From assembly GCF_004854025.1 (NCBI RefSeq), contig NZ_STGM01000003.1, positions 124,001 through 188,000 on the forward strand: DNA of 64,000 nucleotides, written 5' to 3'. Below are positions 1-64,000 of this stretch, piece by piece. A model generated the notes under the pieces. The model searched no databases. It saw only the letters and a program-made list of their open reading frames with translations, and had not been told where the DNA came from. The stretch comes from Microbacterium hydrothermale (lineage in GTDB: Bacteria; Actinomycetota; Actinomycetes; Actinomycetales; Microbacteriaceae). The stretch's first letter is position 1, and every line of letters starts with the position of its first letter. A program made the position numbers and the translations under genes.

Positions 1-1
1 G

Positions 2-79
2 ACGATCCCGGTCGCCGTGGTGTTCTTCATCTTCCAGCGCCGCATCATGAACGCCAGCGAAGGAGCCGTCAAAGAATGA
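2..79 (+). CDS. Sugar ABC transporter permease, C-terminal end (partial)
   Basis: Only the last 25 residues are inside the window. They read as the end of a final transmembrane helix (TIPVAVVFFIFQRRIM) followed by a short cytoplasmic tail ending GAVKE. This matches the usual ending of MalG/CUT1-type carbohydrate ABC permeases, where the last helix leads into FxxxQRxxxxGxxxGAVKG. The stop codon overlaps the start of the following glucosidase gene (ATGA), so the two are translationally coupled, which supports a carbohydrate-uptake operon. The exact sugar cannot be told from this fragment. Confidence 0.6.
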   Translation, partial: TIPVAVVFFIFQRRIMNASEGAVKE

Positions 80-2028
80 CCACCGCCCCCACCACCTCGC
101 CGAACGGGACGACCACCGAGACCATGCCCCTGCAACCCCTGCTCAACGACGCCCTCATCGTGCTGCGCGCGCCGACCCAGGCGTGGTCCGACGGCTCGGG
201 CGACATGGGCGCCGCCGCCGTCCACGGCGTCTACCACGGCGACGTCCGCCACGTCGCCTCGCTCGTCGCGTCGTGCGACGAGTCGCCCATCGAGTGGATC
301 TCGACCGCGCCCGACGGCGCCTCGCGCGTGGTCTTCGGCGGCATCCTGCGCGGCGTCGACGACTCGACCCCCGACCCCAAGGTGCGCCTGCTGCGCGACC
401 GCCGAGTCGACGACGGCGTCGTGAGCGAGGCGTGGACCGTCGCCTCGCGCGTCGACCGTCCCGTCCGGGCCACGCTGCGACTGCGCCTCACCCCCGAGTT
501 CGCCCAGCTGCACGAGGTGAAGTCGGGCCACGCGCGGCCCCGGCCCGCCCGGATCCATGTCGAGGGCGACACCGCCCGCGTCGACGCCGGCCCGCAGGGG
601 CTCGAGCTGGCCGCCCCGGGTGCCCTCGTGGCATCCGGGGCCGACGGGGTCGACGCGGCGTGGAGCATCGAGATCCCCGCGCTCGGCGAGGTCACCGTCG
701 GCTGGACGCTGAGCCTGCGCGACGACACCCTCGTCGTGGGCTCGGCCACCGCCCCCGCGCGATGGGATGCCGCGGCGGTCGCCGCGCGCTCCTCCGACCC
801 GCGGCTCGCTCGGTGGCTGCGCACGGCGCTCGACGACCTCGACGCGCTGCGGCTCGTGCTCCCCGAGCACCCCCGCGACGAATTCTTCGCCGCAGGAGCG
901 CCCTGGTTCTTCACCCTCTTCGGCCGCGACTCGATCTGGGCGGCGCGCCTGACCCTCCCCCTCGACCGCGAGATCGCGGCATCCACCCTCCGTGTGCTCG
1001 CGCGCCTGCAGGGAGCCGACGACGACGCGCAGACCGCGCAGGAACCCGGCAAGATCCTCCACGAGCTGCGCGCCTCGGCGCTCGAGATCCCCGGCGAGGG
1101 CATCGTGCTGCCGCCGAAGTACTACGGCAGCGTCGACTCGACCCCCCTGTGGATCTGCCTTCTCGCCGACGCGTGGCGCGCCGGCATGCCCGACGAGGAG
1201 GTGCGCGAACTCCTCCCGGCGCTCCGCGGAGCCCTCGGCTGGATCCGCGACAGCGGCGACAGCGACGGCGACGGCTTCCTCGACTACATCGACCGCCTCG
1301 GGACGGGCCTGTCGAACCAGGGGTGGAAGGACTCCGGCGACTCGATCCAGTGGCGCGACGGCCGCCTCGCCGAGGGACCCATCGCCCTGTGCGAGGTGCA
1401 GGCGTACGCGTACGAGGCCGCCCGGGCCGGAGCCGACCTGCTCGCGGAGTTCGGAGAGGCGACGGATGCCGACGACGTCGCGTTCTGGCGCGCCTGGGCC
1501 GCCGACCTCAAGCGCCGCTTCGCCGAGACGTACTGGGTCGAGACGCCCGAGGGCCGCTACCCCGCCGTCGCCCTCGACCGCGAGAAGCGTCCCGTCGACA
1601 CGCTGACCAGCAACATCGGGCACCTGCTCGGCACCGGCATCCTCTCCCCCGACGAGGAGGCGCACATCGCCGACCTGCTGCTCGGCGAGAGCATGTCGAG
1701 CGGGTACGGCATCCGCACGATGTCGACGGGAGCCGCCGGATACTGGCCGGTGTCGTACCACGGCGGCAGCGTCTGGGTGCACGACACCGCGATCGCCGCG
1801 CACGGCATGCTCCGTGCGGGACTCGCCGCTCCGGCGCGATCGGTCGTCGAGGGGCTGCTGGATGCCGCGGAGGGCTTCGCCTACCGCGTGCCCGAGCTGC
1901 ACTCCGGCGACCCGCGCTCCCACTCGTCGGTGCCCACCCCGTATCCGGCCGCCTGCCGCCCGCAGGCGTGGTCGGCGGCGGCCGCGGTGGTGTGCCTGAC
2001 GGCGCTCACGCCCTCCCCCCAGGCGTGA
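76..2028 (+). CDS. Glycogen-debranching-type amylo-alpha-1,6-glucosidase
   Basis: 650 residues. The N-terminal half (about 20-230) is a beta-rich GDE_N_bis-like domain, recognisable by LNDALIVLRAPTQAW and GVYHGDVRHV. The C-terminal half (about 250-640) is an (alpha/alpha)6 barrel of the GH63/GDE_C type, with PWFFTLFGRDSIWAARLTLP, GWKDSGDSI and the late segment GYWPVSYHGGSVWVHDTAIA. Such proteins hydrolyse alpha-linked glucosides in the cytoplasm. The gene starts inside the stop codon of a sugar ABC permease, so it probably processes the imported oligosaccharide. The precise bond specificity is not visible; family assignment is firm, substrate is not. Confidence 0.85.
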   Translation: MTTAPTTSPNGTTTETMPLQPLLNDALIVLRAPTQAWSDGSGDMGAAAVHGVYHGDVRHVASLVASCDESPIEWISTAPDGASRVVFGGILRGVDDSTPDPKVRLLRDRRVDDGVVSEAWTVASRVDRPVRATLRLRLTPEFAQLHEVKSGHARPRPARIHVEGDTARVDAGPQGLELAAPGALVASGADGVDAAWSIEIPALGEVTVGWTLSLRDDTLVVGSATAPARWDAAAVAARSSDPRLARWLRTALDDLDALRLVLPEHPRDEFFAAGAPWFFTLFGRDSIWAARLTLPLDREIAASTLRVLARLQGADDDAQTAQEPGKILHELRASALEIPGEGIVLPPKYYGSVDSTPLWICLLADAWRAGMPDEEVRELLPALRGALGWIRDSGDSDGDGFLDYIDRLGTGLSNQGWKDSGDSIQWRDGRLAEGPIALCEVQAYAYEAARAGADLLAEFGEATDADDVAFWRAWAADLKRRFAETYWVETPEGRYPAVALDREKRPVDTLTSNIGHLLGTGILSPDEEAHIADLLLGESMSSGYGIRTMSTGAAGYWPVSYHGGSVWVHDTAIAAHGMLRAGLAAPARSVVEGLLDAAEGFAYRVPELHSGDPRSHSSVPTPYPAACRPQAWSAAAAVVCLTALTPSPQA

Positions 2029-2088
2029 GCCGCCGGGCGGCGCCCCGCGTGCGGCGCCGCCCGGCCCTTCCTCGCTGCGCCGGGGCGC

Positions 2089-2349
2089 CCCTCGTCCCCA
2101 AAAGCGCGGCGCCTGTCCCACTTATCGCCGGTGACGCACCGCCCGACCCACCAAAACTGGGACGAGGTCGTCAACGCACCCCTCGTCCCCAAAGTCGCGG
2201 TGCATGTCCCACTTATCGCCGGTTACGCACCGCCCGACCCACCAGAAGTGGGACGAGGTCGGCGACGCGCGCCCTCGTCCCCAAAAGCGCGGCGCCTGTC
2301 CCACTTATCGCCGGTGACGCACCGCCCGACCCACCAAAACTGGGACGAG
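2089..2349. repeat. Three tandem-spaced 78-bp intergenic repeats
   Basis: Three 78-bp copies lie at 2089-2166, 2180-2257 and 2272-2349, separated by 13-14 bp. Copies 1 and 3 are identical by eye; copy 2 differs at several positions. Each unit begins CCCTCGTCCCC and ends CTGGGACGAG, so its outer 8 bases (CTCGTCCC/GGGACGAG) are inverted and could fold into a hairpin. The array fills most of the 367-bp gap between the glucosidase and the convergent YbaK gene (2029-2395). No gene or clear terminator was seen in the rest of the gap. Confidence 0.9.
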
Positions 2350-2395
2350 TCAAGCGAGGGCGGCCCCGCGCCGCACCACGCGAAGGCCGCCGCCC

Positions 2396-2872
2396 TCAGG
2401 CGACGCGCTCGACCGTCCCGCCGGTCACCCGCACGAGCTCGTTGAACGTCAGCGGGAACACCGTGTGCGGCGTCCCCCCGGCGGCCCAGATCTCATCGAA
2501 CGCCGCGAGATCCTCGTCGACGACGGTCGTGAGCGCCGCGGGGTGCCCGGTCGGCGCGACTCCCCCGATCGGCTGGCCGGTCGCGGCGAGCACCTGTTCC
2601 GGCGTCGCCCGGCGGATCGCCCCGCGCCCGAGCCGCTCCGCCAGCGCCGCCGTGTCGACGCGGTGCGCTCCGCTGGTCATGACCAGCAGCGGCTCGTCGT
2701 CGCTCCAGAACACCAGGCTGTTGGCGATCGCGCCCACCTCGACACCCAGGGCCGCAGCGGCCAGGGCGGCCGTGGACGCGGCATCCGGGAGCACGATGAT
2801 CTCGCCGGGGATGCCGGCGGCCTCCAGCGACGCGGCGACGAGACGGCTCCGAACGGGAAGGGCGTCAACCAT
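2396..2872 (-). CDS. YbaK/ProX-type aminoacyl-tRNA deacylase
   Basis: 158 residues from the ATG at 2872; longer upstream readings have no family similarity. The sequence has the YbaK/EbsC pattern: IANSLVFWSDDEPLLVMTSGAHRVD in the middle (lysine of the classic K-S-L replaced by N), then PIGGVAPTGHP and a late AAGGTPHTVFPLTFNELVRVTGG. Family members clear mischarged tRNA (Cys- or Ala-tRNAPro) in trans in the cytoplasm. The gene stands alone, convergent with the debranching enzyme and divergent from the amino-acid dehydrogenase. Editing specificity cannot be predicted from these motifs. Confidence 0.85.
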   Translation of the reverse strand: MVDALPVRSRLVAASLEAAGIPGEIIVLPDAASTAALAAAALGVEVGAIANSLVFWSDDEPLLVMTSGAHRVDTAALAERLGRGAIRRATPEQVLAATGQPIGGVAPTGHPAALTTVVDEDLAAFDEIWAAGGTPHTVFPLTFNELVRVTGGTVERVA

Positions 2873-2926
2873 GCCCGACAGCCTACGACGGCCCCCGCGG
2901 GCGCCCCGCCCGCGTCGATCCCCCGC

Positions 2927-3005
2927 GAGAGCACACGATCGGCGTGACCCGACACCTTCCGCACCGTCGCGCGCATGTGATCTCGCGCCGATCGTGTGAT
3001 CTCGG
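2927..3005. repeat. 79-bp palindromic REP-like element, copy 1
   Basis: The arms GCACACGATCGGCG and CGCCGATCGTGTG are inverted, with a second TGTGATCTCGCG inside. The same 79-bp layout recurs at 43391-43469. It sits in the promoter gap between the YbaK gene and the amino-acid dehydrogenase. Confidence 0.8.
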
Positions 3006-3125
3006 CGAACGAGACCGCGCCGGCGTCGCGCGCGACGGCGTCTCGCGACAGAATGGAGGGTGGATGCCGCAACGCCGCGGCTCCGGAACGTGCCGCCCAC
3101 AAGGCGGCCGACGACAAGGAACGCG

Positions 3126-4199
3126 ATGACCAACGCCCTGCCCCTGCCCGACTTCGCCCACGAGCGCGTGGAGGTGATGACGGGACACCGCAGCGGCCTC
3201 TTCATCGCCGTCGCCCTTCACTCCTCGGTGCTCGGCTCCGCCCTCGGCGGCGCCCGGCTGTGGACCTATCCCTCGTGGACCGACGCTCTCGGCGATGCCC
3301 TGCGCCTGTCCGCGGCCATGACCCTGAAGAACGCCGCCGCCGGCCTCGACGCGGGCGGTGGCAAGAGCGTCATCGGTCTGCCCCCGGGCACCGTGCTCGA
3401 CGCCGACCGCCGCCGCGCCGCCTTCCTCGACCTGGGCGATGCCGTTGAGAGCCTCGGTGGCCTATACCGCACGGCCGAAGACGTGGGCTCGACCACCGAC
3501 GACATGCTCGTCGTGAGCGAGCGCACCGCGCACGTGGTCGGGCTCCCCGACACCGTCGGAGGCTCGGGCGAGCCCGCCGGCCCCACGAGCCTCGGCGTCT
3601 ACGCCTCGCTCATCGCGACCCTCGAGCGCGCCGTGGGCACCAACGACGTCACCGGGCGCCGCATCACGATCGCCGGTCTCGGTCAGGTGGGAAGCCGCCT
3701 CGCCGAGCGTCTCGCGACCGAGGGGGCGATCCTCACCGTCACCGACGTCAACCCCGCCAAGCGCGAGCTGGCCGCCGAACTGGGCGCCGCCTGGGTCGAG
3801 CCGGGCGAGGCCCACCTGGTCCCCGCCGACGTGTTCGTGCCCGCCGGCATCGGCGGCGTTCTCACCGACGCGGTGATCGACGCCCTCGACGCGCGCGCGG
3901 TCTGCGGCCCCGCCAACAACCCGCTGGCCGAACGCTCCGGCGCCGAACGGCTCGCGCAGCGCGGCATCCTCTACGCACCCGACTTCGTCGTCAACGCCGG
4001 TGGAGTGATCTACCTCGACCTCGTCGCCAAGCAGCGCGGAACGCTCGAGCAGATCATGGGCCGCGTGGCCGACATCGGCGACACCGTACGCCGCATCTTC
4101 GATGAGGCCGCGTCGCGCGGCGTCACCCCGCTCGCCGCCGCCGAGGGGCTCGCCGCCGAGCGTCTCGCCGTCGGCGCGGGCGAGAACGCGCTCGTCTGA
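3126..4199 (+). CDS. Leu/Val/Phe-type amino acid dehydrogenase
   Basis: 357 residues. The ATG at 3126 has AAGGA nine bases upstream; the in-frame GTG further upstream (3060) would only add non-conserved residues. The N-terminal domain has HSSVLGSALGGARLW and the catalytic-lysine segment KNAAAGLDAGGGKSVI, then YRTAEDVGSTTDDM with the conserved aspartate. The C-terminal Rossmann domain shows GLGQVGSRLAERL, VFVPAGIGGVLTD and CGPANNPLAE. These enzymes reversibly deaminate branched-chain or aromatic amino acids to 2-oxoacids using NAD+. The ANN element favours the leucine/valine/phenylalanine branch over glutamate dehydrogenase. The gene is monocistronic and ends in a strong hairpin. Confidence 0.9.
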   Translation: MTNALPLPDFAHERVEVMTGHRSGLFIAVALHSSVLGSALGGARLWTYPSWTDALGDALRLSAAMTLKNAAAGLDAGGGKSVIGLPPGTVLDADRRRAAFLDLGDAVESLGGLYRTAEDVGSTTDDMLVVSERTAHVVGLPDTVGGSGEPAGPTSLGVYASLIATLERAVGTNDVTGRRITIAGLGQVGSRLAERLATEGAILTVTDVNPAKRELAAELGAAWVEPGEAHLVPADVFVPAGIGGVLTDAVIDALDARAVCGPANNPLAERSGAERLAQRGILYAPDFVVNAGGVIYLDLVAKQRGTLEQIMGRVADIGDTVRRIFDEAASRGVTPLAAAEGLAAERLAVGAGENALV

Positions 4200-4215
4200 C
4201 ACGCCCGGGACGCAG

Positions 4216-4249
4216 AGAGCCGGATGCCGTCGTCACGGCATCCGGCTCT
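4216..4249. terminator. Bidirectional hairpin terminator
   Basis: Perfect 15-bp arms, AGAGCCGGATGCCGT and ACGGCATCCGGCTCT, with a 4-base loop, followed by TTCTC. It lies between the convergent dehydrogenase and lsr2 genes and can serve both. The arms contain the GGATGCC word. Confidence 0.85.
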
Positions 4250-4260
4250 TCTCATGCGCG

Positions 4261-4599
4261 TCAGTGCGCGGCGTCGTACGCGGCCAGAACGGCGGCCGAT
4301 ATCCGCCCGCGGGTATTGATGGAATATCCGTTCTTCTCCGCCCAGGATCGGACGTTGACGAGATCCCTCGTGGGCGCCGGTCGACCGCGCGGGGCTTTTC
4401 GCGCCGGTCCGGCGGAGAATCCCACCGCGCGACCCGCCGAAATGAAGGGCGAGAACGCGTCGCGCATCTTCTTCGCATTCTCTTCGGACAGGTCGATCTC
4501 GTACGAACGGCCGTCGAGCGAGAAGTTCACCGTCTTTCCGTCATCGATGACCACGCCATCGAGATCATCGATCAGCTGAGTGATGTGCTTTTTCGCCAT
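4261..4599 (-). CDS. lsr2: Lsr2 family nucleoid-associated protein, copy 1
   Basis: 112 residues. The start MAKKHITQLIDDLDG is the standard Lsr2 N-terminus, so the upstream extension to 4656 is rejected. The N-terminal half (to about 60) is the beta-rich oligomerisation domain (VNFSLDGRSYEIDLSEEN). The C-terminal half has VRSWAEKNGYSINTRGRIS, with the RGR AT-hook-like motif that inserts into the minor groove of AT-rich DNA. Lsr2 is the actinobacterial H-NS analogue that silences foreign, AT-rich genes. No convincing Shine-Dalgarno sequence precedes it, so it may be leaderless. It lies downstream of an acetolactate decarboxylase gene that has a second lsr2 on its other side. Confidence 0.95.
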   Translation of the reverse strand: MAKKHITQLIDDLDGVVIDDGKTVNFSLDGRSYEIDLSEENAKKMRDAFSPFISAGRAVGFSAGPARKAPRGRPAPTRDLVNVRSWAEKNGYSINTRGRISAAVLAAYDAAH

Positions 4600-4667
4600 G
4601 GGGCGATCGTAGGACGGTGAATCATCCCGTCCCGGGGAGAAGGATTGCGAATTCACCCGCTCCTTCG

Positions 4668-5387
4668 TCAGCTTTCACCGTCCGAGAACATCGCGGGTCG
4701 ACTCTCGACCGCGACGATGCGGTGATCCTCGTCATGCGTGAGCTCGGTCCGACGGAATTCCTCGTCGTCGGGGAGCCGCAACTGAAGTCGCGAATAGGCG
4801 GTGACGCGCAGCCGACCGCGACGCACGCGCACATCGAGCACGTGGCCGCCGACCTCGCGGTCGTCGCTGAGGAAATGCAGGTGCAGACCCGCGACCGTGA
4901 TGCCCTGATAGATCGCCGGCATCCAGAACCCCACGAGCGACCCCGCGCGGTCGATCGTCTCGGTCTCGATCTGCTCCGCGGCGACCTCCGCCAGCGGACG
5001 GAACGGCGGGAGCTCGCGACGCGTCACCCGCGTGCGCACCCGCGTCATCACGCCGTCCAGACGCACGGCGTGGAAGAAGTTCCGGCTGGCCAGTCGCTCG
5101 GCGACGAGGGCGTCGAGACCCGCGAAATCGACCTCTCCGACCGTGGTCGACGGGCCGGAGCCGAGCGTGCAGATGTCGACGAACGGAAGGGTCTCCTCCT
5201 CCGACATCCGCCGCGGCGGGCCGTCGGGGGTGCATTCGAAGGGCACGCCGTCGATCAGGACGACTTCTCCGCCCAACCCTTCGCAGCACCCGATACCGGT
5301 GTCGCCGAGCGCGGCGAGGGAGGAAACCGGGATGCCACTCGAATAGACACCGCCGAGAAGAGCGTCGAGTACGGCGAATTGCGTCAC
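4668..5387 (-). CDS. Alpha-acetolactate decarboxylase
   Basis: 239 residues from a GTG. The enzyme converts 2-acetolactate to acetoin in the cytoplasm, diverting pyruvate-derived acetolactate from valine/leucine synthesis. Diagnostic segments are LDALLGGVY near the start, GEVVLIDGVPFE, and the metal-site stretch GLHLHFLSDDREVGGHVLD (about residues 170-190), whose three histidines match the zinc ligands of the family. One deviation: the usual GIGTF is GIGCC here. There is no good ribosome-binding site before the GTG, so the start is the least certain part. It is flanked on both sides by lsr2 genes on the same strand. No acetolactate synthase or butanediol dehydrogenase is adjacent. Confidence 0.85.
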   Translation of the reverse strand: MTQFAVLDALLGGVYSSGIPVSSLAALGDTGIGCCEGLGGEVVLIDGVPFECTPDGPPRRMSEEETLPFVDICTLGSGPSTTVGEVDFAGLDALVAERLASRNFFHAVRLDGVMTRVRTRVTRRELPPFRPLAEVAAEQIETETIDRAGSLVGFWMPAIYQGITVAGLHLHFLSDDREVGGHVLDVRVRRGRLRVTAYSRLQLRLPDDEEFRRTELTHDEDHRIVAVESRPAMFSDGES

Positions 5388-5442
5388 CGCACTCGACGCG
5401 ATGTCGGCCGTCGTCGCGCGGGCCGATTCCTCCGGAGTGATA

Positions 5443-5790
5443 TCAGGAATTGGCGTCCGCGTAGGCGTCGAGGATCGACGCGGGAACGCGACCGCGGTCG
5501 CTCACCGTGTGTCCATTGGCGCGAGCCCATTCGCGGACGGCACCGAGATCGACGTCGTTCGCGCGTCGCGGCGAACGCGAACGACGCGCGGTGGAGGCGC
5601 CCCGGGAAACCGAACGAGCGGCATCCACGAAAGGCGCGATCGCCGAATAGAACTTGTCGGCGTTGCGGTCGGAAAGGTCGATCTCATAAGCGCGGCCTTC
5701 GACCGAGAAGGTGATCTGCTTTCCCTGTCCGTCTTCGAGGACGGTTCCGTCGAGATCGTCGACGAGGTGGGTGATGTGCTTCATAGCCAT
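5443..5790 (-). CDS. lsr2: Lsr2 family nucleoid-associated protein, copy 2
   Basis: 115 residues. [17 protein letters not shown] begins the N-terminal dimerisation domain and [17 protein letters not shown] carries the RGR minor-groove motif at the end. It is clearly a paralogue of the copy at 4261-4599 rather than a recent duplicate: the linkers differ and this one is richer in Arg/Ser (about 70-80). An AT-rich stretch just upstream (5785-5835, with runs such as AATACGAAAAACAATAC) is unusual for this genome and is the likely promoter and perhaps an Lsr2-binding site. It is first in the lsr2-aldC-lsr2 series. Confidence 0.93.
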
Positions 5791-5845
5791 AATACGAAAA
5801 ACAATACACCGCCATTCGATGAATTACCCGCATGACTATTCGTGT
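5785..5845 (-). promoter_or_regulatory. AT-rich promoter region of the lsr2-aldC-lsr2 series
   Basis: This is one of the few low-GC patches in the window, directly upstream of the second lsr2 gene and read leftward. Lsr2 proteins prefer such DNA, so autoregulation is plausible. No exact -35/-10 pair was assigned. Confidence 0.35.
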
Positions 5846-5973
5846 GATATCTCGCGCGCGGCCGGTCGAGGGGGTGGTGGTCACGGCGCTCCCGGGGGGC
5901 TATCCTCCGGGGGTGGTGTTCGCTCCCCGGACATCGCCCGAGACAGAGATCCGTCGAGACAGGGAAGCGTCGC

Positions 5974-7473
5974 GTGAGCCTTTTCCGTACCAAGTCGGTG
6001 GAGCAGTCCATCGCCGACACCGATGAGCCGGAGTTCCGGCTCAAGAAGTCCCTCAGCGCGGTCGATCTGACCGTCTTCGGCGTCGGCGTCGTGATCGGCG
6101 CGGGCATCTTCACCCTCACCGGTCGCGCCGCCCACGACGTCGCCGGACCCGCCGTCGTCATCAGCTTCATCATCGCCGCGATCGCGTGCGGCCTCGCGGC
6201 AATGTGCTACGCGGAGTTCGCCTCGACCGTCCCGGTCTCGGGCTCGGCGTACACGTTCTCGTACGCCTCCCTCGGCGAACTGTTCGCCTGGATCATCGGG
6301 TGGGACCTCATCCTCGAGATGTTCCTGGGCGCGAGCGTCGTGGCCCAGGGGTGGAGCGCCTATCTGGGCACGTTCCTCGAGCAGATCGGCATCACCCTCC
6401 CCGCCGCGATCTCGTACGGCGGAGTCGTCGACCTGCCGGCGATCCTGCTCGTCCTCGTGCTCGGCGGGTTGATGACCCTCGGCATCAAGGAGTCGCTGCG
6501 CGTCAACCTCGTGCTCGTGGCCGTGAAGCTGTTCATCGTGCTGTTCGTGATCATCGCGGGCATCATGTTCATCAACCCGGCCAACTACAGCCCCTTCGTG
6601 CCCGACTCGGTGCCCACCGAATCGGCCTCCGGCCTCACGCAGCCGCTGCTGCAGTTCCTCTCCGGACTCGAGCCCGCGACCTTCGGCGTCGGCGGCATCC
6701 TCGCGGGTGCGGCCCTGGTGTTCTTCGCCTACATCGGCTTCGACGTGGTGGCCACCACCGCCGAGGAGACCAAGCGGCCCCAGCGCGACCTGCCGATCGG
6801 CATCATCGCGTCGCTCGTGATCTGCACGATCCTCTACTGCGCCGTCGCGGTCGTGGTGACCGGCATGGTCCCCTACTCCGACCTCAACCCGTCGGCGGCC
6901 CTCGCGAACGCGTTCGCCTTCCACGGGCAGACCTGGATGGCCACGGTCATCGCCGCCGGCGCGGTGGCGGGTCTGACGACCGTCGTGCTGACGCTGCTCA
7001 TCGGTGCCACGCGCATCATCTTCGCGATGTCGCGCGACCGCCTGCTTCCCGGCGGTCTCGCCAAGGTGCACCCGCGCTTCCGCACCCCCTGGGTCATCTC
7101 GATCATCGTCACGGTCATCGTGGCGATCGTCGCCGGGCTCACCCCCATCGGCGTCCTCGAAGAGATGGTCAACATCGGCACGCTGTCGGCGTTCGTGCTC
7201 GTCTCGATCGGCGTGATCGTGCTGCGGCGCAAGCGTCCCGACCTCAAGCGCGGCTTCCGCGTGCCGTTCAGCCCGGTGCTGCCGATCCTGTCGGCCCTCA
7301 TCTGCACCTACCTGATGCTCAATCTCTCGGTCGAGACCTGGCTGCGCTTCCTCATCTGGCTCGCTCTCGGTTTCGCGATCTATTTCGCCTACTCGCGCAG
7401 CCACGCGCGACTGGCCACCGGCGCCCCGCTCGATCCGACGACCCCGCGCGTGGTGGCCCCGCCGAAGGACTGA
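5974..7473 (+). CDS. APC family amino acid permease
   Basis: 499 residues from a GTG with AGGGAAG upstream. A short charged N-terminus ending LKKSLSAVDLTVFGVG leads into the hallmark first helix GVVIGAGIFTLTGRAAHDVAGPAV of the cationic/neutral amino acid (CAT/YfnA-like) permeases. About 12-14 hydrophobic helices follow, with FFAYIGFDVVATTAEETKRPQRDLP in the middle, the conserved APC segment after helix 7. The C-terminus is cytoplasmic and short. It imports amino acids by proton symport; the substrate is not predictable. It is transcribed alone and ends at a perfect hairpin. Confidence 0.92.
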   Translation: MSLFRTKSVEQSIADTDEPEFRLKKSLSAVDLTVFGVGVVIGAGIFTLTGRAAHDVAGPAVVISFIIAAIACGLAAMCYAEFASTVPVSGSAYTFSYASLGELFAWIIGWDLILEMFLGASVVAQGWSAYLGTFLEQIGITLPAAISYGGVVDLPAILLVLVLGGLMTLGIKESLRVNLVLVAVKLFIVLFVIIAGIMFINPANYSPFVPDSVPTESASGLTQPLLQFLSGLEPATFGVGGILAGAALVFFAYIGFDVVATTAEETKRPQRDLPIGIIASLVICTILYCAVAVVVTGMVPYSDLNPSAALANAFAFHGQTWMATVIAAGAVAGLTTVVLTLLIGATRIIFAMSRDRLLPGGLAKVHPRFRTPWVISIIVTVIVAIVAGLTPIGVLEEMVNIGTLSAFVLVSIGVIVLRRKRPDLKRGFRVPFSPVLPILSALICTYLMLNLSVETWLRFLIWLALGFAIYFAYSRSHARLATGAPLDPTTPRVVAPPKD

Positions 7474-7485
7474 CCCCTCGCCCCG

Positions 7486-7530
7486 CGGATGCCGCGGCCC
7501 CCGTCTCGAACGGTCGGGCCGCGGCATCCG
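7486..7530. terminator. Hairpin terminator after the APC permease
   Basis: Perfect 15-bp arms (CGGATGCCGCGGCCC and its inverse) with a 15-base loop. Both arms contain the GGATGCC word. Confidence 0.8.
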
Positions 7531-7683
7531 TCGTTCTCCGCCGCGGGGAGGACGACGGATGCCGCGCGCGTCATCCCCGAGGATGATTTCCCGCTCGCGG
7601 CGGCCGAACCGGCCGTCGTCGCGACGTGCACCCCCCTAGGGTGGGGATGTTCGATGACGACGATTTCCGTTCCGGGGGGTTTC

Positions 7684-8742
7684 ATGGGGATCGCACGCAC
7701 GTGGGTCTTTCCGATTCTGCGTATCCTTCTCGTCGCCGTGGTGGCGGCGGCCTTGATCAAGCTGGCGTTCTTCCCCGATCGCCCCGTCGATGCGTCTCCC
7801 GCGATGCCGACGGGCAGCATCGTGGAACCGACGACGGTCGCGGCCCTGGGCACCATCACCAACGACGTCGTCGTCTCGGCCACCGTGGCCGCCGACCCGG
7901 CCGTGGCGATGAAGTCGACCGCCGCGGGCACCGTGAACAAGATCTTCATCGCGCAGGGCGCGACGGTCGCCCAGGGCGACGTGGTCTTCGACGTCAAGGT
8001 CCCGATCGAGCGCGATCCCGCCGACAGCGTGGATGCCGAGGGCAAACCCAAGCCGGCGATCTTCCGCTATCAGGACGTCACGGCGCCGGCGGGCGGCATC
8101 CTGAGTTCGCTCTCGGTCATCTCGGGCCAGGAGGTCACGATCGGGATGGCGGCGGGTGCGGTGGCTCCACCGACCTTCTCGGTGAGCGGGACCCTCGAGC
8201 CGGCGCAGCAGTACCGCCTGCTCGACCGGCCCACCGAGGCGACGGTGACGATCACCGGCGGTCCCGCCGCCTTCACGTGCGGCAACCTGCGCATCACCAC
8301 TCCCCTCGCCGGCAGCGGCGGTGACGCGTCCGAGAGCTCGTCCGCCGCGGGCGGAGCGGCCGGCGGGTCGGGGGGTGCGGGCTCCGGCTCGGGCACGACG
8401 GCGACCTGCACCGTTCCGTCGGACGTGACGGTGTTCTCGGGACTGGCCGCCGAGATGACCATCGCCGGCGGGCGGGCCGAGAACGTGCTCGTCGTCCCCA
8501 CGACCGCCGTGCGCGGCGCCGCCCAGAGCGGCACCGTGTGGATCATGAACGCCGACGGCACGACCGAGGAGCGTCCGGTGGCGCTCGGCCTGACCGACGG
8601 CACCCAGGTGCAGATCACGCAGGGGGTGGCCGAGGGCGATCAGCTCCTGGAGTTCGCGCCCGGGGCGATGGCGCCGGCGAACGACGGCTGCACGACCTAT
8701 CCGGACGGGTCGATGTACTGCGAAGCGGCCACGGCCGGATGA
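7684..8742 (+). CDS. MacA/HlyD-like periplasmic adaptor of an ABC exporter
   Basis: 352 residues from ATG 7684 (GGGGGG just upstream); an ATG at 7654 is the alternative. A single N-terminal helix (about 8-27) anchors it in the membrane. The extracellular part has a split biotinyl-lipoyl-like domain (STAAGTVNKIFIAQGATVAQGDVVFDV and later VTAPAGGILSSLSVISGQEV) and a C-terminal beta-barrel region (VLVVPTTAVR...GTVWIMNADG), typical of efflux adaptor subunits. A Gly/Ser-rich insert lies at about 220-240, and two cysteines lie near the C-terminus (CTTYPDGSMYC). Its stop overlaps the ATPase start, so it is one complex with the next two genes. Confidence 0.85.
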   Translation: MGIARTWVFPILRILLVAVVAAALIKLAFFPDRPVDASPAMPTGSIVEPTTVAALGTITNDVVVSATVAADPAVAMKSTAAGTVNKIFIAQGATVAQGDVVFDVKVPIERDPADSVDAEGKPKPAIFRYQDVTAPAGGILSSLSVISGQEVTIGMAAGAVAPPTFSVSGTLEPAQQYRLLDRPTEATVTITGGPAAFTCGNLRITTPLAGSGGDASESSSAAGGAAGGSGGAGSGSGTTATCTVPSDVTVFSGLAAEMTIAGGRAENVLVVPTTAVRGAAQSGTVWIMNADGTTEERPVALGLTDGTQVQITQGVAEGDQLLEFAPGAMAPANDGCTTYPDGSMYCEAATAG

Positions 8743-9608
8743 GCCTGCTCTCGCTGCGCGAGGTCACCCGCACGGTGATCCCGCAGGACCAGCCCGCCCT
8801 GACGATCCTCAACGGGATCGACCTGCAGATCGAACCCGGCGACCACGTGTCGATCGTGGGGCGGTCGGGCTCGGGCAAGTCGACCCTGCTGAACATGCTC
8901 GGTCTGCTCGATCTGCCCACCAGCGGCGAGATCCTCTTCGACGACCGCCCCGTGCGGTCGTACTCGGCGGCGCAGCGCGACCGCCTGCGCGGCGCCGCGA
9001 TCGGGTTCGTCTTCCAGCAGTTCAACCTGCTGCCGGGGCGCACGGCGCTCGAGAACGTCACGATGCCGCTGCTGTACGCATCGGGGCGCACGTTCTGGCG
9101 CCGCACGAAGATCGCGACCGAGATGCTCGCGCTCGTCGGCCTCGAGCACCGCCTGCACAGCATGCCCGATCGTCTGTCGGGCGGCGAGCAGCAGCGCGTC
9201 GCGATCGCGCGGTCCCTCGTGCGAGGGCCGCGGCTGATCCTGGCCGACGAGCCGACGGGCGCCCTCGACCTCGACACCGGGCAGAGCGTCATGGAGCTCA
9301 TCGACGAGGTCGCCGAGCGGACCGGCGCCGCGCAGGTGATCATCACTCACGACCCGACCATCGCCCGGCGCGCGCGCCGTCATTTCCGCCTCGACCGCGG
9401 CGTGCTGACGCCCGTCGACGATCCGTCCCTCGAGCCGCTCACGCGTCGCGACCGGCGCGAGATGGCCCCCGCGTCGGCGTCGGCGGATGCCGCGACCGCG
9501 GCCGACGACGGGCTCGCTCTTCTGAATCTCGGCGGGGCCACCGCGACCCTCGAGGACGAGGACCGCCCGGCGGACCCCGCTGATCGCGAGCGGGAGGGTC
9601 AGGACTGA
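8739..9608 (+). CDS. MacB-type ABC transporter ATP-binding protein
   Basis: 289 residues; ATG overlaps the adaptor stop. Walker A is GRSGSGKST, the Q-loop FVFQQFNLLPGRTALENV is the LolD/MacB signature, the ABC signature is LSGGEQQRVAIARSLV, and Walker B is LILADEPTGALD, followed by the H-loop ITHDP. The core ends near residue 220. The last 60-70 residues are a Pro/Ala/Asp-rich tail without recognisable fold, not usual for LolD-like ATPases. It powers the permease encoded next, with which it overlaps by one base. Confidence 0.95.
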   Translation: MSLLSLREVTRTVIPQDQPALTILNGIDLQIEPGDHVSIVGRSGSGKSTLLNMLGLLDLPTSGEILFDDRPVRSYSAAQRDRLRGAAIGFVFQQFNLLPGRTALENVTMPLLYASGRTFWRRTKIATEMLALVGLEHRLHSMPDRLSGGEQQRVAIARSLVRGPRLILADEPTGALDLDTGQSVMELIDEVAERTGAAQVIITHDPTIARRARRHFRLDRGVLTPVDDPSLEPLTRRDRREMAPASASADAATAADDGLALLNLGGATATLEDEDRPADPADREREGQD

Positions 9609-10900
9609 TGGGCGCCGTCACTTCGATGGTCGGAGCCCTCCTCGAGGCGTGGCAGGAGGTGCGGGTGCACCGCACGCGCGTGCTGCTGTCGCTCGTGGGC
9701 GTCGCCGTCGCGGTGTGCTCCCTCACCACGGTGGTCGCCCTCGGCGCGATCGTGCAGCAGGCCACCCAGGAGCTGAGCGAACGGCAGTCCGGGCGCCCGG
9801 CGAGCCTGTCGGTCTCGGCCTACCGCACCGACGGCGGTGAGCTCACGGCGCCCCAGATCGACGTGGCCTGGAACGAGGTCGTCGAGCGCTACGGCATCAC
9901 GTACGCCAGCCGCACGCTCCCGCTCCAGCAGGCCGTCCCCTTCCCCGACGGCATCGTGCAGGTCGCGACCCAGGCGGTCGATCAGCCCTACGGCGAGATG
10001 CACCGCGTGCAGATGAGCGAGGGCGAGTGGTTCACCGATCTCGACGCCCAGCAGCTCGCGCCGCGCATCATCGTGAGCGAGATCTTCTGGGACCGCATGG
10101 GCCGCCCTCCGCTCGAGACTCACCCAGTCGTCGCGCTCGGCGGGCAGGGCGTGCCCAACGCCGCGTCCGGGATCCCCTCCGGCGGGGTGCGCGCCGTCGT
10201 CGTGGGGGTGACCCCGGTGGCATCGTGGGAGACCGAACCCACCATGTTCATGCTCAACGACCAGCTGCAGGCGATGCAGAAGGCGACGGCCGGGGAACGC
10301 GGCGAGGCCGCGGCCTCGCCGAACGATCCCTACGGCGGGCCGAGCATGCCGCAGTACGAGATGTGGGTCCCGCCCGAGATCGCCGACCAGCTCACCGAGG
10401 TCGTCAAGCGCGACCTGCGCGCGGCTCTTGGCACCGGTGTCGAGGTGACCGCCGACCGGCGCGACTGGGCCACCTACGGCGACGACCCGTTCCTCGTGAC
10501 GAAGATGGTCGTCATCGGCATCGCCGTGCTCGTGCTGCTGCTCGGAGCGTTGGGCCTGGTGAACATCGCCCTCGTGACCGTCAAGCAGCGCGTGCGCGAG
10601 ATCGGCATCCGTCGGAGCTTCGGGGCGACGGCCAGCCGCGTCTTCTTCGCCGTCATGCTCGAGAGCGTCGTCGCCACGGTCGTCGCGGGGGCCGCGGGGG
10701 TGATCGTGTCGATCCTCGTCGTGCAGTCCCCCATCGTGCGCGAGGTCATCGGCCAGGGCATGGTCACGGACTTCCCGCCGTTCCCGGTGGACGCCGCCGT
10801 CACCGGCCTCGTCGCCGCGACGGTGGTCGGGGCGATCGCCGGTCTGCTCCCGGCCCTGGTCGCCGTCCGCGTCAAGGTCATCGACGCCATCCGGTACTGA
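9608..10900 (+). CDS. MacB/FtsX-type ABC transporter permease
   Basis: 430 residues. One N-terminal helix (about 23-45), a large extracellular MacB-PCD-like domain (about 50-290) and three C-terminal helices (about 300-420) give the FtsX/MacB topology. The cytoplasmic loop VKQRVREIGIRRSFGATASRVF is the family hallmark contacting the ATPase. With the adaptor and ATPase upstream it makes a complete tripartite-like Gram-positive exporter. Such systems usually export peptides or lipids or confer antimicrobial peptide resistance; no substrate gene is visible nearby. Confidence 0.93.
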   Translation: MGAVTSMVGALLEAWQEVRVHRTRVLLSLVGVAVAVCSLTTVVALGAIVQQATQELSERQSGRPASLSVSAYRTDGGELTAPQIDVAWNEVVERYGITYASRTLPLQQAVPFPDGIVQVATQAVDQPYGEMHRVQMSEGEWFTDLDAQQLAPRIIVSEIFWDRMGRPPLETHPVVALGGQGVPNAASGIPSGGVRAVVVGVTPVASWETEPTMFMLNDQLQAMQKATAGERGEAAASPNDPYGGPSMPQYEMWVPPEIADQLTEVVKRDLRAALGTGVEVTADRRDWATYGDDPFLVTKMVVIGIAVLVLLLGALGLVNIALVTVKQRVREIGIRRSFGATASRVFFAVMLESVVATVVAGAAGVIVSILVVQSPIVREVIGQGMVTDFPPFPVDAAVTGLVAATVVGAIAGLLPALVAVRVKVIDAIRY

Positions 10901-10957
10901 CGAGCAGCATCCGACGCATATCCGTGGGCGATCGCCCGCAGAGAGAGGTTCGAGAAC

Positions 10958-11797
10958 GTGACCGATTCTTCCCGTGAGACCCCGGCGGCGGTGCCGCCGA
11001 CCGTGCTTCCGGATGCCGTGGTCCCCGCGTCGACGGGCGACGGACCGCCCGCGATGCGACTCGCCGGACTCGTGAAGCGCTTCGGAGAGAAGACCGCGGT
11101 CGCCGGTCTCGATCTGACCGTGCCGACCGGGTCGTTCTACGGACTCGTCGGACCGAACGGCGCGGGCAAGACCACGACGCTGTCGATGGCCACGGGCCTG
11201 CTGCGCCCCGATGCCGGGAGCGCCCTCATCTACGGCGTCGACGTGTGGGCGCAGCCCGTCGAGGCGAAGCGCCTCATCGGCAACCTCGCCGACGGCGTGC
11301 GCCTGTTCGATCGGCTCACCGGCGAGCAGCTGGTGACCTACACCGGCATGATGTTCGGTCTGGATCGCGACGAGGTCGCCTCGCGCACGGCCGACCTCCT
11401 GCGCATCATGGACCTCGGCGAGGCCGCCGGCACCCCCGTCGTCGACTACTCGGCGGGCATGACGAAGAAGGTCGCGCTGGCGTGCGCCCTGGTGCACGCG
11501 CCCCGTCTGCTCGTTCTCGACGAGCCCTTCGAGTCGGTCGACCCCGTGTCGGCGGCGAACATCGAGGACATCCTGCGCGGGTACACCGCGTCGGGCGGCA
11601 CGGTCATCGTCTCGAGCCACTCGATGGACCTGGTCCAGCGCATGTGCGATCACGTCGCCGTCATCGCGCAGGGCCGGCTCCTGGCATCCGGGACCGTCGA
11701 CGAGGTGCGGGGCACGCAGACCCTGCAGGATCGCTTCGTCGACCTCGTGGGCGGCCGCCACCACTCGGAGGGGCCGCAGTGGTTGCGACAGTCCTGA
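10958..11797 (+). CDS. ABC transporter ATP-binding protein (ABC-2 type)
   Basis: 279 residues from a GTG with GAGAGAGG upstream. About 35 non-conserved residues precede the core. Walker A is GPNGAGKTT, the signature region reads VDYSAGMTKKVALACALVHAPRLLVLDEPFESVDP, and the H-loop is VIVSSHSMD. The signature is degenerate (YSAGM in place of LSGGQ), as is frequent in CcmA/drug-exporter ATPases. The following permease starts inside this gene's end. It is separated from the MacB-like set by 57 bp, so co-transcription is possible. Confidence 0.93.
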   Translation: MTDSSRETPAAVPPTVLPDAVVPASTGDGPPAMRLAGLVKRFGEKTAVAGLDLTVPTGSFYGLVGPNGAGKTTTLSMATGLLRPDAGSALIYGVDVWAQPVEAKRLIGNLADGVRLFDRLTGEQLVTYTGMMFGLDRDEVASRTADLLRIMDLGEAAGTPVVDYSAGMTKKVALACALVHAPRLLVLDEPFESVDPVSAANIEDILRGYTASGGTVIVSSHSMDLVQRMCDHVAVIAQGRLLASGTVDEVRGTQTLQDRFVDLVGGRHHSEGPQWLRQS

Positions 11798-13365
11798 GGA
11801 TCCGCTTCCGCGTGCTGGGCAACACCCTCATGCGGAGTCCGATGCAGCTGGTCGGCTTCATCCTCGGCGTACTCGGGGCGCTCTGGATGCTCCTGCTCGC
11901 GGGCGTCGGACTGTTCTTCGTCGGCACCCTCGACTTCGACATCGCGCGCGCCGCCGTGACGGCCGCGGGCGCCCTGCTCACGCTCGGCTGGGTCATCGGA
12001 CCGGTGTTCGCCGCGGGGATCGACACCACTCTCGACCCGGCCAAGCTCGCCCCCTTCCCCATGACGACGCGGCAGATGATGGTCGCCATCACCGCGGGCG
12101 GTCTCACCGGAGTGCCCGGCATCGCCACCTCGCTCGGCGCGCTCGCGACGTTCCTGGTGTGGGTGCGGCAGCCGGTGGCCACGGTCGCCGCGGTGGTGTG
12201 CGTGCCCCTCGGGGTGCTCATCTGCGTGGTGGCGTCGCGGGCGGTCGCCGCCCTGGCCGGAGGGCTGGGTGGCGGGCGTCGCACGCGGGAGGTCGTGGGG
12301 CTCGTCGGCTTCCTCGCGCTGATCTTCGCGAGTCCGCTCGTGATCGGCATCATGAACGCCCTGCGCGCCGCGACCGATCAGGGCATCCAGCTGCAGAGCA
12401 TCGTCGAAGCCCTGTCGTGGACGCCGATCGGCGCCGCGTGGGCCGTGCCCGGTGACCTCGCCACGGGGGCGTGGCCCCCGGGCATCCTCCGACTGTTCAT
12501 CGCCGCGGCCACGCTGGCGCTGCTGTGGTTCTTGTGGTGGCGGAGCCTGTCGGCATCCGTCGTCGCTGCGCCCTCCCGCTCGGTGGCGCGGAGCCGCAGC
12601 GGATCCCTCGCGTGGTTCGGCCTCATGCCCTCCACCCCCGTCGGCGCGACGTGGGCGCGATCGCTGACGTCGTGGACGCGGGACATGCGCTACCTTCGGC
12701 AACTGCTGATCCTGCCGATCATGCCGGTGTTGATGCTCGTGTACTCCGGTGGCCACACGTCGGGGCCCCTGTTCGCGCTGTCGGGGCTGCTGGTCGGCTT
12801 CTTCGCGGGCGTCCTGGCCTACACCGACGTCTCGTACGACGGTACGGCCTTCGCAACGGTGCTGCAGACGGGGATCACCGGGCGAGACGACCGCCTCGGT
12901 CGCATGCTGGGCGCGGCGACCGTCAGTGTTCCGCTCGTGCTGATCATCGACATCGGCACCGTCGCCATCGCCGGGCGGTGGGATCTTCTGCCGGCGGTCC
13001 TCGGTGCCTCGCTCGCGCTCACCCTGGTCGGCCTCGGTGTCAGCGCCGTCAGCTCCGCGCTCCTCGTGGTCCCCACCCCTGCCCCGGGCGACTCGCCGTT
13101 CAAGCGGGTGCCGGGATCGACGTTCTCGATGTTCCTGGCGTTCCTGCTCTGCTGGGGCCTGGTCGCCGTGGTGTCGCTGCCGGCGGTGGTCCCCGCGATC
13201 ATCTCCACCGCCACGGGCTCCTCGACCGCGGGGTGGCTCGCCCTCGGCATCGGACCCGTCTGGGGCGTCGCGGTCTTCGTGGTCGGCGTCATCGTGGGCG
13301 GCCGCGCCTTCGACGCGAGCGCCCCGCGACTGCTCGCCCAACTGCGGACGTTCCAGGGGGCGTGA
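11779..13365 (+). CDS. Polytopic ABC transporter permease
   Basis: 528 residues starting at GTG 11779, chosen because GGAGGGG lies six bases upstream; it overlaps the ATPase gene by 19 bases. The sequence shows about 10-12 strongly hydrophobic helices in two halves (about 20-270 and 320-520) with a cytoplasmic link rich in Ser/Arg (SRSVARSRSGS). Short amphipathic segments such as LDPAKLAPFPMTTRQMM resemble the coupling regions of ABC-2-like exporters of large actinobacterial permease families. Substrate unknown. Confidence 0.85.
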   Translation: MVATVLRIRFRVLGNTLMRSPMQLVGFILGVLGALWMLLLAGVGLFFVGTLDFDIARAAVTAAGALLTLGWVIGPVFAAGIDTTLDPAKLAPFPMTTRQMMVAITAGGLTGVPGIATSLGALATFLVWVRQPVATVAAVVCVPLGVLICVVASRAVAALAGGLGGGRRTREVVGLVGFLALIFASPLVIGIMNALRAATDQGIQLQSIVEALSWTPIGAAWAVPGDLATGAWPPGILRLFIAAATLALLWFLWWRSLSASVVAAPSRSVARSRSGSLAWFGLMPSTPVGATWARSLTSWTRDMRYLRQLLILPIMPVLMLVYSGGHTSGPLFALSGLLVGFFAGVLAYTDVSYDGTAFATVLQTGITGRDDRLGRMLGAATVSVPLVLIIDIGTVAIAGRWDLLPAVLGASLALTLVGLGVSAVSSALLVVPTPAPGDSPFKRVPGSTFSMFLAFLLCWGLVAVVSLPAVVPAIISTATGSSTAGWLALGIGPVWGVAVFVVGVIVGGRAFDASAPRLLAQLRTFQGA

Positions 13366-13435
13366 GGGCCTTCCCCTCTCCCCCGCCCGGGACTAACGTG
13401 GGCGCCGATCCGCTCCGTCCGAGAAAGGATGCCGC

Positions 13436-13873
13436 ATGTCGACCTCCCTCGTCGTCTACATCTCGTTCGCCGGTGCCGCCCGAGAGGCGATGACCTTTTA
13501 CCAGTCGGTCTTCGGCGGCGAGTTGACGATCAACACGTTCTCCGACTTCGGCATCCCCGACGCCCCCGCCGACGGCGTGATGCATTCGGAGTTGCGCGCC
13601 GAGGGGTTCACGGTGATGGGTGCCGACGGCTTCGACGAGCCCGCGCAGGGGTGGGGCGCGAGTCGCACGCACGCCGCGTTCATGAGCGACGAGTTCGACC
13701 GGGTGCGCGGCTTCTACGATCGCTTCGTCGAACGCGGCGCCGAAGTGAAGCAACCGCTCGAGAAGCAGGTGTGGGGCGACTTCTACGGCGAGGTCGTCGA
13801 TCCGTGGGGCGTGGCGTGGATGTTCAACGTCGCGGCGCCGGGCGGCTGGGCCGAGGGGGCCGCGGCGGACTGA
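13436..13873 (+). CDS. VOC (glyoxalase/PhnB-like) family protein
   Basis: 145 residues with GAAAGGATGCC before the ATG. The opening VVYISFAGAAREAMTFYQSVFGGEL and the close GDFYGEVVDPWGVAWMFNV are typical of PhnB-like vicinal oxygen chelate proteins (often mis-named 3-demethylubiquinone methyltransferase). The fold binds small molecules or a metal; the usual metal ligands are only partly present. No partner gene, function unknown. Confidence 0.85.
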   Translation: MSTSLVVYISFAGAAREAMTFYQSVFGGELTINTFSDFGIPDAPADGVMHSELRAEGFTVMGADGFDEPAQGWGASRTHAAFMSDEFDRVRGFYDRFVERGAEVKQPLEKQVWGDFYGEVVDPWGVAWMFNVAAPGGWAEGAAAD

Positions 13874-13933
13874 CCCGACCGCGCGATCCCCCGCAGAACT
13901 CTCCCTGCCCGTCGGGAGCGAGCGGAGTGGCGC

Positions 13934-14689
13934 TCAGCCCGCGAACGCCTCGACGCGGGCGACGAAACGCGCCGGGTCGGCAAGGTGGGGGTAGTGGGTC
14001 GGTGGCTGCCACGCCTCGTGAACGGCGTGCGGGATGGCATCCTGCAGCCACGCGGCGTACTCGGGACCCGCGTCGAGTCCGGTGATGACGAGGTAGGGCA
14101 CGTCGGAGGGCACCGCCGTGAGCCGATCCACGAGCGCTGACAGGTCCTCGGGCGAGTCGTCGAGCAGGGGACGCCACATCCCGAGGACGACGTCCTGTTT
14201 CGGAGCGCGGATCGCATTCACGCGGTCGAGCTCTGCGGCATCCAATCCTCCCGCCATCTGCGCGAACATGCCGTGGATGAACAGCGGGAACTGCTCGCCG
14301 CGCAGCATGGCCTCGGCCTGCTGGATCTGCTGCTGCATCCCGGCCAGGTGCAGTGGCTGGTCGACGTTCACGATCGCGCGCGCGGGGAAGAGCGCTCCGT
14401 ACGCCGTCGCGACGATGCCGCCCATCGAGTGACCGACGACGATCGGCGGGCCATCGGGCACGAGGCCCTGCTCCTGCAGCCGCACGACGGTGTCGTGGAC
14501 GTCGGCCGCGAGGGTCGGGATGTCGTAGGGCTCCGCCACCTCCGACGCGCCGTGGCCGCGCACGTCGACGCGGACGACGGTGAAGGATGGCGTGAGATCG
14601 ACGGGGTCCCAGCTGCGACGGTCCTCGGTGATGCCGTGCACGAGCACGAGGAGCGGACCGGAACCGGAGATGTCATGGGCGAGGATCAT
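13934..14689 (-). CDS. Alpha/beta hydrolase
   Basis: 251 residues from the ATG at 14689 ([19 protein letters not shown]); the longer reading to 14809 adds only unrelated residues. The oxyanion HG is in [13 protein letters not shown], the nucleophile elbow is GHSMGG (about residue 97), and an acid and a late histidine ([12 protein letters not shown]) complete the triad. The arrangement is that of the esterase/haloperoxidase-like group. It is convergent with the VOC gene and divergent from the secreted protein gene. Substrate unknown. Confidence 0.85.
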
Positions 14690-14829
14690 GGCGCAGCGCG
14701 GCTTTCGTGCTCGAGCGATCGGGGTGAGCGAGAGCCTAGCGGGACAGCTCGCGCCATGGCAGGGCGATCCTGACACGATCCGCACAATCGCCTGACGGAC
14801 CGGCCACATCCACGACCGACAGTGGACGC

Positions 14830-15549
14830 ATGAGAACCTCTTCCTTCCTCGCCCCGATCGCCGTCACCGCCCTCGCCCTTGCCGCAGCCGTCGCCGTCCC
14901 GGCCGCGGCCTCGGCGGCAACCCCGGCGCCCGGCGACTCCGCCCACCCGCGCGTGGATCTGGCCACGGCCCAGTCGCGCGCGACCGACACGGCCACCCAC
15001 TGGATCGACGCCCTCACCGCGCAGATCTCCCGCACGACCGCCGACACGCACCTCGACGACGCCGACCGCGCGAAGGCCCTCGCCATCGAGAACGACGATC
15101 TCGACGGCATCCGCACGCTCCAGACGACGATCGCGGCGGCGACGTCGGTGTCGCAGGTGCGCGACGCCGTGCGGACGGCCGCCGACGCGTACCGCGTGCG
15201 GGAGGTCGCCCTGCCCCAGGTGCGCGCCGCCGCGACCGCGGACCGCGTGACCTCGGTGACGCTCCCCCGCCTCGAGGCGGAGCAGAAGAAGCTGTCGGCC
15301 GCCCTGACCGCGCACCCCGACAAGAGCACGCCCGCGGCGACCGCCGCTCTCGCCGACCTCGAGACGCAGATCTCGACGGTGCAGTCCGACGTCGACGGCC
15401 TCGCCACCGCCGCGCTCGCCCTGTCGCCGGATGCCGTGAAGGCCGACCCGACGGCGCTGTCGCACGTGCACGACCAGCTCGCGGGCGTGCGTACCGCCGT
15501 GTCAACCGCCGCGACCGATGCGAAGACGGTCCGCGCCGCCCTGAAGTGA
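14830..15549 (+). CDS. Secreted alpha-helical protein of unknown function
   Basis: 239 residues. Residues 1-30 form a clear signal peptide ([20 protein letters not shown], cleavage near ASA-A). The mature part is almost entirely helical and charged, with repeated Thr/Ala/Asp-rich heptad-like stretches ([30 protein letters not shown]), suggesting a coiled coil. There are no cysteines and no recognised domain. It lies 52 bp upstream of a response regulator/histidine kinase pair on the same strand, so it may be the signal-facing partner of that system. Confidence 0.7.
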
Positions 15550-15601
15550 GCACCGGCCGCCCTCACAGCCCGCTGCTGCACAGTCGCCCTACCCTGTGCC
15601 C

Positions 15602-16279
15602 ATGACGCAGGACCGCGGCCTCGTAGTGGTCGTCGAAGACGAACCCTCTCTCGCCGACGTCGCCCGCCTCTACCTCGTGGAGGCGGGCTTCGGCGTACAC
15701 CTTTCGAGGGACGGGACCTCGGGCCTGCTCGACATCACGCGGCTCCGCCCCGTGGCCGCCGTCATCGACATCGGACTCCCCGGGATCGACGGCATCGAGC
15801 TCGTCCGGCGCCTGCGCGAGGCGGGCGACTGGACGCCTGCGCTGTTCTCCACCGCCCGCGACGCCGAGGTCGATCGCATCCTGGGGCTCGAGCTCGGCGG
15901 CGACGATTACCTCACCAAGCCGGCCTCACCGCGCGAGCTCGTCGCGCGCGTGAAGGCCCTCGTGCGCCGCTCCCGTGTGACGGCGTCGTCGGACCTGCTG
16001 ACGGTGGGCACCTGCGAACTGGACGCCGTCCGGCGCACCGTTCGCGTCGATGGGCGCCCGGTCGAGCTGACCGCCACGGAGTTCGACCTGCTGGCCCAGC
16101 TCATGCGTCGCCCCGGCCAGGTGTTCTCCCGCACGCAGCTGCTGTCGGAGGTGTGGGGCGTGGCGGACTACTCGGGCACCCGCACCGTCGACACCCACAT
16201 CGCCCAGGTGCGCGCGAAGCTCGGGGCGCCCGACCGCATCCGCACGATCCGCGGCGTCGGCTACGCCATCGACGCGTGA
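15602..16279 (+). CDS. OmpR/PhoB-type response regulator
   Basis: 225 residues from ATG 15602. The receiver domain has the acidic pair VVEDEPS, the phospho-acceptor Asp in AVIDIGLPGIDG, and Lys in YLTKPASPREL. The C-terminal winged helix (about 130-222) ends with VDTHIAQVRAKLGAPDRIRTIRGVGYAI, the OmpR signature. It overlaps the histidine kinase gene by four bases (GTGA), forming a classic two-component operon. Confidence 0.95.
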   Translation: MTQDRGLVVVVEDEPSLADVARLYLVEAGFGVHLSRDGTSGLLDITRLRPVAAVIDIGLPGIDGIELVRRLREAGDWTPALFSTARDAEVDRILGLELGGDDYLTKPASPRELVARVKALVRRSRVTASSDLLTVGTCELDAVRRTVRVDGRPVELTATEFDLLAQLMRRPGQVFSRTQLLSEVWGVADYSGTRTVDTHIAQVRAKLGAPDRIRTIRGVGYAIDA

Positions 16280-17646
16280 AGGGCCCGCTGCGGCGCATCA
16301 TCACGCGCACGACGATGCTCGTGGCGGTGGTGGCCGTCGTCGCGACCGCGGCCGCCGCCCTACCCCTCCTGCAGGCCGTCGACGTCTCCGCGGCGCGGGC
16401 CGCCGTGGCCACTCAGGCCGACCGTCTCGCCGCGGCCTCCGCCGACGCCCGGAACGCCGTCGTGGCGGGCCTGTCCGCGCTCAGCGACCCCGACGCCCTC
16501 GTCGCTCTCGTCGACGCCGACGGGAGCGTCCACGGATCGGCCGCGTCCCTCGTCGACGCGCAGGTGCGCGAGCAGGTCACGGCCGGGGCGGATGTGTCGA
16601 CCACCGTCCACCGCGACCGCGCCGCCTTCGCCGTGGAGGCGCGCCCCCTCGCCGGTGGGGGTGCGGTGGTCGTCGCGCAGGATCTGCATCGCGTGCGGTC
16701 GCTCGGTGTCGACATCCTCGGACGCGTCGGTCTCGCCCTCGCGATCGGATTCGCCGCGGCCGCGGTGGCGGCGCTCATCGCGAGCCGCCGTCTGTCCCGG
16801 CCTCTCGCCGGGCTGGCCGCGGCCGCGCGCCGCATCGCCGGGGGCGACCGCCGCATCGTCTTCTCCGCGAGTCCGGTCGACGAGATCCGCGACGTCGAAC
16901 GCTCGCTCGAGGCGGTCGGCGCCGCGCTCGCCCACTCCGAGTCGCGCCAACGGGAATTCCTGCTCTCCGTCTCCCACGAGCTGCGCACGCCGATGACCGC
17001 CATCCGGGGCTACGCCTCGGCGTTGCGCGACGGACTCGTCCCCCCGTCACGTCTGGCCGAGGTCGGGGAGACCCTGGATGCCGAGGCCGCGCGGCTGTCC
17101 GCCTTCACCGACGACCTGCTGGCCCTGGCTCGCCTCGAGGCCGACGACTTCCCGATCCGGCCGCGCGACGTCGAGCTGCGCGCTCTGCTCGCGGACGCGG
17201 AGGCGGCCTGGAAGGCGGCCGCGGACACCGCCGGTGTCGCGGTGGTCGTCGACGCCGGAGCGGATGCCGCTGTCACCACCGACCCGCTGCGCGTGCGACA
17301 AGTGGTGGACGGCCTCGTCGAGAACGCCCTGCGCGTGAGCGCCGCGGGAACCCGCATCCGCCTCGACGTCGTCGCCGACGCGGACGGGGCGGTCATCTCG
17401 GTGGCCGACACCGGCCCCGGGCTCTCCGACGACGACCTCGCTCACGCGTTCGAGCGGGGCGTTCTCCGCGACCGCTACCGCGACGTCCGCCGCGTCGGCT
17501 CGGGCCTCGGCCTCTCGATCGCGGCACGGCTGACCGAGCGACTGGACGGTCGCATCTCCGCCCACGCGGGCGCTCACGGCGGCACGGTGTTCCGCATCGC
17601 GCTCCCGCCCGCGATCCGCGGATCCGAGGCCGCGGGGCCGGAGTGA
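16276..17646 (+). CDS. Membrane sensor histidine kinase
   Basis: 456 residues from a GTG overlapping the regulator stop. One helix lies at about 10-30, an extracellular sensor of about 110 residues follows, then a second helix at about 150-172 and a HAMP domain (SRRLSRPLAGLAAAARRIAGG). The phospho-accepting His is in SVSHELRTPMTAIRG; the ATPase has the N box VENALR, G1 VADTGPGL and G2 GSGLGLSI. The architecture is BaeS/ResE-like. The stimulus is unknown; the secreted protein upstream is a candidate. Confidence 0.94.
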   Translation: MKGPLRRIITRTTMLVAVVAVVATAAAALPLLQAVDVSAARAAVATQADRLAAASADARNAVVAGLSALSDPDALVALVDADGSVHGSAASLVDAQVREQVTAGADVSTTVHRDRAAFAVEARPLAGGGAVVVAQDLHRVRSLGVDILGRVGLALAIGFAAAAVAALIASRRLSRPLAGLAAAARRIAGGDRRIVFSASPVDEIRDVERSLEAVGAALAHSESRQREFLLSVSHELRTPMTAIRGYASALRDGLVPPSRLAEVGETLDAEAARLSAFTDDLLALARLEADDFPIRPRDVELRALLADAEAAWKAAADTAGVAVVVDAGADAAVTTDPLRVRQVVDGLVENALRVSAAGTRIRLDVVADADGAVISVADTGPGLSDDDLAHAFERGVLRDRYRDVRRVGSGLGLSIAARLTERLDGRISAHAGAHGGTVFRIALPPAIRGSEAAGPE

Positions 17647-17649
17647 CGA

Positions 17650-17686
17650 CGAAGGCGCCGCCCCCGAGCGGGGTGCGGCGCCTTCG
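17650..17686. terminator. Hairpin terminator between kinase gene and tRNA-Ala
   Basis: Inverted 12-base arms CGAAGGCGCCGC and GCGGCGCCTTCG with a 13-base loop, placed between two convergent transcripts. Confidence 0.85.
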
Positions 17687-17690
17687 TGGG

Positions 17691-17766
17691 TGGTGGACCT
17701 GAGGGGATTCGAACCCCTGACCTCCTCGATGCGAACGAGGCGCGCTACCAACTGCGCCACAGGCCC
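17691..17766 (-). tRNA. tRNA-Ala (anticodon CGC)
   Basis: A full cloverleaf is readable on the minus strand: acceptor GGGCCTG/CAGGTCC, D arm GGCGCAGTTGGTAGCGC, anticodon loop TTCGCAT (CGC), and T arm GGTTCGAATCC. The acceptor contains a G3:U70 pair, the alanine identity element, and CCA is encoded. Confidence 0.97.
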
Positions 17767-17934
17767 GGAAACCTCGTAAACACTATCACGTCACATGCGC
17801 GTCACCTGACGCGGACCGTATCCCGGGCGCGCCGCCGCGCGACCGCGAGCGCGGGACAGTGATGGACATGCCGCTGAGCGCATGCCTGTCGAGAGAGGAC
17901 CTCGCGGCATCCGATCCGTCGATGCGGACGGGGC

Positions 17935-18990
17935 TCACTCCCCCGACGCGCGACGCGCCAGGAGCCGCTGGACGTGGTTCTCGATCTCGCTGTCGTCGAC
18001 GTAGCCCATCGTCGCGTACGGAGAGGCGACGGGGGCGGCAGCGGCCGGACGCGCCGTCTCGATCGGCGTGGGAGCCTGCTCGGCCGCGATCTGCCGGGCG
18101 GCTTCCTCGCGGGCGGCGGCGCGCAGAGCCTCGCGCGCCAACTGCTCGTCGACCGCCGCGGCGGCACGCGACCCCACCGACGCCACGAGCGGGCGCGGGA
18201 GCTCGCGAGGCGTCCAGGTCGGGCGCGGTTCGGGCACGAGGGCGACGTCCTGCACCTCGGCCACCGCGTGGCGCACCGCCACCTCGACCGGGAGCGTCGC
18301 GGTGCGGGAGGCGACGACCGAGATCCGACGCAGGACGAGGAGGGATGCCAGCACGACGGCCGCACCGCTGGCGAGGAGCACGGGCGACGCGCCGCCGACG
18401 ACCTGCACGGCACCGAACCCGAAGGAGATCAGCCCGGCCAGCAGCGCGACGGACACCACGAGACGGAAGCGGCGACGCACCCTCGCGCGACGCGCGGCGG
18501 GGACGGCGACGGCCGCGGCCTGGACGGCTCGCGCGCGTTCCACGGCTTCGGCACGCTCGGCACGCGTCTTCTCGAGGGCGGCGGCGCGCTCGGCGCGAGC
18601 GACCTCGACTGCCGCGGCGCGCTCGGCGCGCGCCAGCTCGATCGCCGCAGCGCGCTGCTCCTTTACGACGTCGCGGTCGCGGGCGCTCTCGAGCTTCGCG
18701 ACCTCGAGGCGCGCCTTGGCGGCGGCCAGTTCGGCCTGCGCCTGCTGCGCCTGCACCTGCCGCGCGAGCTTGTGCTGCTGGTGCGCGGTGCGGGCGGTCA
18801 GTTCGAGGTGGACCTCGCGCGGCGTCTCGGCGGTCTCGGCGAGCACGCGGAGGGCCTGGTTGAGGCGCACGGCGTTGCGTTCGGCGGAGGTGAACCGGTG
18901 CCGGCTCTGCCACGACGGCAGGAGATAGACCAACCACAGCGCGACCGCCACGAAGACGATCACCCCGCCGCTCAGCACCTGGCCACCCAT
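17935..18990 (-). CDS. SepX/GlpR-like divisome membrane protein
   Basis: 351 residues from ATG 18990; upstream codons to 19209 are repeat DNA. The N-terminal helix GVIVFVAVALWLVYLLPSW followed by SRHRFTSAERNAVRLNQALRVL matches SepX (Streptomyces) and GlpR (Corynebacterium/Mycobacterium), which tether divisome components such as SepF. A long Ala/Arg/Glu coiled coil follows (about 70-190, with ERAAAVEVARAERAAA-type repeats), then two membrane helices (about 200-250) and a tail ending SEIENHVQRLLARRASGE. The neighbouring GNAT and galU genes are the same neighbours seen in other actinobacteria, which supports the call. Confidence 0.75.
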   Translation of the reverse strand: MGGQVLSGGVIVFVAVALWLVYLLPSWQSRHRFTSAERNAVRLNQALRVLAETAETPREVHLELTARTAHQQHKLARQVQAQQAQAELAAAKARLEVAKLESARDRDVVKEQRAAAIELARAERAAAVEVARAERAAALEKTRAERAEAVERARAVQAAAVAVPAARRARVRRRFRLVVSVALLAGLISFGFGAVQVVGGASPVLLASGAAVVLASLLVLRRISVVASRTATLPVEVAVRHAVAEVQDVALVPEPRPTWTPRELPRPLVASVGSRAAAAVDEQLAREALRAAAREEAARQIAAEQAPTPIETARPAAAAPVASPYATMGYVDDSEIENHVQRLLARRASGE

Positions 18991-19140
18991 GGGATAAAGG
19001 TAGGTCACCGAGAGATCACACCTCGGCATCCTCCCGCGTGTCGTCGCGTCCGATCGGCGGGAATCTGTGCTGGCGCGAGAATGCACGCCCGTGACGAGAC
19101 GGCGGCATCCTGCGCACGGGTCGACAGCGGGATGCCGTCT

Positions 19141-19233
19141 CGGTGCGCCCCGGCGCGACACAGGGCGGCACGACGCGATGCGAAGCGGCGGTGCACCCCG
19201 GCACAGCACAGGGCGGCATGACGCGGTGCGAAG
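19141..19233. repeat. Two imperfect 45-bp direct repeats
   Basis: Copies at 19141-19185 and 19189-19233 share CGGTGC-CCCCGGC, ACAGGGCGGCA and GCGAAG. They lie in the 289-bp gap (18991-19279) between the acetyltransferase gene and the sepX-like gene, upstream of the latter. No gene was seen in the rest of this gap. Confidence 0.8.
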
Positions 19234-19279
19234 CAGGACGGCGCGCCGCGCCGCGGCCCCGGTCGGCGCTCGACCGGCC

Positions 19280-19903
19280 TCAGATGCGGTCGGCCGGCGG
19301 GATGCGCGCCGCGTCGGGCGGCACCTGCCCCCGCGACCAGCGGTCGAGCACGCCGTGCGGAACCTCCTCGCGCACGAGGGCGAAGGCGTAGTGGTCGCGC
19401 CAGTCGCCGTCGATGTGGATGTACCGGCGACGGAGCCCCTCGTAGCGGAAGCCGAGCTTCTCGACCACGCGCAGGCTCGCGTGGTTCTCGGGGCGGATGC
19501 AGATCTCGACCCGGTGCAGATTGAGCTCGGCGAAGCAGACGTCGGTCGCCATCGCCACGCTGACGGTCGTGATGTTGCGACCGGCGAACTCCTCGGCGAC
19601 CCAGTAGCCGATCGTCGCCGACGCGAGCGAACCCCGGGAGACGCCCCAGACGTTCAACTGCCCGGCGACCTCGTCGTCCCACGCCATCACGAAGGGGACG
19701 CCGAGGCCGTCACGGTATTGCTGCAGAAGACGACGGATGCCGAGCCGCATGTCGAACGACACGGGGCCGTCGGGGCTCGTGGCCTCCCACGGGCGCAGCC
19801 ACGAGCGGTTGTCGATCAGCTGCTGCTGCAGCACTCGCGCATCGCGGTTGCGGATGAGACGGATCGACACCTCGCCGTGCCGCCTCGGGATCGATAGATC
19901 CAT
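19280..19903 (-). CDS. RimJ/RimL-like GNAT N-acetyltransferase
   Basis: 207 residues from ATG 19903. The acetyl-CoA binding region reads ATIGYWVAEEFAGRNITTVSVAMATD, then LNLHRVEICIRPENHASLRVVEKLGFRYEGLRRRYIHIDGDWRDHYAF, which is characteristic of the RimJ-type ribosomal-protein-alanine acetyltransferases. It starts 14 bp after the galU stop on the same strand, so the order galU-GNAT-sepX is likely one transcript. Its real substrate in actinobacteria is not established. Confidence 0.9.
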   Translation of the reverse strand: MDLSIPRRHGEVSIRLIRNRDARVLQQQLIDNRSWLRPWEATSPDGPVSFDMRLGIRRLLQQYRDGLGVPFVMAWDDEVAGQLNVWGVSRGSLASATIGYWVAEEFAGRNITTVSVAMATDVCFAELNLHRVEICIRPENHASLRVVEKLGFRYEGLRRRYIHIDGDWRDHYAFALVREEVPHGVLDRWSRGQVPPDAARIPPADRI

Positions 19904-19917
19904 ATCGCCCCGCCGGG

Positions 19918-20814
19918 TCAGAGACCCTGCGCGAACTCCTTGAACCACGGACGCAGGGCGGGGCCCAGGTCGTCGCGGTCGGCGGCGAGCTGCACGATGG
20001 CCTTGATGTAGTCCACGCGGTCGCCCGTGTCGTAGCGGCGTCCGCGGAAGACGACGCCGTACACGCCGCCCCCGTCGCCGCCGCCGGTAGCGAGCTCCTC
20101 GAGCGCGTCGGTCAGCTGGATCTCGCCGCCCTTGCCGGGCTCCGTGCGCTCGAGGATGTCGAACACGTCGGGGCCGAGCACGTAGCGGCCGATGATGGCC
20201 AGGTTCGAGGGAGCGTCCTCGGCCTTGGGCTTCTCGACCAGCTGCGTCACCTTGACGACGCCGTCGTCGTCGGTGGGCTCGACGGCCGCGACACCGTAGA
20301 GGTGGATCTGCGAGGGGTCGACCTCCATGAGGGCGATCACCGTCGCGCCGCGCTTGTCGTACTCGGCCATCATCTTCTCGAGCAGCGGGTCGCGCTCGTC
20401 GATGAGGTCGTCGCCGAGCAGCACCGCGAAGGGGTGGTCGCCGACGTGGCTGCGCGCGCGCAGCACCGCGTGGCCGAGGCCCTTGGGCTCGCCCTGTCGC
20501 ACCATGTGCACGTCGGCCAGATCGGACGAGTGCTCGACCTTGGCGAGCTTGTCGTGATCGCCCTTCTCGCGGAGCTTCGTCTCGAGCTCGGGCATCGAGT
20601 CGAAGTGGTTGGCGATGTTGTTCTTGTTGCGCCCGATGATGATCAGGACGTCTTGGATGCCGGCCCCGGTCGCCTCTTCGACGACGTACTGGATGGCGGG
20701 CTTGTCGACCACCGGCAGCATCTCTTTGGGCATGGCCTTGGTGGCGGGAAGGAAGCGAGTACCGAGTCCAGCGGCCGGGATGACGGCCTTGAAGGGCTTA
20801 TGAGGCATGGCCAT
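19918..20814 (-). CDS. galU: UTP-glucose-1-phosphate uridylyltransferase
   Basis: 298 residues. The nucleotide-binding start is KAVIPAAGLGTRFLPATKAMPKEMLPVVDKPAIQY, with the GxGTRxxPxTK signature and metal/sugar-phosphate elements VLLGDDLID and GKGGEIQLTDAL. The enzyme makes UDP-glucose for glycans, galactose use and exopolysaccharides. In this window the UDP-glucose could supply the GT2 synthase at 54.5 kb. It is divergent from the 5-FCL gene with a 57-bp shared promoter gap. Confidence 0.96.
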   Translation of the reverse strand: MAMPHKPFKAVIPAAGLGTRFLPATKAMPKEMLPVVDKPAIQYVVEEATGAGIQDVLIIIGRNKNNIANHFDSMPELETKLREKGDHDKLAKVEHSSDLADVHMVRQGEPKGLGHAVLRARSHVGDHPFAVLLGDDLIDERDPLLEKMMAEYDKRGATVIALMEVDPSQIHLYGVAAVEPTDDDGVVKVTQLVEKPKAEDAPSNLAIIGRYVLGPDVFDILERTEPGKGGEIQLTDALEELATGGGDGGGVYGVVFRGRRYDTGDRVDYIKAIVQLAADRDDLGPALRPWFKEFAQGL

Positions 20815-20871
20815 ACCCTAGCGGGACCGCGCGACACCGTCGGCAACACGCGCGCACGTAGACTTACCGGC

Positions 20872-21468
20872 ATGCCGGATCGCATCGAGCAGGCCAAGCG
20901 CGCACTGCGCGCCGATCTGCGCGAACGCCGCCAGACCGTCTCCGCCCATTCGCGCGAGGTGGCCGAGGTCGGGGTCAAAGAACAGCTCGACGCGCTCGTC
21001 GATCGCCTGGGCGCCCGGAGCATCTCGTGCTTCCTGTCGACGCCGACCGAGCCGGGTACCCACGCCTTCGTCTCCGGCGCGGTGGCGCGCGGCATCCGGG
21101 TGCTCCTGCCCATCACCCGGGAGGACGGACTGCTCGACTGGAGCGTCGCCACCCCCGACACCGAGATCACCGAGGGCATGTTCGGCCTGCCCGAGCCCGT
21201 GGGCGACGTGCTGGGTCCCATCGCCGTCAACGACGTCGACCTGTTGGTCATCCCCGCCGCCGCCGTCGACCGCAACGGGATGCGGCTCGGCTGGGGCCGC
21301 GGCTACTTCGACAAGACGCTCGGCTCGATGGAGAAGTGCCCGCCCGTGTACGCGGTCATCTTCGACTCCGAATTCGTCGACGACGTGCCCCGCGACGTGC
21401 ACGACCAGCCCGTCACGGGCGTGGTCACCCCCACGCGCACGGTCGCGATCGCCGCTCACCCCGCCTGA
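20872..21468 (+). CDS. 5-formyltetrahydrofolate cyclo-ligase
   Basis: 198 residues from ATG 20872. N-terminal RIEQAKRALRADLRERRQ binds ATP, and the C-terminal RNGMRLGWGRGYFDKTL is the family signature. It converts 5-formyl-THF to 5,10-methenyl-THF in the cytoplasm, returning inhibitory formyl-folate to the C1 pool. It is the first gene of the 5-FCL-fmdB-mscL series. Confidence 0.95.
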   Translation: MPDRIEQAKRALRADLRERRQTVSAHSREVAEVGVKEQLDALVDRLGARSISCFLSTPTEPGTHAFVSGAVARGIRVLLPITREDGLLDWSVATPDTEITEGMFGLPEPVGDVLGPIAVNDVDLLVIPAAAVDRNGMRLGWGRGYFDKTLGSMEKCPPVYAVIFDSEFVDDVPRDVHDQPVTGVVTPTRTVAIAAHPA

Positions 21469-21486
21469 CCACCCGAAGGAACACCG

Positions 21487-21756
21487 ATGCCCACCTACTC
21501 CTACGCCTGCAAGCAGTGCGGCCACCGCTTCGACGCCGTGCAGTCCTTCTCCGACGCGGCCCTCACCGAGTGCCCGGAGTGCGGCGGCGAGGTGCGCAAG
21601 CAGTACGGCTCCATCGGGGTGACCTTCAACGGCTCGGGGTTCTACCGCACCGACTCGCGCGGGTCGAGCGCGGGATCGTCCGGTGGCGCCTCCTCGGGTT
21701 CTTCGACATCATCGAAGTCGGAAACGAAGACGTCCGCTCCCTCTTCGGCCTCCTGA
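21487..21756 (+). CDS. FmdB family zinc-ribbon protein
   Basis: 89 residues with GAAGGAACACCG before the ATG. The start MPTYSYACKQCGHRFD and the later CPECGG give two CxxC knuckles of a small zinc ribbon. The C-terminal 30 residues are a Ser/Gly-rich disordered tail. Family members are regulatory or structural; no function is proven. Same order 5-FCL-fmdB-mscL as in many actinobacteria. Confidence 0.93.
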   Translation: MPTYSYACKQCGHRFDAVQSFSDAALTECPECGGEVRKQYGSIGVTFNGSGFYRTDSRGSSAGSSGGASSGSSTSSKSETKTSAPSSAS

Positions 21757-21790
21757 GACCGGGTCGGCGCGGCAGAAGGGGAGCCAGCGC

Positions 21791-22210
21791 ATGATCAAGG
21801 GATTCAAGGAGTTCATCCTCCGAGGGAACGTCATCGACCTCGCGGTCGCGGTCGTCATCGGAGCGGCGTTCACGGCCATCGTCAACGCCATCGTGCAGGG
21901 ACTGATCAACCCGCTCATCGGGTTCCTGTTCCAGGTCGGCGATCTCAGCGACCTCAACGTCACCATCCCGACCCTGCTGGGCGGGTACTCGACGTTCGAA
22001 TTCGGCGCGATCCTGGTGGCGATCATCAACTTCGTGGCCGTCGCCGCGATCGTCTACTTCGTCTTCGTCTACCCCATGAACCGCTGGAAGGCCCGTGCCG
22101 CCGCGCGCGCCGGGGTGAACGAGGCGGCCACCGAGGAGCCGAAGCTCCCCACCGAGCAAGAGCTGCTCGTGCAGATCCGCGACCTGCTGGAGCGGCAGAA
22201 CAAGCTCTGA
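21791..22210 (+). CDS. mscL: Large-conductance mechanosensitive channel
   Basis: 139 residues from ATG 21791. It starts MIKGFKEFILRGNVIDLAVAVVIGAAFTAIV, the amphipathic helix plus pore-lining helix of MscL, and a second helix spans about 75-100. The C-terminal helix bundle (EQELLVQIRDLLERQN) is intact. It releases osmolytes on hypo-osmotic shock. The gene ends at a hairpin. Confidence 0.96.
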   Translation: MIKGFKEFILRGNVIDLAVAVVIGAAFTAIVNAIVQGLINPLIGFLFQVGDLSDLNVTIPTLLGGYSTFEFGAILVAIINFVAVAAIVYFVFVYPMNRWKARAAARAGVNEAATEEPKLPTEQELLVQIRDLLERQNKL

Positions 22211-22227
22211 ACCGCGCTCTCGCGCGA

Positions 22228-22271
22228 AACGGCGTCCGCGCCGGGACCGACCTCCCGGCCCGGGCGCCGTT
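22228..22271. terminator. Hairpin after mscL
   Basis: Interrupted inverted arms, AACGGCG plus CGCCGGG on the left and CCCGGGCGCCGTT on the right, following the mscL stop and facing the convergent small gene. Confidence 0.6.
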
Positions 22272-22324
22272 GCGCGTGAGCGTCCGCTCAGGCCCGCGCG
22301 GGGTATGGACCGAGGGGCCCGGCG

Positions 22325-22615
22325 TCAGTAGTGCGGGGGGACCTCGCGCATCATGCGCTCGTCGTTGGGTCCGGATGCCGCCGGGCGCGCGCCCGTGCCC
22401 CGCGCGGGGTCATCGGCGGGGGCGGGCTCCGCCGTGGTCCCCGGTGCGGCCAGGAGCCGTGCGCGCCGCGCCCCGCGCACGCGAACGACCGGCTGGCGGG
22501 CGTCGGAGGCGTCGTTCGGCTCGGCCGCCGGCGCCTCCGCCGCAGAAGTGGCCGTTGAAGGCGCCGGGCTCACCGGCGCGGCACCGGAGACGGTGGCATC
22601 CGGATTCTCGGACAT
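22325..22615 (-). CDS. Small disordered protein encoded after the helicase
   Basis: 96 residues. It is mostly Ala/Pro/Asp/Glu (low complexity), with a basic patch VVRVRGARRARLL in the middle and a distinct tail GPNDERMMREVPPHY. The start is eight bases past the stop of the upstream helicase-like gene, so the pair is co-transcribed. There are no membrane segments and no cysteines. The tail is the only part that looks constrained, and similar NDER-PPH endings are, from memory, found in other Micrococcales, but this was not checked. Function unknown; a partner or regulator of the helicase is an inference. Confidence 0.65.
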   Translation of the reverse strand: MSENPDATVSGAAPVSPAPSTATSAAEAPAAEPNDASDARQPVVRVRGARRARLLAAPGTTAEPAPADDPARGTGARPAASGPNDERMMREVPPHY

Positions 22616-22623
22616 GCGGGCGC

Positions 22624-25600
22624 TCAGCCGGGCAGGTCGAGCGGCTCGGTCGTGGAGTCGGGCGCGGCGGTGTCGTCCGGGGCGATCCCGAGCAGTTCCG
22701 CGATGCGCGCCGCGACTCCGGCGGGGTCGCTGTAGAGGTCGAATGCGTGCACGCGCACGTAGTGCCAGCCGAGGCGACGCAGGATCTGCGGCCGCAGGCG
22801 CAGCGTCTCGCGCAGGGACTCCCCGATCGTCTCGGGGTCGCTCTCGGCCACGACGGCCTTGCCCTTGTGCCGGGCGACGAGCGGCAGCAGACCGCGGTAG
22901 TCGACGTCGACCTCGACGCCGAGACGGCGCAGCTCGCGCGCGAGAGCGCGGGTGAGCGGGTCGGCGAGGTCTTCGAGGCGGCTCTCGCGGCCGCGCGCGG
23001 CCACGTTGCCGAGGATGCCCATGAGCGTCGCGGCGCCGTGCTCGAGGCGACCGTCGTCGAACGCCGAGGGACGGATCGACGACACGATCACCATCGAGCG
23101 GCGCGCGCGGGTCATGCCGACCGTGAGCAGGCGCTCCCCGTCCGGCGTCGACAGGTCGCCGAAGTCGCTGAGCACGCGCCCGTGGCGGGTCAGACCGAAG
23201 CCGAGCGAGAACACCACGCGGTCGCGGCTCTCGGCCACCGACTCCTCGAGGGTGAGCACGGCGAACGGCTCGGCGGCATCCCGCGATACGAACTCGGCCA
23301 CGTCGGAGCGGCCCGCGAGCGCCGCGACCACGGAGGCCCGCACGCGCTCCGCGTGCTTGCGGCTCGCCGTGACGACCATGAGCGACTCCGAGGCGCGGTT
23401 CACCGCGTGCTCGACGACGAGGGTGACGACGCGGGCGACCTCGGCGTCGGGGCTCTCGACGGCTCCGCTGACGGGGTCGGGCGCACCGACACCGCCCTCG
23501 ACGTAGTCGACGCTGAGGCTCCCGCGGCCCAGGTACGAACCCGCCCACGGCAGCGACACGATCTCGCCGCCGTAGAAGGCGTCGTTGACGAGCTGCGACA
23601 GGTCTTCTCCCCCGGCGCGGTAGCTGCGCGTGAGGGTCTCCACCGGCAGCAGCTCGGCGATGCGCTCGAAGACGGAGGTCTCGTCGAACGGGACCTCGTC
23701 GGAATCGGCATCGGCACCGTCGGGGGCCGCGGCGATCGCGGCGCTCACGCGGAAGGGTGTCGGCTTCTGCACGACCGGGTCGCCGAACAGCACGACCTGC
23801 CGGGCGCGGCGCAGGGCGGGCGTCGCCTCGGCGAGGCTCAGGGCCGCGGCATCCGCGATGATCACGACATCGAAGGCCAGGTCGTGCGGCACGTCGGGCA
23901 CTTCGTACGGCGACGCGAGCCACACCGGCGCGAGGGTGCGCAGGAGGGCGGGAGCGGCATCCGAGATCTCCTGCGCCGTGTGCAGACCGTCTTTGAGAGC
24001 GCGCTTGAGCGCGGCGGCCTCGTCGGCGTGGTCGACGATGCCGATGCGCCACTGGGTCGCCAGCTGCGCGGCGAGCAGCGGGCCGGCGGCGGCGGCGTGC
24101 GCCTCGTCGACCAGGCGGAAGTCGCGCTCGAGGCGGTCGACGACGCTCGTGTTCGCCCCCAGCAGGGCGCGGTCCGTGCGCAGCAGGTGCTCGAGCGCCG
24201 ACTGCCACCACGCGAACTCGAGCTCGGCGCCCACGCGCTCCTCGGGAACGTGGCGCACCGACAGCTCGATGAGCAGCTGCTCGAGGCCCAGGCGGGCGAG
24301 CTCGGAGCGCAGCTGGGCGCGCTCGACGAGGTTGTCGAAGAAGGTCGACTCGGCGGCGAGGCCCGCGAGGGTGCGAATGAGGCGCTGCACCGGGAGGGTC
24401 GCGAGACGCTCGGAGCCCTGGCGACCGAGGATCTGGTCGAGTTCGCCGAGCAGGGCGTCGGTGCGCTGCCAGGCGACGTGCACGTCGGCCAGTCCCAGCG
24501 GCACCTCGGGGGTGACGCCCGCCTCGACGACGCGCTGCCACTCGGTGCGCTGCTGCTGGATGCGCACGAGCGCCTCGTACATGTCGGGCACGTGCACGCC
24601 CGGGCGCACGTACTCCTTCGACAGGCGCTTGAGGCGGCGGCGGTTCGGACCGCTCATCGCCGACGCGTCGCGACGCGGCGAGTGCGCGTCGATCAGCTCG
24701 CCGAGTGGACGCTCGAACACGCTCGGGCTGAAGCGATCGAGCGACTCGCGGATCCCCTGCAGGAGCTTGAGGTAGGCACCCAGCTCCGACACCGTCTGGA
24801 ACGGACGCATGCGCGTCTGCGCGATGAGCTCGTACCCGCGCTCGAGCAGCCGCGGCACCTCGTGCGCGTGCAGCTTGCCGGCGAGGTCGTGCGCGGCGCG
24901 CGCGTCTTCGGTGCGCGTGAAGCTCACGCCGTACCACGGCGAGTCGTCGGGGCCGAAGCGGAACTCCCCCAGTCGCGCGGCCATTGCCAGGGCGCGGGCG
25001 GCGGCGTCGCGGCGGCCCGCGAGGCGCTCGAGCGTCGCGAGGTCGAAGCGCGCCTCGGTCGAGGGGGCGGGAGAGGTGGATGCCAGGGACGTCAGCGCGC
25101 GCAGCACGTCGAGCGCCGAGACCCCCAGCGCGAGGTGCGGCTCGGTGACGGCCGAGCGGTAGTCGCGCAGCACGGTGCGCAGGCGCACGAGGGCGTCGTC
25201 GATCTCGGCGACCTTGGGCTGCTCGGCCTTCTCGTTGCGGCCGATGGCGCGGATGAGGTCGCGGCGCACGTGGTGGGGCGAGACGGCGAGGCCGGTGAGT
25301 CCGACGCCGGCGAGGCGGTGACGGATGCCGTCGAGCGTCGAGCGGCGGGCACTGACGACGAGCACCCGCTTGTTGTCGTGCACGAGCTGCCCGATCGCGT
25401 TGATCACCGTCTGCGTGCCCCCGGTGCCCGGCAGCGTGTGCACGGCCAGGGAGTGACCGGCGGCGATGCGCGCGAGGACGCGCTCCTGCTCGGCGTCGGC
25501 GTCGAGGAGCAGCGTGTCGGCGGCGGGCGCGCGCTCGTCGGGGCTGACGACGACCGGGTCGTCACGACGGACGGAGATGCGGGCGCGGTCGTCGGGGTGA

Positions 25601-26343
25601 CCGGCGAGCGCGTTCAGCAGCGGATCGTCGAGGTCGTGGGTGTCGCGCGCCATGCCCGAGCCGACGTCGGCGAACGAGGAGATGATCAGGCGCGGGTGCA
25701 CCACGAAGGTGGGGACGTGCGAGGTCAACCGGCGGATGTGGTCGATGACCGGCTGCGGCTTGAACACGCCCTGGTCGTAGGCGAGGCCCGCGAGGGCGGC
25801 GCTGTCGATCTGGATGCCGAGGTGCGTGCGGAACGCGCGCGCGAGCTCGGGGTTCATCACGAACGCGCCGTGCAGCTTGAGCTCGAAGTCGCCGTGATGA
25901 CGACGGATCGCGAGCGGGCGCAGCAGCACGGGGGCCGACCACTCCACTCCCCCGATCTTCCACGCCGACAGGCCCACGGCGAGGTGCACGGGCTCGAGAC
26001 CGCGCGCGGTGCGCAGTTCGACGTTCTTGGCGGTGATGCGGTCGGCGGCCATGCGCGCGGTGCGCAGCGCGACCTCGTCGCGGAACAGGTTGGACAGCAT
26101 GGTCGCGCGCCCGGTGATGAACTGCGGGAGCGAGCCCGGGTGCGCCTTGGTGATGTCGATGCCCGCGTCGAGCGCGTCGTCGAAACGCAGCAGCGTCGAC
26201 CTGCCGCCCAGGGCGGCCGCCTCGGCGCGGATGCGATCGCGCTCGGGGTCGGCGACGTGGCGGACCACGATGCCGGGCTCCGACAATCGCAGCTCGCCCG
26301 GATCGACGGACGACGTCGAATCGTCTCCGTCGGCACCGATCAC
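22624..26343 (-). CDS. Degenerate SF1-type helicase with C-terminal nuclease-like domain
   Basis: About 1239 residues from GTG 26343 (GAGGACGG upstream; GTG 26367 is the alternative). Order: N-terminal DUF4011-like region (to about 280), SF1 core with motif I LPGTGGTQT (about 304-312), a long helical insert, motif II region FDVVIIADAAALSLAEA, motif III VVLFGDP, late motif VI VGMTRARRSMVIV, then a Vsr/MTES-like C-terminal domain (LRRLGVEVDVDYRG...LRRLGWHYVRVHAFDLY). Motif I lacks the Walker lysine (GG for GK) and motif II lacks DE. So ATP hydrolysis is probably lost or altered although the fold is retained. It is divergent from the MGMT-like gene and followed by a small co-transcribed gene. 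Confidence 0.8.
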   Translation of the reverse strand: MIGADGDDSTSSVDPGELRLSEPGIVVRHVADPERDRIRAEAAALGGRSTLLRFDDALDAGIDITKAHPGSLPQFITGRATMLSNLFRDEVALRTARMAADRITAKNVELRTARGLEPVHLAVGLSAWKIGGVEWSAPVLLRPLAIRRHHGDFELKLHGAFVMNPELARAFRTHLGIQIDSAALAGLAYDQGVFKPQPVIDHIRRLTSHVPTFVVHPRLIISSFADVGSGMARDTHDLDDPLLNALAGHPDDRARISVRRDDPVVVSPDERAPAADTLLLDADAEQERVLARIAAGHSLAVHTLPGTGGTQTVINAIGQLVHDNKRVLVVSARRSTLDGIRHRLAGVGLTGLAVSPHHVRRDLIRAIGRNEKAEQPKVAEIDDALVRLRTVLRDYRSAVTEPHLALGVSALDVLRALTSLASTSPAPSTEARFDLATLERLAGRRDAAARALAMAARLGEFRFGPDDSPWYGVSFTRTEDARAAHDLAGKLHAHEVPRLLERGYELIAQTRMRPFQTVSELGAYLKLLQGIRESLDRFSPSVFERPLGELIDAHSPRRDASAMSGPNRRRLKRLSKEYVRPGVHVPDMYEALVRIQQQRTEWQRVVEAGVTPEVPLGLADVHVAWQRTDALLGELDQILGRQGSERLATLPVQRLIRTLAGLAAESTFFDNLVERAQLRSELARLGLEQLLIELSVRHVPEERVGAELEFAWWQSALEHLLRTDRALLGANTSVVDRLERDFRLVDEAHAAAAGPLLAAQLATQWRIGIVDHADEAAALKRALKDGLHTAQEISDAAPALLRTLAPVWLASPYEVPDVPHDLAFDVVIIADAAALSLAEATPALRRARQVVLFGDPVVQKPTPFRVSAAIAAAPDGADADSDEVPFDETSVFERIAELLPVETLTRSYRAGGEDLSQLVNDAFYGGEIVSLPWAGSYLGRGSLSVDYVEGGVGAPDPVSGAVESPDAEVARVVTLVVEHAVNRASESLMVVTASRKHAERVRASVVAALAGRSDVAEFVSRDAAEPFAVLTLEESVAESRDRVVFSLGFGLTRHGRVLSDFGDLSTPDGERLLTVGMTRARRSMVIVSSIRPSAFDDGRLEHGAATLMGILGNVAARGRESRLEDLADPLTRALARELRRLGVEVDVDYRGLLPLVARHKGKAVVAESDPETIGESLRETLRLRPQILRRLGWHYVRVHAFDLYSDPAGVAARIAELLGIAPDDTAAPDSTTEPLDLPG

Positions 26344-26542
26344 GGTACCGTCCTCAGCTCGCCACACACCTGTCAGACTAAGCCGGGCGGTCCGGGATCG
26401 CGCGCAGCGGGGGCGAGTTTCGCGACAATCGACGACACGCCGCGCCACCGGCTCTTCCTCCCCAGGCGCCGGATGACCGGCATCCTCCCCATCTCGAGGC
26501 CGCAGCGCAGCGGGCCCCGGCGGCCGTGAAGAGGATGAGGGC

Positions 26543-27076
26543 ATGAGCACAGTCACGAGCACCGAATACGACGGTCCCCTCGGTCCGATCCTGCTGACGT
26601 TCGTCGACGACTGCCTCGTGCGTCTCGATGTCGCGCACGACGGGATCGACCTCGCGCGCGCCGAGATCTCCCAGCGTCTGGGCGTCGTCCCCGAACCCGA
26701 TGCCGCGGTCGGCGAGCCCCTCTGCGCGCAGCTCGACGAATACTTCGCCGGCGAGCGGCGCACGTTCGACGTCGGTCTCGATTGGCGCCTCGTTCGCGGA
26801 TTCACGCGGGCGGCGCTGGAGGCGACTCTCGACATCCCTTACGGAGAGGTCGCCTCGTACGGCGAGGTGGCGCTCATGGCCGACGCTCCGCGCGCCGCCC
26901 GCGCCGTGGGTACGGCGTGCGCCTCGAGTCCGTTCTCGATCGTGGTGCCGGTGCACCGGGTCGTGCGCGCCGACGGGTCGATCGGCGAGTACGGCGGGCA
27001 CCCCGAGGTCAAGGAGTACCTGCTCGACCTCGAGAGCCGTGTCGTGCGGGGCGAGAGGCTGCAGGCGACCGGATAA
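26543..27076 (+). CDS. Alkyltransferase-like (MGMT fold) protein lacking the active-site cysteine
   Basis: 177 residues with GAGGATGAGGGC before the ATG. The C-terminal DNA-binding domain is well kept: IPYGEVASYGEVA, the arginine-finger segment PRAARAVGTA, and GSIGEYGGHPEVKEYLLDLE. The catalytic motif PCHRV of O6-alkylguanine-DNA methyltransferases is PVHRV (Val137, codon at 26951-26953), and the preceding Asn is Ser. It therefore cannot accept alkyl groups and resembles ATL proteins, which flag lesions for nucleotide excision repair. ATLs usually have Trp or Ala there, so Val is a variant. Convergent with actP. Confidence 0.85.
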   Translation: MSTVTSTEYDGPLGPILLTFVDDCLVRLDVAHDGIDLARAEISQRLGVVPEPDAAVGEPLCAQLDEYFAGERRTFDVGLDWRLVRGFTRAALEATLDIPYGEVASYGEVALMADAPRAARAVGTACASSPFSIVVPVHRVVRADGSIGEYGGHPEVKEYLLDLESRVVRGERLQATG

Positions 27077-27110
27077 GCCGGGGTCGGGGCGCAGGTGCGG
27101 ACACGGCGAC

Positions 27111-27134
27111 GCCCGGCCCCGCAGGGGGCCGGGC
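27111..27134. terminator. Hairpin between convergent genes
   Basis: Perfect arms GCCCGGCCCC and GGGGCCGGGC with a GCAG loop, between the MGMT-like gene and actP. Confidence 0.8.
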
Positions 27135-27143
27135 GCGACCGGA

Positions 27144-28760
27144 TCAGTGGTTCGAGGCCTTCTCGGCGCCGAAACCGGTGAGCGAGCGCACGTCCATCTC
27201 GGCCGCCTTGCGGCGGTCCTCGGCCGTGCGCGAGGTGACCGAGCCCAGCCACCCGAGGAAGAAGCCCAGCGGGATCGACACGATGCCGGGGTTGTTCAAC
27301 GGCCAGATCGCCACCCCGGTGTTCACGAACACGCTCGTGGGCGTGCCCCAGAAGACCGGCGAGAGGAAGATCAGCACGAGCGCCGACCCGAGGCCGCCGT
27401 ACATGCTCCACACCGCGCCGCGCGTGGTGAACCGGCGCCAGAACAGCGAGAACAGGATCGTCGGCAGGTTCGCCGAGGCGGCGACGGCGAACGCCAGCGC
27501 CACCAGGAACGCCACGTTCTGCCCCTGCACGCCGATGCCGCCGAGGATCGCGAGCACACCGATCACGATCACCGTGCGACGAGCGACCTTGACCTCGCCG
27601 TCGGGCGGGACGTCGCCCTTCTTCACGACGTTCGCGTAGATGTCGTGCGCGAACGAGGCCGCCGCCGTGATCGTCAGACCGGCCACCACCGCGAGGATCG
27701 TGGCGAACGCCACCGCCGAGATGAACCCGAGCAGCAGCGGACCACCGAGCGCGAACGCGAGCAGCGGAGCGGCCGCGTTGACGCCGCCGGGCGCCGCGAG
27801 GATGGCATCCGCCCCCACGAGGGCTCCCGCACCGTAACCGAGGACGAGGGTGAGGATGTAGAACAGGCCGATCAGCCAGATGGCCCAGACCACCGAGCGA
27901 CGGGCCTCCTTCGCGGTGGGGACCGTGTAGAACCGCATGAGCACGTGCGGCAGACCCGCGGTTCCCAGCACGAGGGCGAGGGCGAGCGAGATGAAGTCCC
28001 ACGGGTTCTTGCCGTACTGCAGCCCCGGGGCCAGCACCGCATCACCCTTGGGCGACGCCGCCACGGCGCTCTCGAGCAGGGTGTTGAGGCTGAAGCCGTT
28101 GATGGCGAGCACCCACACCGTCATGACCACGGCACCGCCGATGAGCAGGAACGCCTTGACGATCTGCACCCAGGTCGTGCCCTTCATGCCGCCGATCAGC
28201 ACGTACACGATCATCAGGATGCCGACGACGGCCACCACGATCGACTGCCCCACCCGCTCGGTGATCCCGAGCAGCAGCGACACCAGGCCGCCGGCACCCG
28301 CCATCTGCGCGAGGAGGTAGAAGAAGCACACCGCGAGCGTCGTGATCGCGGCGGCCATGCGGACCGGACGCTCCTTGAGCCGGAACGACAGCACGTCGGC
28401 CATCGTGAACTTGCCCGTGTTGCGCATCAGCTCGGCCACGAGCAGCAGCGCCACGAGCCATGCGACGAGGAAGCCGATCGAGTAGAGGAAGCCGTCGTAG
28501 CCGTTGATCGCGATGGCGCCGACGATGCCGAGGAACGACGCCGCCGACAGGTAGTCGCCGGCGATCGCGAAGCCGTTCTGCGGGCCCGTGAACGAGCGGC
28601 CCGCCGCGTAGTAGTCGGCCGCCGTCTTGCTGTTGCGGCTGGCGCGGATGACGATGAACAGCGTCACCGCGACGAACGCCCCGAAGATCGAGATGTTCAG
28701 CACCGGGTTGTTCTCGACCGTCTGCACGGCGGCCTCCACGGCGGCGAGCACGTCGTTCAC
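27144..28760 (-). CDS. actP: Cation/acetate symporter
   Basis: 538 residues, about 13 helices of the sodium:solute symporter fold. ADYYAAGRSFTGPQNGFAIAGDYLSAASFLGI near the N-terminus is the ActP hallmark, with GGMKGTTWVQIVKAFLL later. It imports acetate and related short carboxylates. Its start overlaps the stop of the DUF485 gene upstream by four bases, the standard yjcH-actP pairing. Acetate uptake fits the acetyl-CoA-centred catabolism encoded further right. Confidence 0.95.
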   Translation of the reverse strand: MNDVLAAVEAAVQTVENNPVLNISIFGAFVAVTLFIVIRASRNSKTAADYYAAGRSFTGPQNGFAIAGDYLSAASFLGIVGAIAINGYDGFLYSIGFLVAWLVALLLVAELMRNTGKFTMADVLSFRLKERPVRMAAAITTLAVCFFYLLAQMAGAGGLVSLLLGITERVGQSIVVAVVGILMIVYVLIGGMKGTTWVQIVKAFLLIGGAVVMTVWVLAINGFSLNTLLESAVAASPKGDAVLAPGLQYGKNPWDFISLALALVLGTAGLPHVLMRFYTVPTAKEARRSVVWAIWLIGLFYILTLVLGYGAGALVGADAILAAPGGVNAAAPLLAFALGGPLLLGFISAVAFATILAVVAGLTITAAASFAHDIYANVVKKGDVPPDGEVKVARRTVIVIGVLAILGGIGVQGQNVAFLVALAFAVAASANLPTILFSLFWRRFTTRGAVWSMYGGLGSALVLIFLSPVFWGTPTSVFVNTGVAIWPLNNPGIVSIPLGFFLGWLGSVTSRTAEDRRKAAEMDVRSLTGFGAEKASNH

Positions 28761-29110
28761 GATCGACCCCCCTCGGCGCGCTCGAGTTCATCGCGCAGGG
28801 CCTCGGCCCCCGGGTCGAGGCGACGGTTCGCGTAGGCGACGTAGCCCATCGTGATGGCGAACGTGGTCACGAACTGCCCCAGTCCGAACAGGAGTCCCAC
28901 CGTGATCGCGCCCGACACCGGCTGGGCCATGAAGCCCGGGGCGAACGACGACAGCAGGACGTAGACGAAATACCAGACGAGGAACGCCACCGCGAGGGGG
29001 AAGACGAAGCTGCGCTGACGCCGCTTCAACTCCCGGAACGGGGCGGACTCCTCGACCGCGATGTAGTCGACGCCGCTCGTGTGCGCGTCGTCGATCCGAC
29101 GGTCCGTCAT
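28757..29110 (-). CDS. DUF485 (YjcH-like) membrane protein
   Basis: 117 residues from ATG 29110, with AAGGAGG directly upstream (the strongest ribosome-binding site nearby). Two helices lie at about 37-58 and 70-92, preceded by FRELKRRQRSFVFPLAVAFLVWYFVYV, the DUF485 signature. It is translationally coupled to actP and likely assists its assembly or function. A 145-bp gap separates it from the divergent GAF-LuxR regulator. Confidence 0.92.
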   Translation of the reverse strand: MTDRRIDDAHTSGVDYIAVEESAPFRELKRRQRSFVFPLAVAFLVWYFVYVLLSSFAPGFMAQPVSGAITVGLLFGLGQFVTTFAITMGYVAYANRRLDPGAEALRDELERAEGGRS

Positions 29111-29255
29111 GTGGCCTCCTTGCCTCATGAGTCCGGCGCAGCGCCACGCTGCGCCGTTCGGGGGAAAAGTCCGGGTCGGCTGGCGCTTCCCCGGTGGTAG
29201 GGTCGACGCTACGAAACGCGGCGACGACGCCGTCACCCCCGGAAGTAGGTAGTGC

Positions 29256-30107
29256 GTGGCTGCACCGTCCACACTTCGAGACGACACGAGATTGGTGTCG
29301 CACGCCGTGAGCGAGCTCGCCCGGCGCACGCACTTCCCCGTGGCCTTCGGCGGTCTCGAACACGACGGAGCGGTGCACGTGACCACGATCGTCGGGGCGC
29401 GGACGCGCAGCATCGAAGGACTCGTCGTGCACGCGACCCGCGGGCTGGGCGGTCGCGCCCTCGTCGAACGCCGCCCGCGGATGACCCTCGACTACCGCAC
29501 CGCCCGCTCGATCACCCACGACTACGACCGCGCGATCCTCGGCGAGGGCATCGCGACGCTGTTCGCGGTACCCGTGCTCGTGGGCGGAGCGGCGCGCGGG
29601 GTGCTGTACTGCGGATCGTGGGCGCAGTCGCAGGTCGGCCAGGTCGAAGCCCGACCGGCCTTCGACGTCGCCGGCGAGCTCGGCACCGAGCTGCGGGTGC
29701 GCGCCGAAGTGGAGCGGCGGATGGCCGCGGCGCCGGCCCCCGAGGGCGGGCTGAGCGCGGGGGCGCGCGAAGAGATCCGCGAGAGCTACGCGCAGCTGCG
29801 CAGCCTCGCCGCCACCGTCGGCGACGACGCCGTGCGTCGCCGGCTGGAGGACATCGAGGCGCGCCTGGCCGCGCTCACCGGTGATGCGGCCGGCTCGACC
29901 GCCGATGCCGACCTGCACCTCTCCCGGCGCGAGGTCGACGTGCTCGCGTGCGCGGCCGTCGGCTCGACGAACGGCGAGATCGCGGCATCCCTCGGCCTGC
30001 GCGAGACCACCGTGAAGTCGTATCTCGCGTCGGCGATGTCGAAGCTGGACGCCTCGACGCGGCACGCCGCCGTCACGCGTGCGCGGCGCGCGGGACTGCT
30101 CCCCTGA
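29256..30107 (+). CDS. GAF-domain LuxR-type transcriptional regulator
   Basis: 283 residues from a GTG with GGAAGTAGGTA upstream. Residues about 10-155 form a GAF-like sensor, about 160-215 is a helical linker, and the C-terminus (about 225-280) is a LuxR helix-turn-helix: LSRREVDVLACAAVGSTNGEIAASLGLRETTVKSYLASAMSKL. It is divergent from DUF485-actP, the usual place for a regulator of acetate uptake. No effector is predictable. Confidence 0.88.
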   Translation: MAAPSTLRDDTRLVSHAVSELARRTHFPVAFGGLEHDGAVHVTTIVGARTRSIEGLVVHATRGLGGRALVERRPRMTLDYRTARSITHDYDRAILGEGIATLFAVPVLVGGAARGVLYCGSWAQSQVGQVEARPAFDVAGELGTELRVRAEVERRMAAAPAPEGGLSAGAREEIRESYAQLRSLAATVGDDAVRRRLEDIEARLAALTGDAAGSTADADLHLSRREVDVLACAAVGSTNGEIAASLGLRETTVKSYLASAMSKLDASTRHAAVTRARRAGLLP

Positions 30108-30220
30108 CCCCTGGACGGCCGGTGGGAAACCCCTGGCAATGGCCGCGAGGAGTTGAGAGCGGCCCGGATTCTCGGCATCGTGGCTGACTCCTGTCGTCGA
30201 TCAGAGAAGGAGAGTCACCC

Positions 30221-30505
30221 ATGCTGACGCTCACCGAAGAGGCCACGACCGCCGTCAAGACCATCACCGCGCAGTTCCCCGACGCCCCGCAGGGCGGCGT
30301 GCGCATCGCCGGAGCGGGCTCCCCCGAGTCGCAGTTCGCGCTGTCGGTCGTGGACGCCCCCGAACCGGCCGACACCGTCGTCGAGAACTCCGGAGCGCGG
30401 GTGTTCCTCGACACCGACGCCGCCGCGGTGCTCGATGACCGCGTACTCGACGCGCAGATCGACCCGCAGGGGTCGGTGCAGTTCGCGGTGACCACCGCCG
30501 CGTGA
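30221..30505 (+). CDS. HesB/IscA-fold protein without cysteines
   Basis: 94 residues with GAAGGAGAGT before the ATG. The start MLTLTEEATTAVKTI and the body RVFLDTDAAAVLDDRVLDAQ...GSVQFAV follow the HesB/IscA layout. All three cysteines that bind iron-sulfur clusters in that family are absent; the protein contains none. So it is not a carrier of the usual kind. Such Cys-less homologues are common in Micrococcales, function unknown. Confidence 0.8.
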   Translation: MLTLTEEATTAVKTITAQFPDAPQGGVRIAGAGSPESQFALSVVDAPEPADTVVENSGARVFLDTDAAAVLDDRVLDAQIDPQGSVQFAVTTAA

Positions 30506-30533
30506 TCCGCGCGTGACGCGCTGACGCGTTCTC

Positions 30534-30567
30534 GACGATGCCCCGGCCCGCGTGCCGGGGCATCGTC
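30534..30567. terminator. Hairpin after the HesB-like gene
   Basis: Perfect 14-bp arms GACGATGCCCCGGC and GCCGGGGCATCGTC, loop CCGCGT, between convergent genes. Confidence 0.85.
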
Positions 30568-30580
30568 GTGTCCGACGGCC

Positions 30581-31336
30581 TCAGCCGCGGAAGACCACGA
30601 TCTCGTCGAGGTCCTCGTCGTAGACGAACTGCAGGGCCGTGTCGACGGGAAGCGTCGTGGCCGCGCGCTCGGGGGTGTCCTCGGTGAGGAGGATCGTGAA
30701 GGTCGCGGGGAACAGACCCGCCGCGCACGAGGGCAGCAGGAACTGCCCCTCGTAGCCGTACCCGTCCTCGCTCTCGTCGAACAGGTCGGGCTGGTACACC
30801 GTCATGCACCTCGCCGCGCCCTCTCCGGCCCGGAACGACGGGTAGGTAACCGGGCGGAAGCCCTCGAAGGCGGCGTAGGCCTTCACGTTGCCGGTGATCC
30901 CGCGGTACAGCGAGCTCGGGATCTCGAACGAGGGGTCGGGGGCCAGCCGCGCGACCTGGGTGGCCCCCACCTGCAGCGGATCGGTCTGCACGCGCTGCAC
31001 GATCACGAGCGCCGTGAGCAGGGTCGCCACGATGAGCGCCGCCCCGGCGAGGAGGACGGCCGTGGAACGCCGCACGCGCGGCATCCTCCGACGCGGGCGG
31101 GCGATCTCGCCGTCGTCCTCGGTCGCCTCCGCGTCGTCCGGGGCGTCGACCGCGACGGGGTCCGGCTCCCCGCCGCGCGGCGGGCGGCTCTCGTCACCCG
31201 CGAGCGCGTCGCGCGCGCGCTGCTCGAGCTCGATCAGACGCTGCACGGCCGCGGGGTCGGCGGAGATGTCGGCGCCCGGCGCGAAGGCCCGGCGTCGGAG
31301 GGTCGCGAGTTCGTCGTCGTCGTCGATGCGCGGCAT
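30581..31336 (-). CDS. Single-pass membrane protein of unknown function
   Basis: 251 residues from ATG 31336 (MPRIDDDDELATLRRRAFAPG). The N-terminal 100 residues are charged and cytoplasmic (two acidic clusters, then RPRRRMPRVRRS), one helix lies at about 92-114 (AVLLAGAALIVATLLTALVIV), and the remaining 135 residues are extracellular with two cysteines. No catalytic motif is recognised. It stands alone between the HesB-like gene and the paaG-like gene. Confidence 0.75.
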   Translation of the reverse strand: MPRIDDDDELATLRRRAFAPGADISADPAAVQRLIELEQRARDALAGDESRPPRGGEPDPVAVDAPDDAEATEDDGEIARPRRRMPRVRRSTAVLLAGAALIVATLLTALVIVQRVQTDPLQVGATQVARLAPDPSFEIPSSLYRGITGNVKAYAAFEGFRPVTYPSFRAGEGAARCMTVYQPDLFDESEDGYGYEGQFLLPSCAAGLFPATFTILLTEDTPERAATTLPVDTALQFVYDEDLDEIVVFRG

Positions 31337-31410
31337 CCCCCGATTCAAGCAGTGCGGCGCCCTGTCGTGCGGGGCGACGACCGCACCCTGCGCGAACCGG
31401 CCGGGTCGCG

Positions 31411-32190
31411 TCAGTGCCCGGTGAACGAGGGCGCGCGCTTGGCCTGGAACGCGGCGAAGCCTTCGCGGTAGTCGTCGGTGGCGGCGAGCGCCGCCTGCGC
31501 GCGGTTCTCGAGCGCCATCGCCTCCCACAGCCCCCGCCGCTCGTCGCGGATCGCCGAGACGATGCGCTTGCTCGCGCGGAACGCGGCCGTGGGTCCGGCC
31601 GCAGCCCGGCGCGCGGCCAGGGTCGTGGCATCCTGCACCTCGGCGGCGGGGAACACGCGCGAGAACATCCCCGCCCGCACCGCCTCGTCACCCGACAGCA
31701 GGCGCCCGGTGTAGACGAGGTCGAGGGTCGCGTGGATGCCGAGCCGCTCGGCGAACAGCGCGTGGCCGCCGGAGTCGAGGGCCGCCCCCAGGGCCGCGAA
31801 GGGCGAACCGATCTTCGCGGTGTCGGCGACGTACACGACATCGGTCGCGATGAGCAGGCCGAGCCCGACGCCCAGGCACGCGCCGTGCGCCACCGCGAAG
31901 GTGGGTGCGGGGAAGTCCGCCATGCGGCGCAGCAGGGGCGTCAGCGTGTCGTCGAGGTAGGCGGCGACGTCGTCGGTCGCCGGGTCGACGCCCGAGATGT
32001 CACGGCCGGCGCAGAACGACGGCCCCTCCCCGCGCAGCAGCACGGAGCGGGCCCCGTCGGCCTCGGCGCGGCCGTAGGCGGCGGCGAGGTCGTGCAGATC
32101 CGTCGGGCCCAGGGCGTTGCGCCGGGAGGGGGCGTCGAGGACGATCTCGGCGACGTCGTCGGCGAGGCGGTAGTCGATCACGGTGCTCAC
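31411..32190 (-). CDS. paaG: Enoyl-CoA hydratase/isomerase, PaaG-like
   Basis: 259 residues from GTG 32190, overlapping the paaE stop (GTGA). Crotonase signatures are SFCAGRDISGV (oxyanion hole) and GACLGVGLGLLIATDVVYVAD. As the last gene of the epoxidase operon it most likely performs the PaaG step, isomerising ring-1,2-epoxyphenylacetyl-CoA to oxepin-CoA. The family also holds ordinary hydratases, and a second crotonase (41122-42090) sits in the other paa operon, so the division of labour is inferred from position. Confidence 0.8.
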   Translation of the reverse strand: MSTVIDYRLADDVAEIVLDAPSRRNALGPTDLHDLAAAYGRAEADGARSVLLRGEGPSFCAGRDISGVDPATDDVAAYLDDTLTPLLRRMADFPAPTFAVAHGACLGVGLGLLIATDVVYVADTAKIGSPFAALGAALDSGGHALFAERLGIHATLDLVYTGRLLSGDEAVRAGMFSRVFPAAEVQDATTLAARRAAAGPTAAFRASKRIVSAIRDERRGLWEAMALENRAQAALAATDDYREGFAAFQAKRAPSFTGH

Positions 32191-33362
32191 CCGTCGTAGT
32201 CGACGCGGACCGCGTCGGAGGTCGGGTGCGATTGGCAGGTGAGCACGTATCCGCGCTCGATCTCGTCGGGTTCGAGGGCGTAGTTCTCGCTCATCGAGAC
32301 CGCCCCCCCGATCACGCGTGCGCGGCACGTGCCGCACACCCCTCCCGCGCACGCGAACGGCACGTCGGGCCGCACCCGCAGGGCCGCCGCGAGGATCGTC
32401 TCGTTCGCTTCGACCGGGCTGTCGACGGATGCCGACTGACCGTCGAGCGTGAAGTCGATCCGCCGCACCGGCTCGTCGGCGCGCACGCGCACCGGGCGCG
32501 CTCCCCCGGTCTGCGCGGGGGCGTCGCCGTCGCCCGCGGTGAACAGCTCGAAGCGGACGCGCTCGCGCGGAACCCCCACCTCGGCGAGCGTCTCGCGGCA
32601 CAGCTCGACGAGGGCGAACGGTCCGCACAGGAACCACTCGTCGACGGATGCTGGGTCGATGAGCCGCGACAGGATCAGACGCAGCCGCTCCTCGTCGATG
32701 CGGCCCGAGAACACCGGCGCCGCGCGCTGCTCGCGCGAGAGCACGTGGTGCAGCGTGAGACGCGAGGGATAGCGGTCCTTCAGGTCGGCGAGCTCGTCGA
32801 CGAACATCACGTCGGTCGAGGAGCGGTTGGCGTAGACGATCGTCATGCGGCTCTGAGCGGAGCGCTCGAGCACGTCGGTCGCGAGCGCCATGATCGGCGT
32901 GATCCCGGAGCCCGCGACGATCGCGACGACGTGTCCGGTCGTGGTCGACGCCTTCGAGACGAAGGTGCCCTGCGGGCTCATCACCTCGATCTCGTCGCCC
33001 GGGCGCAGGCCCTCATGCGCCCAGCTCGAGAAGCGTCCGTCGGGGTCGCGCTTGATGCCGACGCTGATGCGGCCCCGCGCGGGCGGGCGGCACAGCGAGT
33101 AGGAGCGGCGCAGGTCGTCGCCGTCGACGCGCGCGCGCAGGGCGACGTACTGCCCGGCGGCGTAGTCGAAGGCGTCGGCGAGCTCGTCGGGGACGGCGAA
33201 GGTCACCTCGATCGCGGTCGGGGTCAGCGGGCGCACGTCGGCGACCCGCAGGGTGTGGAACCTCGCGCGGGCGCGCCCGCCGGTCTCGCGCACCGCGCCG
33301 AGCGTCGAGGGGGCCGGGGTCGAGAGGGCCGGGGTCGCGGCATCCGTGTCCGTCGTCGTCAT
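32187..33362 (-). CDS. paaE: Phenylacetyl-CoA epoxidase reductase subunit PaaE
   Basis: 391 residues; ATG overlaps the paaD stop. The FAD domain has LRRSYSLCRPP, the NAD(P)H domain GSGITPIMALA, and the C-terminal plant-type 2Fe-2S domain ACAGGVCGTCRARV with the fourth cysteine in VLTCQSHP. It passes electrons to the PaaA di-iron centre. A Thr/Pro-rich 25-residue N-terminal extension precedes the core. Confidence 0.96.
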   Translation of the reverse strand: MTTTDTDAATPALSTPAPSTLGAVRETGGRARARFHTLRVADVRPLTPTAIEVTFAVPDELADAFDYAAGQYVALRARVDGDDLRRSYSLCRPPARGRISVGIKRDPDGRFSSWAHEGLRPGDEIEVMSPQGTFVSKASTTTGHVVAIVAGSGITPIMALATDVLERSAQSRMTIVYANRSSTDVMFVDELADLKDRYPSRLTLHHVLSREQRAAPVFSGRIDEERLRLILSRLIDPASVDEWFLCGPFALVELCRETLAEVGVPRERVRFELFTAGDGDAPAQTGGARPVRVRADEPVRRIDFTLDGQSASVDSPVEANETILAAALRVRPDVPFACAGGVCGTCRARVIGGAVSMSENYALEPDEIERGYVLTCQSHPTSDAVRVDYDG

Positions 33363-33844
33363 CACAGGGCCTTGAAGTGGTCGAAGGGTTCGAGGCACGC
33401 GCGGCACTCCCAGTGCGACTTGCACGAGGTCGAGCCGAAGCGCGAGACCTCGCGCGTGTTCAGGGAGCCGCAGCGGGGGCACGCGACGCTCAGCTTCACG
33501 CGGATGGGACCCGCGGGCGCGCGACCGGTGGGCGGGGCGATGCCGTACGCGGTGAGCTTGCGCTTGCCCTCGTCGCTCATCCAGTCGGTGGTCCACGCGG
33601 GGGTCAGCGTCGTCTTCACGACGGCGTCGTCGAAGCCGGCCGAGGTGAGGGCGAGGACGATGTCGTCGCGGATCGCGTCGACCGCCGGGCACCCCGAGTA
33701 GGTGGGCGTGATCGTCACGGTCACCGTGTCACCGTCGAGACGGACGTCGCGGAGCACTCCGAGGTCGTCGATCGTCAGCACCGGCACCTCGGGATCGACG
33801 ACGGCCGCCGCGATCTCGCGGGCGCGTTCGAGGGTCGGGGTCAC
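33362..33844 (-). CDS. paaD: Phenylacetyl-CoA epoxidase subunit PaaD
   Basis: 160 residues from GTG 33844, overlapping paaC and paaE. The N-terminal MIP18/SufT-like domain has DPEVPVLTIDDLGVLRDV and TPTYSGCPA; the C-terminus is a zinc ribbon with CPRCGS and CKSHWECRAC. PaaD is thought to help insert or mature the cluster or di-iron site of the complex. Confidence 0.94.
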   Translation of the reverse strand: MTPTLERAREIAAAVVDPEVPVLTIDDLGVLRDVRLDGDTVTVTITPTYSGCPAVDAIRDDIVLALTSAGFDDAVVKTTLTPAWTTDWMSDEGKRKLTAYGIAPPTGRAPAGPIRVKLSVACPRCGSLNTREVSRFGSTSCKSHWECRACLEPFDHFKAL

Positions 33845-34818
33845 CACGTCGCCCCCGGGTGGCGGCGGGCGAGCACCTGCATCTCGGCGAGCAACGGCCC
33901 GAGAGCGGGGTGATGACGCCCCTCGCGTCCGCCCGCGGAGGAGGCGGGGATCGCGGGCACGGCGACGTCCTCTTCGGCGAGCACGGCGGCCAGCACCTCG
34001 TCGACCCGCCCGCGCAGCGTGGAGGGACGCACGGCGATCCCCTCGAGGCGATCGTGCAGCAGCTCGTCGCGGAACAGCTCGTCGAGGTACGGCCAGGTGT
34101 CGTCGAGGCCGACCAGGAAGCGTCGGCGCGACTCCTCGGTCCCGCCCGCCAGGCGCAGCGTCCATTGCACGGCGTGGTCGCGGTGGTAGTCGACCTCTTT
34201 CTCGGCCTTGGCGGCGACCGCCGAGAGCACGGGATCGGAGGATGCCGCGAGCTCGCGATACAGCTCCAGGAGATACGCGGATGCCAGGAGCTGACGGGCG
34301 ATCGTGTGCGCGAAGTCGCCGTTCGGCAGTTCGAACAGCCAGGCGCTGCGGAAGTCCCGCTCGTCGCGCCAGTAGGCGAGGTCGTCCTCGGTGCGGCCGT
34401 CGTAGGTGCCGGCGTAACGCAGCAGGGAACGCGCGTGGCCGAGCAGGTCGAGGGCGATGTTGCCGAGGGCGACGTCTTCTTCGAGCTCGGGGGCGCGGGC
34501 GATCCAGCCGCAGAGGTTCTGGGCGAGGATCAGCGCGTCGTCGCCGAGCCGCATCGCGTAGGCGGCGACGTCGGGGTCGGTGGCACGGTCCTCTCCCCCG
34601 GCGAGCTCGGCCGCGAGCTCGCGCGCGTCGAGCGACACGTCGCCGTGCGGATCGGCGCCGTGCGGGTCGGCGCCGTGCGGGTCGGCGCCGTGCGGATCGG
34701 CGCCGTGCGGATCGGCGCCGTGCGGGTCGGCGGCTTCGACGGGCTCAGCCACCGACGCCGCGCCAGGTCCCTGAGCCTGTCGAAGGGACCGGTCCCCGTG
34801 ATCGGTCGAGATGCTCAC
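33841..34818 (-). CDS. paaC: Phenylacetyl-CoA epoxidase structural subunit PaaC
   Basis: 325 residues from ATG 34818. The ferritin-like body begins near residue 65 (LAAELAGGEDRATDPDVAAYAMRLGDDALILAQNLCGW) and is complete, including GNIALDLLGHARSLL and KAEKEVDYHRDHAVQW. The first 60 residues are not PaaC-like: an inverted-repeat sequence codes for SLRQAQGPGAASVAEPVEA, followed by six ADPHG units. Natural PaaC proteins start close to the ferritin core, so this N-terminus is an expansion. It overlaps paaD (GTGA) and paaB. Confidence 0.93.
   Translation of the reverse strand: MSISTDHGDRSLRQAQGPGAASVAEPVEAADPHGADPHGADPHGADPHGADPHGADPHGDVSLDARELAAELAGGEDRATDPDVAAYAMRLGDDALILAQNLCGWIARAPELEEDVALGNIALDLLGHARSLLRYAGTYDGRTEDDLAYWRDERDFRSAWLFELPNGDFAHTIARQLLASAYLLELYRELAASSDPVLSAVAAKAEKEVDYHRDHAVQWTLRLAGGTEESRRRFLVGLDDTWPYLDELFRDELLHDRLEGIAVRPSTLRGRVDEVLAAVLAEEDVAVPAIPASSAGGREGRHHPALGPLLAEMQVLARRHPGATW
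34642..34731. repeat. Six 15-bp tandem repeats inside paaC
   Basis: Six units of GCCGTGCGG(A/G)TCGGC run without interruption and encode (ADPHG)6 on the minus strand near the PaaC N-terminus. Length divisible by three keeps the frame at any copy number. Confidence 0.95.
34734..34785. repeat. Inverted REP element (CCTGAGCCTGTCGAAG type) inside paaC
   Basis: Arms CTTCGACGGGCTCAGCCACC (34734-34753) and GGTCCCTGAGCCTGTCGAAG (34766-34785) match the dispersed TTCGACAGGCTCAGG repeat known, from memory, in many high-GC genomes. Here it is translated as part of the PaaC N-terminus. Confidence 0.85.
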
Positions 34819-35120
34819 AGGTGCGGCACCCCCTCGGAGGCGGTGTAGTACACCGCGTGCCGGTAGTTCTTGCCCGCGGGCGACTCGAAGAAGGCGCCCT
34901 TCGCTCCCGGATCGCTCGTCGTCACGGCATCCGAGGGAACGACCCAGACCGACACGCCCTCACCGCGACGGGTGTAGAGGTCGCGGGCGTTGCGGACGGC
35001 GAGTTCGGCGTCGGGCGCGTGCAGCGAACCGACGTGCACGTGGCTGAGGCCGCGGTTCGCGCGGACGAAGACCTCCCACAGGGGCCAGGTCTCGGCGGGG
35101 CTGCCTCCGGGCGTGGCCAT
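34815..35120 (-). CDS. paaB: Phenylacetyl-CoA epoxidase subunit PaaB
   Basis: 101 residues from ATG 35120, overlapping the paaA stop. WPLWEVFVRANRGLSHVHVGSLHAPD and the end FFESPAGKNYRHAVYYT are conserved in PaaB, the small bridging subunit of the PaaABCE multicomponent monooxygenase. Confidence 0.96.
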   Translation of the reverse strand: MATPGGSPAETWPLWEVFVRANRGLSHVHVGSLHAPDAELAVRNARDLYTRRGEGVSVWVVPSDAVTTSDPGAKGAFFESPAGKNYRHAVYYTASEGVPHL

Positions 35121-36091
35121 CAGGCGGCCGCCGTCTCGGTGCGGGCGGCGCTCTTCTTCGCGGCGTAGGCCGCGGCGGCTTCGCGGACCCAGGCTCCCTC
35201 TTCGTGCGCGTCGCGGCGGTGCTGACGGCGCATCGTGTTGAGCGGTCCGCGGCCCGCGAGCACCTCGTGGAACTCCGTCCAGTCGATCTCGCCCATGACG
35301 TACTCGCCGGTCTCGTCGTCGTAGCGCAGCTCGGGGTCGGGCAGGGTCACTCCCAGCACGGCCGCCTGCGGCACGAGCATCGAGACGAATCGCTGCCGCA
35401 GTTCGTCGTTGCTGAAGCGCTTGATGTTCCACGCCATCGACTGCGCCGAGTTGGGCGAATCGTCATCCGGGGGCCCGAACATCATCAGGCTCGGCCAGTA
35501 CCAGCGGTTCACGGCATCCTGAGCCATCTCGCGCTGCTCCTCGGTGCCCTGCATGAGGGTGAGGAGGATCTCGAAGCCCTGACGCTGGTGGAACGACTCC
35601 TCCTTGCAGATGCGCACCATCGCCCGACCGTAGGGTCCGTACGACGCGCGGCACAGCGGCACCTGGTTGCAGATCGCGGCACCGTCGACGAGCCACCCGA
35701 TGGCGCCCATGTCGGCCCACGTCGGCGTCGGGTAGTTGAAGATCGACGAGTACCGCGCCTCGCCGTCGACGAGCTGCTGGGTCATCTCGTCGCGCGTGAT
35801 GCCGAGCGTCTGCGCCGCGGAGTAGAGGTACAGACCGTGCCCCGCCTCGTCCTGCACCTTGGCGAGCAGGATCGACTTGCGCTTGAGGCTCGGCGCGCGG
35901 GTGATCCACGCCCCCTCGGGCTGCATGCCGATGATCTCGGAGTGCGCGTGCTGCGAGATCTGGCGGATGAGCGTGCGGCGGTAGGCCTCGGGCATCCAGT
36001 CGCGCGGCTCGATGCGGCCGTCCGCCTCGATGAGGGCGTGGAACATCTCCTCGCCGTCCCGGACGTCGCTGGGGGGTGCGGTCATCGTCAT
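35120..36091 (-). CDS. paaA: Phenylacetyl-CoA epoxidase catalytic subunit PaaA
   Basis: 323 residues. The ATG at 36091 is six bases from GGAG. The di-iron ferritin-like fold is complete ([20 protein letters not shown] with the EXXH element, [15 protein letters not shown] with the second). It epoxidises the ring of phenylacetyl-CoA with O2. First gene of paaABCDE-paaG, behind a PaaR-type palindrome. Confidence 0.97.
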
Positions 36092-36102
36092 CGTCGACTC
36101 CT

Positions 36103-36126
36103 TTTACAGACCGATCGTTCAGTAAA
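36103..36126. promoter_or_regulatory. TetR/PaaR-type operator upstream of paaA
   Basis: A 24-bp palindrome, TTTACAGACCGATCGTTCAG followed by TAAA, in which 20 of 24 positions are symmetric. The ACCGATCGTTC core recurs at 43329-43352 before the other paa operon. Phenylacetyl-CoA-responsive PaaR repressors (TetR family) bind ACCGANCGNTCGGT-like sites. It lies 12 bp before the paaA start, so a bound repressor would cover the start region. Confidence 0.75.
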
Positions 36127-36169
36127 GTGTATCCGCGGGCGCGGCGGTCCGCAACGGTCCCCCCACGCG

Positions 36170-37480
36170 TCAGCGCAGGTCGTAGACGCGCTTGTACTTG
36201 CCCTCGCTGCGGGGCAGGACGCCCGGCTCCTCCACGCGCACGTCGACGCTCGTCCCGATGAGCACCTTGATGCGCTGCCGGAGCACCACGCCCGCGGCCT
36301 CGCACACCTCGCGCTCCAGGGCCGGGTGCCGCTCGATGCGCACGGTCATGGCATCCATCCGCCCCTCCCTACGCAGTTCGAGGACGAAGTGCGGGGTGAG
36401 GGTCTCGATGCCCATCACGATCTCCTCGATCTGCGTCGGGAAGAGGTTCACGCCGCGCAGGATGATCATGTCGTCGTTGCGGCCGGTGATCTTCTCGATG
36501 CGGCGCATCGCGGGGAACGCCGTGCCGGGGCGCAGTCGGGTGAGGTCGCGGGTGCGATAGCGGATGACCGGGAAGGCCTCCTTCGTGAGCGAGGTGAACA
36601 CCAGCTCGCCGAGCTCCCCGTCCGCGACCGGTGCCCCCGTGTCGCCGTCGATCGTCTCGGGGAGGAAGTGGTCCTCCCACACGTGCGGTCCGTCCTTCGT
36701 GAGGGCGCTCTCGGATGCCACACCCGGGCCCATCACCTCGCTCAGGCCGTAGATGTCGACGGCCACGAGGTCGAGGCGGCGCTCGATCTCGCGCCGCATC
36801 TCGTTGGTCCAGGGCTCCGCCCCGAGCACGGCCACCTTGAGCGAGGTGGAGCGCGGATCGACGCCGGCCGCCTCCAGCGCGTCGGCGATCGTCAGCAGGT
36901 AACTGGGCGTGCAGAGGATGGCATCCGGTTCGAAGTCCTGAATGAGCTGCGCCTGACGCGCAGTCTGCCCGCCCGACATCGGGATCACGGTCGCGCCGAG
37001 GCGCTCGATGCCCGCGTGCGCACCGAGGCCGCCGGTGAATAGTCCGTAGCCGTAGGCGTTGTGCACGCGATCCCCGGGGCGGATGCCGGCGGCGCTCAGC
37101 GAGCGGGCGACGAGGTCGGCCCACCGGTCGAGGTCTCCGGCCGTGTACCCGACGACGGTGGGACGCCCGGTGGTGCCCGACGAGGCGTGGATGCGGCGGA
37201 CGTCGGCCATCGGCACCGCGAACATGCCGAAGGGGTAGGTCTCGCGCAGATCGGCCTTGGTCGTGAAGGGCAGCAGGCGGATGTCGTCGAGCGTGAGGAT
37301 GTGGTCGGGGTGCACGCCCGCCTCCTCGAACTTCCGGCGGTACAGCGCGACGTTGTCGTACGCGTGGCGCACTGTCCACTGCAGGCGCTCGAGCTGCAGG
37401 GCGCGCAGGCGGTCGAGCGGGATGCCGGTGGGATCGACGGATGCCAGGAAGTCCGGGCGCGATGCGGTGGTCAGGGTCAT
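36170..37480 (-). CDS. paaK: Phenylacetate-CoA ligase
   Basis: 436 residues from ATG 37480 (GGAGG upstream). ASSGTTGRPTVVGYT is the P-loop-like adenylate motif, followed by NAYGYGLFTGGLGAHAG, DIYGLSEVMGPG and the late TGRNDDMIILRGVNLFPTQIEE, all PaaK-specific. It activates phenylacetate with CoA and ATP. Last gene of the thiolase-paaF-paaH-paaZ-paaI-paaK operon, overlapping paaI by four bases. Confidence 0.97.
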   Translation of the reverse strand: MTLTTASRPDFLASVDPTGIPLDRLRALQLERLQWTVRHAYDNVALYRRKFEEAGVHPDHILTLDDIRLLPFTTKADLRETYPFGMFAVPMADVRRIHASSGTTGRPTVVGYTAGDLDRWADLVARSLSAAGIRPGDRVHNAYGYGLFTGGLGAHAGIERLGATVIPMSGGQTARQAQLIQDFEPDAILCTPSYLLTIADALEAAGVDPRSTSLKVAVLGAEPWTNEMRREIERRLDLVAVDIYGLSEVMGPGVASESALTKDGPHVWEDHFLPETIDGDTGAPVADGELGELVFTSLTKEAFPVIRYRTRDLTRLRPGTAFPAMRRIEKITGRNDDMIILRGVNLFPTQIEEIVMGIETLTPHFVLELRREGRMDAMTVRIERHPALEREVCEAAGVVLRQRIKVLIGTSVDVRVEEPGVLPRSEGKYKRVYDLR

Positions 37481-38178
37481 CGGGACACCTCCGTGGTGGG
37501 GAGCGCGGCGCTGCGCTGGTGGTCGGGGTCGCACGGGGGTCGGCGGTCTGCGCTTCGCGCAGTCTCAGTGATCTGCGCATCCTCAGCCGCCGGCACGGCG
37601 AGTCGCGCTGAGGTTGCGCGAATCGTGGAGGTTGCGCGAACCGCAGAGGTTGCGTCGTCGCAACCCGCGGCCCGCACATCCTCAGTCATCTGCGCATCCT
37701 CAGCCGCCGGCACGGCGGGTTGCGCTGAGGTTGCGCGAATCGCGGAGGTTGCGCGAGCCGGGTTTGCGGGAGTCTCCGAGGTGCCCGGCGGGCGCCGATC
37801 CGTCGTGATGCTGCGGCCGCGCACCTCGGCGACGAGGTCGCCCGTCTCGTCGGTCACGCGGATGTCGTACAGGCCGGTCCGGCCGCTGCGCGCGCGGCGC
37901 ACGGCCGTCGCTGTGAGGGTCTGGCCGGCCGTCGTGGACTTCAGGAACGTGATGTCGGCGCCGCCGGCGACCGTCACCCGCTCGTCCTCGTTGCACGCGA
38001 TCGCGAACGCCGTGTCGGCGAGGGTGAAGACGAGCCCGCCGTGCGTGATCGCGAAGCCGTTCAGCATGTCGTCGCGCACGGTCATCGACACGCGGGACTC
38101 CCCCGGCGCGTCGTGCTCGACGACCATGCCGAGCATCGCCGACGCCCGGTCGTTGCGCATCATCGGCCGCAGGCTCAT
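37477..38178 (-). CDS. paaI: Hotdog thioesterase PaaI with a repeat-derived C-terminal extension
   Basis: 233 residues from ATG 38178. The first 140 are a standard PaaI: NGFAITHGGLVFTLADTAFAIACNE holds the catalytic loop, and KSTTAGQTLTATAVRRARSGRTGLYDIRV completes the hotdog. It hydrolyses dead-end ring-hydroxylated CoA esters. The last ~95 residues are unlike any PaaI: they come from two 72-bp repeat copies (37571-37642, 37688-37759) and read as ATSAIRATSAQPAVPAAEDA-type blocks. They are in frame and add Ala/Thr/Arg-rich disorder. Overlaps paaZ and paaK starts and stops. Confidence 0.9.
   Translation of the reverse strand: MSLRPMMRNDRASAMLGMVVEHDAPGESRVSMTVRDDMLNGFAITHGGLVFTLADTAFAIACNEDERVTVAGGADITFLKSTTAGQTLTATAVRRARSGRTGLYDIRVTDETGDLVAEVRGRSITTDRRPPGTSETPANPARATSAIRATSAQPAVPAAEDAQMTEDVRAAGCDDATSAVRATSTIRATSARLAVPAAEDAQITETARSADRRPPCDPDHQRSAALPTTEVSR
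37571..37642. repeat. 72-bp dispersed repeat, copy A (inside paaI)
   Basis: Contains TGCGCATCCTCAGCC and CTGAGGTTGCGCGAATC, whose CCTCAG/CTGAGG cores are inverted. Copy B follows 117 bp later with few differences, and a related copy is inside the paaF gene at 41975-42048. Confidence 0.9.
37688..37759. repeat. 72-bp dispersed repeat, copy B (inside paaI)
   Basis: Near-identical to copy A, including ATCTGCGCATCCTCAGCCGC and GCTGAGGTTGCGCGAATC. Translated in the same frame as copy A. Confidence 0.9.
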
Positions 38179-40226
38179 GCGGGCACCGCCACAGGAGCCG
38201 GTGCCCACGTCTTGGCCACGAGCGTGAGCACGTCGTACTGCGCGACGATCTCGTCATCCTGGTTGCGGATCACGGCATCCCACCGCACCTCGCCGTACTC
38301 GTCCGTCTCGCGCGGGGTGATCTGCTTGGCCGTCAGCGCGACGCGGATGCGGTCGCCGGGTGAGACGGGGGTGACGAACCGCAGATTCTCGAGCCCCGAG
38401 TTCGCCAGCACGGGACCCGGCGCGGGGTCGACGAAGAGCCCCGCCGCCCATGACACGAGCAGGTACCCGTGCGCGACACGCCCCGGGAAGAACGGGTTCG
38501 CCGCGGCCGACTCCTCGTCCATGTGCGCGTAGAACGTGTCGCCGGTGAATCTCGCGAACACCTCGATGTCGTCGAGGGTGACCTCGCGCTCCGCGGACTC
38601 CACGGCATCCCCGATCCGCAGCTCCGAGAGCGGTTTGCGGAACGGGTGCGCGCCGGCGGAGTCGGTCTCGGCTCCCGGATGCCACACCCCGGTCAGCGCG
38701 GTGAGCATGCGCGGCGAGCCCTGGATCGCCGTGCGCTGCATGTAATGCAGGACGGACCGGATGCCACCGAGCTCCTCGCCGCCGCCGGCGCGGCCGGGTC
38801 CGCCGTGCACGAGGTGCGGCACGGGGGCGCCGTGTCCGGTGGAGGTGCGCGCGTCGTCGCGGTCGAGGAAGAGCACGCGGCCGTTCATCGCGCCCATGCG
38901 GGTGAGGAGTTCGGTCGCGACGTCGGGGTCGTGGGTGGCGACGCTGGTGACGAGGGAGCCGCCGCCGCGACCCACGATGGCCGCCGCCTCCGCGACGTCG
39001 GCGTACTCGACGATGCTGGCGACGGGTCCGAACGCCTCGATGTCGTTGACGGCCGGGGTCGTGGCATCCGCGAAGGCCAGGAGCATCGGCTGCAGGAACG
39101 CGCCCTCCGCGGGTGCACCCTCGGGCGCCTCGTCCGAGCCGACCACGAAGCGCCCACCGGCGTCGGTGAGCGCGCGTACCTGCCGCAGCACCTCGTCGCG
39201 CTGCTCGCGCGAGACGACTGGACCCATCGTCACGCCCGCGGTGCGCGGGTCGCCGATGACCACGCGCTCGCTGATCTTGTCGCGCAGGGCCTGGGCCACG
39301 GCATCCGTCGTTCCCGCCGGCACGATCGCCCGGCGGATCGCGGTGCACTTCTGTCCCGCCTTCGTGGTCATCTCGACGAGCAACTGCTTGACGTACGCGT
39401 CGAACTCGGGGGTGCCGGGCAGCGCGTCGGGGCCGAGGATCGAGGCGTTGATCGAGTCGGTCTCGCTCGTGAACCGCACGCCCGGCTTCGCCTGCGCGCG
39501 CAGGCGCTCGGCGGTCGCGGCGCTGCCGGTGAAACCGACCGTGTCGCCGAGGTCGAGCAGGTCGAACAGGCCCGGGACGCTGCCGCTCACCAGCTGCAGG
39601 GAGCCCTCGGGGAGCAGTCCGGTCTCGACGACCATGCGCACCCACGCCTCGGCGATGTACGCCGTCGGGGTCGCGGGCTTCACGATCGTGGGGAGTCCGG
39701 CGAGGAAGGCGGGGGCGAACTTCTCGAGCGCTCCCCACATCGGGAAGTTGAAGGCGTTGATCTGCACCGCGACGCCGGGCAGGCGTGTGTAGACGTGCCG
39801 ACCGAGGAAGGATCCGTCCTTCGACAGCGGCTCGATCGGTCCGTCGAGCACGACCTTTCCGGCGGGGAGCTCGCGCCGCGCCTTCGATGAGAAGGTGAAG
39901 AGCACGCCGATGCCGCCGTCGACGTCGCTGAGCGAGTCGCGCCGGGTCGAACCGGAGCGCTCCGATAGGGCGTAGAGCTCTTCGCGGCGCTCGTTCAGGG
40001 CGATCGCGAGGTTCTTCAGCACCATCGCGCGCTGGGGGAAGGTGAGGGCGCCGATGCTCTTCTGACCCTCGCGACGCGCGAAGGCGACGGCTCCGGCGAG
40101 GTCGAGCCCCTTCGTGCTGACCCGCACGATCTCCTCCCCCGTCGAGGCGTCGCGAACGATCGCGGCATCCGGGTCATCTTCCGGCGCCCACCAGGCCCCG
40201 TTCACGTAGCTGGGGAGAAACGTCAT
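38175..40226 (-). CDS. paaZ: Bifunctional oxepin-CoA hydrolase / semialdehyde dehydrogenase PaaZ
   Basis: 683 residues from ATG 40226, which overlaps the paaH stop (an ATG at 40238 is also possible). Residues 1-520 are an aldehyde dehydrogenase with the catalytic Cys in KAGQKCTAIRRA and GFTGSAATAERL. The C-terminal ~150 are an R-specific enoyl-CoA-hydratase-like hotdog: FARFTGDTFYAHMDEESA...GRVAHGYLLVSW. It opens the oxepin ring of the CoA ester and oxidises the resulting aldehyde. Both halves look intact. Confidence 0.96.
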   Translation of the reverse strand: MTFLPSYVNGAWWAPEDDPDAAIVRDASTGEEIVRVSTKGLDLAGAVAFARREGQKSIGALTFPQRAMVLKNLAIALNERREELYALSERSGSTRRDSLSDVDGGIGVLFTFSSKARRELPAGKVVLDGPIEPLSKDGSFLGRHVYTRLPGVAVQINAFNFPMWGALEKFAPAFLAGLPTIVKPATPTAYIAEAWVRMVVETGLLPEGSLQLVSGSVPGLFDLLDLGDTVGFTGSAATAERLRAQAKPGVRFTSETDSINASILGPDALPGTPEFDAYVKQLLVEMTTKAGQKCTAIRRAIVPAGTTDAVAQALRDKISERVVIGDPRTAGVTMGPVVSREQRDEVLRQVRALTDAGGRFVVGSDEAPEGAPAEGAFLQPMLLAFADATTPAVNDIEAFGPVASIVEYADVAEAAAIVGRGGGSLVTSVATHDPDVATELLTRMGAMNGRVLFLDRDDARTSTGHGAPVPHLVHGGPGRAGGGEELGGIRSVLHYMQRTAIQGSPRMLTALTGVWHPGAETDSAGAHPFRKPLSELRIGDAVESAEREVTLDDIEVFARFTGDTFYAHMDEESAAANPFFPGRVAHGYLLVSWAAGLFVDPAPGPVLANSGLENLRFVTPVSPGDRIRVALTAKQITPRETDEYGEVRWDAVIRNQDDEIVAQYDVLTLVAKTWAPAPVAVPA

Positions 40227-41125
40227 CACTCGCTCCATTCGTAGAATCCGCGGCCGGTCTTGCGACCCAGGTGCCCCTCGGCGACGAGCTCTCGCAGCAG
40301 CGCGGGCGGGGTGAAGCGCGCGCCGAACGCGCGCTCGAGTTCTTCGGCGATGCCCAGGCGCACGTCGAGTCCGACGATGTCGGTCGTGCGGAGGGGACCC
40401 ATCGGATGCCGGTACCCCAGCTCCATCGCCGTGTCGATGTCGTGCGCGGAGGCGACGCCCTCCTCGAGCATGCGGATCGCCTCGAGACCGAGGGCCACAC
40501 CGAGTCGGCTGGAGGCGAAGCCCGGGGCATCGCGAACGACGACGGCGGTCTTGCCGATGGCCTCGACCCAGGCCGTCGCCGCGCCCACGACCTCCGGCGT
40601 CGTCGCCGCCCCGGTCACCACCTCGACCAGCGCCGATGCCGGGACGGGGTTGAAGAAGTGCAGGCCGAGGAACCTCTCCGGCCGGGTGAGCGACCCCGCG
40701 AGCGCGTCGATCGAGATGGAGGAGGTGTTGGATGCCACCACCGCGGCGCCGTCAACGGCCCCCTCGATCCGCGCGAGGGCGTCGAGCTTCAGCGCGCGAT
40801 CCTCGGGGACGGCCTCGATGACGAGGCCCGCGTCGGCGAACGCGGCCGTGTCGGTGCCGACGATGAGGGTGTCGGCATCCGGGATCTCGACGCCCTTCTG
40901 CGAGGAGCGCGACAGAGCGGTCTCGACGCGGTCGCGCGCGGCGTCGGCCGCTGCGGCGTCGCGTTCGACGACGTGCACGCGGGCCCCGGCGAGCAGGAAC
41001 GCGTGCGCGATGCCGGCGCCCATGCGGCCTCCGCCGAGCACGCCGACTCGGGCGGGAACGGCGGTGGGGATGCCGGCATCCCCGGTGCGGACGTCCGCGC
41101 TCACGCGGGTGTCGGGAAGCGTCAC
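40226..41125 (-). CDS. paaH: 3-hydroxyacyl-CoA dehydrogenase PaaH
   Basis: 299 residues from GTG 41125, overlapping the crotonase gene stop (GTGA). The NAD site is VGVLGGGRMGAGIAHAFLLAG, the catalytic region LGLHFFNPVPASALVEVV, and the C-terminal dimer domain ends GRKTGRGFYEW. It oxidises 3-hydroxyadipyl-CoA in the lower phenylacetate route. It starts about 25 residues before the Rossmann core. Confidence 0.94.
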   Translation of the reverse strand: MTLPDTRVSADVRTGDAGIPTAVPARVGVLGGGRMGAGIAHAFLLAGARVHVVERDAAAADAARDRVETALSRSSQKGVEIPDADTLIVGTDTAAFADAGLVIEAVPEDRALKLDALARIEGAVDGAAVVASNTSSISIDALAGSLTRPERFLGLHFFNPVPASALVEVVTGAATTPEVVGAATAWVEAIGKTAVVVRDAPGFASSRLGVALGLEAIRMLEEGVASAHDIDTAMELGYRHPMGPLRTTDIVGLDVRLGIAEELERAFGARFTPPALLRELVAEGHLGRKTGRGFYEWSE

Positions 41126-42090
41126 TTCTTCTTCCTCTCGAGGAACGCGGTCATACGGGCGCGCTTGTCGGCGCTGTCGAACAGCTCGGCCTGGAGCTCG
41201 CCGTCGATCGCGGGGTGCTCCGCGCGCGGGGCGAGCAGGGCGCGCTTGGTGAGGATCGTCGCGCGGGCGGAGTTCGCCGCGACGCGGTCGACGATCGCGT
41301 GCGCGGCGTCGAGCAGCGCCTCGGGCTCGTGCACGCTCGACAGCAGTCCCCACGCGAGAGCCTCGTCGGCGTCGATCACGCGAGCGGTAAGCAGTAGCTC
41401 GCTCGCGCGGGCGTGACTGACGATCTCGGGCAGTCGCCACGACGCTCCGGCCGCGGCGATGATGCCGAGCCCCGGCTCGGGGTTGCCGAAGCGCACGCGC
41501 GGAGTGCCGATACGGATGTCGGCGGCGTACGCGAGTTCGGCGCCCCCGCCGAGCGCGAAGCCGTCGACGGCCGCGATCACGGGCATCGGCAGGTGACGGA
41601 TGCGATCGAAGACCGTGGCGTTGATGCCGCGGCGGGCGTCGTCGCCGGTGCGCTCGCGCAGTTGGGCGATGTCGGCCCCGGCGGCGAAGATCCCGTCGGC
41701 GCCGGTGAGGATGAGCGCGCGCGGGTTCTCCTCGAGCTGGGCGCAGAGGGCGTGCAGCTCGTCGACCATCCGCTGGTCGATCGCGTTGCGGCGCTCGGGA
41801 CGGTCGAGGGTCGCCACGACGCGGTCGGCGGTGGCGTCGATGCGGAGGCGGGGGGCGTCGGGCTCCGCCGCGGGCGCGTCCTGCGGGAGCCCCGGCGCCG
41901 GCGCCGGCGTACGCCCATCCTCCAGCTCCGCAGTCGCGTGCCGCGGCGACGCCGCCGCGCGCACATCTTCCGCGATTCGCGCATCCTCAGCCCGACCCGC
42001 GGGAGAGGCGACTGAGGTTGCGCGGATCACGGAGGTTGCGCCGGAACCACCCGCGCCCGGCCGCGACCGACCCGCCTCCGCGTCACGCAT
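41122..42090 (-). CDS. paaF: Enoyl-CoA hydratase (PaaF-like) with a repeat-derived N-terminal extension
   Basis: 322 residues. The crotonase core starts near residue 80 (RIDATADRVVATLDRPERRNAID) and has GIFAAGADIAQLRER and FALGGGAELAYAADIRIG with normal catalytic context; it ends KRARMTAFLERKKK. The first ~75 residues (GATSVIRATSVASPAGRAED and following) are related in sequence and frame to the C-terminal extension of PaaI and come from a 72-bp-type repeat at 41975-42048. An internal start closer to the core was not found with a good ribosome-binding site. It hydrates 2,3-dehydroadipyl-CoA by position; overlaps the thiolase stop. Confidence 0.88.
   Translation of the reverse strand: MRDAEAGRSRPGAGGSGATSVIRATSVASPAGRAEDARIAEDVRAAASPRHATAELEDGRTPAPAPGLPQDAPAAEPDAPRLRIDATADRVVATLDRPERRNAIDQRMVDELHALCAQLEENPRALILTGADGIFAAGADIAQLRERTGDDARRGINATVFDRIRHLPMPVIAAVDGFALGGGAELAYAADIRIGTPRVRFGNPEPGLGIIAAAGASWRLPEIVSHARASELLLTARVIDADEALAWGLLSSVHEPEALLDAAHAIVDRVAANSARATILTKRALLAPRAEHPAIDGELQAELFDSADKRARMTAFLERKKK
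41975..42048. repeat. 72-bp-type dispersed repeat, copy C (inside paaF)
   Basis: Shares GCGCATCCTCAGCC, GACTGAGGTTGCGCGGATC and CGGAGGTTGCGC with copies A and B in paaI, but is more diverged. Confidence 0.8.
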
Positions 42091-43273
42091 CGACCCGCTC
42101 CACGATCATCGCCGTGCCCTGGCCGACGCCGACGCACATCGTCGCGAGGCCGTATCGTGCGTTCTCGCGCTTGAGGCGGCCGAGCAGGGTCACGAGCAAC
42201 CGCGACCCGCTCGAGCCCAGCGGGTGTCCGAGCGCGATCGCGCCGCCGTCGGCGTTGACGATCTCGGGGTCGAGACCCAGCCGGCGCATGCACGCGAGCG
42301 ACTGCGAGGCGAAGGCCTCGTTCAGCTCGACCGCGCCGAGGTCGGATGCCGACAGCCCCGCCTTCGCGAGAGCCCTCTCGGTAGCGGGCACGGGGCCGAG
42401 GCCCATGATCTCGGGGGCGAGGGCCGCGGAGGCGTGCGAGACGATGCGCGCTCGCGCCCTCAGTCCGTAGCGCTCGACCGCGTCGGCGCTGGCGACGACG
42501 ATCGCGGAGGCACCGTCGTTCAGTGAGCTGGAGTTCCCGGCCGTCACGACCTCGCCTCCCTTCACGACCGGTCGGAGCCCGGCGAGCGCGTCGAGCGAGG
42601 TGTCGCGCCGCGGCCCCTCGTCGGTGTCGACCAGGCCTCGGGCGGTCTCGACGGCGACGATCTCGTCGCGGAACCTCCCGGCATCCTGCGCCTGGATCGC
42701 CCTCTCGTGGCTGCGCAGCGCGAAGGCGTCGGCGTCGGCCCGCGAGACGGCGTCGACGCGCGCGACCTCTTCGGCGGTCTCGGGCATGGTGAACGTGGCC
42801 TTGTCGCGCGCGGCGAGACGCGGATTGGTGAAGCGCCAGCCGATCGAGGTGTCGAATGCCGCCCCCGGCTTCGCCCACGCGCGCTCGGGCTTGGCCTGCA
42901 CCCAGGGCGCTCGAGTCATGGACTCCACGCCCCCGGCCACGACGATGTCGGCGTCGCCCGCGCGCACCGCCTGCGCGGCGAGCGCGATGGCGCTCATACC
43001 CGAGGCGCACAGGCGGTTCACGGTGAGACCGGGGATCGCGTCGGGAAGCCCGGCCAGCAGCACGGCCATGCGGGCGACGTTGCGGTTGTCCTCCCCCGCC
43101 TGGTTCGCGGCCCCGAGGATCACCTCGTCGATCGCCTCGGCGGGAACGCCCGCGCGGGCCACGGCTTCGCTGACCACGAGGGCCGCCAGGTCGTCGGGGC
43201 GGACGGATGCCAGAGCCCCGCCGTACCGCCCGACCGGGGTGCGTGCACCGCCGATGAGAAACGCCTGCGTCAT
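42083..43273 (-). CDS. paaJ: Acyl-CoA thiolase of phenylacetate degradation (PaaJ-like)
   Basis: 396 residues from ATG 43273, preferred because GGGGAGAGG lies eight bases upstream; ATG 43279 and 43315 are alternatives. The nucleophile Cys is in TVNRLCASGMSAI, with NEAFASQSLACMR, GGAIALGHPLGSSGSR and CVGVGQGTAMIVE completing the active site. It cleaves 3-oxoadipyl-CoA and the earlier 3-oxo-dehydrosuberyl-CoA. It heads the operon that runs to paaK. A second thiolase (pcaF, 62092) is encoded 20 kb away. Confidence 0.92.
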   Translation of the reverse strand: MTQAFLIGGARTPVGRYGGALASVRPDDLAALVVSEAVARAGVPAEAIDEVILGAANQAGEDNRNVARMAVLLAGLPDAIPGLTVNRLCASGMSAIALAAQAVRAGDADIVVAGGVESMTRAPWVQAKPERAWAKPGAAFDTSIGWRFTNPRLAARDKATFTMPETAEEVARVDAVSRADADAFALRSHERAIQAQDAGRFRDEIVAVETARGLVDTDEGPRRDTSLDALAGLRPVVKGGEVVTAGNSSSLNDGASAIVVASADAVERYGLRARARIVSHASAALAPEIMGLGPVPATERALAKAGLSASDLGAVELNEAFASQSLACMRRLGLDPEIVNADGGAIALGHPLGSSGSRLLVTLLGRLKRENARYGLATMCVGVGQGTAMIVERVDA

Positions 43274-43328
43274 CGCCATCCTCTCCCCCGCCGGCTCTGG
43301 CGGGGTCGCGTCCACCTCGACTGCGAGG

Positions 43329-43352
43329 TTTTCCGACCGATCGTTCAGTAAT
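43329..43352. promoter_or_regulatory. TetR/PaaR-type operator upstream of the thiolase operon
   Basis: TTTTCCGACCGATCGTTCAG followed by TAAT, sharing GACCGATCGTTCAGTAA exactly with the paaA box. The two paa operons therefore appear to be one regulon. The site is 55 bp upstream of the chosen start. Confidence 0.72.
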
Positions 43353-43390
43353 CATGCCACGCGGCGGGCGCGGGGGCAACGGGCGGGGCG

Positions 43391-43469
43391 CGAGATCACA
43401 CGATCGGCGCGAGCCGCCACGTTCGGTGCGGCCCGGCGCCTGTGATCTCGCGCCGAACGTGTGATCTCG
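43391..43469. repeat. 79-bp palindromic REP-like element, copy 2
   Basis: Left arm CGAGATCACACGATCGGCGC and right arm CTCGCGCCGAACGTGTGATC are inverted around a 33-base centre. Same layout and length as 2927-3005. Confidence 0.85.
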
Positions 43470-43577
43470 CACGACTGCGGAGCGTACGGCGGCGGGGGCG
43501 GGCGCGGCGGCGGGGGGACGCGCTGCGGCGGGGCGTACATCGGCGGCGGGGCGGAGACGGATCGCCTCGCGAATCGG

Positions 43578-43650
43578 TGCCCCCGACAGGATTCGAACCT
43601 GCGACGCCCGCGTTAGGAGTGCGGCGCTCTATCCCCTGAGCTACGGAGGC
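43578..43650 (-). tRNA. tRNA-Arg (anticodon CCT)
   Basis: On the minus strand: acceptor GCCTCCG/CGGGGGC, D arm GCTCAGGGGATAGAGC, anticodon loop CTCCTAA (CCT), T arm GGTTCGAATCC. The anticodon stem has an A31-C39 mismatch. CCA is not encoded, so it is added post-transcriptionally, unlike the tRNA-Ala in this window. It reads the AGG codon, which is rare here. Confidence 0.95.
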
Positions 43651-43664
43651 GGGATCGTCCCAGC

Positions 43665-44429
43665 CTACTGCGCGGCGTCGGCGCGAGTCGCCGCTGACGG
43701 CGTCGCGGCGCCGGGTTGCGCACGGAGTCCGGCCGCAATGCCCTCGTCCCATCGCCCGGGCTCGGCGAGCGTGGCCTCACGCACCTCGACGCCGTCCGGA
43801 CCGACACTCGCGGCGCAGACGAGCAGCGACTCGAGCACGTGTCCTTCGTGCTCGTCGCGGCGCAGGATCGAGGCCGAGGGATCGACCGTCGCCCGCTCGA
43901 CGACGTCGAGCCACGGCATCCACCACTCGGGTCCCGCGGCGATCCCCGCCGCTCGCAACGGCTCGAGCCATCGGGCGATCCGCGGGGTTCCGGGGTCGTC
44001 GGCGGCGTGGTGCGCGATCATGTGGGTGCCCGGAGCGAGGCGCGTGCGGCGGGCGGAGAGACCGTCCCACTCCACGAGGTGGGCGCCGTCGGCATCCACC
44101 TCGACGAGGTTGAAGCCGCGCGTCGCCGGATGATCCGGGATGCCGCGCCCCACCGCCTCGAGGGGGATGCTGCCGCGGCTGACCACCTCGTCGTCGCCGC
44201 GGTCGGAGAGGTCTTCGCGGTTGAGCAGCACGGCGAGCCGGCCGGCCCGGGGATCGACCGCGAGCCAGGCACCGCCCGCGCGATCGTCGCGGACGCCGAC
44301 CACGCCCTCGTGCGCGGGCCACCAGGGGCCGAGGCCCCGCCAGGGGCGGTCGCGGTCCTCGTCTCGCACGGCGAGCAGTCGGACGGGCTCACCGTCGTTG
44401 CGGGGGACGTCGATCACGACCGTGCACAT
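43665..44429 (-). CDS. NRDE (TANGO2-like) family protein
   Basis: 254 residues from ATG 44429, with GGGAGGA directly upstream. It begins MCTVVIDVPRNDGEPVRLLAVRDED, where Cys2 and the later AVRDE (NRDE-like) are the family hallmark, and continues WLAVDPRAGRLAVLLNRED. Bacterial NRDE proteins are cytoplasmic with suggested Ntn-hydrolase fold; function unknown. Longer upstream readings run through repeats and are rejected. The gene ends 14 bp before tRNA-Arg on the same strand. Confidence 0.82.
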   Translation of the reverse strand: MCTVVIDVPRNDGEPVRLLAVRDEDRDRPWRGLGPWWPAHEGVVGVRDDRAGGAWLAVDPRAGRLAVLLNREDLSDRGDDEVVSRGSIPLEAVGRGIPDHPATRGFNLVEVDADGAHLVEWDGLSARRTRLAPGTHMIAHHAADDPGTPRIARWLEPLRAAGIAAGPEWWMPWLDVVERATVDPSASILRRDEHEGHVLESLLVCAASVGPDGVEVREATLAEPGRWDEGIAAGLRAQPGAATPSAATRADAAQ

Positions 44430-44881
44430 TCCTCCCACGGTACCCGCGCGGCGGGCGCCGGGAGCCGTGCAGCGGGCCCGGCGTCTCGCAGCGACGGCTC
44501 GCGGCGTGCCGCGGGCGGCTCGCGGCGTGCGGCGGGCGGCTCGCGGCGTGCGGCGTGCGGCGTGCGGCGTGCAAGTGTCTCGCAGCGACGGCTCGCGCCG
44601 TGCGGCGGGCGGCTCGCGCCGTGCGCTCGCGGCGGCTCCTCGCGCTCGGAGCCGGGGCAGCCACCGGCCGAGAACAGGACATCGCTCCGGAACAGGACGC
44701 CGCCACCCCGCATCATCCTGTTCTCGGCGGATCCCCTGCGCTCGCGCGGGCGCCTGACGCGCTCGCCCGCCGCAGCCATGTGCCAGGAGTGGGACATCAC
44801 GACGGCCCGCCCGCGGCATCCTGTTCCCGCGCGGCGCGAACACGCCCGTCGACGACCCGGGCGACCTGGAAGACTGGAGCG
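44430..44881. repeat. 452-bp gene-free gap with GC-rich direct and inverted repeats
   Basis: Two 48-bp direct copies at 44483-44530 and 44577-44624 (GTCTCGCAGCGACGGCTCGC start) are embedded in reiterated GCGGCGTGC stretches. An inverted pair, CCGAGAACAGGA (44668-44679) and TCCTGTTCTCGG (44716-44727), encloses another GAACAGGAC. The last 150 bp form the coaBC leader. No coding region is convincing; long open frames here are side effects of GC content. Confidence 0.8.
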
Positions 44882-46093
44882 ATGTTCGTCGTCGTGGGAG
44901 TGACCGGGGGCATCGCCGCCTACAAAACCGTCGGCCTCGTGCGCGCGCTGGTGAAGGCCGGGCACGACGTGCACGTGATCCCGACCGACGACGCGCTGCG
45001 CTTCGTGGGGCTGCCGACGTGGGAGGCGCTCAGTCGCAATCCCGTGACCACGTCGGTGCACGACGACGTCGCGAAGGTGCGCCATGTCGCTCTCGGGCAA
45101 TCGGCCGATCTCGTCATCGTGGCCCCGGCCACGGCGAACACCCTCGCCTCGATGGCGGCGGGACTCGCGTCCGATCTGCTCGGCACCACGCTCCTCGCCA
45201 CGACCGCGCCCGTCGTGGTGGCTCCGGCGATGCACACGGAGATGTGGCGGCACCCGGCGACCGCGCACAACATGGAGGTGCTGCGCGGGCGGGGCGTCCA
45301 CGTCGTGGGCCCGGCCGACGGCGCCCTCACCGGCGGCGACTCCGGCCCCGGACGCATGTCGGAGCCCGAGGAGATCGTCGCGGCCGCCCTCGCCCTCGTC
45401 GAGGGCCCGCGCGACCTCGACGGCGTCTCGCTCGTGGTCAGCGCGGGAGGCACGCGCGAGCCGATCGATCCGGTGCGTTTCCTCGGCAATCGCTCGAGCG
45501 GTCGCCAGGGCATCGCGATCGCCCGCGCGGCAGCCGATCGCGGCGCGCGCGTGACCCTCGTCGCCGCGCACCTCGACGCCGATGTCCGCCCCGACCCGCG
45601 CATCGAGGTCGTCTCGGTGGCGACGGCAGATGAGCTCGGGCGGGCGATGGATGCCGCGGCCCCCGACGCCGATGTGATCGTCATGGCCGCGGCGGTCGCC
45701 GACTACTCCGTGGCCGCGGTGTCGGAGCAGAAGGTGCGCAAGCAGGACTCCCCCGGCGGGCTGACCCTCGAGCTCGTCGAGAACCGCGACATCGTCGCCG
45801 GCCTGGTCGGCGCGCGGCGGGAGGGGCAGACGATCGTCGCCTTCGCCGCCGAGACGGTGGCGGATGACGCTGAGCTGCTCGAACGCGCGCGCGCCAAGGC
45901 CGCGCGCAAGGGCGTCGACCTGCTCGCCGCCAACGCCGTCGGGTGGACCCGCGGCTTCGAGACGGCCGACAACAGTCTCACGATCGTCGATCGCGGCGGT
46001 CGGATCGTCGCCACGGCATCCGGATCGAAGGACGAGACCGCCCACGCGCTCCTGGATGCGATCGTGGCGGTCCGCGCCGCGCCGCAGAGCTGA
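44882..46093 (+). CDS. coaBC: Phosphopantothenoylcysteine decarboxylase / phosphopantothenate-cysteine ligase
   Basis: 403 residues from ATG 44882. CoaC half: FVVVGVTGGIAAYKTVGLVRAL, VAPATANTLASMAAGLASD, and PAMHTEMWRHPAT, the actinobacterial form of the PAMN motif. CoaB half: FLGNRSSGRQGIAIARAAADRGA, AAAVADY and the lysine-containing VRKQDSPGGLTLELVENRDI. It performs two successive CoA biosynthesis steps. It stands alone, ending at a hairpin. Confidence 0.96.
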   Translation: MFVVVGVTGGIAAYKTVGLVRALVKAGHDVHVIPTDDALRFVGLPTWEALSRNPVTTSVHDDVAKVRHVALGQSADLVIVAPATANTLASMAAGLASDLLGTTLLATTAPVVVAPAMHTEMWRHPATAHNMEVLRGRGVHVVGPADGALTGGDSGPGRMSEPEEIVAAALALVEGPRDLDGVSLVVSAGGTREPIDPVRFLGNRSSGRQGIAIARAAADRGARVTLVAAHLDADVRPDPRIEVVSVATADELGRAMDAAAPDADVIVMAAAVADYSVAAVSEQKVRKQDSPGGLTLELVENRDIVAGLVGARREGQTIVAFAAETVADDAELLERARAKAARKGVDLLAANAVGWTRGFETADNSLTIVDRGGRIVATASGSKDETAHALLDAIVAVRAAPQS

Positions 46094-46094
46094 C

Positions 46095-46127
46095 GGGCCC
46101 CGCACGGCGACGACCGGTGCGGGGCCC
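46095..46127. terminator. Hairpin between coaBC and the peroxiredoxin gene
   Basis: Perfect 11-bp arms GGGCCCCGCAC and GTGCGGGGCCC between two convergent genes. Confidence 0.85.
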
Positions 46128-46138
46128 GCGGCCCGGGG

Positions 46139-46804
46139 TCAGTCCTGTTGCAGTCGGTCGACCGCGGCGAGGATCTCGTCGGCCTCGGTGCGCGTCGTGT
46201 AGTCGACGTGCACGTCGGCGAAACGGATGGTGCCGTCCGCATCGATCACGTAGACCGAGGGGAACGGGATGCGGGCGGTGTCGTCGGCGTTGCTGTCGGC
46301 CACGTCGAATCCGAGCTCGGTGTGGGCCTGGCGGGCGGCGCTGCTCGGCTCGGTGACGATGCCGAAGCCGGCGGCCAACGCGTTCGCCGGGTCGGAGAGC
46401 ACTGTGAACTCGAGGGAGCCGTTCGTCACGGTCTGCGTCGAGCCCTCGGGGGTCTGCGGGGAGACGGCGATCAGCGCGACGTCGCGGTCACGGAGGGCGG
46501 GCAGCAGTTCCTGCTGGTAGGTGCGCAGCGTGATGTTGCAGTAGGGGCACCAGGCCCCGCGATAGAAGACGACCACCGCGGCGGCGCCGGCACGCGCCGC
46601 GGCGAAGGTCGTCGGCGTCGCGTCGGCGGTGAGGAGCTCGGCGTCGGGCGCGTGGTCGCCGACACCGAGCGCACGGGAGGGAACTCCCGCGTCGCGCAGA
46701 TCGGACTGCTCCCCCGCGAACACCGAGGCGAGGCGATCGCCGATCTGGGCTTCGAACCCGCCGTTGAACTCGTCGACCTGCTGGGCGATGGACGGTGTGG
46801 ACAT
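46139..46804 (-). CDS. AhpC/TSA-type peroxiredoxin-like protein
   Basis: 221 residues from ATG 46804. The active-site segment is VVVFYRGAWCPYCNITLRTYQQELL, a CxxC arrangement of the thioredoxin-like AhpC/TSA group (CPYC), followed by VALIAVSPQTPEGS. A helical 55-residue N-terminal part (QQVDEFNGGFEAQIGDRLAS) is typical of this subgroup. It probably reduces peroxides in the cytoplasm; the electron donor is unknown. Its upstream region is a tandem repeat array. Confidence 0.88.
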   Translation of the reverse strand: MSTPSIAQQVDEFNGGFEAQIGDRLASVFAGEQSDLRDAGVPSRALGVGDHAPDAELLTADATPTTFAAARAGAAAVVVFYRGAWCPYCNITLRTYQQELLPALRDRDVALIAVSPQTPEGSTQTVTNGSLEFTVLSDPANALAAGFGIVTEPSSAARQAHTELGFDVADSNADDTARIPFPSVYVIDADGTIRFADVHVDYTTRTEADEILAAVDRLQQD

Positions 46805-46895
46805 GCGTGGCCTCCCCGGCTCTCTCGGCGTCAGGCGCCGGTCCGAGGAGCGTATGTCGCCCACAGAGGGCGGGGTCCGTCGTCGTCACGCGACG

Positions 46896-47131
46896 ATGCA
46901 CGGCGTCACGAAACGTCACACTCGCGCGCGGTGCCCGACGCGAGACCCGGATGTCGTCACGCGAAACGCCTCACGCGCGCGCGACGCCCCGGTGTCGTCA
47001 CGCGAAACGCCTCACCCGCGCGCGACACCCCGGTGTAGTCACGCGAAACGTCACTCTCGCGCGCGATGCCCGGCGCGACACCCGCGTGTCGCACGCGGCG
47101 TCAGCGTGCGACTCCCAGGTGTCGCACGCGG
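46896..47131. repeat. Tandem ~41-bp repeat array filling the gap upstream of the peroxiredoxin
   Basis: Exact-phase 41-bp units start at 46953 and 46994, and a diverged one at 47035; a half-unit precedes and GTCGCACGCGG variants follow. The repeated core is GTCGTCACGCGAAACGCCTC plus ACGCGCGCGCGACGCCCCGG. It occupies most of the 329-bp gap (46805-47133). No gene was seen. There are no spacers, so it is not CRISPR. Confidence 0.88.
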
Positions 47132-47133
47132 GG

Positions 47134-48405
47134 TCAGTAGCCGTAGTACTGCAATTGTTCGATCAGCGGGATGATCTGCCACAGCAGGTAGATCCCCCAG
47201 CCGATGATCGCGATGAGCGAGACGACGTTGACGGCGATGGCCACCCACATCGGGGCGAGACCGCCGCGCGTGCGCTTGCGCAGGATGATGGCGCGACCGA
47301 TCACGTAGACCAGCCCGCTGCTGATGATCACGACGAAGAAGCTCCACGCCCAGTGGAACGGCCGCTCGACCCCCCGCGCGCGCAGCTGGCGCCAGTCGAG
47401 GAAGGCGAACAGCACGGTGACGGCGTAGTAGACGACGCTCACCAGCGTGGTCACGGCCGACACGATCGTCTCGGTGGCCGTGGATCCGCCGCCGTAGACC
47501 TGCGCGTAGATGGACTCCTGGATGAAGGTGGACCAGTCGAACAGGAACAGCGCGAGCACGCCGACCAGCGGCAGGACGGCCAGCAGCCAGACCCAGACCG
47601 TGTTGGTCGCGATGTCGGTGCGCGGGGCGGGGGCGGCCGACGCGTTCGCACCGGGATAGGCCAGCGCACCGGGGTAGGCCTGTGCGCCCGGGTAGGCGGG
47701 CGCACCCGGGTGGGCCGGCGGAGTGGAGGATGCCGCGGCGCCGGGGTACGCGGGCGCGGACGGGTACGCCGACGGGGCGGGCGCCGACACGGGCGCCACC
47801 GGCGGGACGACGGGCGGGACGCTCGCTGCGGGTGCGGCGGGCGCGGGCTCGGGCGCGGCGGACGCGGGCTCGGCGGGCGCGGACGCGGGCTCGGCGGGCG
47901 CGGGCTCGGGCGCGGTGGACGCGGGCTCGGCGGGTGCGACGAAAGACTCGGACCCGGCGACGGGCCCGGCGGATACGGGCTCGGGCGCGGCGGCGGGCTC
48001 GGCGGGTGCGGGCTCGGACGCGACGGCGCGCGCGGGCTCATGCCCCGCGACGGGCTCGGCGGACGCGGGCTCGGACGCAGCTGCGGGCTCGCCCCCCGCG
48101 ACAGGCTCCGGCGTCGCACCGGGCTCGGATGCCGTGACGACCCCCGGCTCGTCCGGAACGGTCGACGCCGCCTCCCGTCCGGACTCCGCTGCACCGGCGC
48201 TGTCCGATCCCGCGACCGGAGACTCCGGTTCGGCCACCGCGGCGGCGCTCGACGACTCCCCCTCGGCGGGCGAGGACGCGGCCCGCGGCGATCCGTCGAC
48301 CGCGCGCACCTCGTCGGTCCAGCTCGCGCCGTCCCAGCGGCGCAGACCGCCGCCGCCTGCGGGGTCGGGGTACCAGCCGTCGGGCGGTGTGGGCGTGTCG
48401 GTCAT
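47134..48405 (-). CDS. DUF2510 membrane protein with Pro/Ala/Glu repeats
   Basis: 423 residues from ATG 48405 (AGGGGA upstream). Residues 6-45 are a DUF2510 module (GWYPDPAGGGGLRRWDGASWTDEV). About 50-240 is a low-complexity region of EPAPAEPAS-like repeats ending in PAYPGA repeats, clearly disordered. Four hydrophobic helices follow (about 268-415), with short loops. DUF2510 proteins are common actinobacterial envelope proteins of unknown role. It is not linked to its neighbours by operon structure. Confidence 0.85.
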   Translation of the reverse strand: MTDTPTPPDGWYPDPAGGGGLRRWDGASWTDEVRAVDGSPRAASSPAEGESSSAAAVAEPESPVAGSDSAGAAESGREAASTVPDEPGVVTASEPGATPEPVAGGEPAAASEPASAEPVAGHEPARAVASEPAPAEPAAAPEPVSAGPVAGSESFVAPAEPASTAPEPAPAEPASAPAEPASAAPEPAPAAPAASVPPVVPPVAPVSAPAPSAYPSAPAYPGAAASSTPPAHPGAPAYPGAQAYPGALAYPGANASAAPAPRTDIATNTVWVWLLAVLPLVGVLALFLFDWSTFIQESIYAQVYGGGSTATETIVSAVTTLVSVVYYAVTVLFAFLDWRQLRARGVERPFHWAWSFFVVIISSGLVYVIGRAIILRKRTRGGLAPMWVAIAVNVVSLIAIIGWGIYLLWQIIPLIEQLQYYGY

Positions 48406-48473
48406 GTCGTGTCCCCTACTGTCTGGTGCGGAACCGGGCGAGATTGCCCCGAGTCTAGTGAGGCCGTCTCTCG

Positions 48474-51400
48474 TCATCGGAAGTCCCGCGACGCGTGCGA
48501 GACCCCGACACGCAGGTCGGTGAACCCGTCGGCGACGACGTTGGTCACGCCCTCGACCGAGCGTTCGAGCATGCCGCGCACGATGAGGGCGGGAGATTCG
48601 CGGGCGACGCGGCGGTATCTGTTCCACACCCCCACCGAGCAGATGATGTTCATGAGGCCGTGCTCGTCTTCGAGGTTGAGGAAGGTGATTCCGGATGCCG
48701 TGGCCGGCCGCTGCCGATGGGTGACCAGTCCCGCGACCTCGATGCGTCGACCGGTCTCGAACGTCCGCAGTTCGCGCGAGGTGATCACCCCTCGGGCGTC
48801 GAGCGCGGAGCGGAAATGCGTCAACGGATGGTCGTCGGCCGAAAGCCCCGTCGCCCACAGGTCGGCGGCGAGCACCTCGTAGCTGGAGGCATCGGTGAAC
48901 AGCGGGGGCTGCACCGACACCATCGAGTCGGGGAGGAACTCCGGACGGTCCATCGCCGCTGAACCGGCGAGCCAGATCGCCTCGCGTCGCGTGTGCCCGA
49001 GGCACTCGAACGCCCCCGCCGTGGCGAGCGCCTCGATCTGCGCGGTGACGAGTTCCGTACGCCGCACGAGATCACGCAGGTCGCGGTAGGCGCCCCCGCT
49101 CTCGCGCTCCGCGACGATGCGTTCGGCGACCTTCACCCCGATCCCGGTCACCCCCGCGAGCCCCAACCGCACGGCGAAGCCCCCGTCACGACGGTGGGCG
49201 AGGGTCTCGTCGGGCGCGGTGGGATCGAACTCCCCGGTCGGGGGCTGGTCCCGGTGCGTACAGGTGTCGCGTCCGGTCGCGGCCCCGACGCCGCGGGGCG
49301 GAGTGGCCTGTCGGCCCGCCCCGCCGACCGGCACGCCCCGCGGGGGCCCTTCGGCGCCGCCGTCCGATGCTCCCGCCGGGGTCTCGGCATCCGCCCCCCT
49401 CGCCGGAACCGCGGTGTCGTCGAGCGGTTCGAGCGATGCCTGGACCTCCGAACGCAGCAGGTCGGGGCGGCGCACCACGACGCCGTGCCGGCGGGCGTCG
49501 GCGGTGAGGGTCGCGGGCGAGTAGAACCCCATGGGCTGCGCCCGCAGGAGTCCCGCCAGGAAGGCCGCCGGATAGTGCAGCTTGATCCACGAACTCGCGT
49601 AGACCAGGAGCGCGAACGACAGCGAGTGCGACTCCGCGAACCCGAAGTTGGCGAACGCCTGGATCTTGGCGTACAACTCGTCGGCGACCCGACCGACCAG
49701 GCCGTTCTCGGCCATGCCCGCGTACAGCGTCTCGCGAAGGGAGTCGATGCGCTCGAGCCCGCGCTTCGACCCCATCGCCCGTCGCAGAAGGTCGGCGTCT
49801 TCGGCGGAGCAGTTGCCCACGGCCACCGCCATCTGCATGAGCTGCTCCTGGAACACCGGGACGCCCATCGTGCGCGACAGCACCGGCTCGAGCTTGGGGT
49901 GAACGTAGGTGATCTCCTCCTGGCCGAGCTTGCGTCGCACGAAGGGGTGCACCGCCCCGCCCTGGATGGGCCCGGGTCGGATGAGGGCGATCTGCACGAC
50001 GAGGTCGTAGAACTTCCGCGGCTGCAGGCGCGGCAGCAGTCCCATCTGCGCGCGCGACTCCACCTGGAAGACCCCGATCGAGTCCGCGCGGCAGAGCATG
50101 TCGTACACGGCCTTCTCTTCTTTCGGCAGGGTCGACAGCTCCCACACCTCGCCCGTGGCATCCCGGATCAGGTCGAAGCAGTACTGCAGCGCCGCGAGCA
50201 TCCCGAGCCCCAGCAGGTCGAACTTCACCAGCCCCATCCACGCGGCGTCGTCTTTGTCCCACTGGATGACGGTGCGGTTCTCCATGCGCGCGTGCTCGAT
50301 GGGCACCACCTCGCCCACCGGTCGATCGGTGAGCACCATGCCACCGGAGTGGATGCCGAGATGCCGGGGCGCCTTCAACAGCTCGGAGGCGAACTCGATC
50401 ACCTGGTCGGGGATGTCGTGATCCGACCCGGTCTCGAGCGTCGCTCCCCACCGCTCGACCTGTTTCGACCAGGCGTCCTGCTGCCCCGGCGAGTGCCCCA
50501 GGGCACGGGCCATGTCGCGCACGGCGTTCTTCGGGCGGTACTGGATGACGTTCGCCACCTGGGCCGCGCGCTCGCGCCCGTACTCCTTGTACACCCACTG
50601 GATGATCTCTTCACGCCGGTCGGAGTCGAAGTCGACGTCGATGTCGGGTTCTTCGTCGCGCAGGCTCGACAGGAACCGCTCGAACGGCAGCTTGTAGAAG
50701 ATGGAGTCGACCGCGGTGATGTCGAGCAGGTAGCAGACGGCACTGTTGGCGGCCGATCCGCGCCCCTGACACAGGATGCCGCGGCGGCGGGCCTCGGCGA
50801 CGATGCCGTAGACGATCAGGAAGTATCCGGGGAAGTCCTTCATCTCGATCACCTCGAGTTCGCGCTCGATGCGGCGGCGGTCGTCGTCGGAGAGATTCGG
50901 GTACTTCCTCGGCACGGCCTCCCAGACCAGGTGCCGCAGCCACGACATGGGCGTGTGCCCCTCGGGCACCTTCTGCTTCGGCAGGGCCGGCTTGGCCCGG
51001 CGCAGGGGGAACGCGATCTCGTCGGCGAGCGCCACCGTGCGCGCCACCGCCCCCGGATACCGGGCGAAGCGCGCGGCCATCTCCACTCCCGAGCGCAGGT
51101 GCGCCCCGGCGTGGGCGGGGAGCCACCCGTCGAGCTCGTCGAGGCCGCGATTCGCGCGCACCGCGGCGACGGCGGCGGCCAGTACCTGCTTCTGCGGGGC
51201 GGCGTAGTGCACGTTGTTCGTGGCGAGGGTGGGGAGCCCCCGCTCGGCGGCGAGCGCGGCGAGCACGTCGTTGCGGCGCGAGTCGAGCGGGTCGCCCTGG
51301 TCCATCAGCTCGACGTGCACGGCCTCGGGTCCGAACAGCTCGACGAGGGTGTCGAGTTCGCGCGCCGCCCCCGCCGGCCCCTCGAACGCCAGGGCCTGCC

Positions 51401-52007
51401 GGACCGCGCCCTTGCGGCATCCGGTGAGCACCGCCCACTGGGGATCGCGTGGTCCTCCGGCGCGTTCGGCGAGATCTTCCAGGTCGTAGACCGGGCGTCC
51501 TTTCTCGGCGCCGCTGAGCTGCGCGTGGGTGATCGCGGCGGCGAGGCGGTGGTAGCCCTCTTCGCGTCGCGCGAGCACGAGCAGGTGCGAGCCGGTCGGA
51601 TCGGCCTCGCCGTTCTGCGGGCCGGGGAGTCCCAACGACAGCTCGGCCCCGAACACCGTCTTCACCGTGCGGGCCTCGGCCGCTTCGGCGAAGCGCACGA
51701 TGCCGTAGAACCCGTCGTGATCGGTGAGCGCGAGGGCGTGCAGACCGAGGCGTTCGGCCTCTTCGACGAGCTCTTCGGGCGAGGAGGCTCCGTCGAGGAA
51801 CGAGTACGACGAGTGCGCGTGCAGTTCGGCGTACGGCACGGTGTCGGTCGGACGCTCGATCGTCGGCGGCACGTAGGCGCCGCGCTTGTGCGACCACGCC
51901 GGGCTGTCACCGCCGTCGCCGTTCGGCGGAGCGCCGGTCGGACGTCGGGCGTCGCTGAGCAGACGTTCGAGCTCGGACCACTTCACCGGCGGATTGGTCC
52001 AGCCCAT
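48474..52007 (-). CDS. dnaE2: Error-prone DNA polymerase III alpha subunit
   Basis: 1177 residues. The PHP domain starts [22 protein letters not shown]. The polymerase has [20 protein letters not shown] and the catalytic aspartates in [15 protein letters not shown]. The C-terminal part has [42 protein letters not shown], typical of DnaE2, and an OB-like end. It is the translesion polymerase of the actinobacterial SOS mutasome and needs ImuB. An ~60-residue Pro/Gly/Arg-rich insert lies near 870-930. Transcribed after imuA and imuB. Confidence 0.97.
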   Translation of the reverse strand: [1177 protein letters not shown]

Positions 52008-52111
52008 CAGTGCACCTCCGCGTCGGACGCCGACGGCGCGGAGGCCCGCCTGCGGGTAGAGGACGAGCGGACAGAGGACGATCGGACAGAGGACGAGCGG
52101 CCGTCAGTCAT
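52007..52111 (-). CDS. Possible 34-residue coupling peptide between imuB and dnaE2
   Basis: The ATG at 52111 lies inside the imuB end and its TGA overlaps the dnaE2 ATG (TGATG), so ribosomes could pass from imuB to dnaE2 through it. The peptide MTDGRSSSVRSSSVRSSSTR continues to ASDAEVH and is coded by an 18-bp tandem repeat (GAGGACGAGCGGACA-like). It may be only a coupling leader with no protein role. It is not a proven gene. Confidence 0.35.
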   Translation of the reverse strand: MTDGRSSSVRSSSVRSSSTRRRASAPSASDAEVH

Positions 52112-53648
52112 AGCGCCCCTCCGCTCGCCATTCGCCCTCTTCGACGACGAGCAGCCAGGCGCCCCCATCGGCGTCGACGACCTGGAACCGGTGCGCCCGG
52201 CGTGCACGCAGGGGATCCCAGCCGCGCTCGCTGATCGGCCAGGGGCCCGCCCACTCCTGGATGCGTCGGCGGTGCCCGGCCGTTTCGAGCACCGCCGGCG
52301 GAGCGCTCAGCACGTCGCGCTCGCCCACGGTGACGGGTGCTCCCGCGATGTCGGTGACCCCCACCAGCCGGGGCTCGGGGTAGACGGTGGCCGGGAGGGG
52401 GTCGGGGAGGCTCCCCGGCCAGGGGCGCATGCGTTCTTTCGCGGTGACGGCCCGGTCGCCCCACGGCACCAGCACCTGCCGTTCGGCGAGCCATCGCCCT
52501 CCGCCGATGACCGGCGTCACCACCGCGCGGTGGCCGAGCATCGCCTGCACGCGCGAGAGCGCGTGGTGCACGCGCTCGTCGGGCCCCGCCCCGAACAGCC
52601 CCCGGGCGTGGTGCGCGGCGGCGTCGACGGCCTCGGGCTCGATGTGCACCCCCGCGACCCCGCTGCCGAAGATCCCCTGGGCGTCTTCGGCGAGCTGCCA
52701 GCGCACGCGGTCGACCACCCCGGCGGCGTCGAACGAACCGGGGTGCAACCACACGCGTTCGCTGCGTTCCCCCCGTTCGCCGGTCAGCACGACGCGCAGT
52801 TCGGTGCAGACGAGATCGTGCGCGCCGAGGCGCGCGATGAACTCCTCGGCCGCCACGCGCATGCCGAAGGCGATCTGGTCGGCCAGTTCGAGGGGAGGCT
52901 CGAAGGCGACGTCGCGGTGGAGCTCGGGCGGGGGCGTGCGCGGCTGCACCGGTTGCGAGTCGAGTCCCCCGGCCAGGGCGTGCAGGCGCACCCCCCTCTC
53001 GCCGAACCGCTCCCGCATCCTTTCGACCGGCAGCCCGGCCAGATCGCCGAGGGTGTGCACCCCTAGGCGCGAGAGGAGGCTGCCGAACTCGTCGTCGTCG
53101 AGGGTCGCGATCGACAGCGGCGCGAGGAAAGCCCCCGCCTCTCCGGGCGGCACGACGCGCACGGGCTCGTCGGCGCCGGCCGCGCGTGCCGCCTGCTCGG
53201 CGGTGAAGACGCCGTCGGCCACGCTCGCGCGCACACCGCCGTACCCGTCGTCGTCGAGCAGGCGGATCAGCGTGCGCGCCGCCTCGAGCTCGCCCCCGTA
53301 GTAGCGGGCCGGACCCCGCGCCCGCAGGGCGCACAGTCCCGGACGCACCACCTGCACGCCGGGGGCGTGCTCCTCGATGCGGGCGACGACGGGGGCGAAG
53401 GCGCGAGCGTCGCGCACGGGGTCGGCGGCCACCACCTGCAGTCCCGGGCACAGTGCCTGCGCATCACGTCGCTTCTGGCCGCGTCGCACGCCCTGCGCGC
53501 GCGCCGCCCAGGAGCACGCGACGACGAGGTTGTTCGCGAACACCGCGACGGCGGCATCCGGCCGGGGTGGGGACACCGCCTCGCGCACGAACGCCGTGAT
53601 CGGCCAGTCGGGGAACCACAGCACGAGGCTGCGCGTCGGCGCAGCCAT
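52104..53648 (-). CDS. imuB: ImuB-like Y-family polymerase homologue
   Basis: 514 residues from ATG 53648, overlapping the imuA stop (ATGA). The start LVLWFPDWPITAFVREA replaces the usual metal-binding DxD of Y-family polymerases, so it is catalytically inactive as is normal for ImuB. The little-finger and DNA-binding regions remain (LSRLGVHTLGDLAGLPVERMRERFGERGVRLHALAGG). ImuB links DnaE2 to the sliding clamp. The C-terminal ~170 residues are the ImuB-specific domain ending VVEEGEWRAEGRYD. Confidence 0.93.
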   Translation of the reverse strand: MAAPTRSLVLWFPDWPITAFVREAVSPPRPDAAVAVFANNLVVACSWAARAQGVRRGQKRRDAQALCPGLQVVAADPVRDARAFAPVVARIEEHAPGVQVVRPGLCALRARGPARYYGGELEAARTLIRLLDDDGYGGVRASVADGVFTAEQAARAAGADEPVRVVPPGEAGAFLAPLSIATLDDDEFGSLLSRLGVHTLGDLAGLPVERMRERFGERGVRLHALAGGLDSQPVQPRTPPPELHRDVAFEPPLELADQIAFGMRVAAEEFIARLGAHDLVCTELRVVLTGERGERSERVWLHPGSFDAAGVVDRVRWQLAEDAQGIFGSGVAGVHIEPEAVDAAAHHARGLFGAGPDERVHHALSRVQAMLGHRAVVTPVIGGGRWLAERQVLVPWGDRAVTAKERMRPWPGSLPDPLPATVYPEPRLVGVTDIAGAPVTVGERDVLSAPPAVLETAGHRRRIQEWAGPWPISERGWDPLRARRAHRFQVVDADGGAWLLVVEEGEWRAEGRYD

Positions 53649-54364
53649 CAGCCCACCGCCCGCACGGGGAAGGTCTCGCGCTCGCGCGGGACGAGGCGCT
53701 CGGCGGGGGCGCCCAGCAGTTCGATCGAACCGTCGGCCGCGGGGAGCATCATGCGGGCGCGACGGGGGTGGGGCGAGCGGCGACTGCTGACCGACACCGT
53801 GAGCTCGCGACCGGCGAGATACCCGTGCCCCTGCCCGAGTCCCGCCCATCGCGGATCGGCCACGTCGATCACGGCCTCGGCCTGCGGCCAGGCGCCCTGC
53901 ACCAGCAGCACCGACCCGCGGTCGCGCAGGCGCGCGGCCAGTCGGGTGGTCTCGGCCCCTCCCCGCGCGGCCGCGGATACGGCCGGCGGGCGCACGGCCA
54001 CCACCGGCAGCACCTCGGTGATCGTCGCGGTCACCGCGAGCCAGCGCGGACCCGGGTCGGGGATGAAGACGAGCCGGTCGAGGTCGAGGCCGTACTTCTC
54101 GGCGGCCTCGGCCCCCAGCTCGGGCATGCCGATGACCCCGCACCAGGCGCCGTCTTGAGAGGGGCGCGCCATCAGCGCCAGCAGCAGGGACGCCGACCGG
54201 GCGAGGGCGTACGCCGAGCCCGAGCGCAACCCTCCCCCGGGCAGAAGCGAGGAGAATGCCGGATGCGTCGGGAGCACGGGGGCGTCCATGCGCCGCCCCT
54301 GCATGCGCTCGAGGCGATCGCGCAGCGCGGTGATGTCGGGTACGGCCTGCACCTGGTCTCTCAC
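53648..54364 (-). CDS. imuA: ImuA'-like RecA-fold protein
   Basis: 238 residues from GTG 54364 (GTGAGGG upstream); GTG 54376 and 54382 are alternatives. LPGGGLRSGSAYALARSASLLLALMARPSQ resembles the RecA ATPase start, but the P-loop lysine is missing (GGGLRSGSA), as in other ImuA' proteins that structurally support the mutasome. It is the first gene of imuA-imuB-dnaE2 and directly follows a LexA box. Confidence 0.85.
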   Translation of the reverse strand: MRDQVQAVPDITALRDRLERMQGRRMDAPVLPTHPAFSSLLPGGGLRSGSAYALARSASLLLALMARPSQDGAWCGVIGMPELGAEAAEKYGLDLDRLVFIPDPGPRWLAVTATITEVLPVVAVRPPAVSAAARGGAETTRLAARLRDRGSVLLVQGAWPQAEAVIDVADPRWAGLGQGHGYLAGRELTVSVSSRRSPHPRRARMMLPAADGSIELLGAPAERLVPRERETFPVRAVG

Positions 54365-54388
54365 GATCGCCCTCACTCCCACAGGTTA

Positions 54389-54400
54389 GAACATGTGTTC
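54389..54400. promoter_or_regulatory. LexA (SOS) box for imuA-imuB-dnaE2
   Basis: GAACATGTGTTC is a perfect palindrome of the GAACNNNNGTTC form used by actinobacterial LexA. It is 25 bp from the imuA start and may also touch the divergent GT2 promoter. DNA damage should induce the cassette. Confidence 0.88.
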
Positions 54401-54542
54401 TACTCTCTCAATCCCTGTGGGTCGAAGATACGATCGACCTCCGACATCGCTCCGATCGCCTCCCGCCATCCCGGAGGGCGTACCCTCCCGCGTCGAGGAC
54501 GTGCGCGTCAAGGATCGACGGCGGACCCCGTCTTCAGAGAAG

Positions 54543-56573
54543 ATGAAAAGAGACGGAAGGTTCCCCCCATTGGTCGTCGAAACAACGATCCGTCGCGATG
54601 ATCTGCGACGGCAGGCCCGGCGTCGTGACGTCTCGCGCGTACGACGCCTGGCCTTGGTGCGCGTGATCGTCATCCTGTCGGCGGCGACGGGGATCAACTA
54701 CATCACCTGGCGCTGGCTGGCGTCGGTGAACTGGGAGTCCTGGTGGATCGCGGTCCCGCTCGTCCTCGCCGAGACGTACAGCCTCATCGATTCCCTCCTC
54801 TTCGGCCTCGGCGCGTGGCGGCTGCGCGAGCGTCACGACGCTCCCCCGCTGCGCCACGACGTGACGGTCGACGTGCTCGTGACGACCTACAACGAGCCCC
54901 TCGACCTCGTCATGGAGACCGCCCGTGCCGCCAAGGCGATCCGCTATCCGCACGAGACCTGGATCCTCGACGACGGCGACCGCGCCGAGCTGCGCGTCCT
55001 CGCCGAAGCCGAGGGCATCGGCGTCATCACCCGTTCGGAGGCGTGGCGCGACCGCCCGCGCCACGCCAAGGCCGGCAACCTCAACAACGCTCTGATGGTC
55101 ACCGAGGGCGAGTTCTTCCTCATCCTCGACGCCGACCAGATCCCCTCCCCCGACATCCTCGACCGCACGCTCGGCTGGTTCGAAGACGACCGCGTCGCCC
55201 TCGTGCAGACGCCGCAGTGGTTCACCAACGTGCCGGCCAGCGATCCGCTCGGCAGCCAGGCCCCGCTGTTCTACGGCCCGATCCAGCAGTCCAAGGACGG
55301 GTGGAACGCCGCCTTCTTCTGCGGCTCCAACGCGATTCTGCGCCGCGAGGCGCTCATGCAGCTCGGCGTCTCGCGCTACGTCGGCGAGGTCACGCTCGCC
55401 GTCAACCGCGGCATCCGCTCCTCGCGTCGCGTTCTCGCCCGCGCGCGGCGCGAGCACGCCTCCGACGCCCGCATCGTGGCATCCCTCGATCGCGTCTCGG
55501 TCGCGCTCGACGACCTCAAGGCGGGGATCGCGCGCGGCGACGCCCTCGCCGACCTCACCTACGCCTTCCAGCGGCAGATCATGGCGGTGCGCCGCGAGCT
55601 CGCCGACCAGGACATCGCCGAGGTGCGCGCCGAACTCGCCGAACTGGCCGAGGTCACGGGCGACCCGGCCGCCCTCGCCGCTCTCGACGACCTCGCCCTC
55701 GAGGCCCTCGGCGAGCGCAGCCTGTCGCCGCTGGCCGCGGTGGAGTCGGTCAGCATGCTCGTGGAGTCCTTCGACGTCGGGCGCGAAGAGGAGGCGCAGG
55801 CGATCATGCCCCTCGCCACGATCTCGGTCACCGAGGACATGGCCACCTCGATGCGCCTGCACGGCCTCGGCTGGAAGTCGGTGTACCACGACGAGGTGCT
55901 CGCGAAGGGCCTCGCCCCCGAGGACCTGCCCACGATGCTCACCCAGCGCCTGCGGTGGGCGCAGGGGACGATGCAGGTGATGTTCCGCGAGAACCCGCTC
56001 GTGCAGAGGGGGATGAGCTGGGGCCAGCGCCTGATGTACTTCGGCACGATGTGGAGCTACCTCTCCGGTTTCGCGGCCCTCGTGTACGTCGCCGCCCCCG
56101 TGCTGTACCTGTCGTTCGGGGTCATGCCCGTGCAGGCGTGGAGCGTGGACTTCTTCGCCCGCTTCATCCCGTTCTTCGTCATCAACCAGCTGCTCTTCCT
56201 CGTCGTGGCGAACGGACGACCGACCTGGCGGGGCGCGCAGTACTCGCTCGCCCTGTTCCCGGTGTGGATCCGCTCCGTCACGAGCGCCTTCGACAACGTC
56301 TACCGCGGCCGTTCGCTCGGCTTCTCGGTGACTCCGAAGACCCGCTCGCTCGAGAACCGCCCCCGGTGGGACCTGGTCAAGCCGCAGCTGTGGGTGATGG
56401 GCGCGCTCGTCGCCTCGCTCGGCGTCGTCACGATCCGCTACGCCGTCGGCCAGGCCGAGGGCATCGCGCCGCTCGTCAACATCGCCTGGGTCCTCTACGA
56501 CCTCGCCGTCTTCAGCATCATCATCCGTGCGGTGCTGTACTCCGCCTCCGACCACCTACCGAAGGGTTACTGA
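54543..56573 (+). CDS. Processive GT2 glycosyltransferase (cellulose-synthase-like)
   Basis: 676 residues from ATG 54543; a TTG at 54570 with GGAAGG upstream is also possible. Two helices precede the catalytic domain (VDVLVTTYNEP, ILDDGD, LILDADQIPSPD), then SVTEDMATSMRLHG and the QRLRWAQG (QxxRW) motif, and five C-terminal helices. So it is a BcsA/synthase-type enzyme exporting a polysaccharide through the membrane. Between DADQ and TED lies an extra ~170 residues of helical sequence (about 280-430). There is no PilZ domain. First gene of a four-gene operon with STAS and RsbW-like genes. Confidence 0.92.
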   Translation: MKRDGRFPPLVVETTIRRDDLRRQARRRDVSRVRRLALVRVIVILSAATGINYITWRWLASVNWESWWIAVPLVLAETYSLIDSLLFGLGAWRLRERHDAPPLRHDVTVDVLVTTYNEPLDLVMETARAAKAIRYPHETWILDDGDRAELRVLAEAEGIGVITRSEAWRDRPRHAKAGNLNNALMVTEGEFFLILDADQIPSPDILDRTLGWFEDDRVALVQTPQWFTNVPASDPLGSQAPLFYGPIQQSKDGWNAAFFCGSNAILRREALMQLGVSRYVGEVTLAVNRGIRSSRRVLARARREHASDARIVASLDRVSVALDDLKAGIARGDALADLTYAFQRQIMAVRRELADQDIAEVRAELAELAEVTGDPAALAALDDLALEALGERSLSPLAAVESVSMLVESFDVGREEEAQAIMPLATISVTEDMATSMRLHGLGWKSVYHDEVLAKGLAPEDLPTMLTQRLRWAQGTMQVMFRENPLVQRGMSWGQRLMYFGTMWSYLSGFAALVYVAAPVLYLSFGVMPVQAWSVDFFARFIPFFVINQLLFLVVANGRPTWRGAQYSLALFPVWIRSVTSAFDNVYRGRSLGFSVTPKTRSLENRPRWDLVKPQLWVMGALVASLGVVTIRYAVGQAEGIAPLVNIAWVLYDLAVFSIIIRAVLYSASDHLPKGY

Positions 56574-56574
56574 C

Positions 56575-56910
56575 ATGCTCCAGGTCGACATCGATTCCCG
56601 CACCGACGGAACGGTCGTGACCCCGCGAGGCCGGCTGACGATGGTGTCGGCGAAGTCGTTCCGCGAAACGGTGACCGCCGAGATCACGCGCGGCGCGGGC
56701 GACATCGTGGTCGTCGACCTGTCGCAGACCGAGTTCGTCGACTCGTCGGGACTCGGCGCCCTCGTGGCGTGCCTGAAGACCGCCCGTCAGGCGGGGGGCG
56801 ATCTGCGACTGGCCGCACCGAGCGAACAGGTGACCATGGTCCTCGGTCTCACCAACCTCGACCGCGTGCTGCGTCCCCGCCCGAGCGTCGACGAGGCCCT
56901 CCGTGACTGA
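56575..56910 (+). CDS. STAS-domain anti-sigma-factor-antagonist-like protein
   Basis: 111 residues from ATG 56575, just after the synthase stop. The STAS core is VVTPRGRLTMVSAKSFRETV, IVVVDLSQTEFVDSSGLGALVACLKTARQAG and LRLAAPSEQV. The DSSGL segment contains the serine phosphorylated in SpoIIAA/RsbV. In partner switching, the dephosphorylated STAS protein binds the kinase encoded next. The two overlap by eight bases. Here no sigma factor gene is adjacent, so the target of the switch is unknown. Confidence 0.93.
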   Translation: MLQVDIDSRTDGTVVTPRGRLTMVSAKSFRETVTAEITRGAGDIVVVDLSQTEFVDSSGLGALVACLKTARQAGGDLRLAAPSEQVTMVLGLTNLDRVLRPRPSVDEALRD

Positions 56911-57319
56911 CGGCGACGCGCGGCGCTCGCTCGACGCGGCCGTCGCCCCGGCGAGCCTCGAGGCCATCTTCGACCTGCTGGCCGGATGGTGGGACGAGGT
57001 GGGCGAGGTGACGCCGTCGACGCGGTTCGGCTTCGAGACCGCGGTGATCGAGATCGCCGGCAACATCGTCGAGCACTCGCGCGGGGACTCCGATGCGCGA
57101 CGGTTCACGCTCGACCTCTTCGCCGATGCGCAGAGGCTGGTCGCGACGTTCCGCGACGACGGCGATCCTCCCCTGCTCGATCTCGCGTCGGTGCGCATGG
57201 CGGATGCCGAGGAGGAGAGCGGCCGCGGCCTCGCCCTCGCCAACGCGGGGGTAGACGACGTCGACTTCCGCCGCGAGGGCGATCGCAACGTGTGGACATT
57301 GGAGACGAGAAGGACGTGA
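56903..57319 (+). CDS. RsbW/SpoIIAB-like ATP-binding serine kinase
   Basis: 138 residues from GTG 56903. The GHKL ATPase elements are present: FETAVIEIAGNIVEHSR (N box), FRDDGDPP (G1) and GRGLALANAGVDDVDF (G2). As in RsbW, it would phosphorylate the STAS partner and sequester another protein. Its stop overlaps the start of the GH26-OpgC gene (GTGA), and there is no sigma factor in the operon. Confidence 0.9.
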   Translation: MTDGDARRSLDAAVAPASLEAIFDLLAGWWDEVGEVTPSTRFGFETAVIEIAGNIVEHSRGDSDARRFTLDLFADAQRLVATFRDDGDPPLLDLASVRMADAEEESGRGLALANAGVDDVDFRREGDRNVWTLETRRT

Positions 57320-59889
57320 CGCGCGCGGTGCGACGGATCGCGGCGGCCGTGGGGGCCGCCGCCGCGCTCCTCCTCCTCACCGGCGCTCCCGCTCTCGCCG
57401 CCGCGACACCCGCGGCGGTGACCGTCGCGGGCGCGACCACCGAATCCCCGACTCCGACGGCGGATCCGGAGCCGACCCCGACGCCCGCCGCCCCCGCCAC
57501 CGACGGGGTGCGCTTCGGGCCCGAGCTGAACTGGGGCGACGACGGCCCCGACGGGTACCGCACGCGCCTCGGCGAGACGCCCGCGATGTACAGCGTGCGC
57601 GTGTCGTATCCGCTCGACGCCCGCTCGATCTCGGAGTGGCAGCACGCCGCCCTGCAGGTCGCTGCGCAGGGGGCGTCCCTGGTGCTGACCCTCGAGCCCT
57701 CGGTCGAACTCGCGGCCCTCACCGAGGCCGACGCCGCCGACCTCAACACCCGGCTCGAGCGCTACCGCTCGCAGTACGGCACCGAGCAGTTCGTGCGCTT
57801 CGCCCCCGAGATGAACGGCTCCTGGGTCTCGTGGGGTCAGCAGCCCACCGCTTACGTGAGCGCGTTCGAGACGGTGGCCGCCGCGGTGCACGCGGGTTCG
57901 TCCGCGGCCGAGACGGTGTGGAGTCCCTCCTACGGCGCCGGATACCCCTTCGAGCGCGCCGACGGCCGCCTCGACGCCATCACCGCGCGCGACCGCGTCG
58001 CGATCGACACCGACGGCGACGGCCTGTTCACCGAGGCCGACGACCCCTACGGCCCGTACTTCCCGGATGCCGACTCCGTCGACCGCGTGGGCCTGTCGCT
58101 GTACTACTTCGGCAAGGGCGAGTCGGCCGCGGCGGCCGGCCGCGACGTCCCGCTCGAGCTCAACACCGCTCCGCAGGACGGCGAGGTCGCCGCCCGCCTC
58201 GACGAGCGGTGGGGGTACACGACCGCGCCGCGCGCGTCGTTCTACGACCGGTTCGCCGTGGGCGAGGGCAAGACCCTCCTCCTCGACACCGGCGCCCTGT
58301 ACGACTTCGGGCGCGACGGCGATTCCGAGCTGTCGGTGAAACGCGGATGGTGGACGCAGGTGCTCGCCGAGCTGGACCGGCATCCCCTCATCTCCGGGGT
58401 GACGTGGCTCGAGGTCGTGCGCGACGAGGCCGAGGCCGGCGGACGGCAGGTCGACTGGCGAGCGACGGCGAACGGAGAGGTGGCCTCCGCCCTGCGCAAT
58501 GACCTCGTCTCGACCGGACTCATCCGCTGGGGGCCGGTCTCCGACGTCGTCACCCCCGCTCAGGGCTCCGCCGCGACCGTGCAGGTGCGCCAGGCCGGGG
58601 CCGATCCGAACGAGGAGATGAACTGGATCACCGGCAGCGCTGCCGTCCTCGCGGTGGCGTTCCTGGCATCCGGGATCATCGGCCGGGCCCTGCCGAAGTG
58701 GCGCTACGACGACACCTCGGCCAGTCGCGACCTGCGCATCGACATGGTGCGCGGCTTCATCATCGTGGTCGTGGTCGTCACGCACATCGAGGTGACGAGC
58801 CCGTTCGCCTACGCCTCCCTGAAGGCGATCGGCGCGATCACCGGGGCCGAGCTGTTCGTGCTGCTCAGCGGCATCGTGCTCGGGATGGTCTTCCCCGCGG
58901 CGGTCGCGCGGGCCGGCGAGTGGGGCGCCGCGGTGGCGGCGTGGGGACGCGCGCGCAAGCAGTACGTCGTCGCGCTCGCGGTGATCCTGCTGATCTTCGC
59001 GATCGGCTTCGTGCCCTTCGTCGACGCCTCCGCGATCACGACGTTCACCGACCGCGGAACGGGCGAGGGCGGCACGGGCGACAGCGGCCGCGTGTACGAC
59101 CTGTATCCCAACGGCGAGCGACTGCTCGACTATCCGCCCCCGTGGTACGCGGTGCGCCAGTTCCTCCTGCTCGAGATGGGGCCCTGGCCGTTCAACATCA
59201 TGGGCCTGTTCGTGGTGCTGAGCCTGGCCTACCCCGCTCTGATGTGGCTCATCAAACGCCGCCTGTGGTGGCTGGTGCTCGCGCTCAGCTGGGGCGTCTA
59301 CGCCCTGCACGGCTTCGCGCCCGAGGCCCTGCGCCTCCCCTCGCAGTTCGACGCGGTGTTCCCCCTCGCGCTGTGGCAGGTGCTGTTCACCCACGGCCTG
59401 GTCATCGGCTTCTACCGCCGGCAGATCATCCGGGCCCTCACCTCGCTCCCGGGCAAGATCGGGGTGGGGATCTTCGTCGTCGGCTATGCCGGCATCCTGG
59501 TGTACCTCTGGGCGGGTCAGGCCTACGGCTTCACCCCCGTGCCCTTCCCCGCCGACCTCTACGCGAACCTGTACGACTCCGGCTATCAGCGCATCTTCCT
59601 CGAGTGGGGGCGACTGCTCGACCTGCCCCTCGTCCTGGTGTGCAGCTACGCGGTGCTGACGGTCGCGTGGAAGCCGCTCGAGAAGAGCATGGGGTGGCTG
59701 TGGATCCCCCTCGGCCAGGCCAGCCTGTACGTGTTCATCGTGCACGTGTTCTTCGTGCTCGCCGTGGCGAACATCCCGGGGCTCGACCGCGGCAGCCTGT
59801 GGCAGGGCACGCTCATCCACGCGGCGGTGATCGGGATCATCTTCGCCATGGTCCGCTCGCGCTTCCTTTTCCGCGTGATCCCCCGCTGA
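57316..59889 (+). CDS. Secreted GH26-like domain fused to an OpgC-type membrane acyltransferase
   Basis: 857 residues from GTG 57316 (GAGAAGGA upstream). Residues 1-28 are a signal peptide, then a Thr/Pro-rich linker. About 60-380 resembles GH26 (beta-mannanase-like) with RFAPEMNGSWVSWG, whose Glu is the acid/base position, and VWSPSYGAGYPFE. From about 430 to the end is OpgC-like: RDLRIDMVRGFIIVVVVVTH followed by about ten helices. OpgC succinylates periplasmic glucans. The protein probably trims and/or acylates the polysaccharide made by the GT2 synthase. The two domains are in one frame with no stop; the fusion appears genuine. Confidence 0.82.
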   Translation: MTRAVRRIAAAVGAAAALLLLTGAPALAAATPAAVTVAGATTESPTPTADPEPTPTPAAPATDGVRFGPELNWGDDGPDGYRTRLGETPAMYSVRVSYPLDARSISEWQHAALQVAAQGASLVLTLEPSVELAALTEADAADLNTRLERYRSQYGTEQFVRFAPEMNGSWVSWGQQPTAYVSAFETVAAAVHAGSSAAETVWSPSYGAGYPFERADGRLDAITARDRVAIDTDGDGLFTEADDPYGPYFPDADSVDRVGLSLYYFGKGESAAAAGRDVPLELNTAPQDGEVAARLDERWGYTTAPRASFYDRFAVGEGKTLLLDTGALYDFGRDGDSELSVKRGWWTQVLAELDRHPLISGVTWLEVVRDEAEAGGRQVDWRATANGEVASALRNDLVSTGLIRWGPVSDVVTPAQGSAATVQVRQAGADPNEEMNWITGSAAVLAVAFLASGIIGRALPKWRYDDTSASRDLRIDMVRGFIIVVVVVTHIEVTSPFAYASLKAIGAITGAELFVLLSGIVLGMVFPAAVARAGEWGAAVAAWGRARKQYVVALAVILLIFAIGFVPFVDASAITTFTDRGTGEGGTGDSGRVYDLYPNGERLLDYPPPWYAVRQFLLLEMGPWPFNIMGLFVVLSLAYPALMWLIKRRLWWLVLALSWGVYALHGFAPEALRLPSQFDAVFPLALWQVLFTHGLVIGFYRRQIIRALTSLPGKIGVGIFVVGYAGILVYLWAGQAYGFTPVPFPADLYANLYDSGYQRIFLEWGRLLDLPLVLVCSYAVLTVAWKPLEKSMGWLWIPLGQASLYVFIVHVFFVLAVANIPGLDRGSLWQGTLIHAAVIGIIFAMVRSRFLFRVIPR

Positions 59890-59901
59890 GCTCCGGGGAG
59901 C

Positions 59902-59946
59902 ACGGATGCCGGGACCCGCGCGTCTGCGCGCGGACCCGGCATCCGT
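59902..59946. terminator. Hairpin between the polysaccharide operon and the PP2C gene
   Basis: Long inverted arms (ACGGATGCCGGGACCCGCGC and its near-inverse) end the operon and the convergent phosphatase gene. The arms again contain GGATGCC. Confidence 0.85.
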
Positions 59947-59951
59947 ATCGG

Positions 59952-61109
59952 TCAGTGCACCGACAGTACGACGGCCGTGACGTCGTCGTCGACCTCGTGC
60001 GTCGAGACCTTCAGGGCGAGCTCGTCGAAGAAGCCACGCGGGTCGGCGGCCGCCCGCAGGTCGTCGCCGATCATGCGGAGGCTCTCGAGGGTGGAGTCGT
60101 ACGCGTCGAGCGCCCCGTCGGAGACGCTCACGAGCAGGTCACCCCGTCCGACCCGCACGCGGCCGGGCTCCCACTCGACGTCCGCGGGCCGGAGCCCGAG
60201 CGGCAGGTTGCGGGAGTCGAGCCGCTCGCTCGTTCCGTCGGCGTGCAGCACGAGGGTGAGCCCGTGCCCGGCGTCGACGAAGTCGACGGTGCCCGAGGCG
60301 GCGTCCACGACCGCGTGGAACACCGTCGCGAACACGTCGCGGTATCGACCGTCGGAGCGGGCCTCGGCCTCCACCGACAGCATGGCCTCGACCGGCTGCA
60401 TGTCGCGTCGCGCCTGCAGTGCTCCCAGCAGTGCCTCGGCGACGGCCCCGGCCGCCTCCCCCTTGCCCATGACGTCGGCGAGGGTGAGCACCACCCTGCC
60501 GCCCACCTGCTGCCATCCGCTGCTGTCGCCGCTGACGACTCCGTGCGGGATCGCGAGGGATGCCAGGCGCACGCCGTCGGCGCCGTCCAGGCCGTCGCGC
60601 GTCGGGGCGGGACCGGCCGCTGCGGCGTGCCCCTCGTCGTCGCTCTGGCGCACCTCGGCCTGCGCCCAGCGTCCGAACTGTTCGAGAGTGGCGCGCTGCG
60701 CGGCGTCGAGGGAGCGCGTGTCGGAGTCGAGGAGGCAGAGCGTGCCGACGGCCTCCCCGTCGTCGGTGCGCAGGGGGAAGCCGGCGTAGAACCGCATCCC
60801 GTACTCCGTCACCGCGGCGATGTCGCGGAACCGCTCGTCGGCGGTGGCGTCGTCGACCTCGAGCAGGCCGTCCTGTTTGACGGTCTCGCCGCAGAACACC
60901 GCCTCGAGCGGCGATCGACCGAAGCGCGGCCCCTCGGGCTGCGACTTCGTGTAGATCTCGTCGGCGTCGACGATGTTCACCAGGGCGTAGTCGACGTCGA
61001 ACAGTTCGCGCGCGAGACGGGTGATCCGGTCGAAGCGCTCCTCGGGCGGGGAGTCCAGCAGGCCGGTCCGCTCAGCGGCCGTCGCGGGGGCGGGAGTGTC
61101 GGTGGTCAT
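59952..61109 (-). CDS. GAF-domain PP2C (SpoIIE/RsbU-like) phosphatase
   Basis: 385 residues from ATG 61109 (GGAAGGACGACC upstream). About 15-155 is a GAF sensor (YALVNIVDADEIYTKSQ; VGTLCLLDSDTRSLD). The PP2C domain has IPHGVVSGDSSGWQQ, LTLADVMGKGEAAG, VDFVDAGHGLTLVLHADG, LLVSVSDGALDAY and DDDVTAVVLSVH, retaining the metal-binding aspartates. RsbU/SpoIIE phosphatases dephosphorylate STAS proteins, so it is the natural third member for the STAS and RsbW-like proteins encoded opposite. It is convergent, not co-transcribed, with them. Confidence 0.9.
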   Translation of the reverse strand: MTTDTPAPATAAERTGLLDSPPEERFDRITRLARELFDVDYALVNIVDADEIYTKSQPEGPRFGRSPLEAVFCGETVKQDGLLEVDDATADERFRDIAAVTEYGMRFYAGFPLRTDDGEAVGTLCLLDSDTRSLDAAQRATLEQFGRWAQAEVRQSDDEGHAAAAGPAPTRDGLDGADGVRLASLAIPHGVVSGDSSGWQQVGGRVVLTLADVMGKGEAAGAVAEALLGALQARRDMQPVEAMLSVEAEARSDGRYRDVFATVFHAVVDAASGTVDFVDAGHGLTLVLHADGTSERLDSRNLPLGLRPADVEWEPGRVRVGRGDLLVSVSDGALDAYDSTLESLRMIGDDLRAAADPRGFFDELALKVSTHEVDDDVTAVVLSVH

Positions 61110-61303
61110 CGAAGGTCGTCCTTCCGCGTGAGGCATCTCGCCGCGCTGTTCCGCGGCGACCGGCACTCTCTCGCGTACGCGGACGGAGCTCGACTCGAAG
61201 ACTCCCCCGCGTCGTCGCGGAATCGATCGCGCCGACATTCCGACCCTATCGAGGGGATCCGCGGCGAGGGCGATTCTGCGCAAGACGGCCACCGGGGCCT
61301 CGG

Positions 61304-62071
61304 CTACAGCAACCGCAGATCGGCCTCCATCGCCTCGACCTCGCGGAGCATCGCGGGCACGAACCGCTCGCGCACCACCTCGTCGGCGTGACGGCCGCTG
61401 CTCATCGACACGTTCACGGCCGCCGCGACTTCTCCGTCGCGCGAGCGCAGGGGGACGGCCACCGAGGTCAGTCCCGGCTCGAGCTCGCCGTCGACCATCG
61501 CCCATCCGCGCTCGCGCACCCGCTGCAGCTCGGCGCGCACGGCGTCCGGGTCGGTGAGGGTCTGCGGCGTGTGGGCGGGCAGCGGCGCCGAGAGGACGGC
61601 ATCCACGATCCGTTCGTCCGCGTGCGCGAGCAGCACCCGCCCCATGCTCGTCGCCGTCGCGGGGAAGCGCGTGCCCACGGTGATGCCCACCGACATGATG
61701 CGCCGCAGCGGCACGCGGGCGATGTAGACGATGTCGGAGCCGTCGAGCACGGCCGCCGAGGCGCTCTCGTCGGTCGCGCGCGAGAGCGCCTCGAGGTGCG
61801 GTTGCACGACGTCGGGGAGGGTGGATGCCGACAGGTAGCTGAATCCGAGCTCGAGCACGCGCGGGGTCAGCGTGAACAACCGCCCATCGCTGCGCACGTA
61901 CCCCAGGCTCTCGAGCGTGCGGAGGAACCGGCCGGCCGCGGCGCGCGTGACGTCGGCGCGGCGGGCGACGTCACTGAGCGTCAGCGAACGGTTCTGCGCG
62001 TCGAAGGCGCGGATGACGGCGAGGCCTCGCGCGAAGGCCTGCACGGTCTCGGGGGCACCCTGCTCGTCCAC
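61304..62071 (-). CDS. IclR family regulator (PcaR/PobR-like)
   Basis: 255 residues from a GTG. The winged helix is LTLSDVARRADVTRAAAGRFLRTLESLGYV, then the IclR effector domain with DGSDIVYIARVPLRRIMSVGITVGTRFPATATSMGRVLLA. It follows the pcaF gene on the same strand, 20 bp after its stop, as in other actinobacterial beta-ketoadipate clusters where PcaR controls pca genes. Effector is predicted (3-oxoadipate) by analogy only. Confidence 0.88.
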   Translation of the reverse strand: MDEQGAPETVQAFARGLAVIRAFDAQNRSLTLSDVARRADVTRAAAGRFLRTLESLGYVRSDGRLFTLTPRVLELGFSYLSASTLPDVVQPHLEALSRATDESASAAVLDGSDIVYIARVPLRRIMSVGITVGTRFPATATSMGRVLLAHADERIVDAVLSAPLPAHTPQTLTDPDAVRAELQRVRERGWAMVDGELEPGLTSVAVPLRSRDGEVAAAVNVSMSSGRHADEVVRERFVPAMLREVEAMEADLRLL

Positions 62072-62091
62072 CGCCTCACCCTATCCGCGCG

Positions 62092-63258
62092 TCAGCGCTC
62101 GAGGACGACGGCGAGGCCCTGACCGACCCCGATGCAGATCGCGGCGACCGCGACCCCTCCGCCCCGGCGCTTCAGCTCGTGCGCGGCCCGGGCGATGATG
62201 CGGCCGCCCGAGGCGCCCAGCGGGTGGCCGATCGCGATGGCACCGCCGTTCTCGTTGAGGAGCGCGGGGTCGAGGGCCGTCCACAGCTTCGCGCACGCGA
62301 GGGTCTGCGAGGCGAACGCCTCGTTCAGTTCGACGAAGCTCACCTCGTCCCAGGACCGGCCCGCGCGCGCGAGAGCCCGGTTCGCGGCCTCGACGGGGGC
62401 GACGCCGAACACGTCGGGGTCGTTGCCGAACGCGGCCCGCCCGGCGATGCGGGCGAGGGGCTCGGCGTCCAGCGCCCCCTCGGCGCCCAGCAGCACGGCG
62501 GAGGCGCCGTCGTTGATCGGCGAGGAGTTGCCCGCGGTGACCGTGCCGTCGGCGCGGAACGCCGGGCGCAGCCCCGCGAGCACCTCGGCGGTTGAGTCGT
62601 CGCGGATCCCCTCGTCGCGCGCGAGGGCGTGCCCCTCGACCTGCACGATCTCGTCGGCGAAGCGCCCCTCGGCCCATGCCCTGGCGGCGAGGCGGTGACT
62701 GCGCGCGGCGAAGGCGTCCTGCTCCTCGCGCGAGATGTCGTGGATCTCGGCGAGCTTCTCGGCGCTCTCGCCGTTCGAGATCGTCCAGTCCTTCCGCAGG
62801 CGCGGGTTGGTCATGCGCCAGCCGATCGAGGTGTTCCACATCGTCTGGTTCGCCGCGGGGAAGGGCCGTGGGCTCTTCTCGACCACGAAGGGGGCGCGGG
62901 TCATCGACTCGACGCCGCCCGCGAGGATCACCTCGGCGTCGCCCGCCTCGATCGCGCGCGAGCCCTGGATCACGGCATCCAGAGACGATCCGCAGAGGCG
63001 GTTGATGGTCGTTCCGGGCACGGACGACGGGAAGCCCGCGAGGAGTGCCCCGAAGCGCGCCACGTTGCGGTTGTCCTCGCCCGCCTGGTTCGCATCGCCG
63101 AAGATCACGTCCTCGATGCGGGCGGGGTCGATCCCGGTGCGCTCGACGACGGATGCCATCACGGTGGCCGCGAGGTCGTCGGGGCGCACGTCGGCGAACG
63201 CTTTGCCGTGCCGCGCGAAGGGCGTGCGGACGGCGTCGTAGACGAAGGAAGCGGGCAT
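62092..63258 (-). CDS. pcaF: 3-oxoadipyl-CoA thiolase
   Basis: 388 residues from ATG 63258. TTINRLCGSSLDAVIQGSRAI holds the nucleophile Cys; NEAFASQTLACAKLW, GGAIAIGHPLGASGGRI and CIGVGQGLAVVLE complete the thiolase active site. It cleaves 3-oxoadipyl-CoA to acetyl-CoA and succinyl-CoA. Position between pcaJ and the IclR gene fixes its role. It is a homologue of the phenylacetate-operon thiolase at 42083. Confidence 0.94.
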   Translation of the reverse strand: MPASFVYDAVRTPFARHGKAFADVRPDDLAATVMASVVERTGIDPARIEDVIFGDANQAGEDNRNVARFGALLAGFPSSVPGTTINRLCGSSLDAVIQGSRAIEAGDAEVILAGGVESMTRAPFVVEKSPRPFPAANQTMWNTSIGWRMTNPRLRKDWTISNGESAEKLAEIHDISREEQDAFAARSHRLAARAWAEGRFADEIVQVEGHALARDEGIRDDSTAEVLAGLRPAFRADGTVTAGNSSPINDGASAVLLGAEGALDAEPLARIAGRAAFGNDPDVFGVAPVEAANRALARAGRSWDEVSFVELNEAFASQTLACAKLWTALDPALLNENGGAIAIGHPLGASGGRIIARAAHELKRRGGGVAVAAICIGVGQGLAVVLER

Positions 63259-63261
63259 GGG

Positions 63262-63900
63262 TCAGGACTCCAGTTCCAGGCCGAGGAGCTGCTCGATCTC
63301 GGCGTGCGTGTTGTCGCCGAACAGCTCCCGCACGCGGAAGCCGTCGGAGGTGACGTCGAAGACGCCGTGGTCGGTGTAGACGCGCGAGACGCACCCGACG
63401 CCCGTCAGCGGGTAGCTGCAGGATGCGACCAGCTTGGGCTCGCCGCCCTTGGTGAGCAGGTCGGTCATGACGTAGACGTCCTTCGCGCCGATCGCGAGGT
63501 CCATCGCCCCGCCGACCGCGGGGATCGCCCCGGGCTCGCCGGTCGACCAGTTCGCGAGGTCGCCGCCGGCCGACACCTGGAACGCCCCCAGCACGCAGAC
63601 GTCGAGGTGTCCGCCGCGCATCATCGCGAAGGAGTCTGCGTGGTGGAAGTACGCCGCCCCGGCGAGCGCGGTGACGGGCTGCTTCCCGGCGTTGATGAGG
63701 TCGGGGTCGATCCGGCCGCGCTCGGGGGCCGGACCCATGCCGAGCATGCCGTTCTCGGTGTGCAGCACGATCTCGAGCCCCTCGGGCAGGTAGTCGGCGA
63801 CGAGGGTGGGCGCGCCGATGCCGAGGTTGACCACGGCGCCCTCGGGGATGTCCGATGCCACGCGCGCGGCGAGCTCGGAGCGCGAGATGCGGGTGGTCAT
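63262..63900 (-). CDS. pcaJ: 3-oxoacid CoA-transferase subunit B
   Basis: 212 residues from ATG 63900, overlapping the preceding gene's stop (ATGA). It begins ISRSELAARVASDIPEGAVVNLGIGAPTLVADYLPEGLEIVLHTENGMLGMG, where HTENGMLG contains the catalytic Glu of subunit B. It transfers CoA from succinyl-CoA to 3-oxoadipate together with subunit A. The gap to pcaF is three bases. Confidence 0.94.
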   Translation of the reverse strand: MTTRISRSELAARVASDIPEGAVVNLGIGAPTLVADYLPEGLEIVLHTENGMLGMGPAPERGRIDPDLINAGKQPVTALAGAAYFHHADSFAMMRGGHLDVCVLGAFQVSAGGDLANWSTGEPGAIPAVGGAMDLAIGAKDVYVMTDLLTKGGEPKLVASCSYPLTGVGCVSRVYTDHGVFDVTSDGFRVRELFGDNTHAEIEQLLGLELES

Positions 63901-64000
63901 GCGGTGCCCTCCTCGGACTCCAGGGGTCGGCCCTCGATGTCGACTCCGCCGACGAAGGCGCCGTCGCGGAGCCAGCGGCGCTCACCGACGGCGACGACAC
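63897..64000 (-). CDS. pcaI: Probable CoA-transferase subunit A, C-terminal fragment
   Basis: The last ~34 codons, running off the window edge. The readable end is GERRWLRDGAFVGGVDIEGR, then PLESEEGTA. The four-base overlap with pcaJ and the invariable pairing of the two subunits make subunit A likely, but the fragment itself has no diagnostic motif. Confidence 0.5.
   Translation of the reverse strand, partial: VVAVGERRWLRDGAFVGGVDIEGRPLESEEGTA

Follow-up and report, generated by a model that had tools for sequence, protein, structure and literature searches.

Sigma factors are the classical targets of the STAS, RsbW and PP2C families, and partner switching is textbook transcription control; switches with other outputs are also described. 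In Vibrio fischeri, a STAS protein and a serine kinase/phosphatase, SypA and SypE, control polysaccharide-dependent biofilm formation, which unphosphorylated SypA promotes (PMC10120452, PMC8256260); SypA is placed to act below transcription in one report (PMC10120452), on biofilm-gene transcription in another (PMC8256260). The cyanobacterial HmpU-HmpV-HmpW switch of Nostoc punctiforme outputs, through its STAS protein, to an undefined effector (PMC6495340). In three systems, HptB-HptR-HsbA/HsbD and SiaABCD of P. aeruginosa and BgrSTUWV-BgrR of S. meliloti, the target controlled by the STAS or STAS-like protein is an enzyme, a diguanylate cyclase (PMC8457831), so that their control of polymers runs through c-di-GMP. 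Finally, Anabaena all4160 is a glycosyltransferase with a STAS domain (PMC8256260). Partner switching itself is established; what is new in the reading proposed here is that it would act directly on a polysaccharide synthase, a target not found in the literature searched. The direct targets of SypA and HmpV are still called unknown (PMC10120452, PMC8256260, PMC6495340), and a switch welded to a synthase answers, concretely and in a way open to testing, the question of their possible binding partners. It would also represent a second way, beyond c-di-GMP and PilZ, of gating cellulose-type synthases.

The locus consists of five genes, found within a window of 64,000 nucleotides from Microbacterium hydrothermale. 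A GT2 processive polysaccharide synthase, BcsA/CesA-like and without PilZ (676 aa; 54543..56573, plus strand), is followed on the same strand, after a one-base gap, by an RsbV/SpoIIAA-like STAS-domain protein (111 aa; 56575..56910; Pfam STAS 4.3e-19, NCBIfam ant_ant_sig above cut-off). The STAS gene overlaps by 8 bases that of an RsbW/SpoIIAB-like HATPase serine kinase (138 aa; 56903..57319, plus strand; HATPase_c_2 2.3e-13), which in turn overlaps by 4 bases the gene of a secreted or membrane protein (57316..59889, plus strand; GTG start at 57316), featuring a faintly GH26-like N-terminal region and an OpgC acyltransferase-type membrane domain (OpgC_C 5.8e-51). A GAF-SpoIIE(PP2C) phosphatase (59952..61109, minus strand; SpoIIE 4.5e-26, GAF 4e-17) is convergent with this operon, at 62 bases from the OpgC-protein gene. 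STAS, HATPase_c_2, SpoIIE, GAF, OpgC_C and several GT2 families all scored above cut-off when the five proteins were scanned against Pfam. A first-pass annotation, made from the sequence alone, had proposed these five genes, their coordinates and their tight coupling, with a GAF-PP2C facing the operon: all of this held. Its label "GH26-OpgC" held for the OpgC part, while GH26 identity is not confirmed: no GH26 match is found by Pfam at E<=1, and the solved proteins nearest to the region are "Endoglucanase H" entries, which we take to be a GH26 enzyme, with weak scores (E 0.18-0.21). A promoter scan of positions 54300-61300 returned no sigma-70-type site, but carries no information, because shuffled sequence gave only 0.2 sites on average. 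The same gene layout is found again across families and phyla, and the arrangement is therefore more than chance.

The three switch proteins carry the features of their families: the STAS phospho-serine motif, the kinase E/N and G2 box, and a SpoIIE-type PP2C with an input domain are all present. The predicted phospho-acceptor of the STAS protein is Ser57 (codon at 56743..56745, plus strand), in the motif D-S*-S-G; D56, S57, S58 and G59 are invariant in 28 out of 28 aligned rows. We take Ser57 to be the phosphorylated serine, by analogy with SpoIIAA/RsbV. In the kinase, E50, N54 and GRG are invariant in 26 out of 26 rows; over the collected loci, the catalytic E and N are present in 162 out of 164, as is GRG (the G2 box), and the solved structure nearest to the family profile is RsbW (6m36). 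PP2C relatives carry REC, GAF or PAS input domains, the one present here being GAF; in 108 of the 162 loci defined below as long-insert, the PP2C closest to the synthase lies on its strand and upstream of it. Families, phospho-serine motif and kinase E/N and G2 residues are those of the Bacillus SpoIIAA-SpoIIAB-SpoIIE and RsbV-RsbW-RsbU switches. Unlike there, no cognate sigma factor is found in the M. hydrothermale genome, and the switch is coupled to a polysaccharide synthase, the two being fused in relatives.

The synthase matches Cellulose_synt (2.9e-18) and other GT2 families in Pfam; against the NCBIfam CelA model (TIGR03030) it scores 343 bits, without reaching the equivalog cut-off of 699. 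The catalytic columns DDG, DAD, TED and QRLRW are conserved, and the top PDB match of the AF2 model (pLDDT 87) is E. coli BcsA. Fold and catalytic motifs are thus shared with BcsA cellulose synthases, the closest solved structures, from which the enzyme differs in three respects: PilZ is missing (no Pfam match at E<=0.01), switch genes are attached, and an insert of about 145 residues sits within the catalytic domain. The nature of the polymer, beta-1,4-glucan or other, can at most be inferred; the product is not established. The insert (aa 277-420; 55371..55802, plus strand) lies between the CGSN..RR and TED motifs, a segment of 175 aa here versus 28 aa in canonical synthases, and is modelled by AF2 as helices 268-304, 309-331, 335-372, 376-391 and 396-410. 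Neither the insert nor the missing PilZ was mentioned in the first-pass annotation.

Relatives fall into two groups by motif-to-motif length: 170-200 aa in long-insert and 130-138 aa in short-insert synthases. The part absent from short-insert relatives without kinase, recognised as a gap between their BLAST segments, is located at about aa 349-396 (55587..55730, plus strand) and includes S395 and P396, invariant in 28 out of 28 rows. It is a possible docking site for the kinase, a suggestion inferred from sequence alone and not supported by binding data.

Insert and switch occur together. Of the 162 long-insert loci, 143 contain a STAS gene, 153 a kinase, 140 a PP2C and 137 all three. After merging at >=98% synthase identity, STAS, kinase, PP2C and all three are found in 130, 139, 127 and 124 of 148 loci, and, after merging at 80%, in 73, 70, 69 and 67 of 76. 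STAS or kinase are present in none of 30 insert-less GT2 controls. The latter were chosen and are not exhaustive (6 plus 20 insert-less places plus 4 further loci); for the 20, absence of the insert means no match of the insert profile. L101, initially taken as a control, was rejected, having proved to bear both insert and module, and was counted accordingly. The family extends to Actinomycetota, Cyanobacteriota and MAGs labelled Spirochaetota and Chloroflexota, and its carriers include soil and plant bacteria, environmental mycobacteria and cyanobacteria.

Some features of the sample bear on these counts. The 162 loci include same-species copies (14 of 192 total rows are >=98% identical to another); L001-L030, short-flank copies of other loci, were excluded. 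Loci cut by contig ends, L145 and L154 among them, were scored as lacking the unseen genes, and 7 of 37 places in one genome search gave no locus. Since few candidates were scored per genome (2, 10, 3 and 6), counts from genome searches are lower bounds. Exceptions are found as well: 14 Curtobacterium-type loci have the kinase, but not STAS and PP2C, beside the synthase, and a STAS-kinase pair is encoded elsewhere in all 7 genomes searched; three Arthrobacter loci (L124, L126, L137) carry the insert with neither STAS nor kinase nearby; among 17 cyanobacterial loci, 6 lack the kinase and 2 lack STAS in the stretch examined.

In some relatives the switch is built into the synthase. In 4 of the 17 cyanobacterial relatives (L176, L182, L184, L186), the GT2 catalytic domain itself contains a nested RsbW-like domain, placed between its DDG and HAKAGN motifs; in the three scanned by Pfam it matches HATPase_c_2 at 9e-15 to 6e-19, while L184 was recognised by profile and sequence. 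In two pairs tested, nested and separate cyanobacterial kinases are 52% and 43% identical. The AF2 model of L186 (pLDDT 86) places the kinase domain between helices 166-204 and 347-399. No RsbW structure was listed when the nested model was compared with known structures; this says nothing against nesting, because the GT2 domain fills the match list. Being a single polypeptide, the nested protein is suited to structural work. A degenerate STAS-like domain is found at the C-terminus of the synthase frame itself in L096, L097 and L160, with weak profile scores (19-24 bits). Insert sites differ: before TED in Actinomycetota and in the Spirochaetota and Chloroflexota MAGs, between DDG and HAKAGN in Cyanobacteriota. 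In all4160, by comparison, the STAS domain is N-terminal and no kinase or phosphatase is described alongside it (PMC8256260); for SypA-SypE, no synthase-embedded form is mentioned in the relevant sections (PMC10120452, PMC8256260). The Nostoc hmp genes have separated locus tags (hmpU/hmpW, Npun_R5135/R5134; hmpV, Npun_F5169; PMC10581220), unlike the GT2-STAS-PP2C-kinase clusters described here; on the basis of the tags, not of sequence, identity of hmpUVW with this locus is unsupported.

Kinase, phospho-serine and part of the insert tend to be lost together. The STAS serine is present in all loci having both STAS and kinase (150 out of 150; 137 out of 137 non-redundant). None of the 9 short-insert loci has a kinase in the cluster; all keep STAS adjacent or fused to the synthase, and in 8 of them the serine is lost. 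The ninth, L167, keeps it, kinase absence being established for the cluster only, not for the whole genome. L092 also keeps the serine, with no kinase found in its genome, while L168 and L170 have lost it although their genomes encode a kinase. On the tree the serine changes three times and the short insert has at least two separate origins (starred branches, tree without L167): the joint losses are few independent events. Directions agree; sign tests are not significant (p 0.25-1), because at most three informative pairs are available. Mean-field DCA on 132 loci (Neff 70), with the columns of GT2, STAS and kinase paired, gave top within-protein scores unlike contacts, and no coupling between proteins was therefore read from it.

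What is shown is which genes are present and in what order, that their catalytic residues are intact, that the insert exists and co-occurs with the switch, that nested and fused forms are found in relatives, and that kinase, phosphosite and part of the insert decay together. That the switch travels with the synthase, and in some relatives is built into it, suggests direct on/off control of the enzyme: we favour, with a probability of about 0.6 and without binding or activity data, a partner-switching module in which STAS, kinase and PP2C set the activity of the neighbouring synthase rather than that of a sigma factor. The kinase would phosphorylate STAS at Ser57, and the PP2C would strip the phosphate under the control of its sensory domain; unphosphorylated STAS, the inferred ON state, would dock on the synthase, with or via the kinase at the helical insert, licensing polymer synthesis. 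The module would replace the PilZ/c-di-GMP control of BcsA. Comparative genomics gives good support to the coupling of switch and synthase; binding in this organism, phosphorylation, ON/OFF sense and polymer are inferred. The first-pass annotation had already inferred the synthase as direct target, to be refuted if STAS and kinase were not conserved beside it. The latter is not the case (130 and 139 of the 148 non-redundant loci), and the inference is supported by the nested kinases, the three terminal degenerate STAS domains and the insert co-occurring with the switch, binding remaining inferred. A bolder reading, which could as easily prove wrong as right, sees a class of synthases in which a partner-switching phospho-relay, and not PilZ/c-di-GMP, forms part of the regulatory machinery of the enzyme, engaged via inserts at two GT2 sites; in those cyanobacterial members whose catalytic domain has the kinase nested within it, the regulatory subunit would be phosphorylated by the very synthase that it regulates.

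Among the alternatives, the best surviving one is that the kinase may be an anti-synthase factor, clamping the insert and blocking the enzyme, with unphosphorylated STAS merely removing it, as RsbV does from RsbW. In its favour are the nested cyanobacterial kinase domains, the loss of the insert piece accompanying that of the kinase, and the Curtobacterium-type loci, which retain kinase and not STAS next to the synthase. This remains possible; a pure antagonist is disfavoured, because it would be useless in the kinase-less short-insert loci, where STAS is retained, 8 of 9 times without the phospho-serine.

Direct control of the synthase is also to be weighed against a transcriptional role, in which the switch would act via a sigma factor from another part of the genome and the synthase operon would be merely its location or regulon. 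The classical role of the three families and the presence of ECF-like sigmas speak for it. A search of the genome (99.5% complete) found nine sigma-70 region-2 matches, one primary (RpoD-like) and eight ECF-like, one of these weak; none reaches the cut-off for a SigB/F/G-type sigma. Moreover, with 8 of the 9 sigma frames as queries, sigma-like frames were found, 0.8 to 8.7 kb off, in only 9 of 148 loci longer than 8.9 kb, and switch domains are fused with, or nested in, the synthase. This explanation is regarded as very improbable. The absence of a sigma factor, noted by the first-pass annotation for the locus, holds genome-wide for the SigB type, primary and ECF-like sigmas being present; of a sigma partner elsewhere binding the kinase, which would have refuted its inference, none was found.

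An indirect route, as in Hsb, Sia and Bgr, from STAS through a diguanylate cyclase and c-di-GMP to the synthase, has the precedent of those established non-sigma switches (PMC8457831), but little else to recommend it: Pfam finds no PilZ in the synthase and no GGDEF among the five proteins (the rest of the genome was outside this search), and the fusions are with the synthase itself. Hitch-hiking, by which the switch would share the operon for co-expression only and serve another process or the OpgC protein also encoded here, is hardly credible in view of the nested and fused forms, of the 0 out of 30 controls, and of an OpgC gene (>100 bits) in only 55 of the 121 long-insert loci with wide flanks, most of which have the switch genes. 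Mycobacteriaceae loci with 1.5-kb flanks only are too short to call the OpgC gene absent. The OpgC protein is a lineage-specific accessory of the locus.

The cluster opens with the GT2 synthase gene (54543-56573), one base after which the STAS gene starts; the gene of the RsbW-like HATPase kinase overlaps the STAS gene by 8 bases, the OpgC gene (57316-59889) overlaps the kinase gene by 4, and a convergent GAF-SpoIIE phosphatase gene lies 62 bases past the OpgC gene. These five genes, and their layout, are all as claimed in the first-pass annotation; its domain labels are each backed by Pfam, except for the GH26-like part of the OpgC protein, which bears a weak resemblance to an endoglucanase. 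The best named homologue found, from Microbacterium thalli (81% identity), features an identical five-gene layout.

The synthase is similar in fold to BcsA and CesA, but has no Pfam match to PilZ and bears an insert: the segment from CGSN..RR to TED is 175 aa long, against 28 in canonical synthases. AlphaFold2 predicts a helical insert (mean pLDDT of the model 87), with pLDDT dropping to 58-69 in blocks spanning residues 371-420.

Insert-bearing loci were collected from a Microbacteriaceae sample (398 genomes), from named genomes, from the family of genome G435 (36 of 331 genomes matching) and from another family of the same order (8 of 186). The G435 family is taken as Mycobacteriaceae in the wide sense, because several of its loci match those of Gordonia, Williamsia, Prescottella and Dietzia. 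Within set distances of the synthase, the 162 long-insert loci contain STAS in 143 cases, the kinase in 153, PP2C in 140 and all three in 137. The corresponding numbers are 130, 139, 127 and 124 when loci are merged at 98% synthase identity or above (148 loci), and 73, 70, 69 and 67 at 80% (76 loci). By source, the complete set is found in 57 of 69 Microbacteriaceae loci, 42 of 55 from named genomes, 30 of 30 from the Mycobacteriaceae group and 8 of 8 from the other family. Neither STAS nor kinase was found in any of 30 insert-less controls, and PP2C in one. The conservation of STAS and kinase genes next to the synthase in relatives, by which the first-pass annotation was to be checked, was therefore confirmed. 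The module is sporadic: in a phylum-wide sample of 396 genomes, with just 10 candidates scored in each, two gave a match to the insert profile, one being that of the window.

Some long-insert loci depart from this arrangement. In 14 Curtobacterium-type loci (seven named as Curtobacterium and seven of a single genus without a name) the kinase is beside the synthase, STAS and PP2C are not; a strong STAS homologue with an adjoining kinase is present elsewhere in all seven genomes searched, with no PP2C found within the 9-10 kb stretches around this second pair (L264-L270). Three Arthrobacter loci carry the insert with neither STAS nor kinase nearby: two of these genomes have a kinase elsewhere, while in the third there is another synthase locus, L139, with both genes. 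In Arthrobacter ISL-30, one of the two insert-bearing synthases (L139, L137) has two STAS-kinase pairs nearby, the other none.

The alternative of a sigma factor as target found no support in a genome search: the nine sigma-70 region-2 hits comprise one primary factor and eight that are ECF-like. Apart from the STAS protein of the cluster, the genome has a single STAS domain, inside a 706-aa frame read as a likely transporter, and the top-scoring RsbW-type domain is the kinase of the window itself.

The adjacent synthase as output (probability about 0.6) was also considered in the light of domain fusions. In cyanobacterial relatives the insert is a different one, located between DDG and HAKAGN: this segment is 142-159 aa long, or 281-284 in four loci (L176, L182, L184, L186), against a canonical 36. 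The extra length is a HATPase_c_2 domain nested in the synthase, confirmed by Pfam in all but L184, where it is supported by profile and sequence. In two pairs tested, it shows 52% and 43% identity to stand-alone kinases from other clusters in cyanobacteria. The four loci showed no kinase besides the nested one, though the L176 stretch ends about 0.3 kb past the synthase. In the AlphaFold2 model of L186 (pLDDT 86) the domain is predicted to sit between two long insert helices; on the tree, the nested state requires two changes. Unfused clusters (L171, L175 and L181 were scanned) combine GT2 and STAS with a kinase and a phosphatase of receiver-SpoIIE type. Overall, of 17 cyanobacterial loci, 15 have STAS, 11 a kinase (four nested) and 11 PP2C. 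A degenerate STAS domain lies within the synthase frame itself in Bifidobacterium tibiigranuli (L160) and in two Microbacteriaceae loci (L096, L097), with weak profile scores (19-24 bits); for L160, the only one scanned by Pfam, the match is below cut-off (E 0.0008).

The phospho-acceptor serine is kept in all 150 loci with STAS and kinase (137 of 137 non-redundant). In all nine short-insert loci, where part of the insert is missing, the cluster has neither kinase nor phosphatase but retains a STAS, degenerate in most of them; the serine is gone in eight (TASG, TAAG, TPAG, TPSG, SPAG, DWSG), is retained in L167, and is also lost in cyanobacterial L170. For these nine serine-less loci, eight genomes were searched: no kinase was found in six, and L168 and L170 have one elsewhere. 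Eight loci, L167 among them, keep STAS and serine without a cluster kinase; of the seven genomes searched (that of L167 was left out), six have a kinase-like match elsewhere, weak (40-46 bits) in the three cyanobacterial ones, and none was found for L092. Kinase loss thus tends to accompany phosphosite loss, STAS staying with the synthase; two or more lineages have independently lost part of the insert as well. Because these elements are lost together while STAS stays, we favour, by inference, a STAS in contact with the synthase and a kinase-related role for the lost segment. Events are few, and sign tests on the tree are not significant.

What the analysis shows is the make-up of the module, its conservation, the intactness of its catalytic residues, the nested and fused forms, and the joint decay; the mechanism is inferred. 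From family knowledge, kinase and PP2C would set the phosphorylation state of STAS; from comparative evidence, STAS and kinase would act on the synthase. Unphosphorylated STAS may be what turns the system ON, an inference drawn from the analogous SypA and SiaC and from the lineages without the serine. The effect would fall on catalysis; the identity of the polymer is not established. Known partner-switch relatives target sigma factors or diguanylate cyclases, or have a target that is undefined, whereas a synthase is proposed here; nothing recognisable as such a switch attached to a polysaccharide synthase was found in the mostly open-access literature searched, subscription papers being largely left out.

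Phosphatase input domains differ among loci (GAF, response-regulator receiver, PAS and, below cut-off, a MASE1-like match), as expected if one output takes different signals. Kinase and PP2C domains share a single open frame in seven loci (L075, L081, L090, L094, L159, L161, L166), an arrangement shared with SypE-like proteins; L075, L081, L090 and L094 also have a second STAS copy. L155, from a metagenome-assembled genome labelled Roseiflexus, has a homologue 54% identical to that of the window, possibly by horizontal transfer or mis-binning.

The OpgC gene belongs to some lineages only: among the 121 long-insert loci with wide flanks, 55 have a match above 100 bits; its product might acylate or trim the polymer. 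On the minus strand, the flanking genes, as inferred from sequence alone, resemble an ImuA'-ImuB-DnaE2 mutagenic-repair cassette upstream (48474-54382, divergent) and, downstream (61304-63900), an IclR-type regulator, a thiolase and a CoA-transferase subunit of the beta-ketoadipate type.
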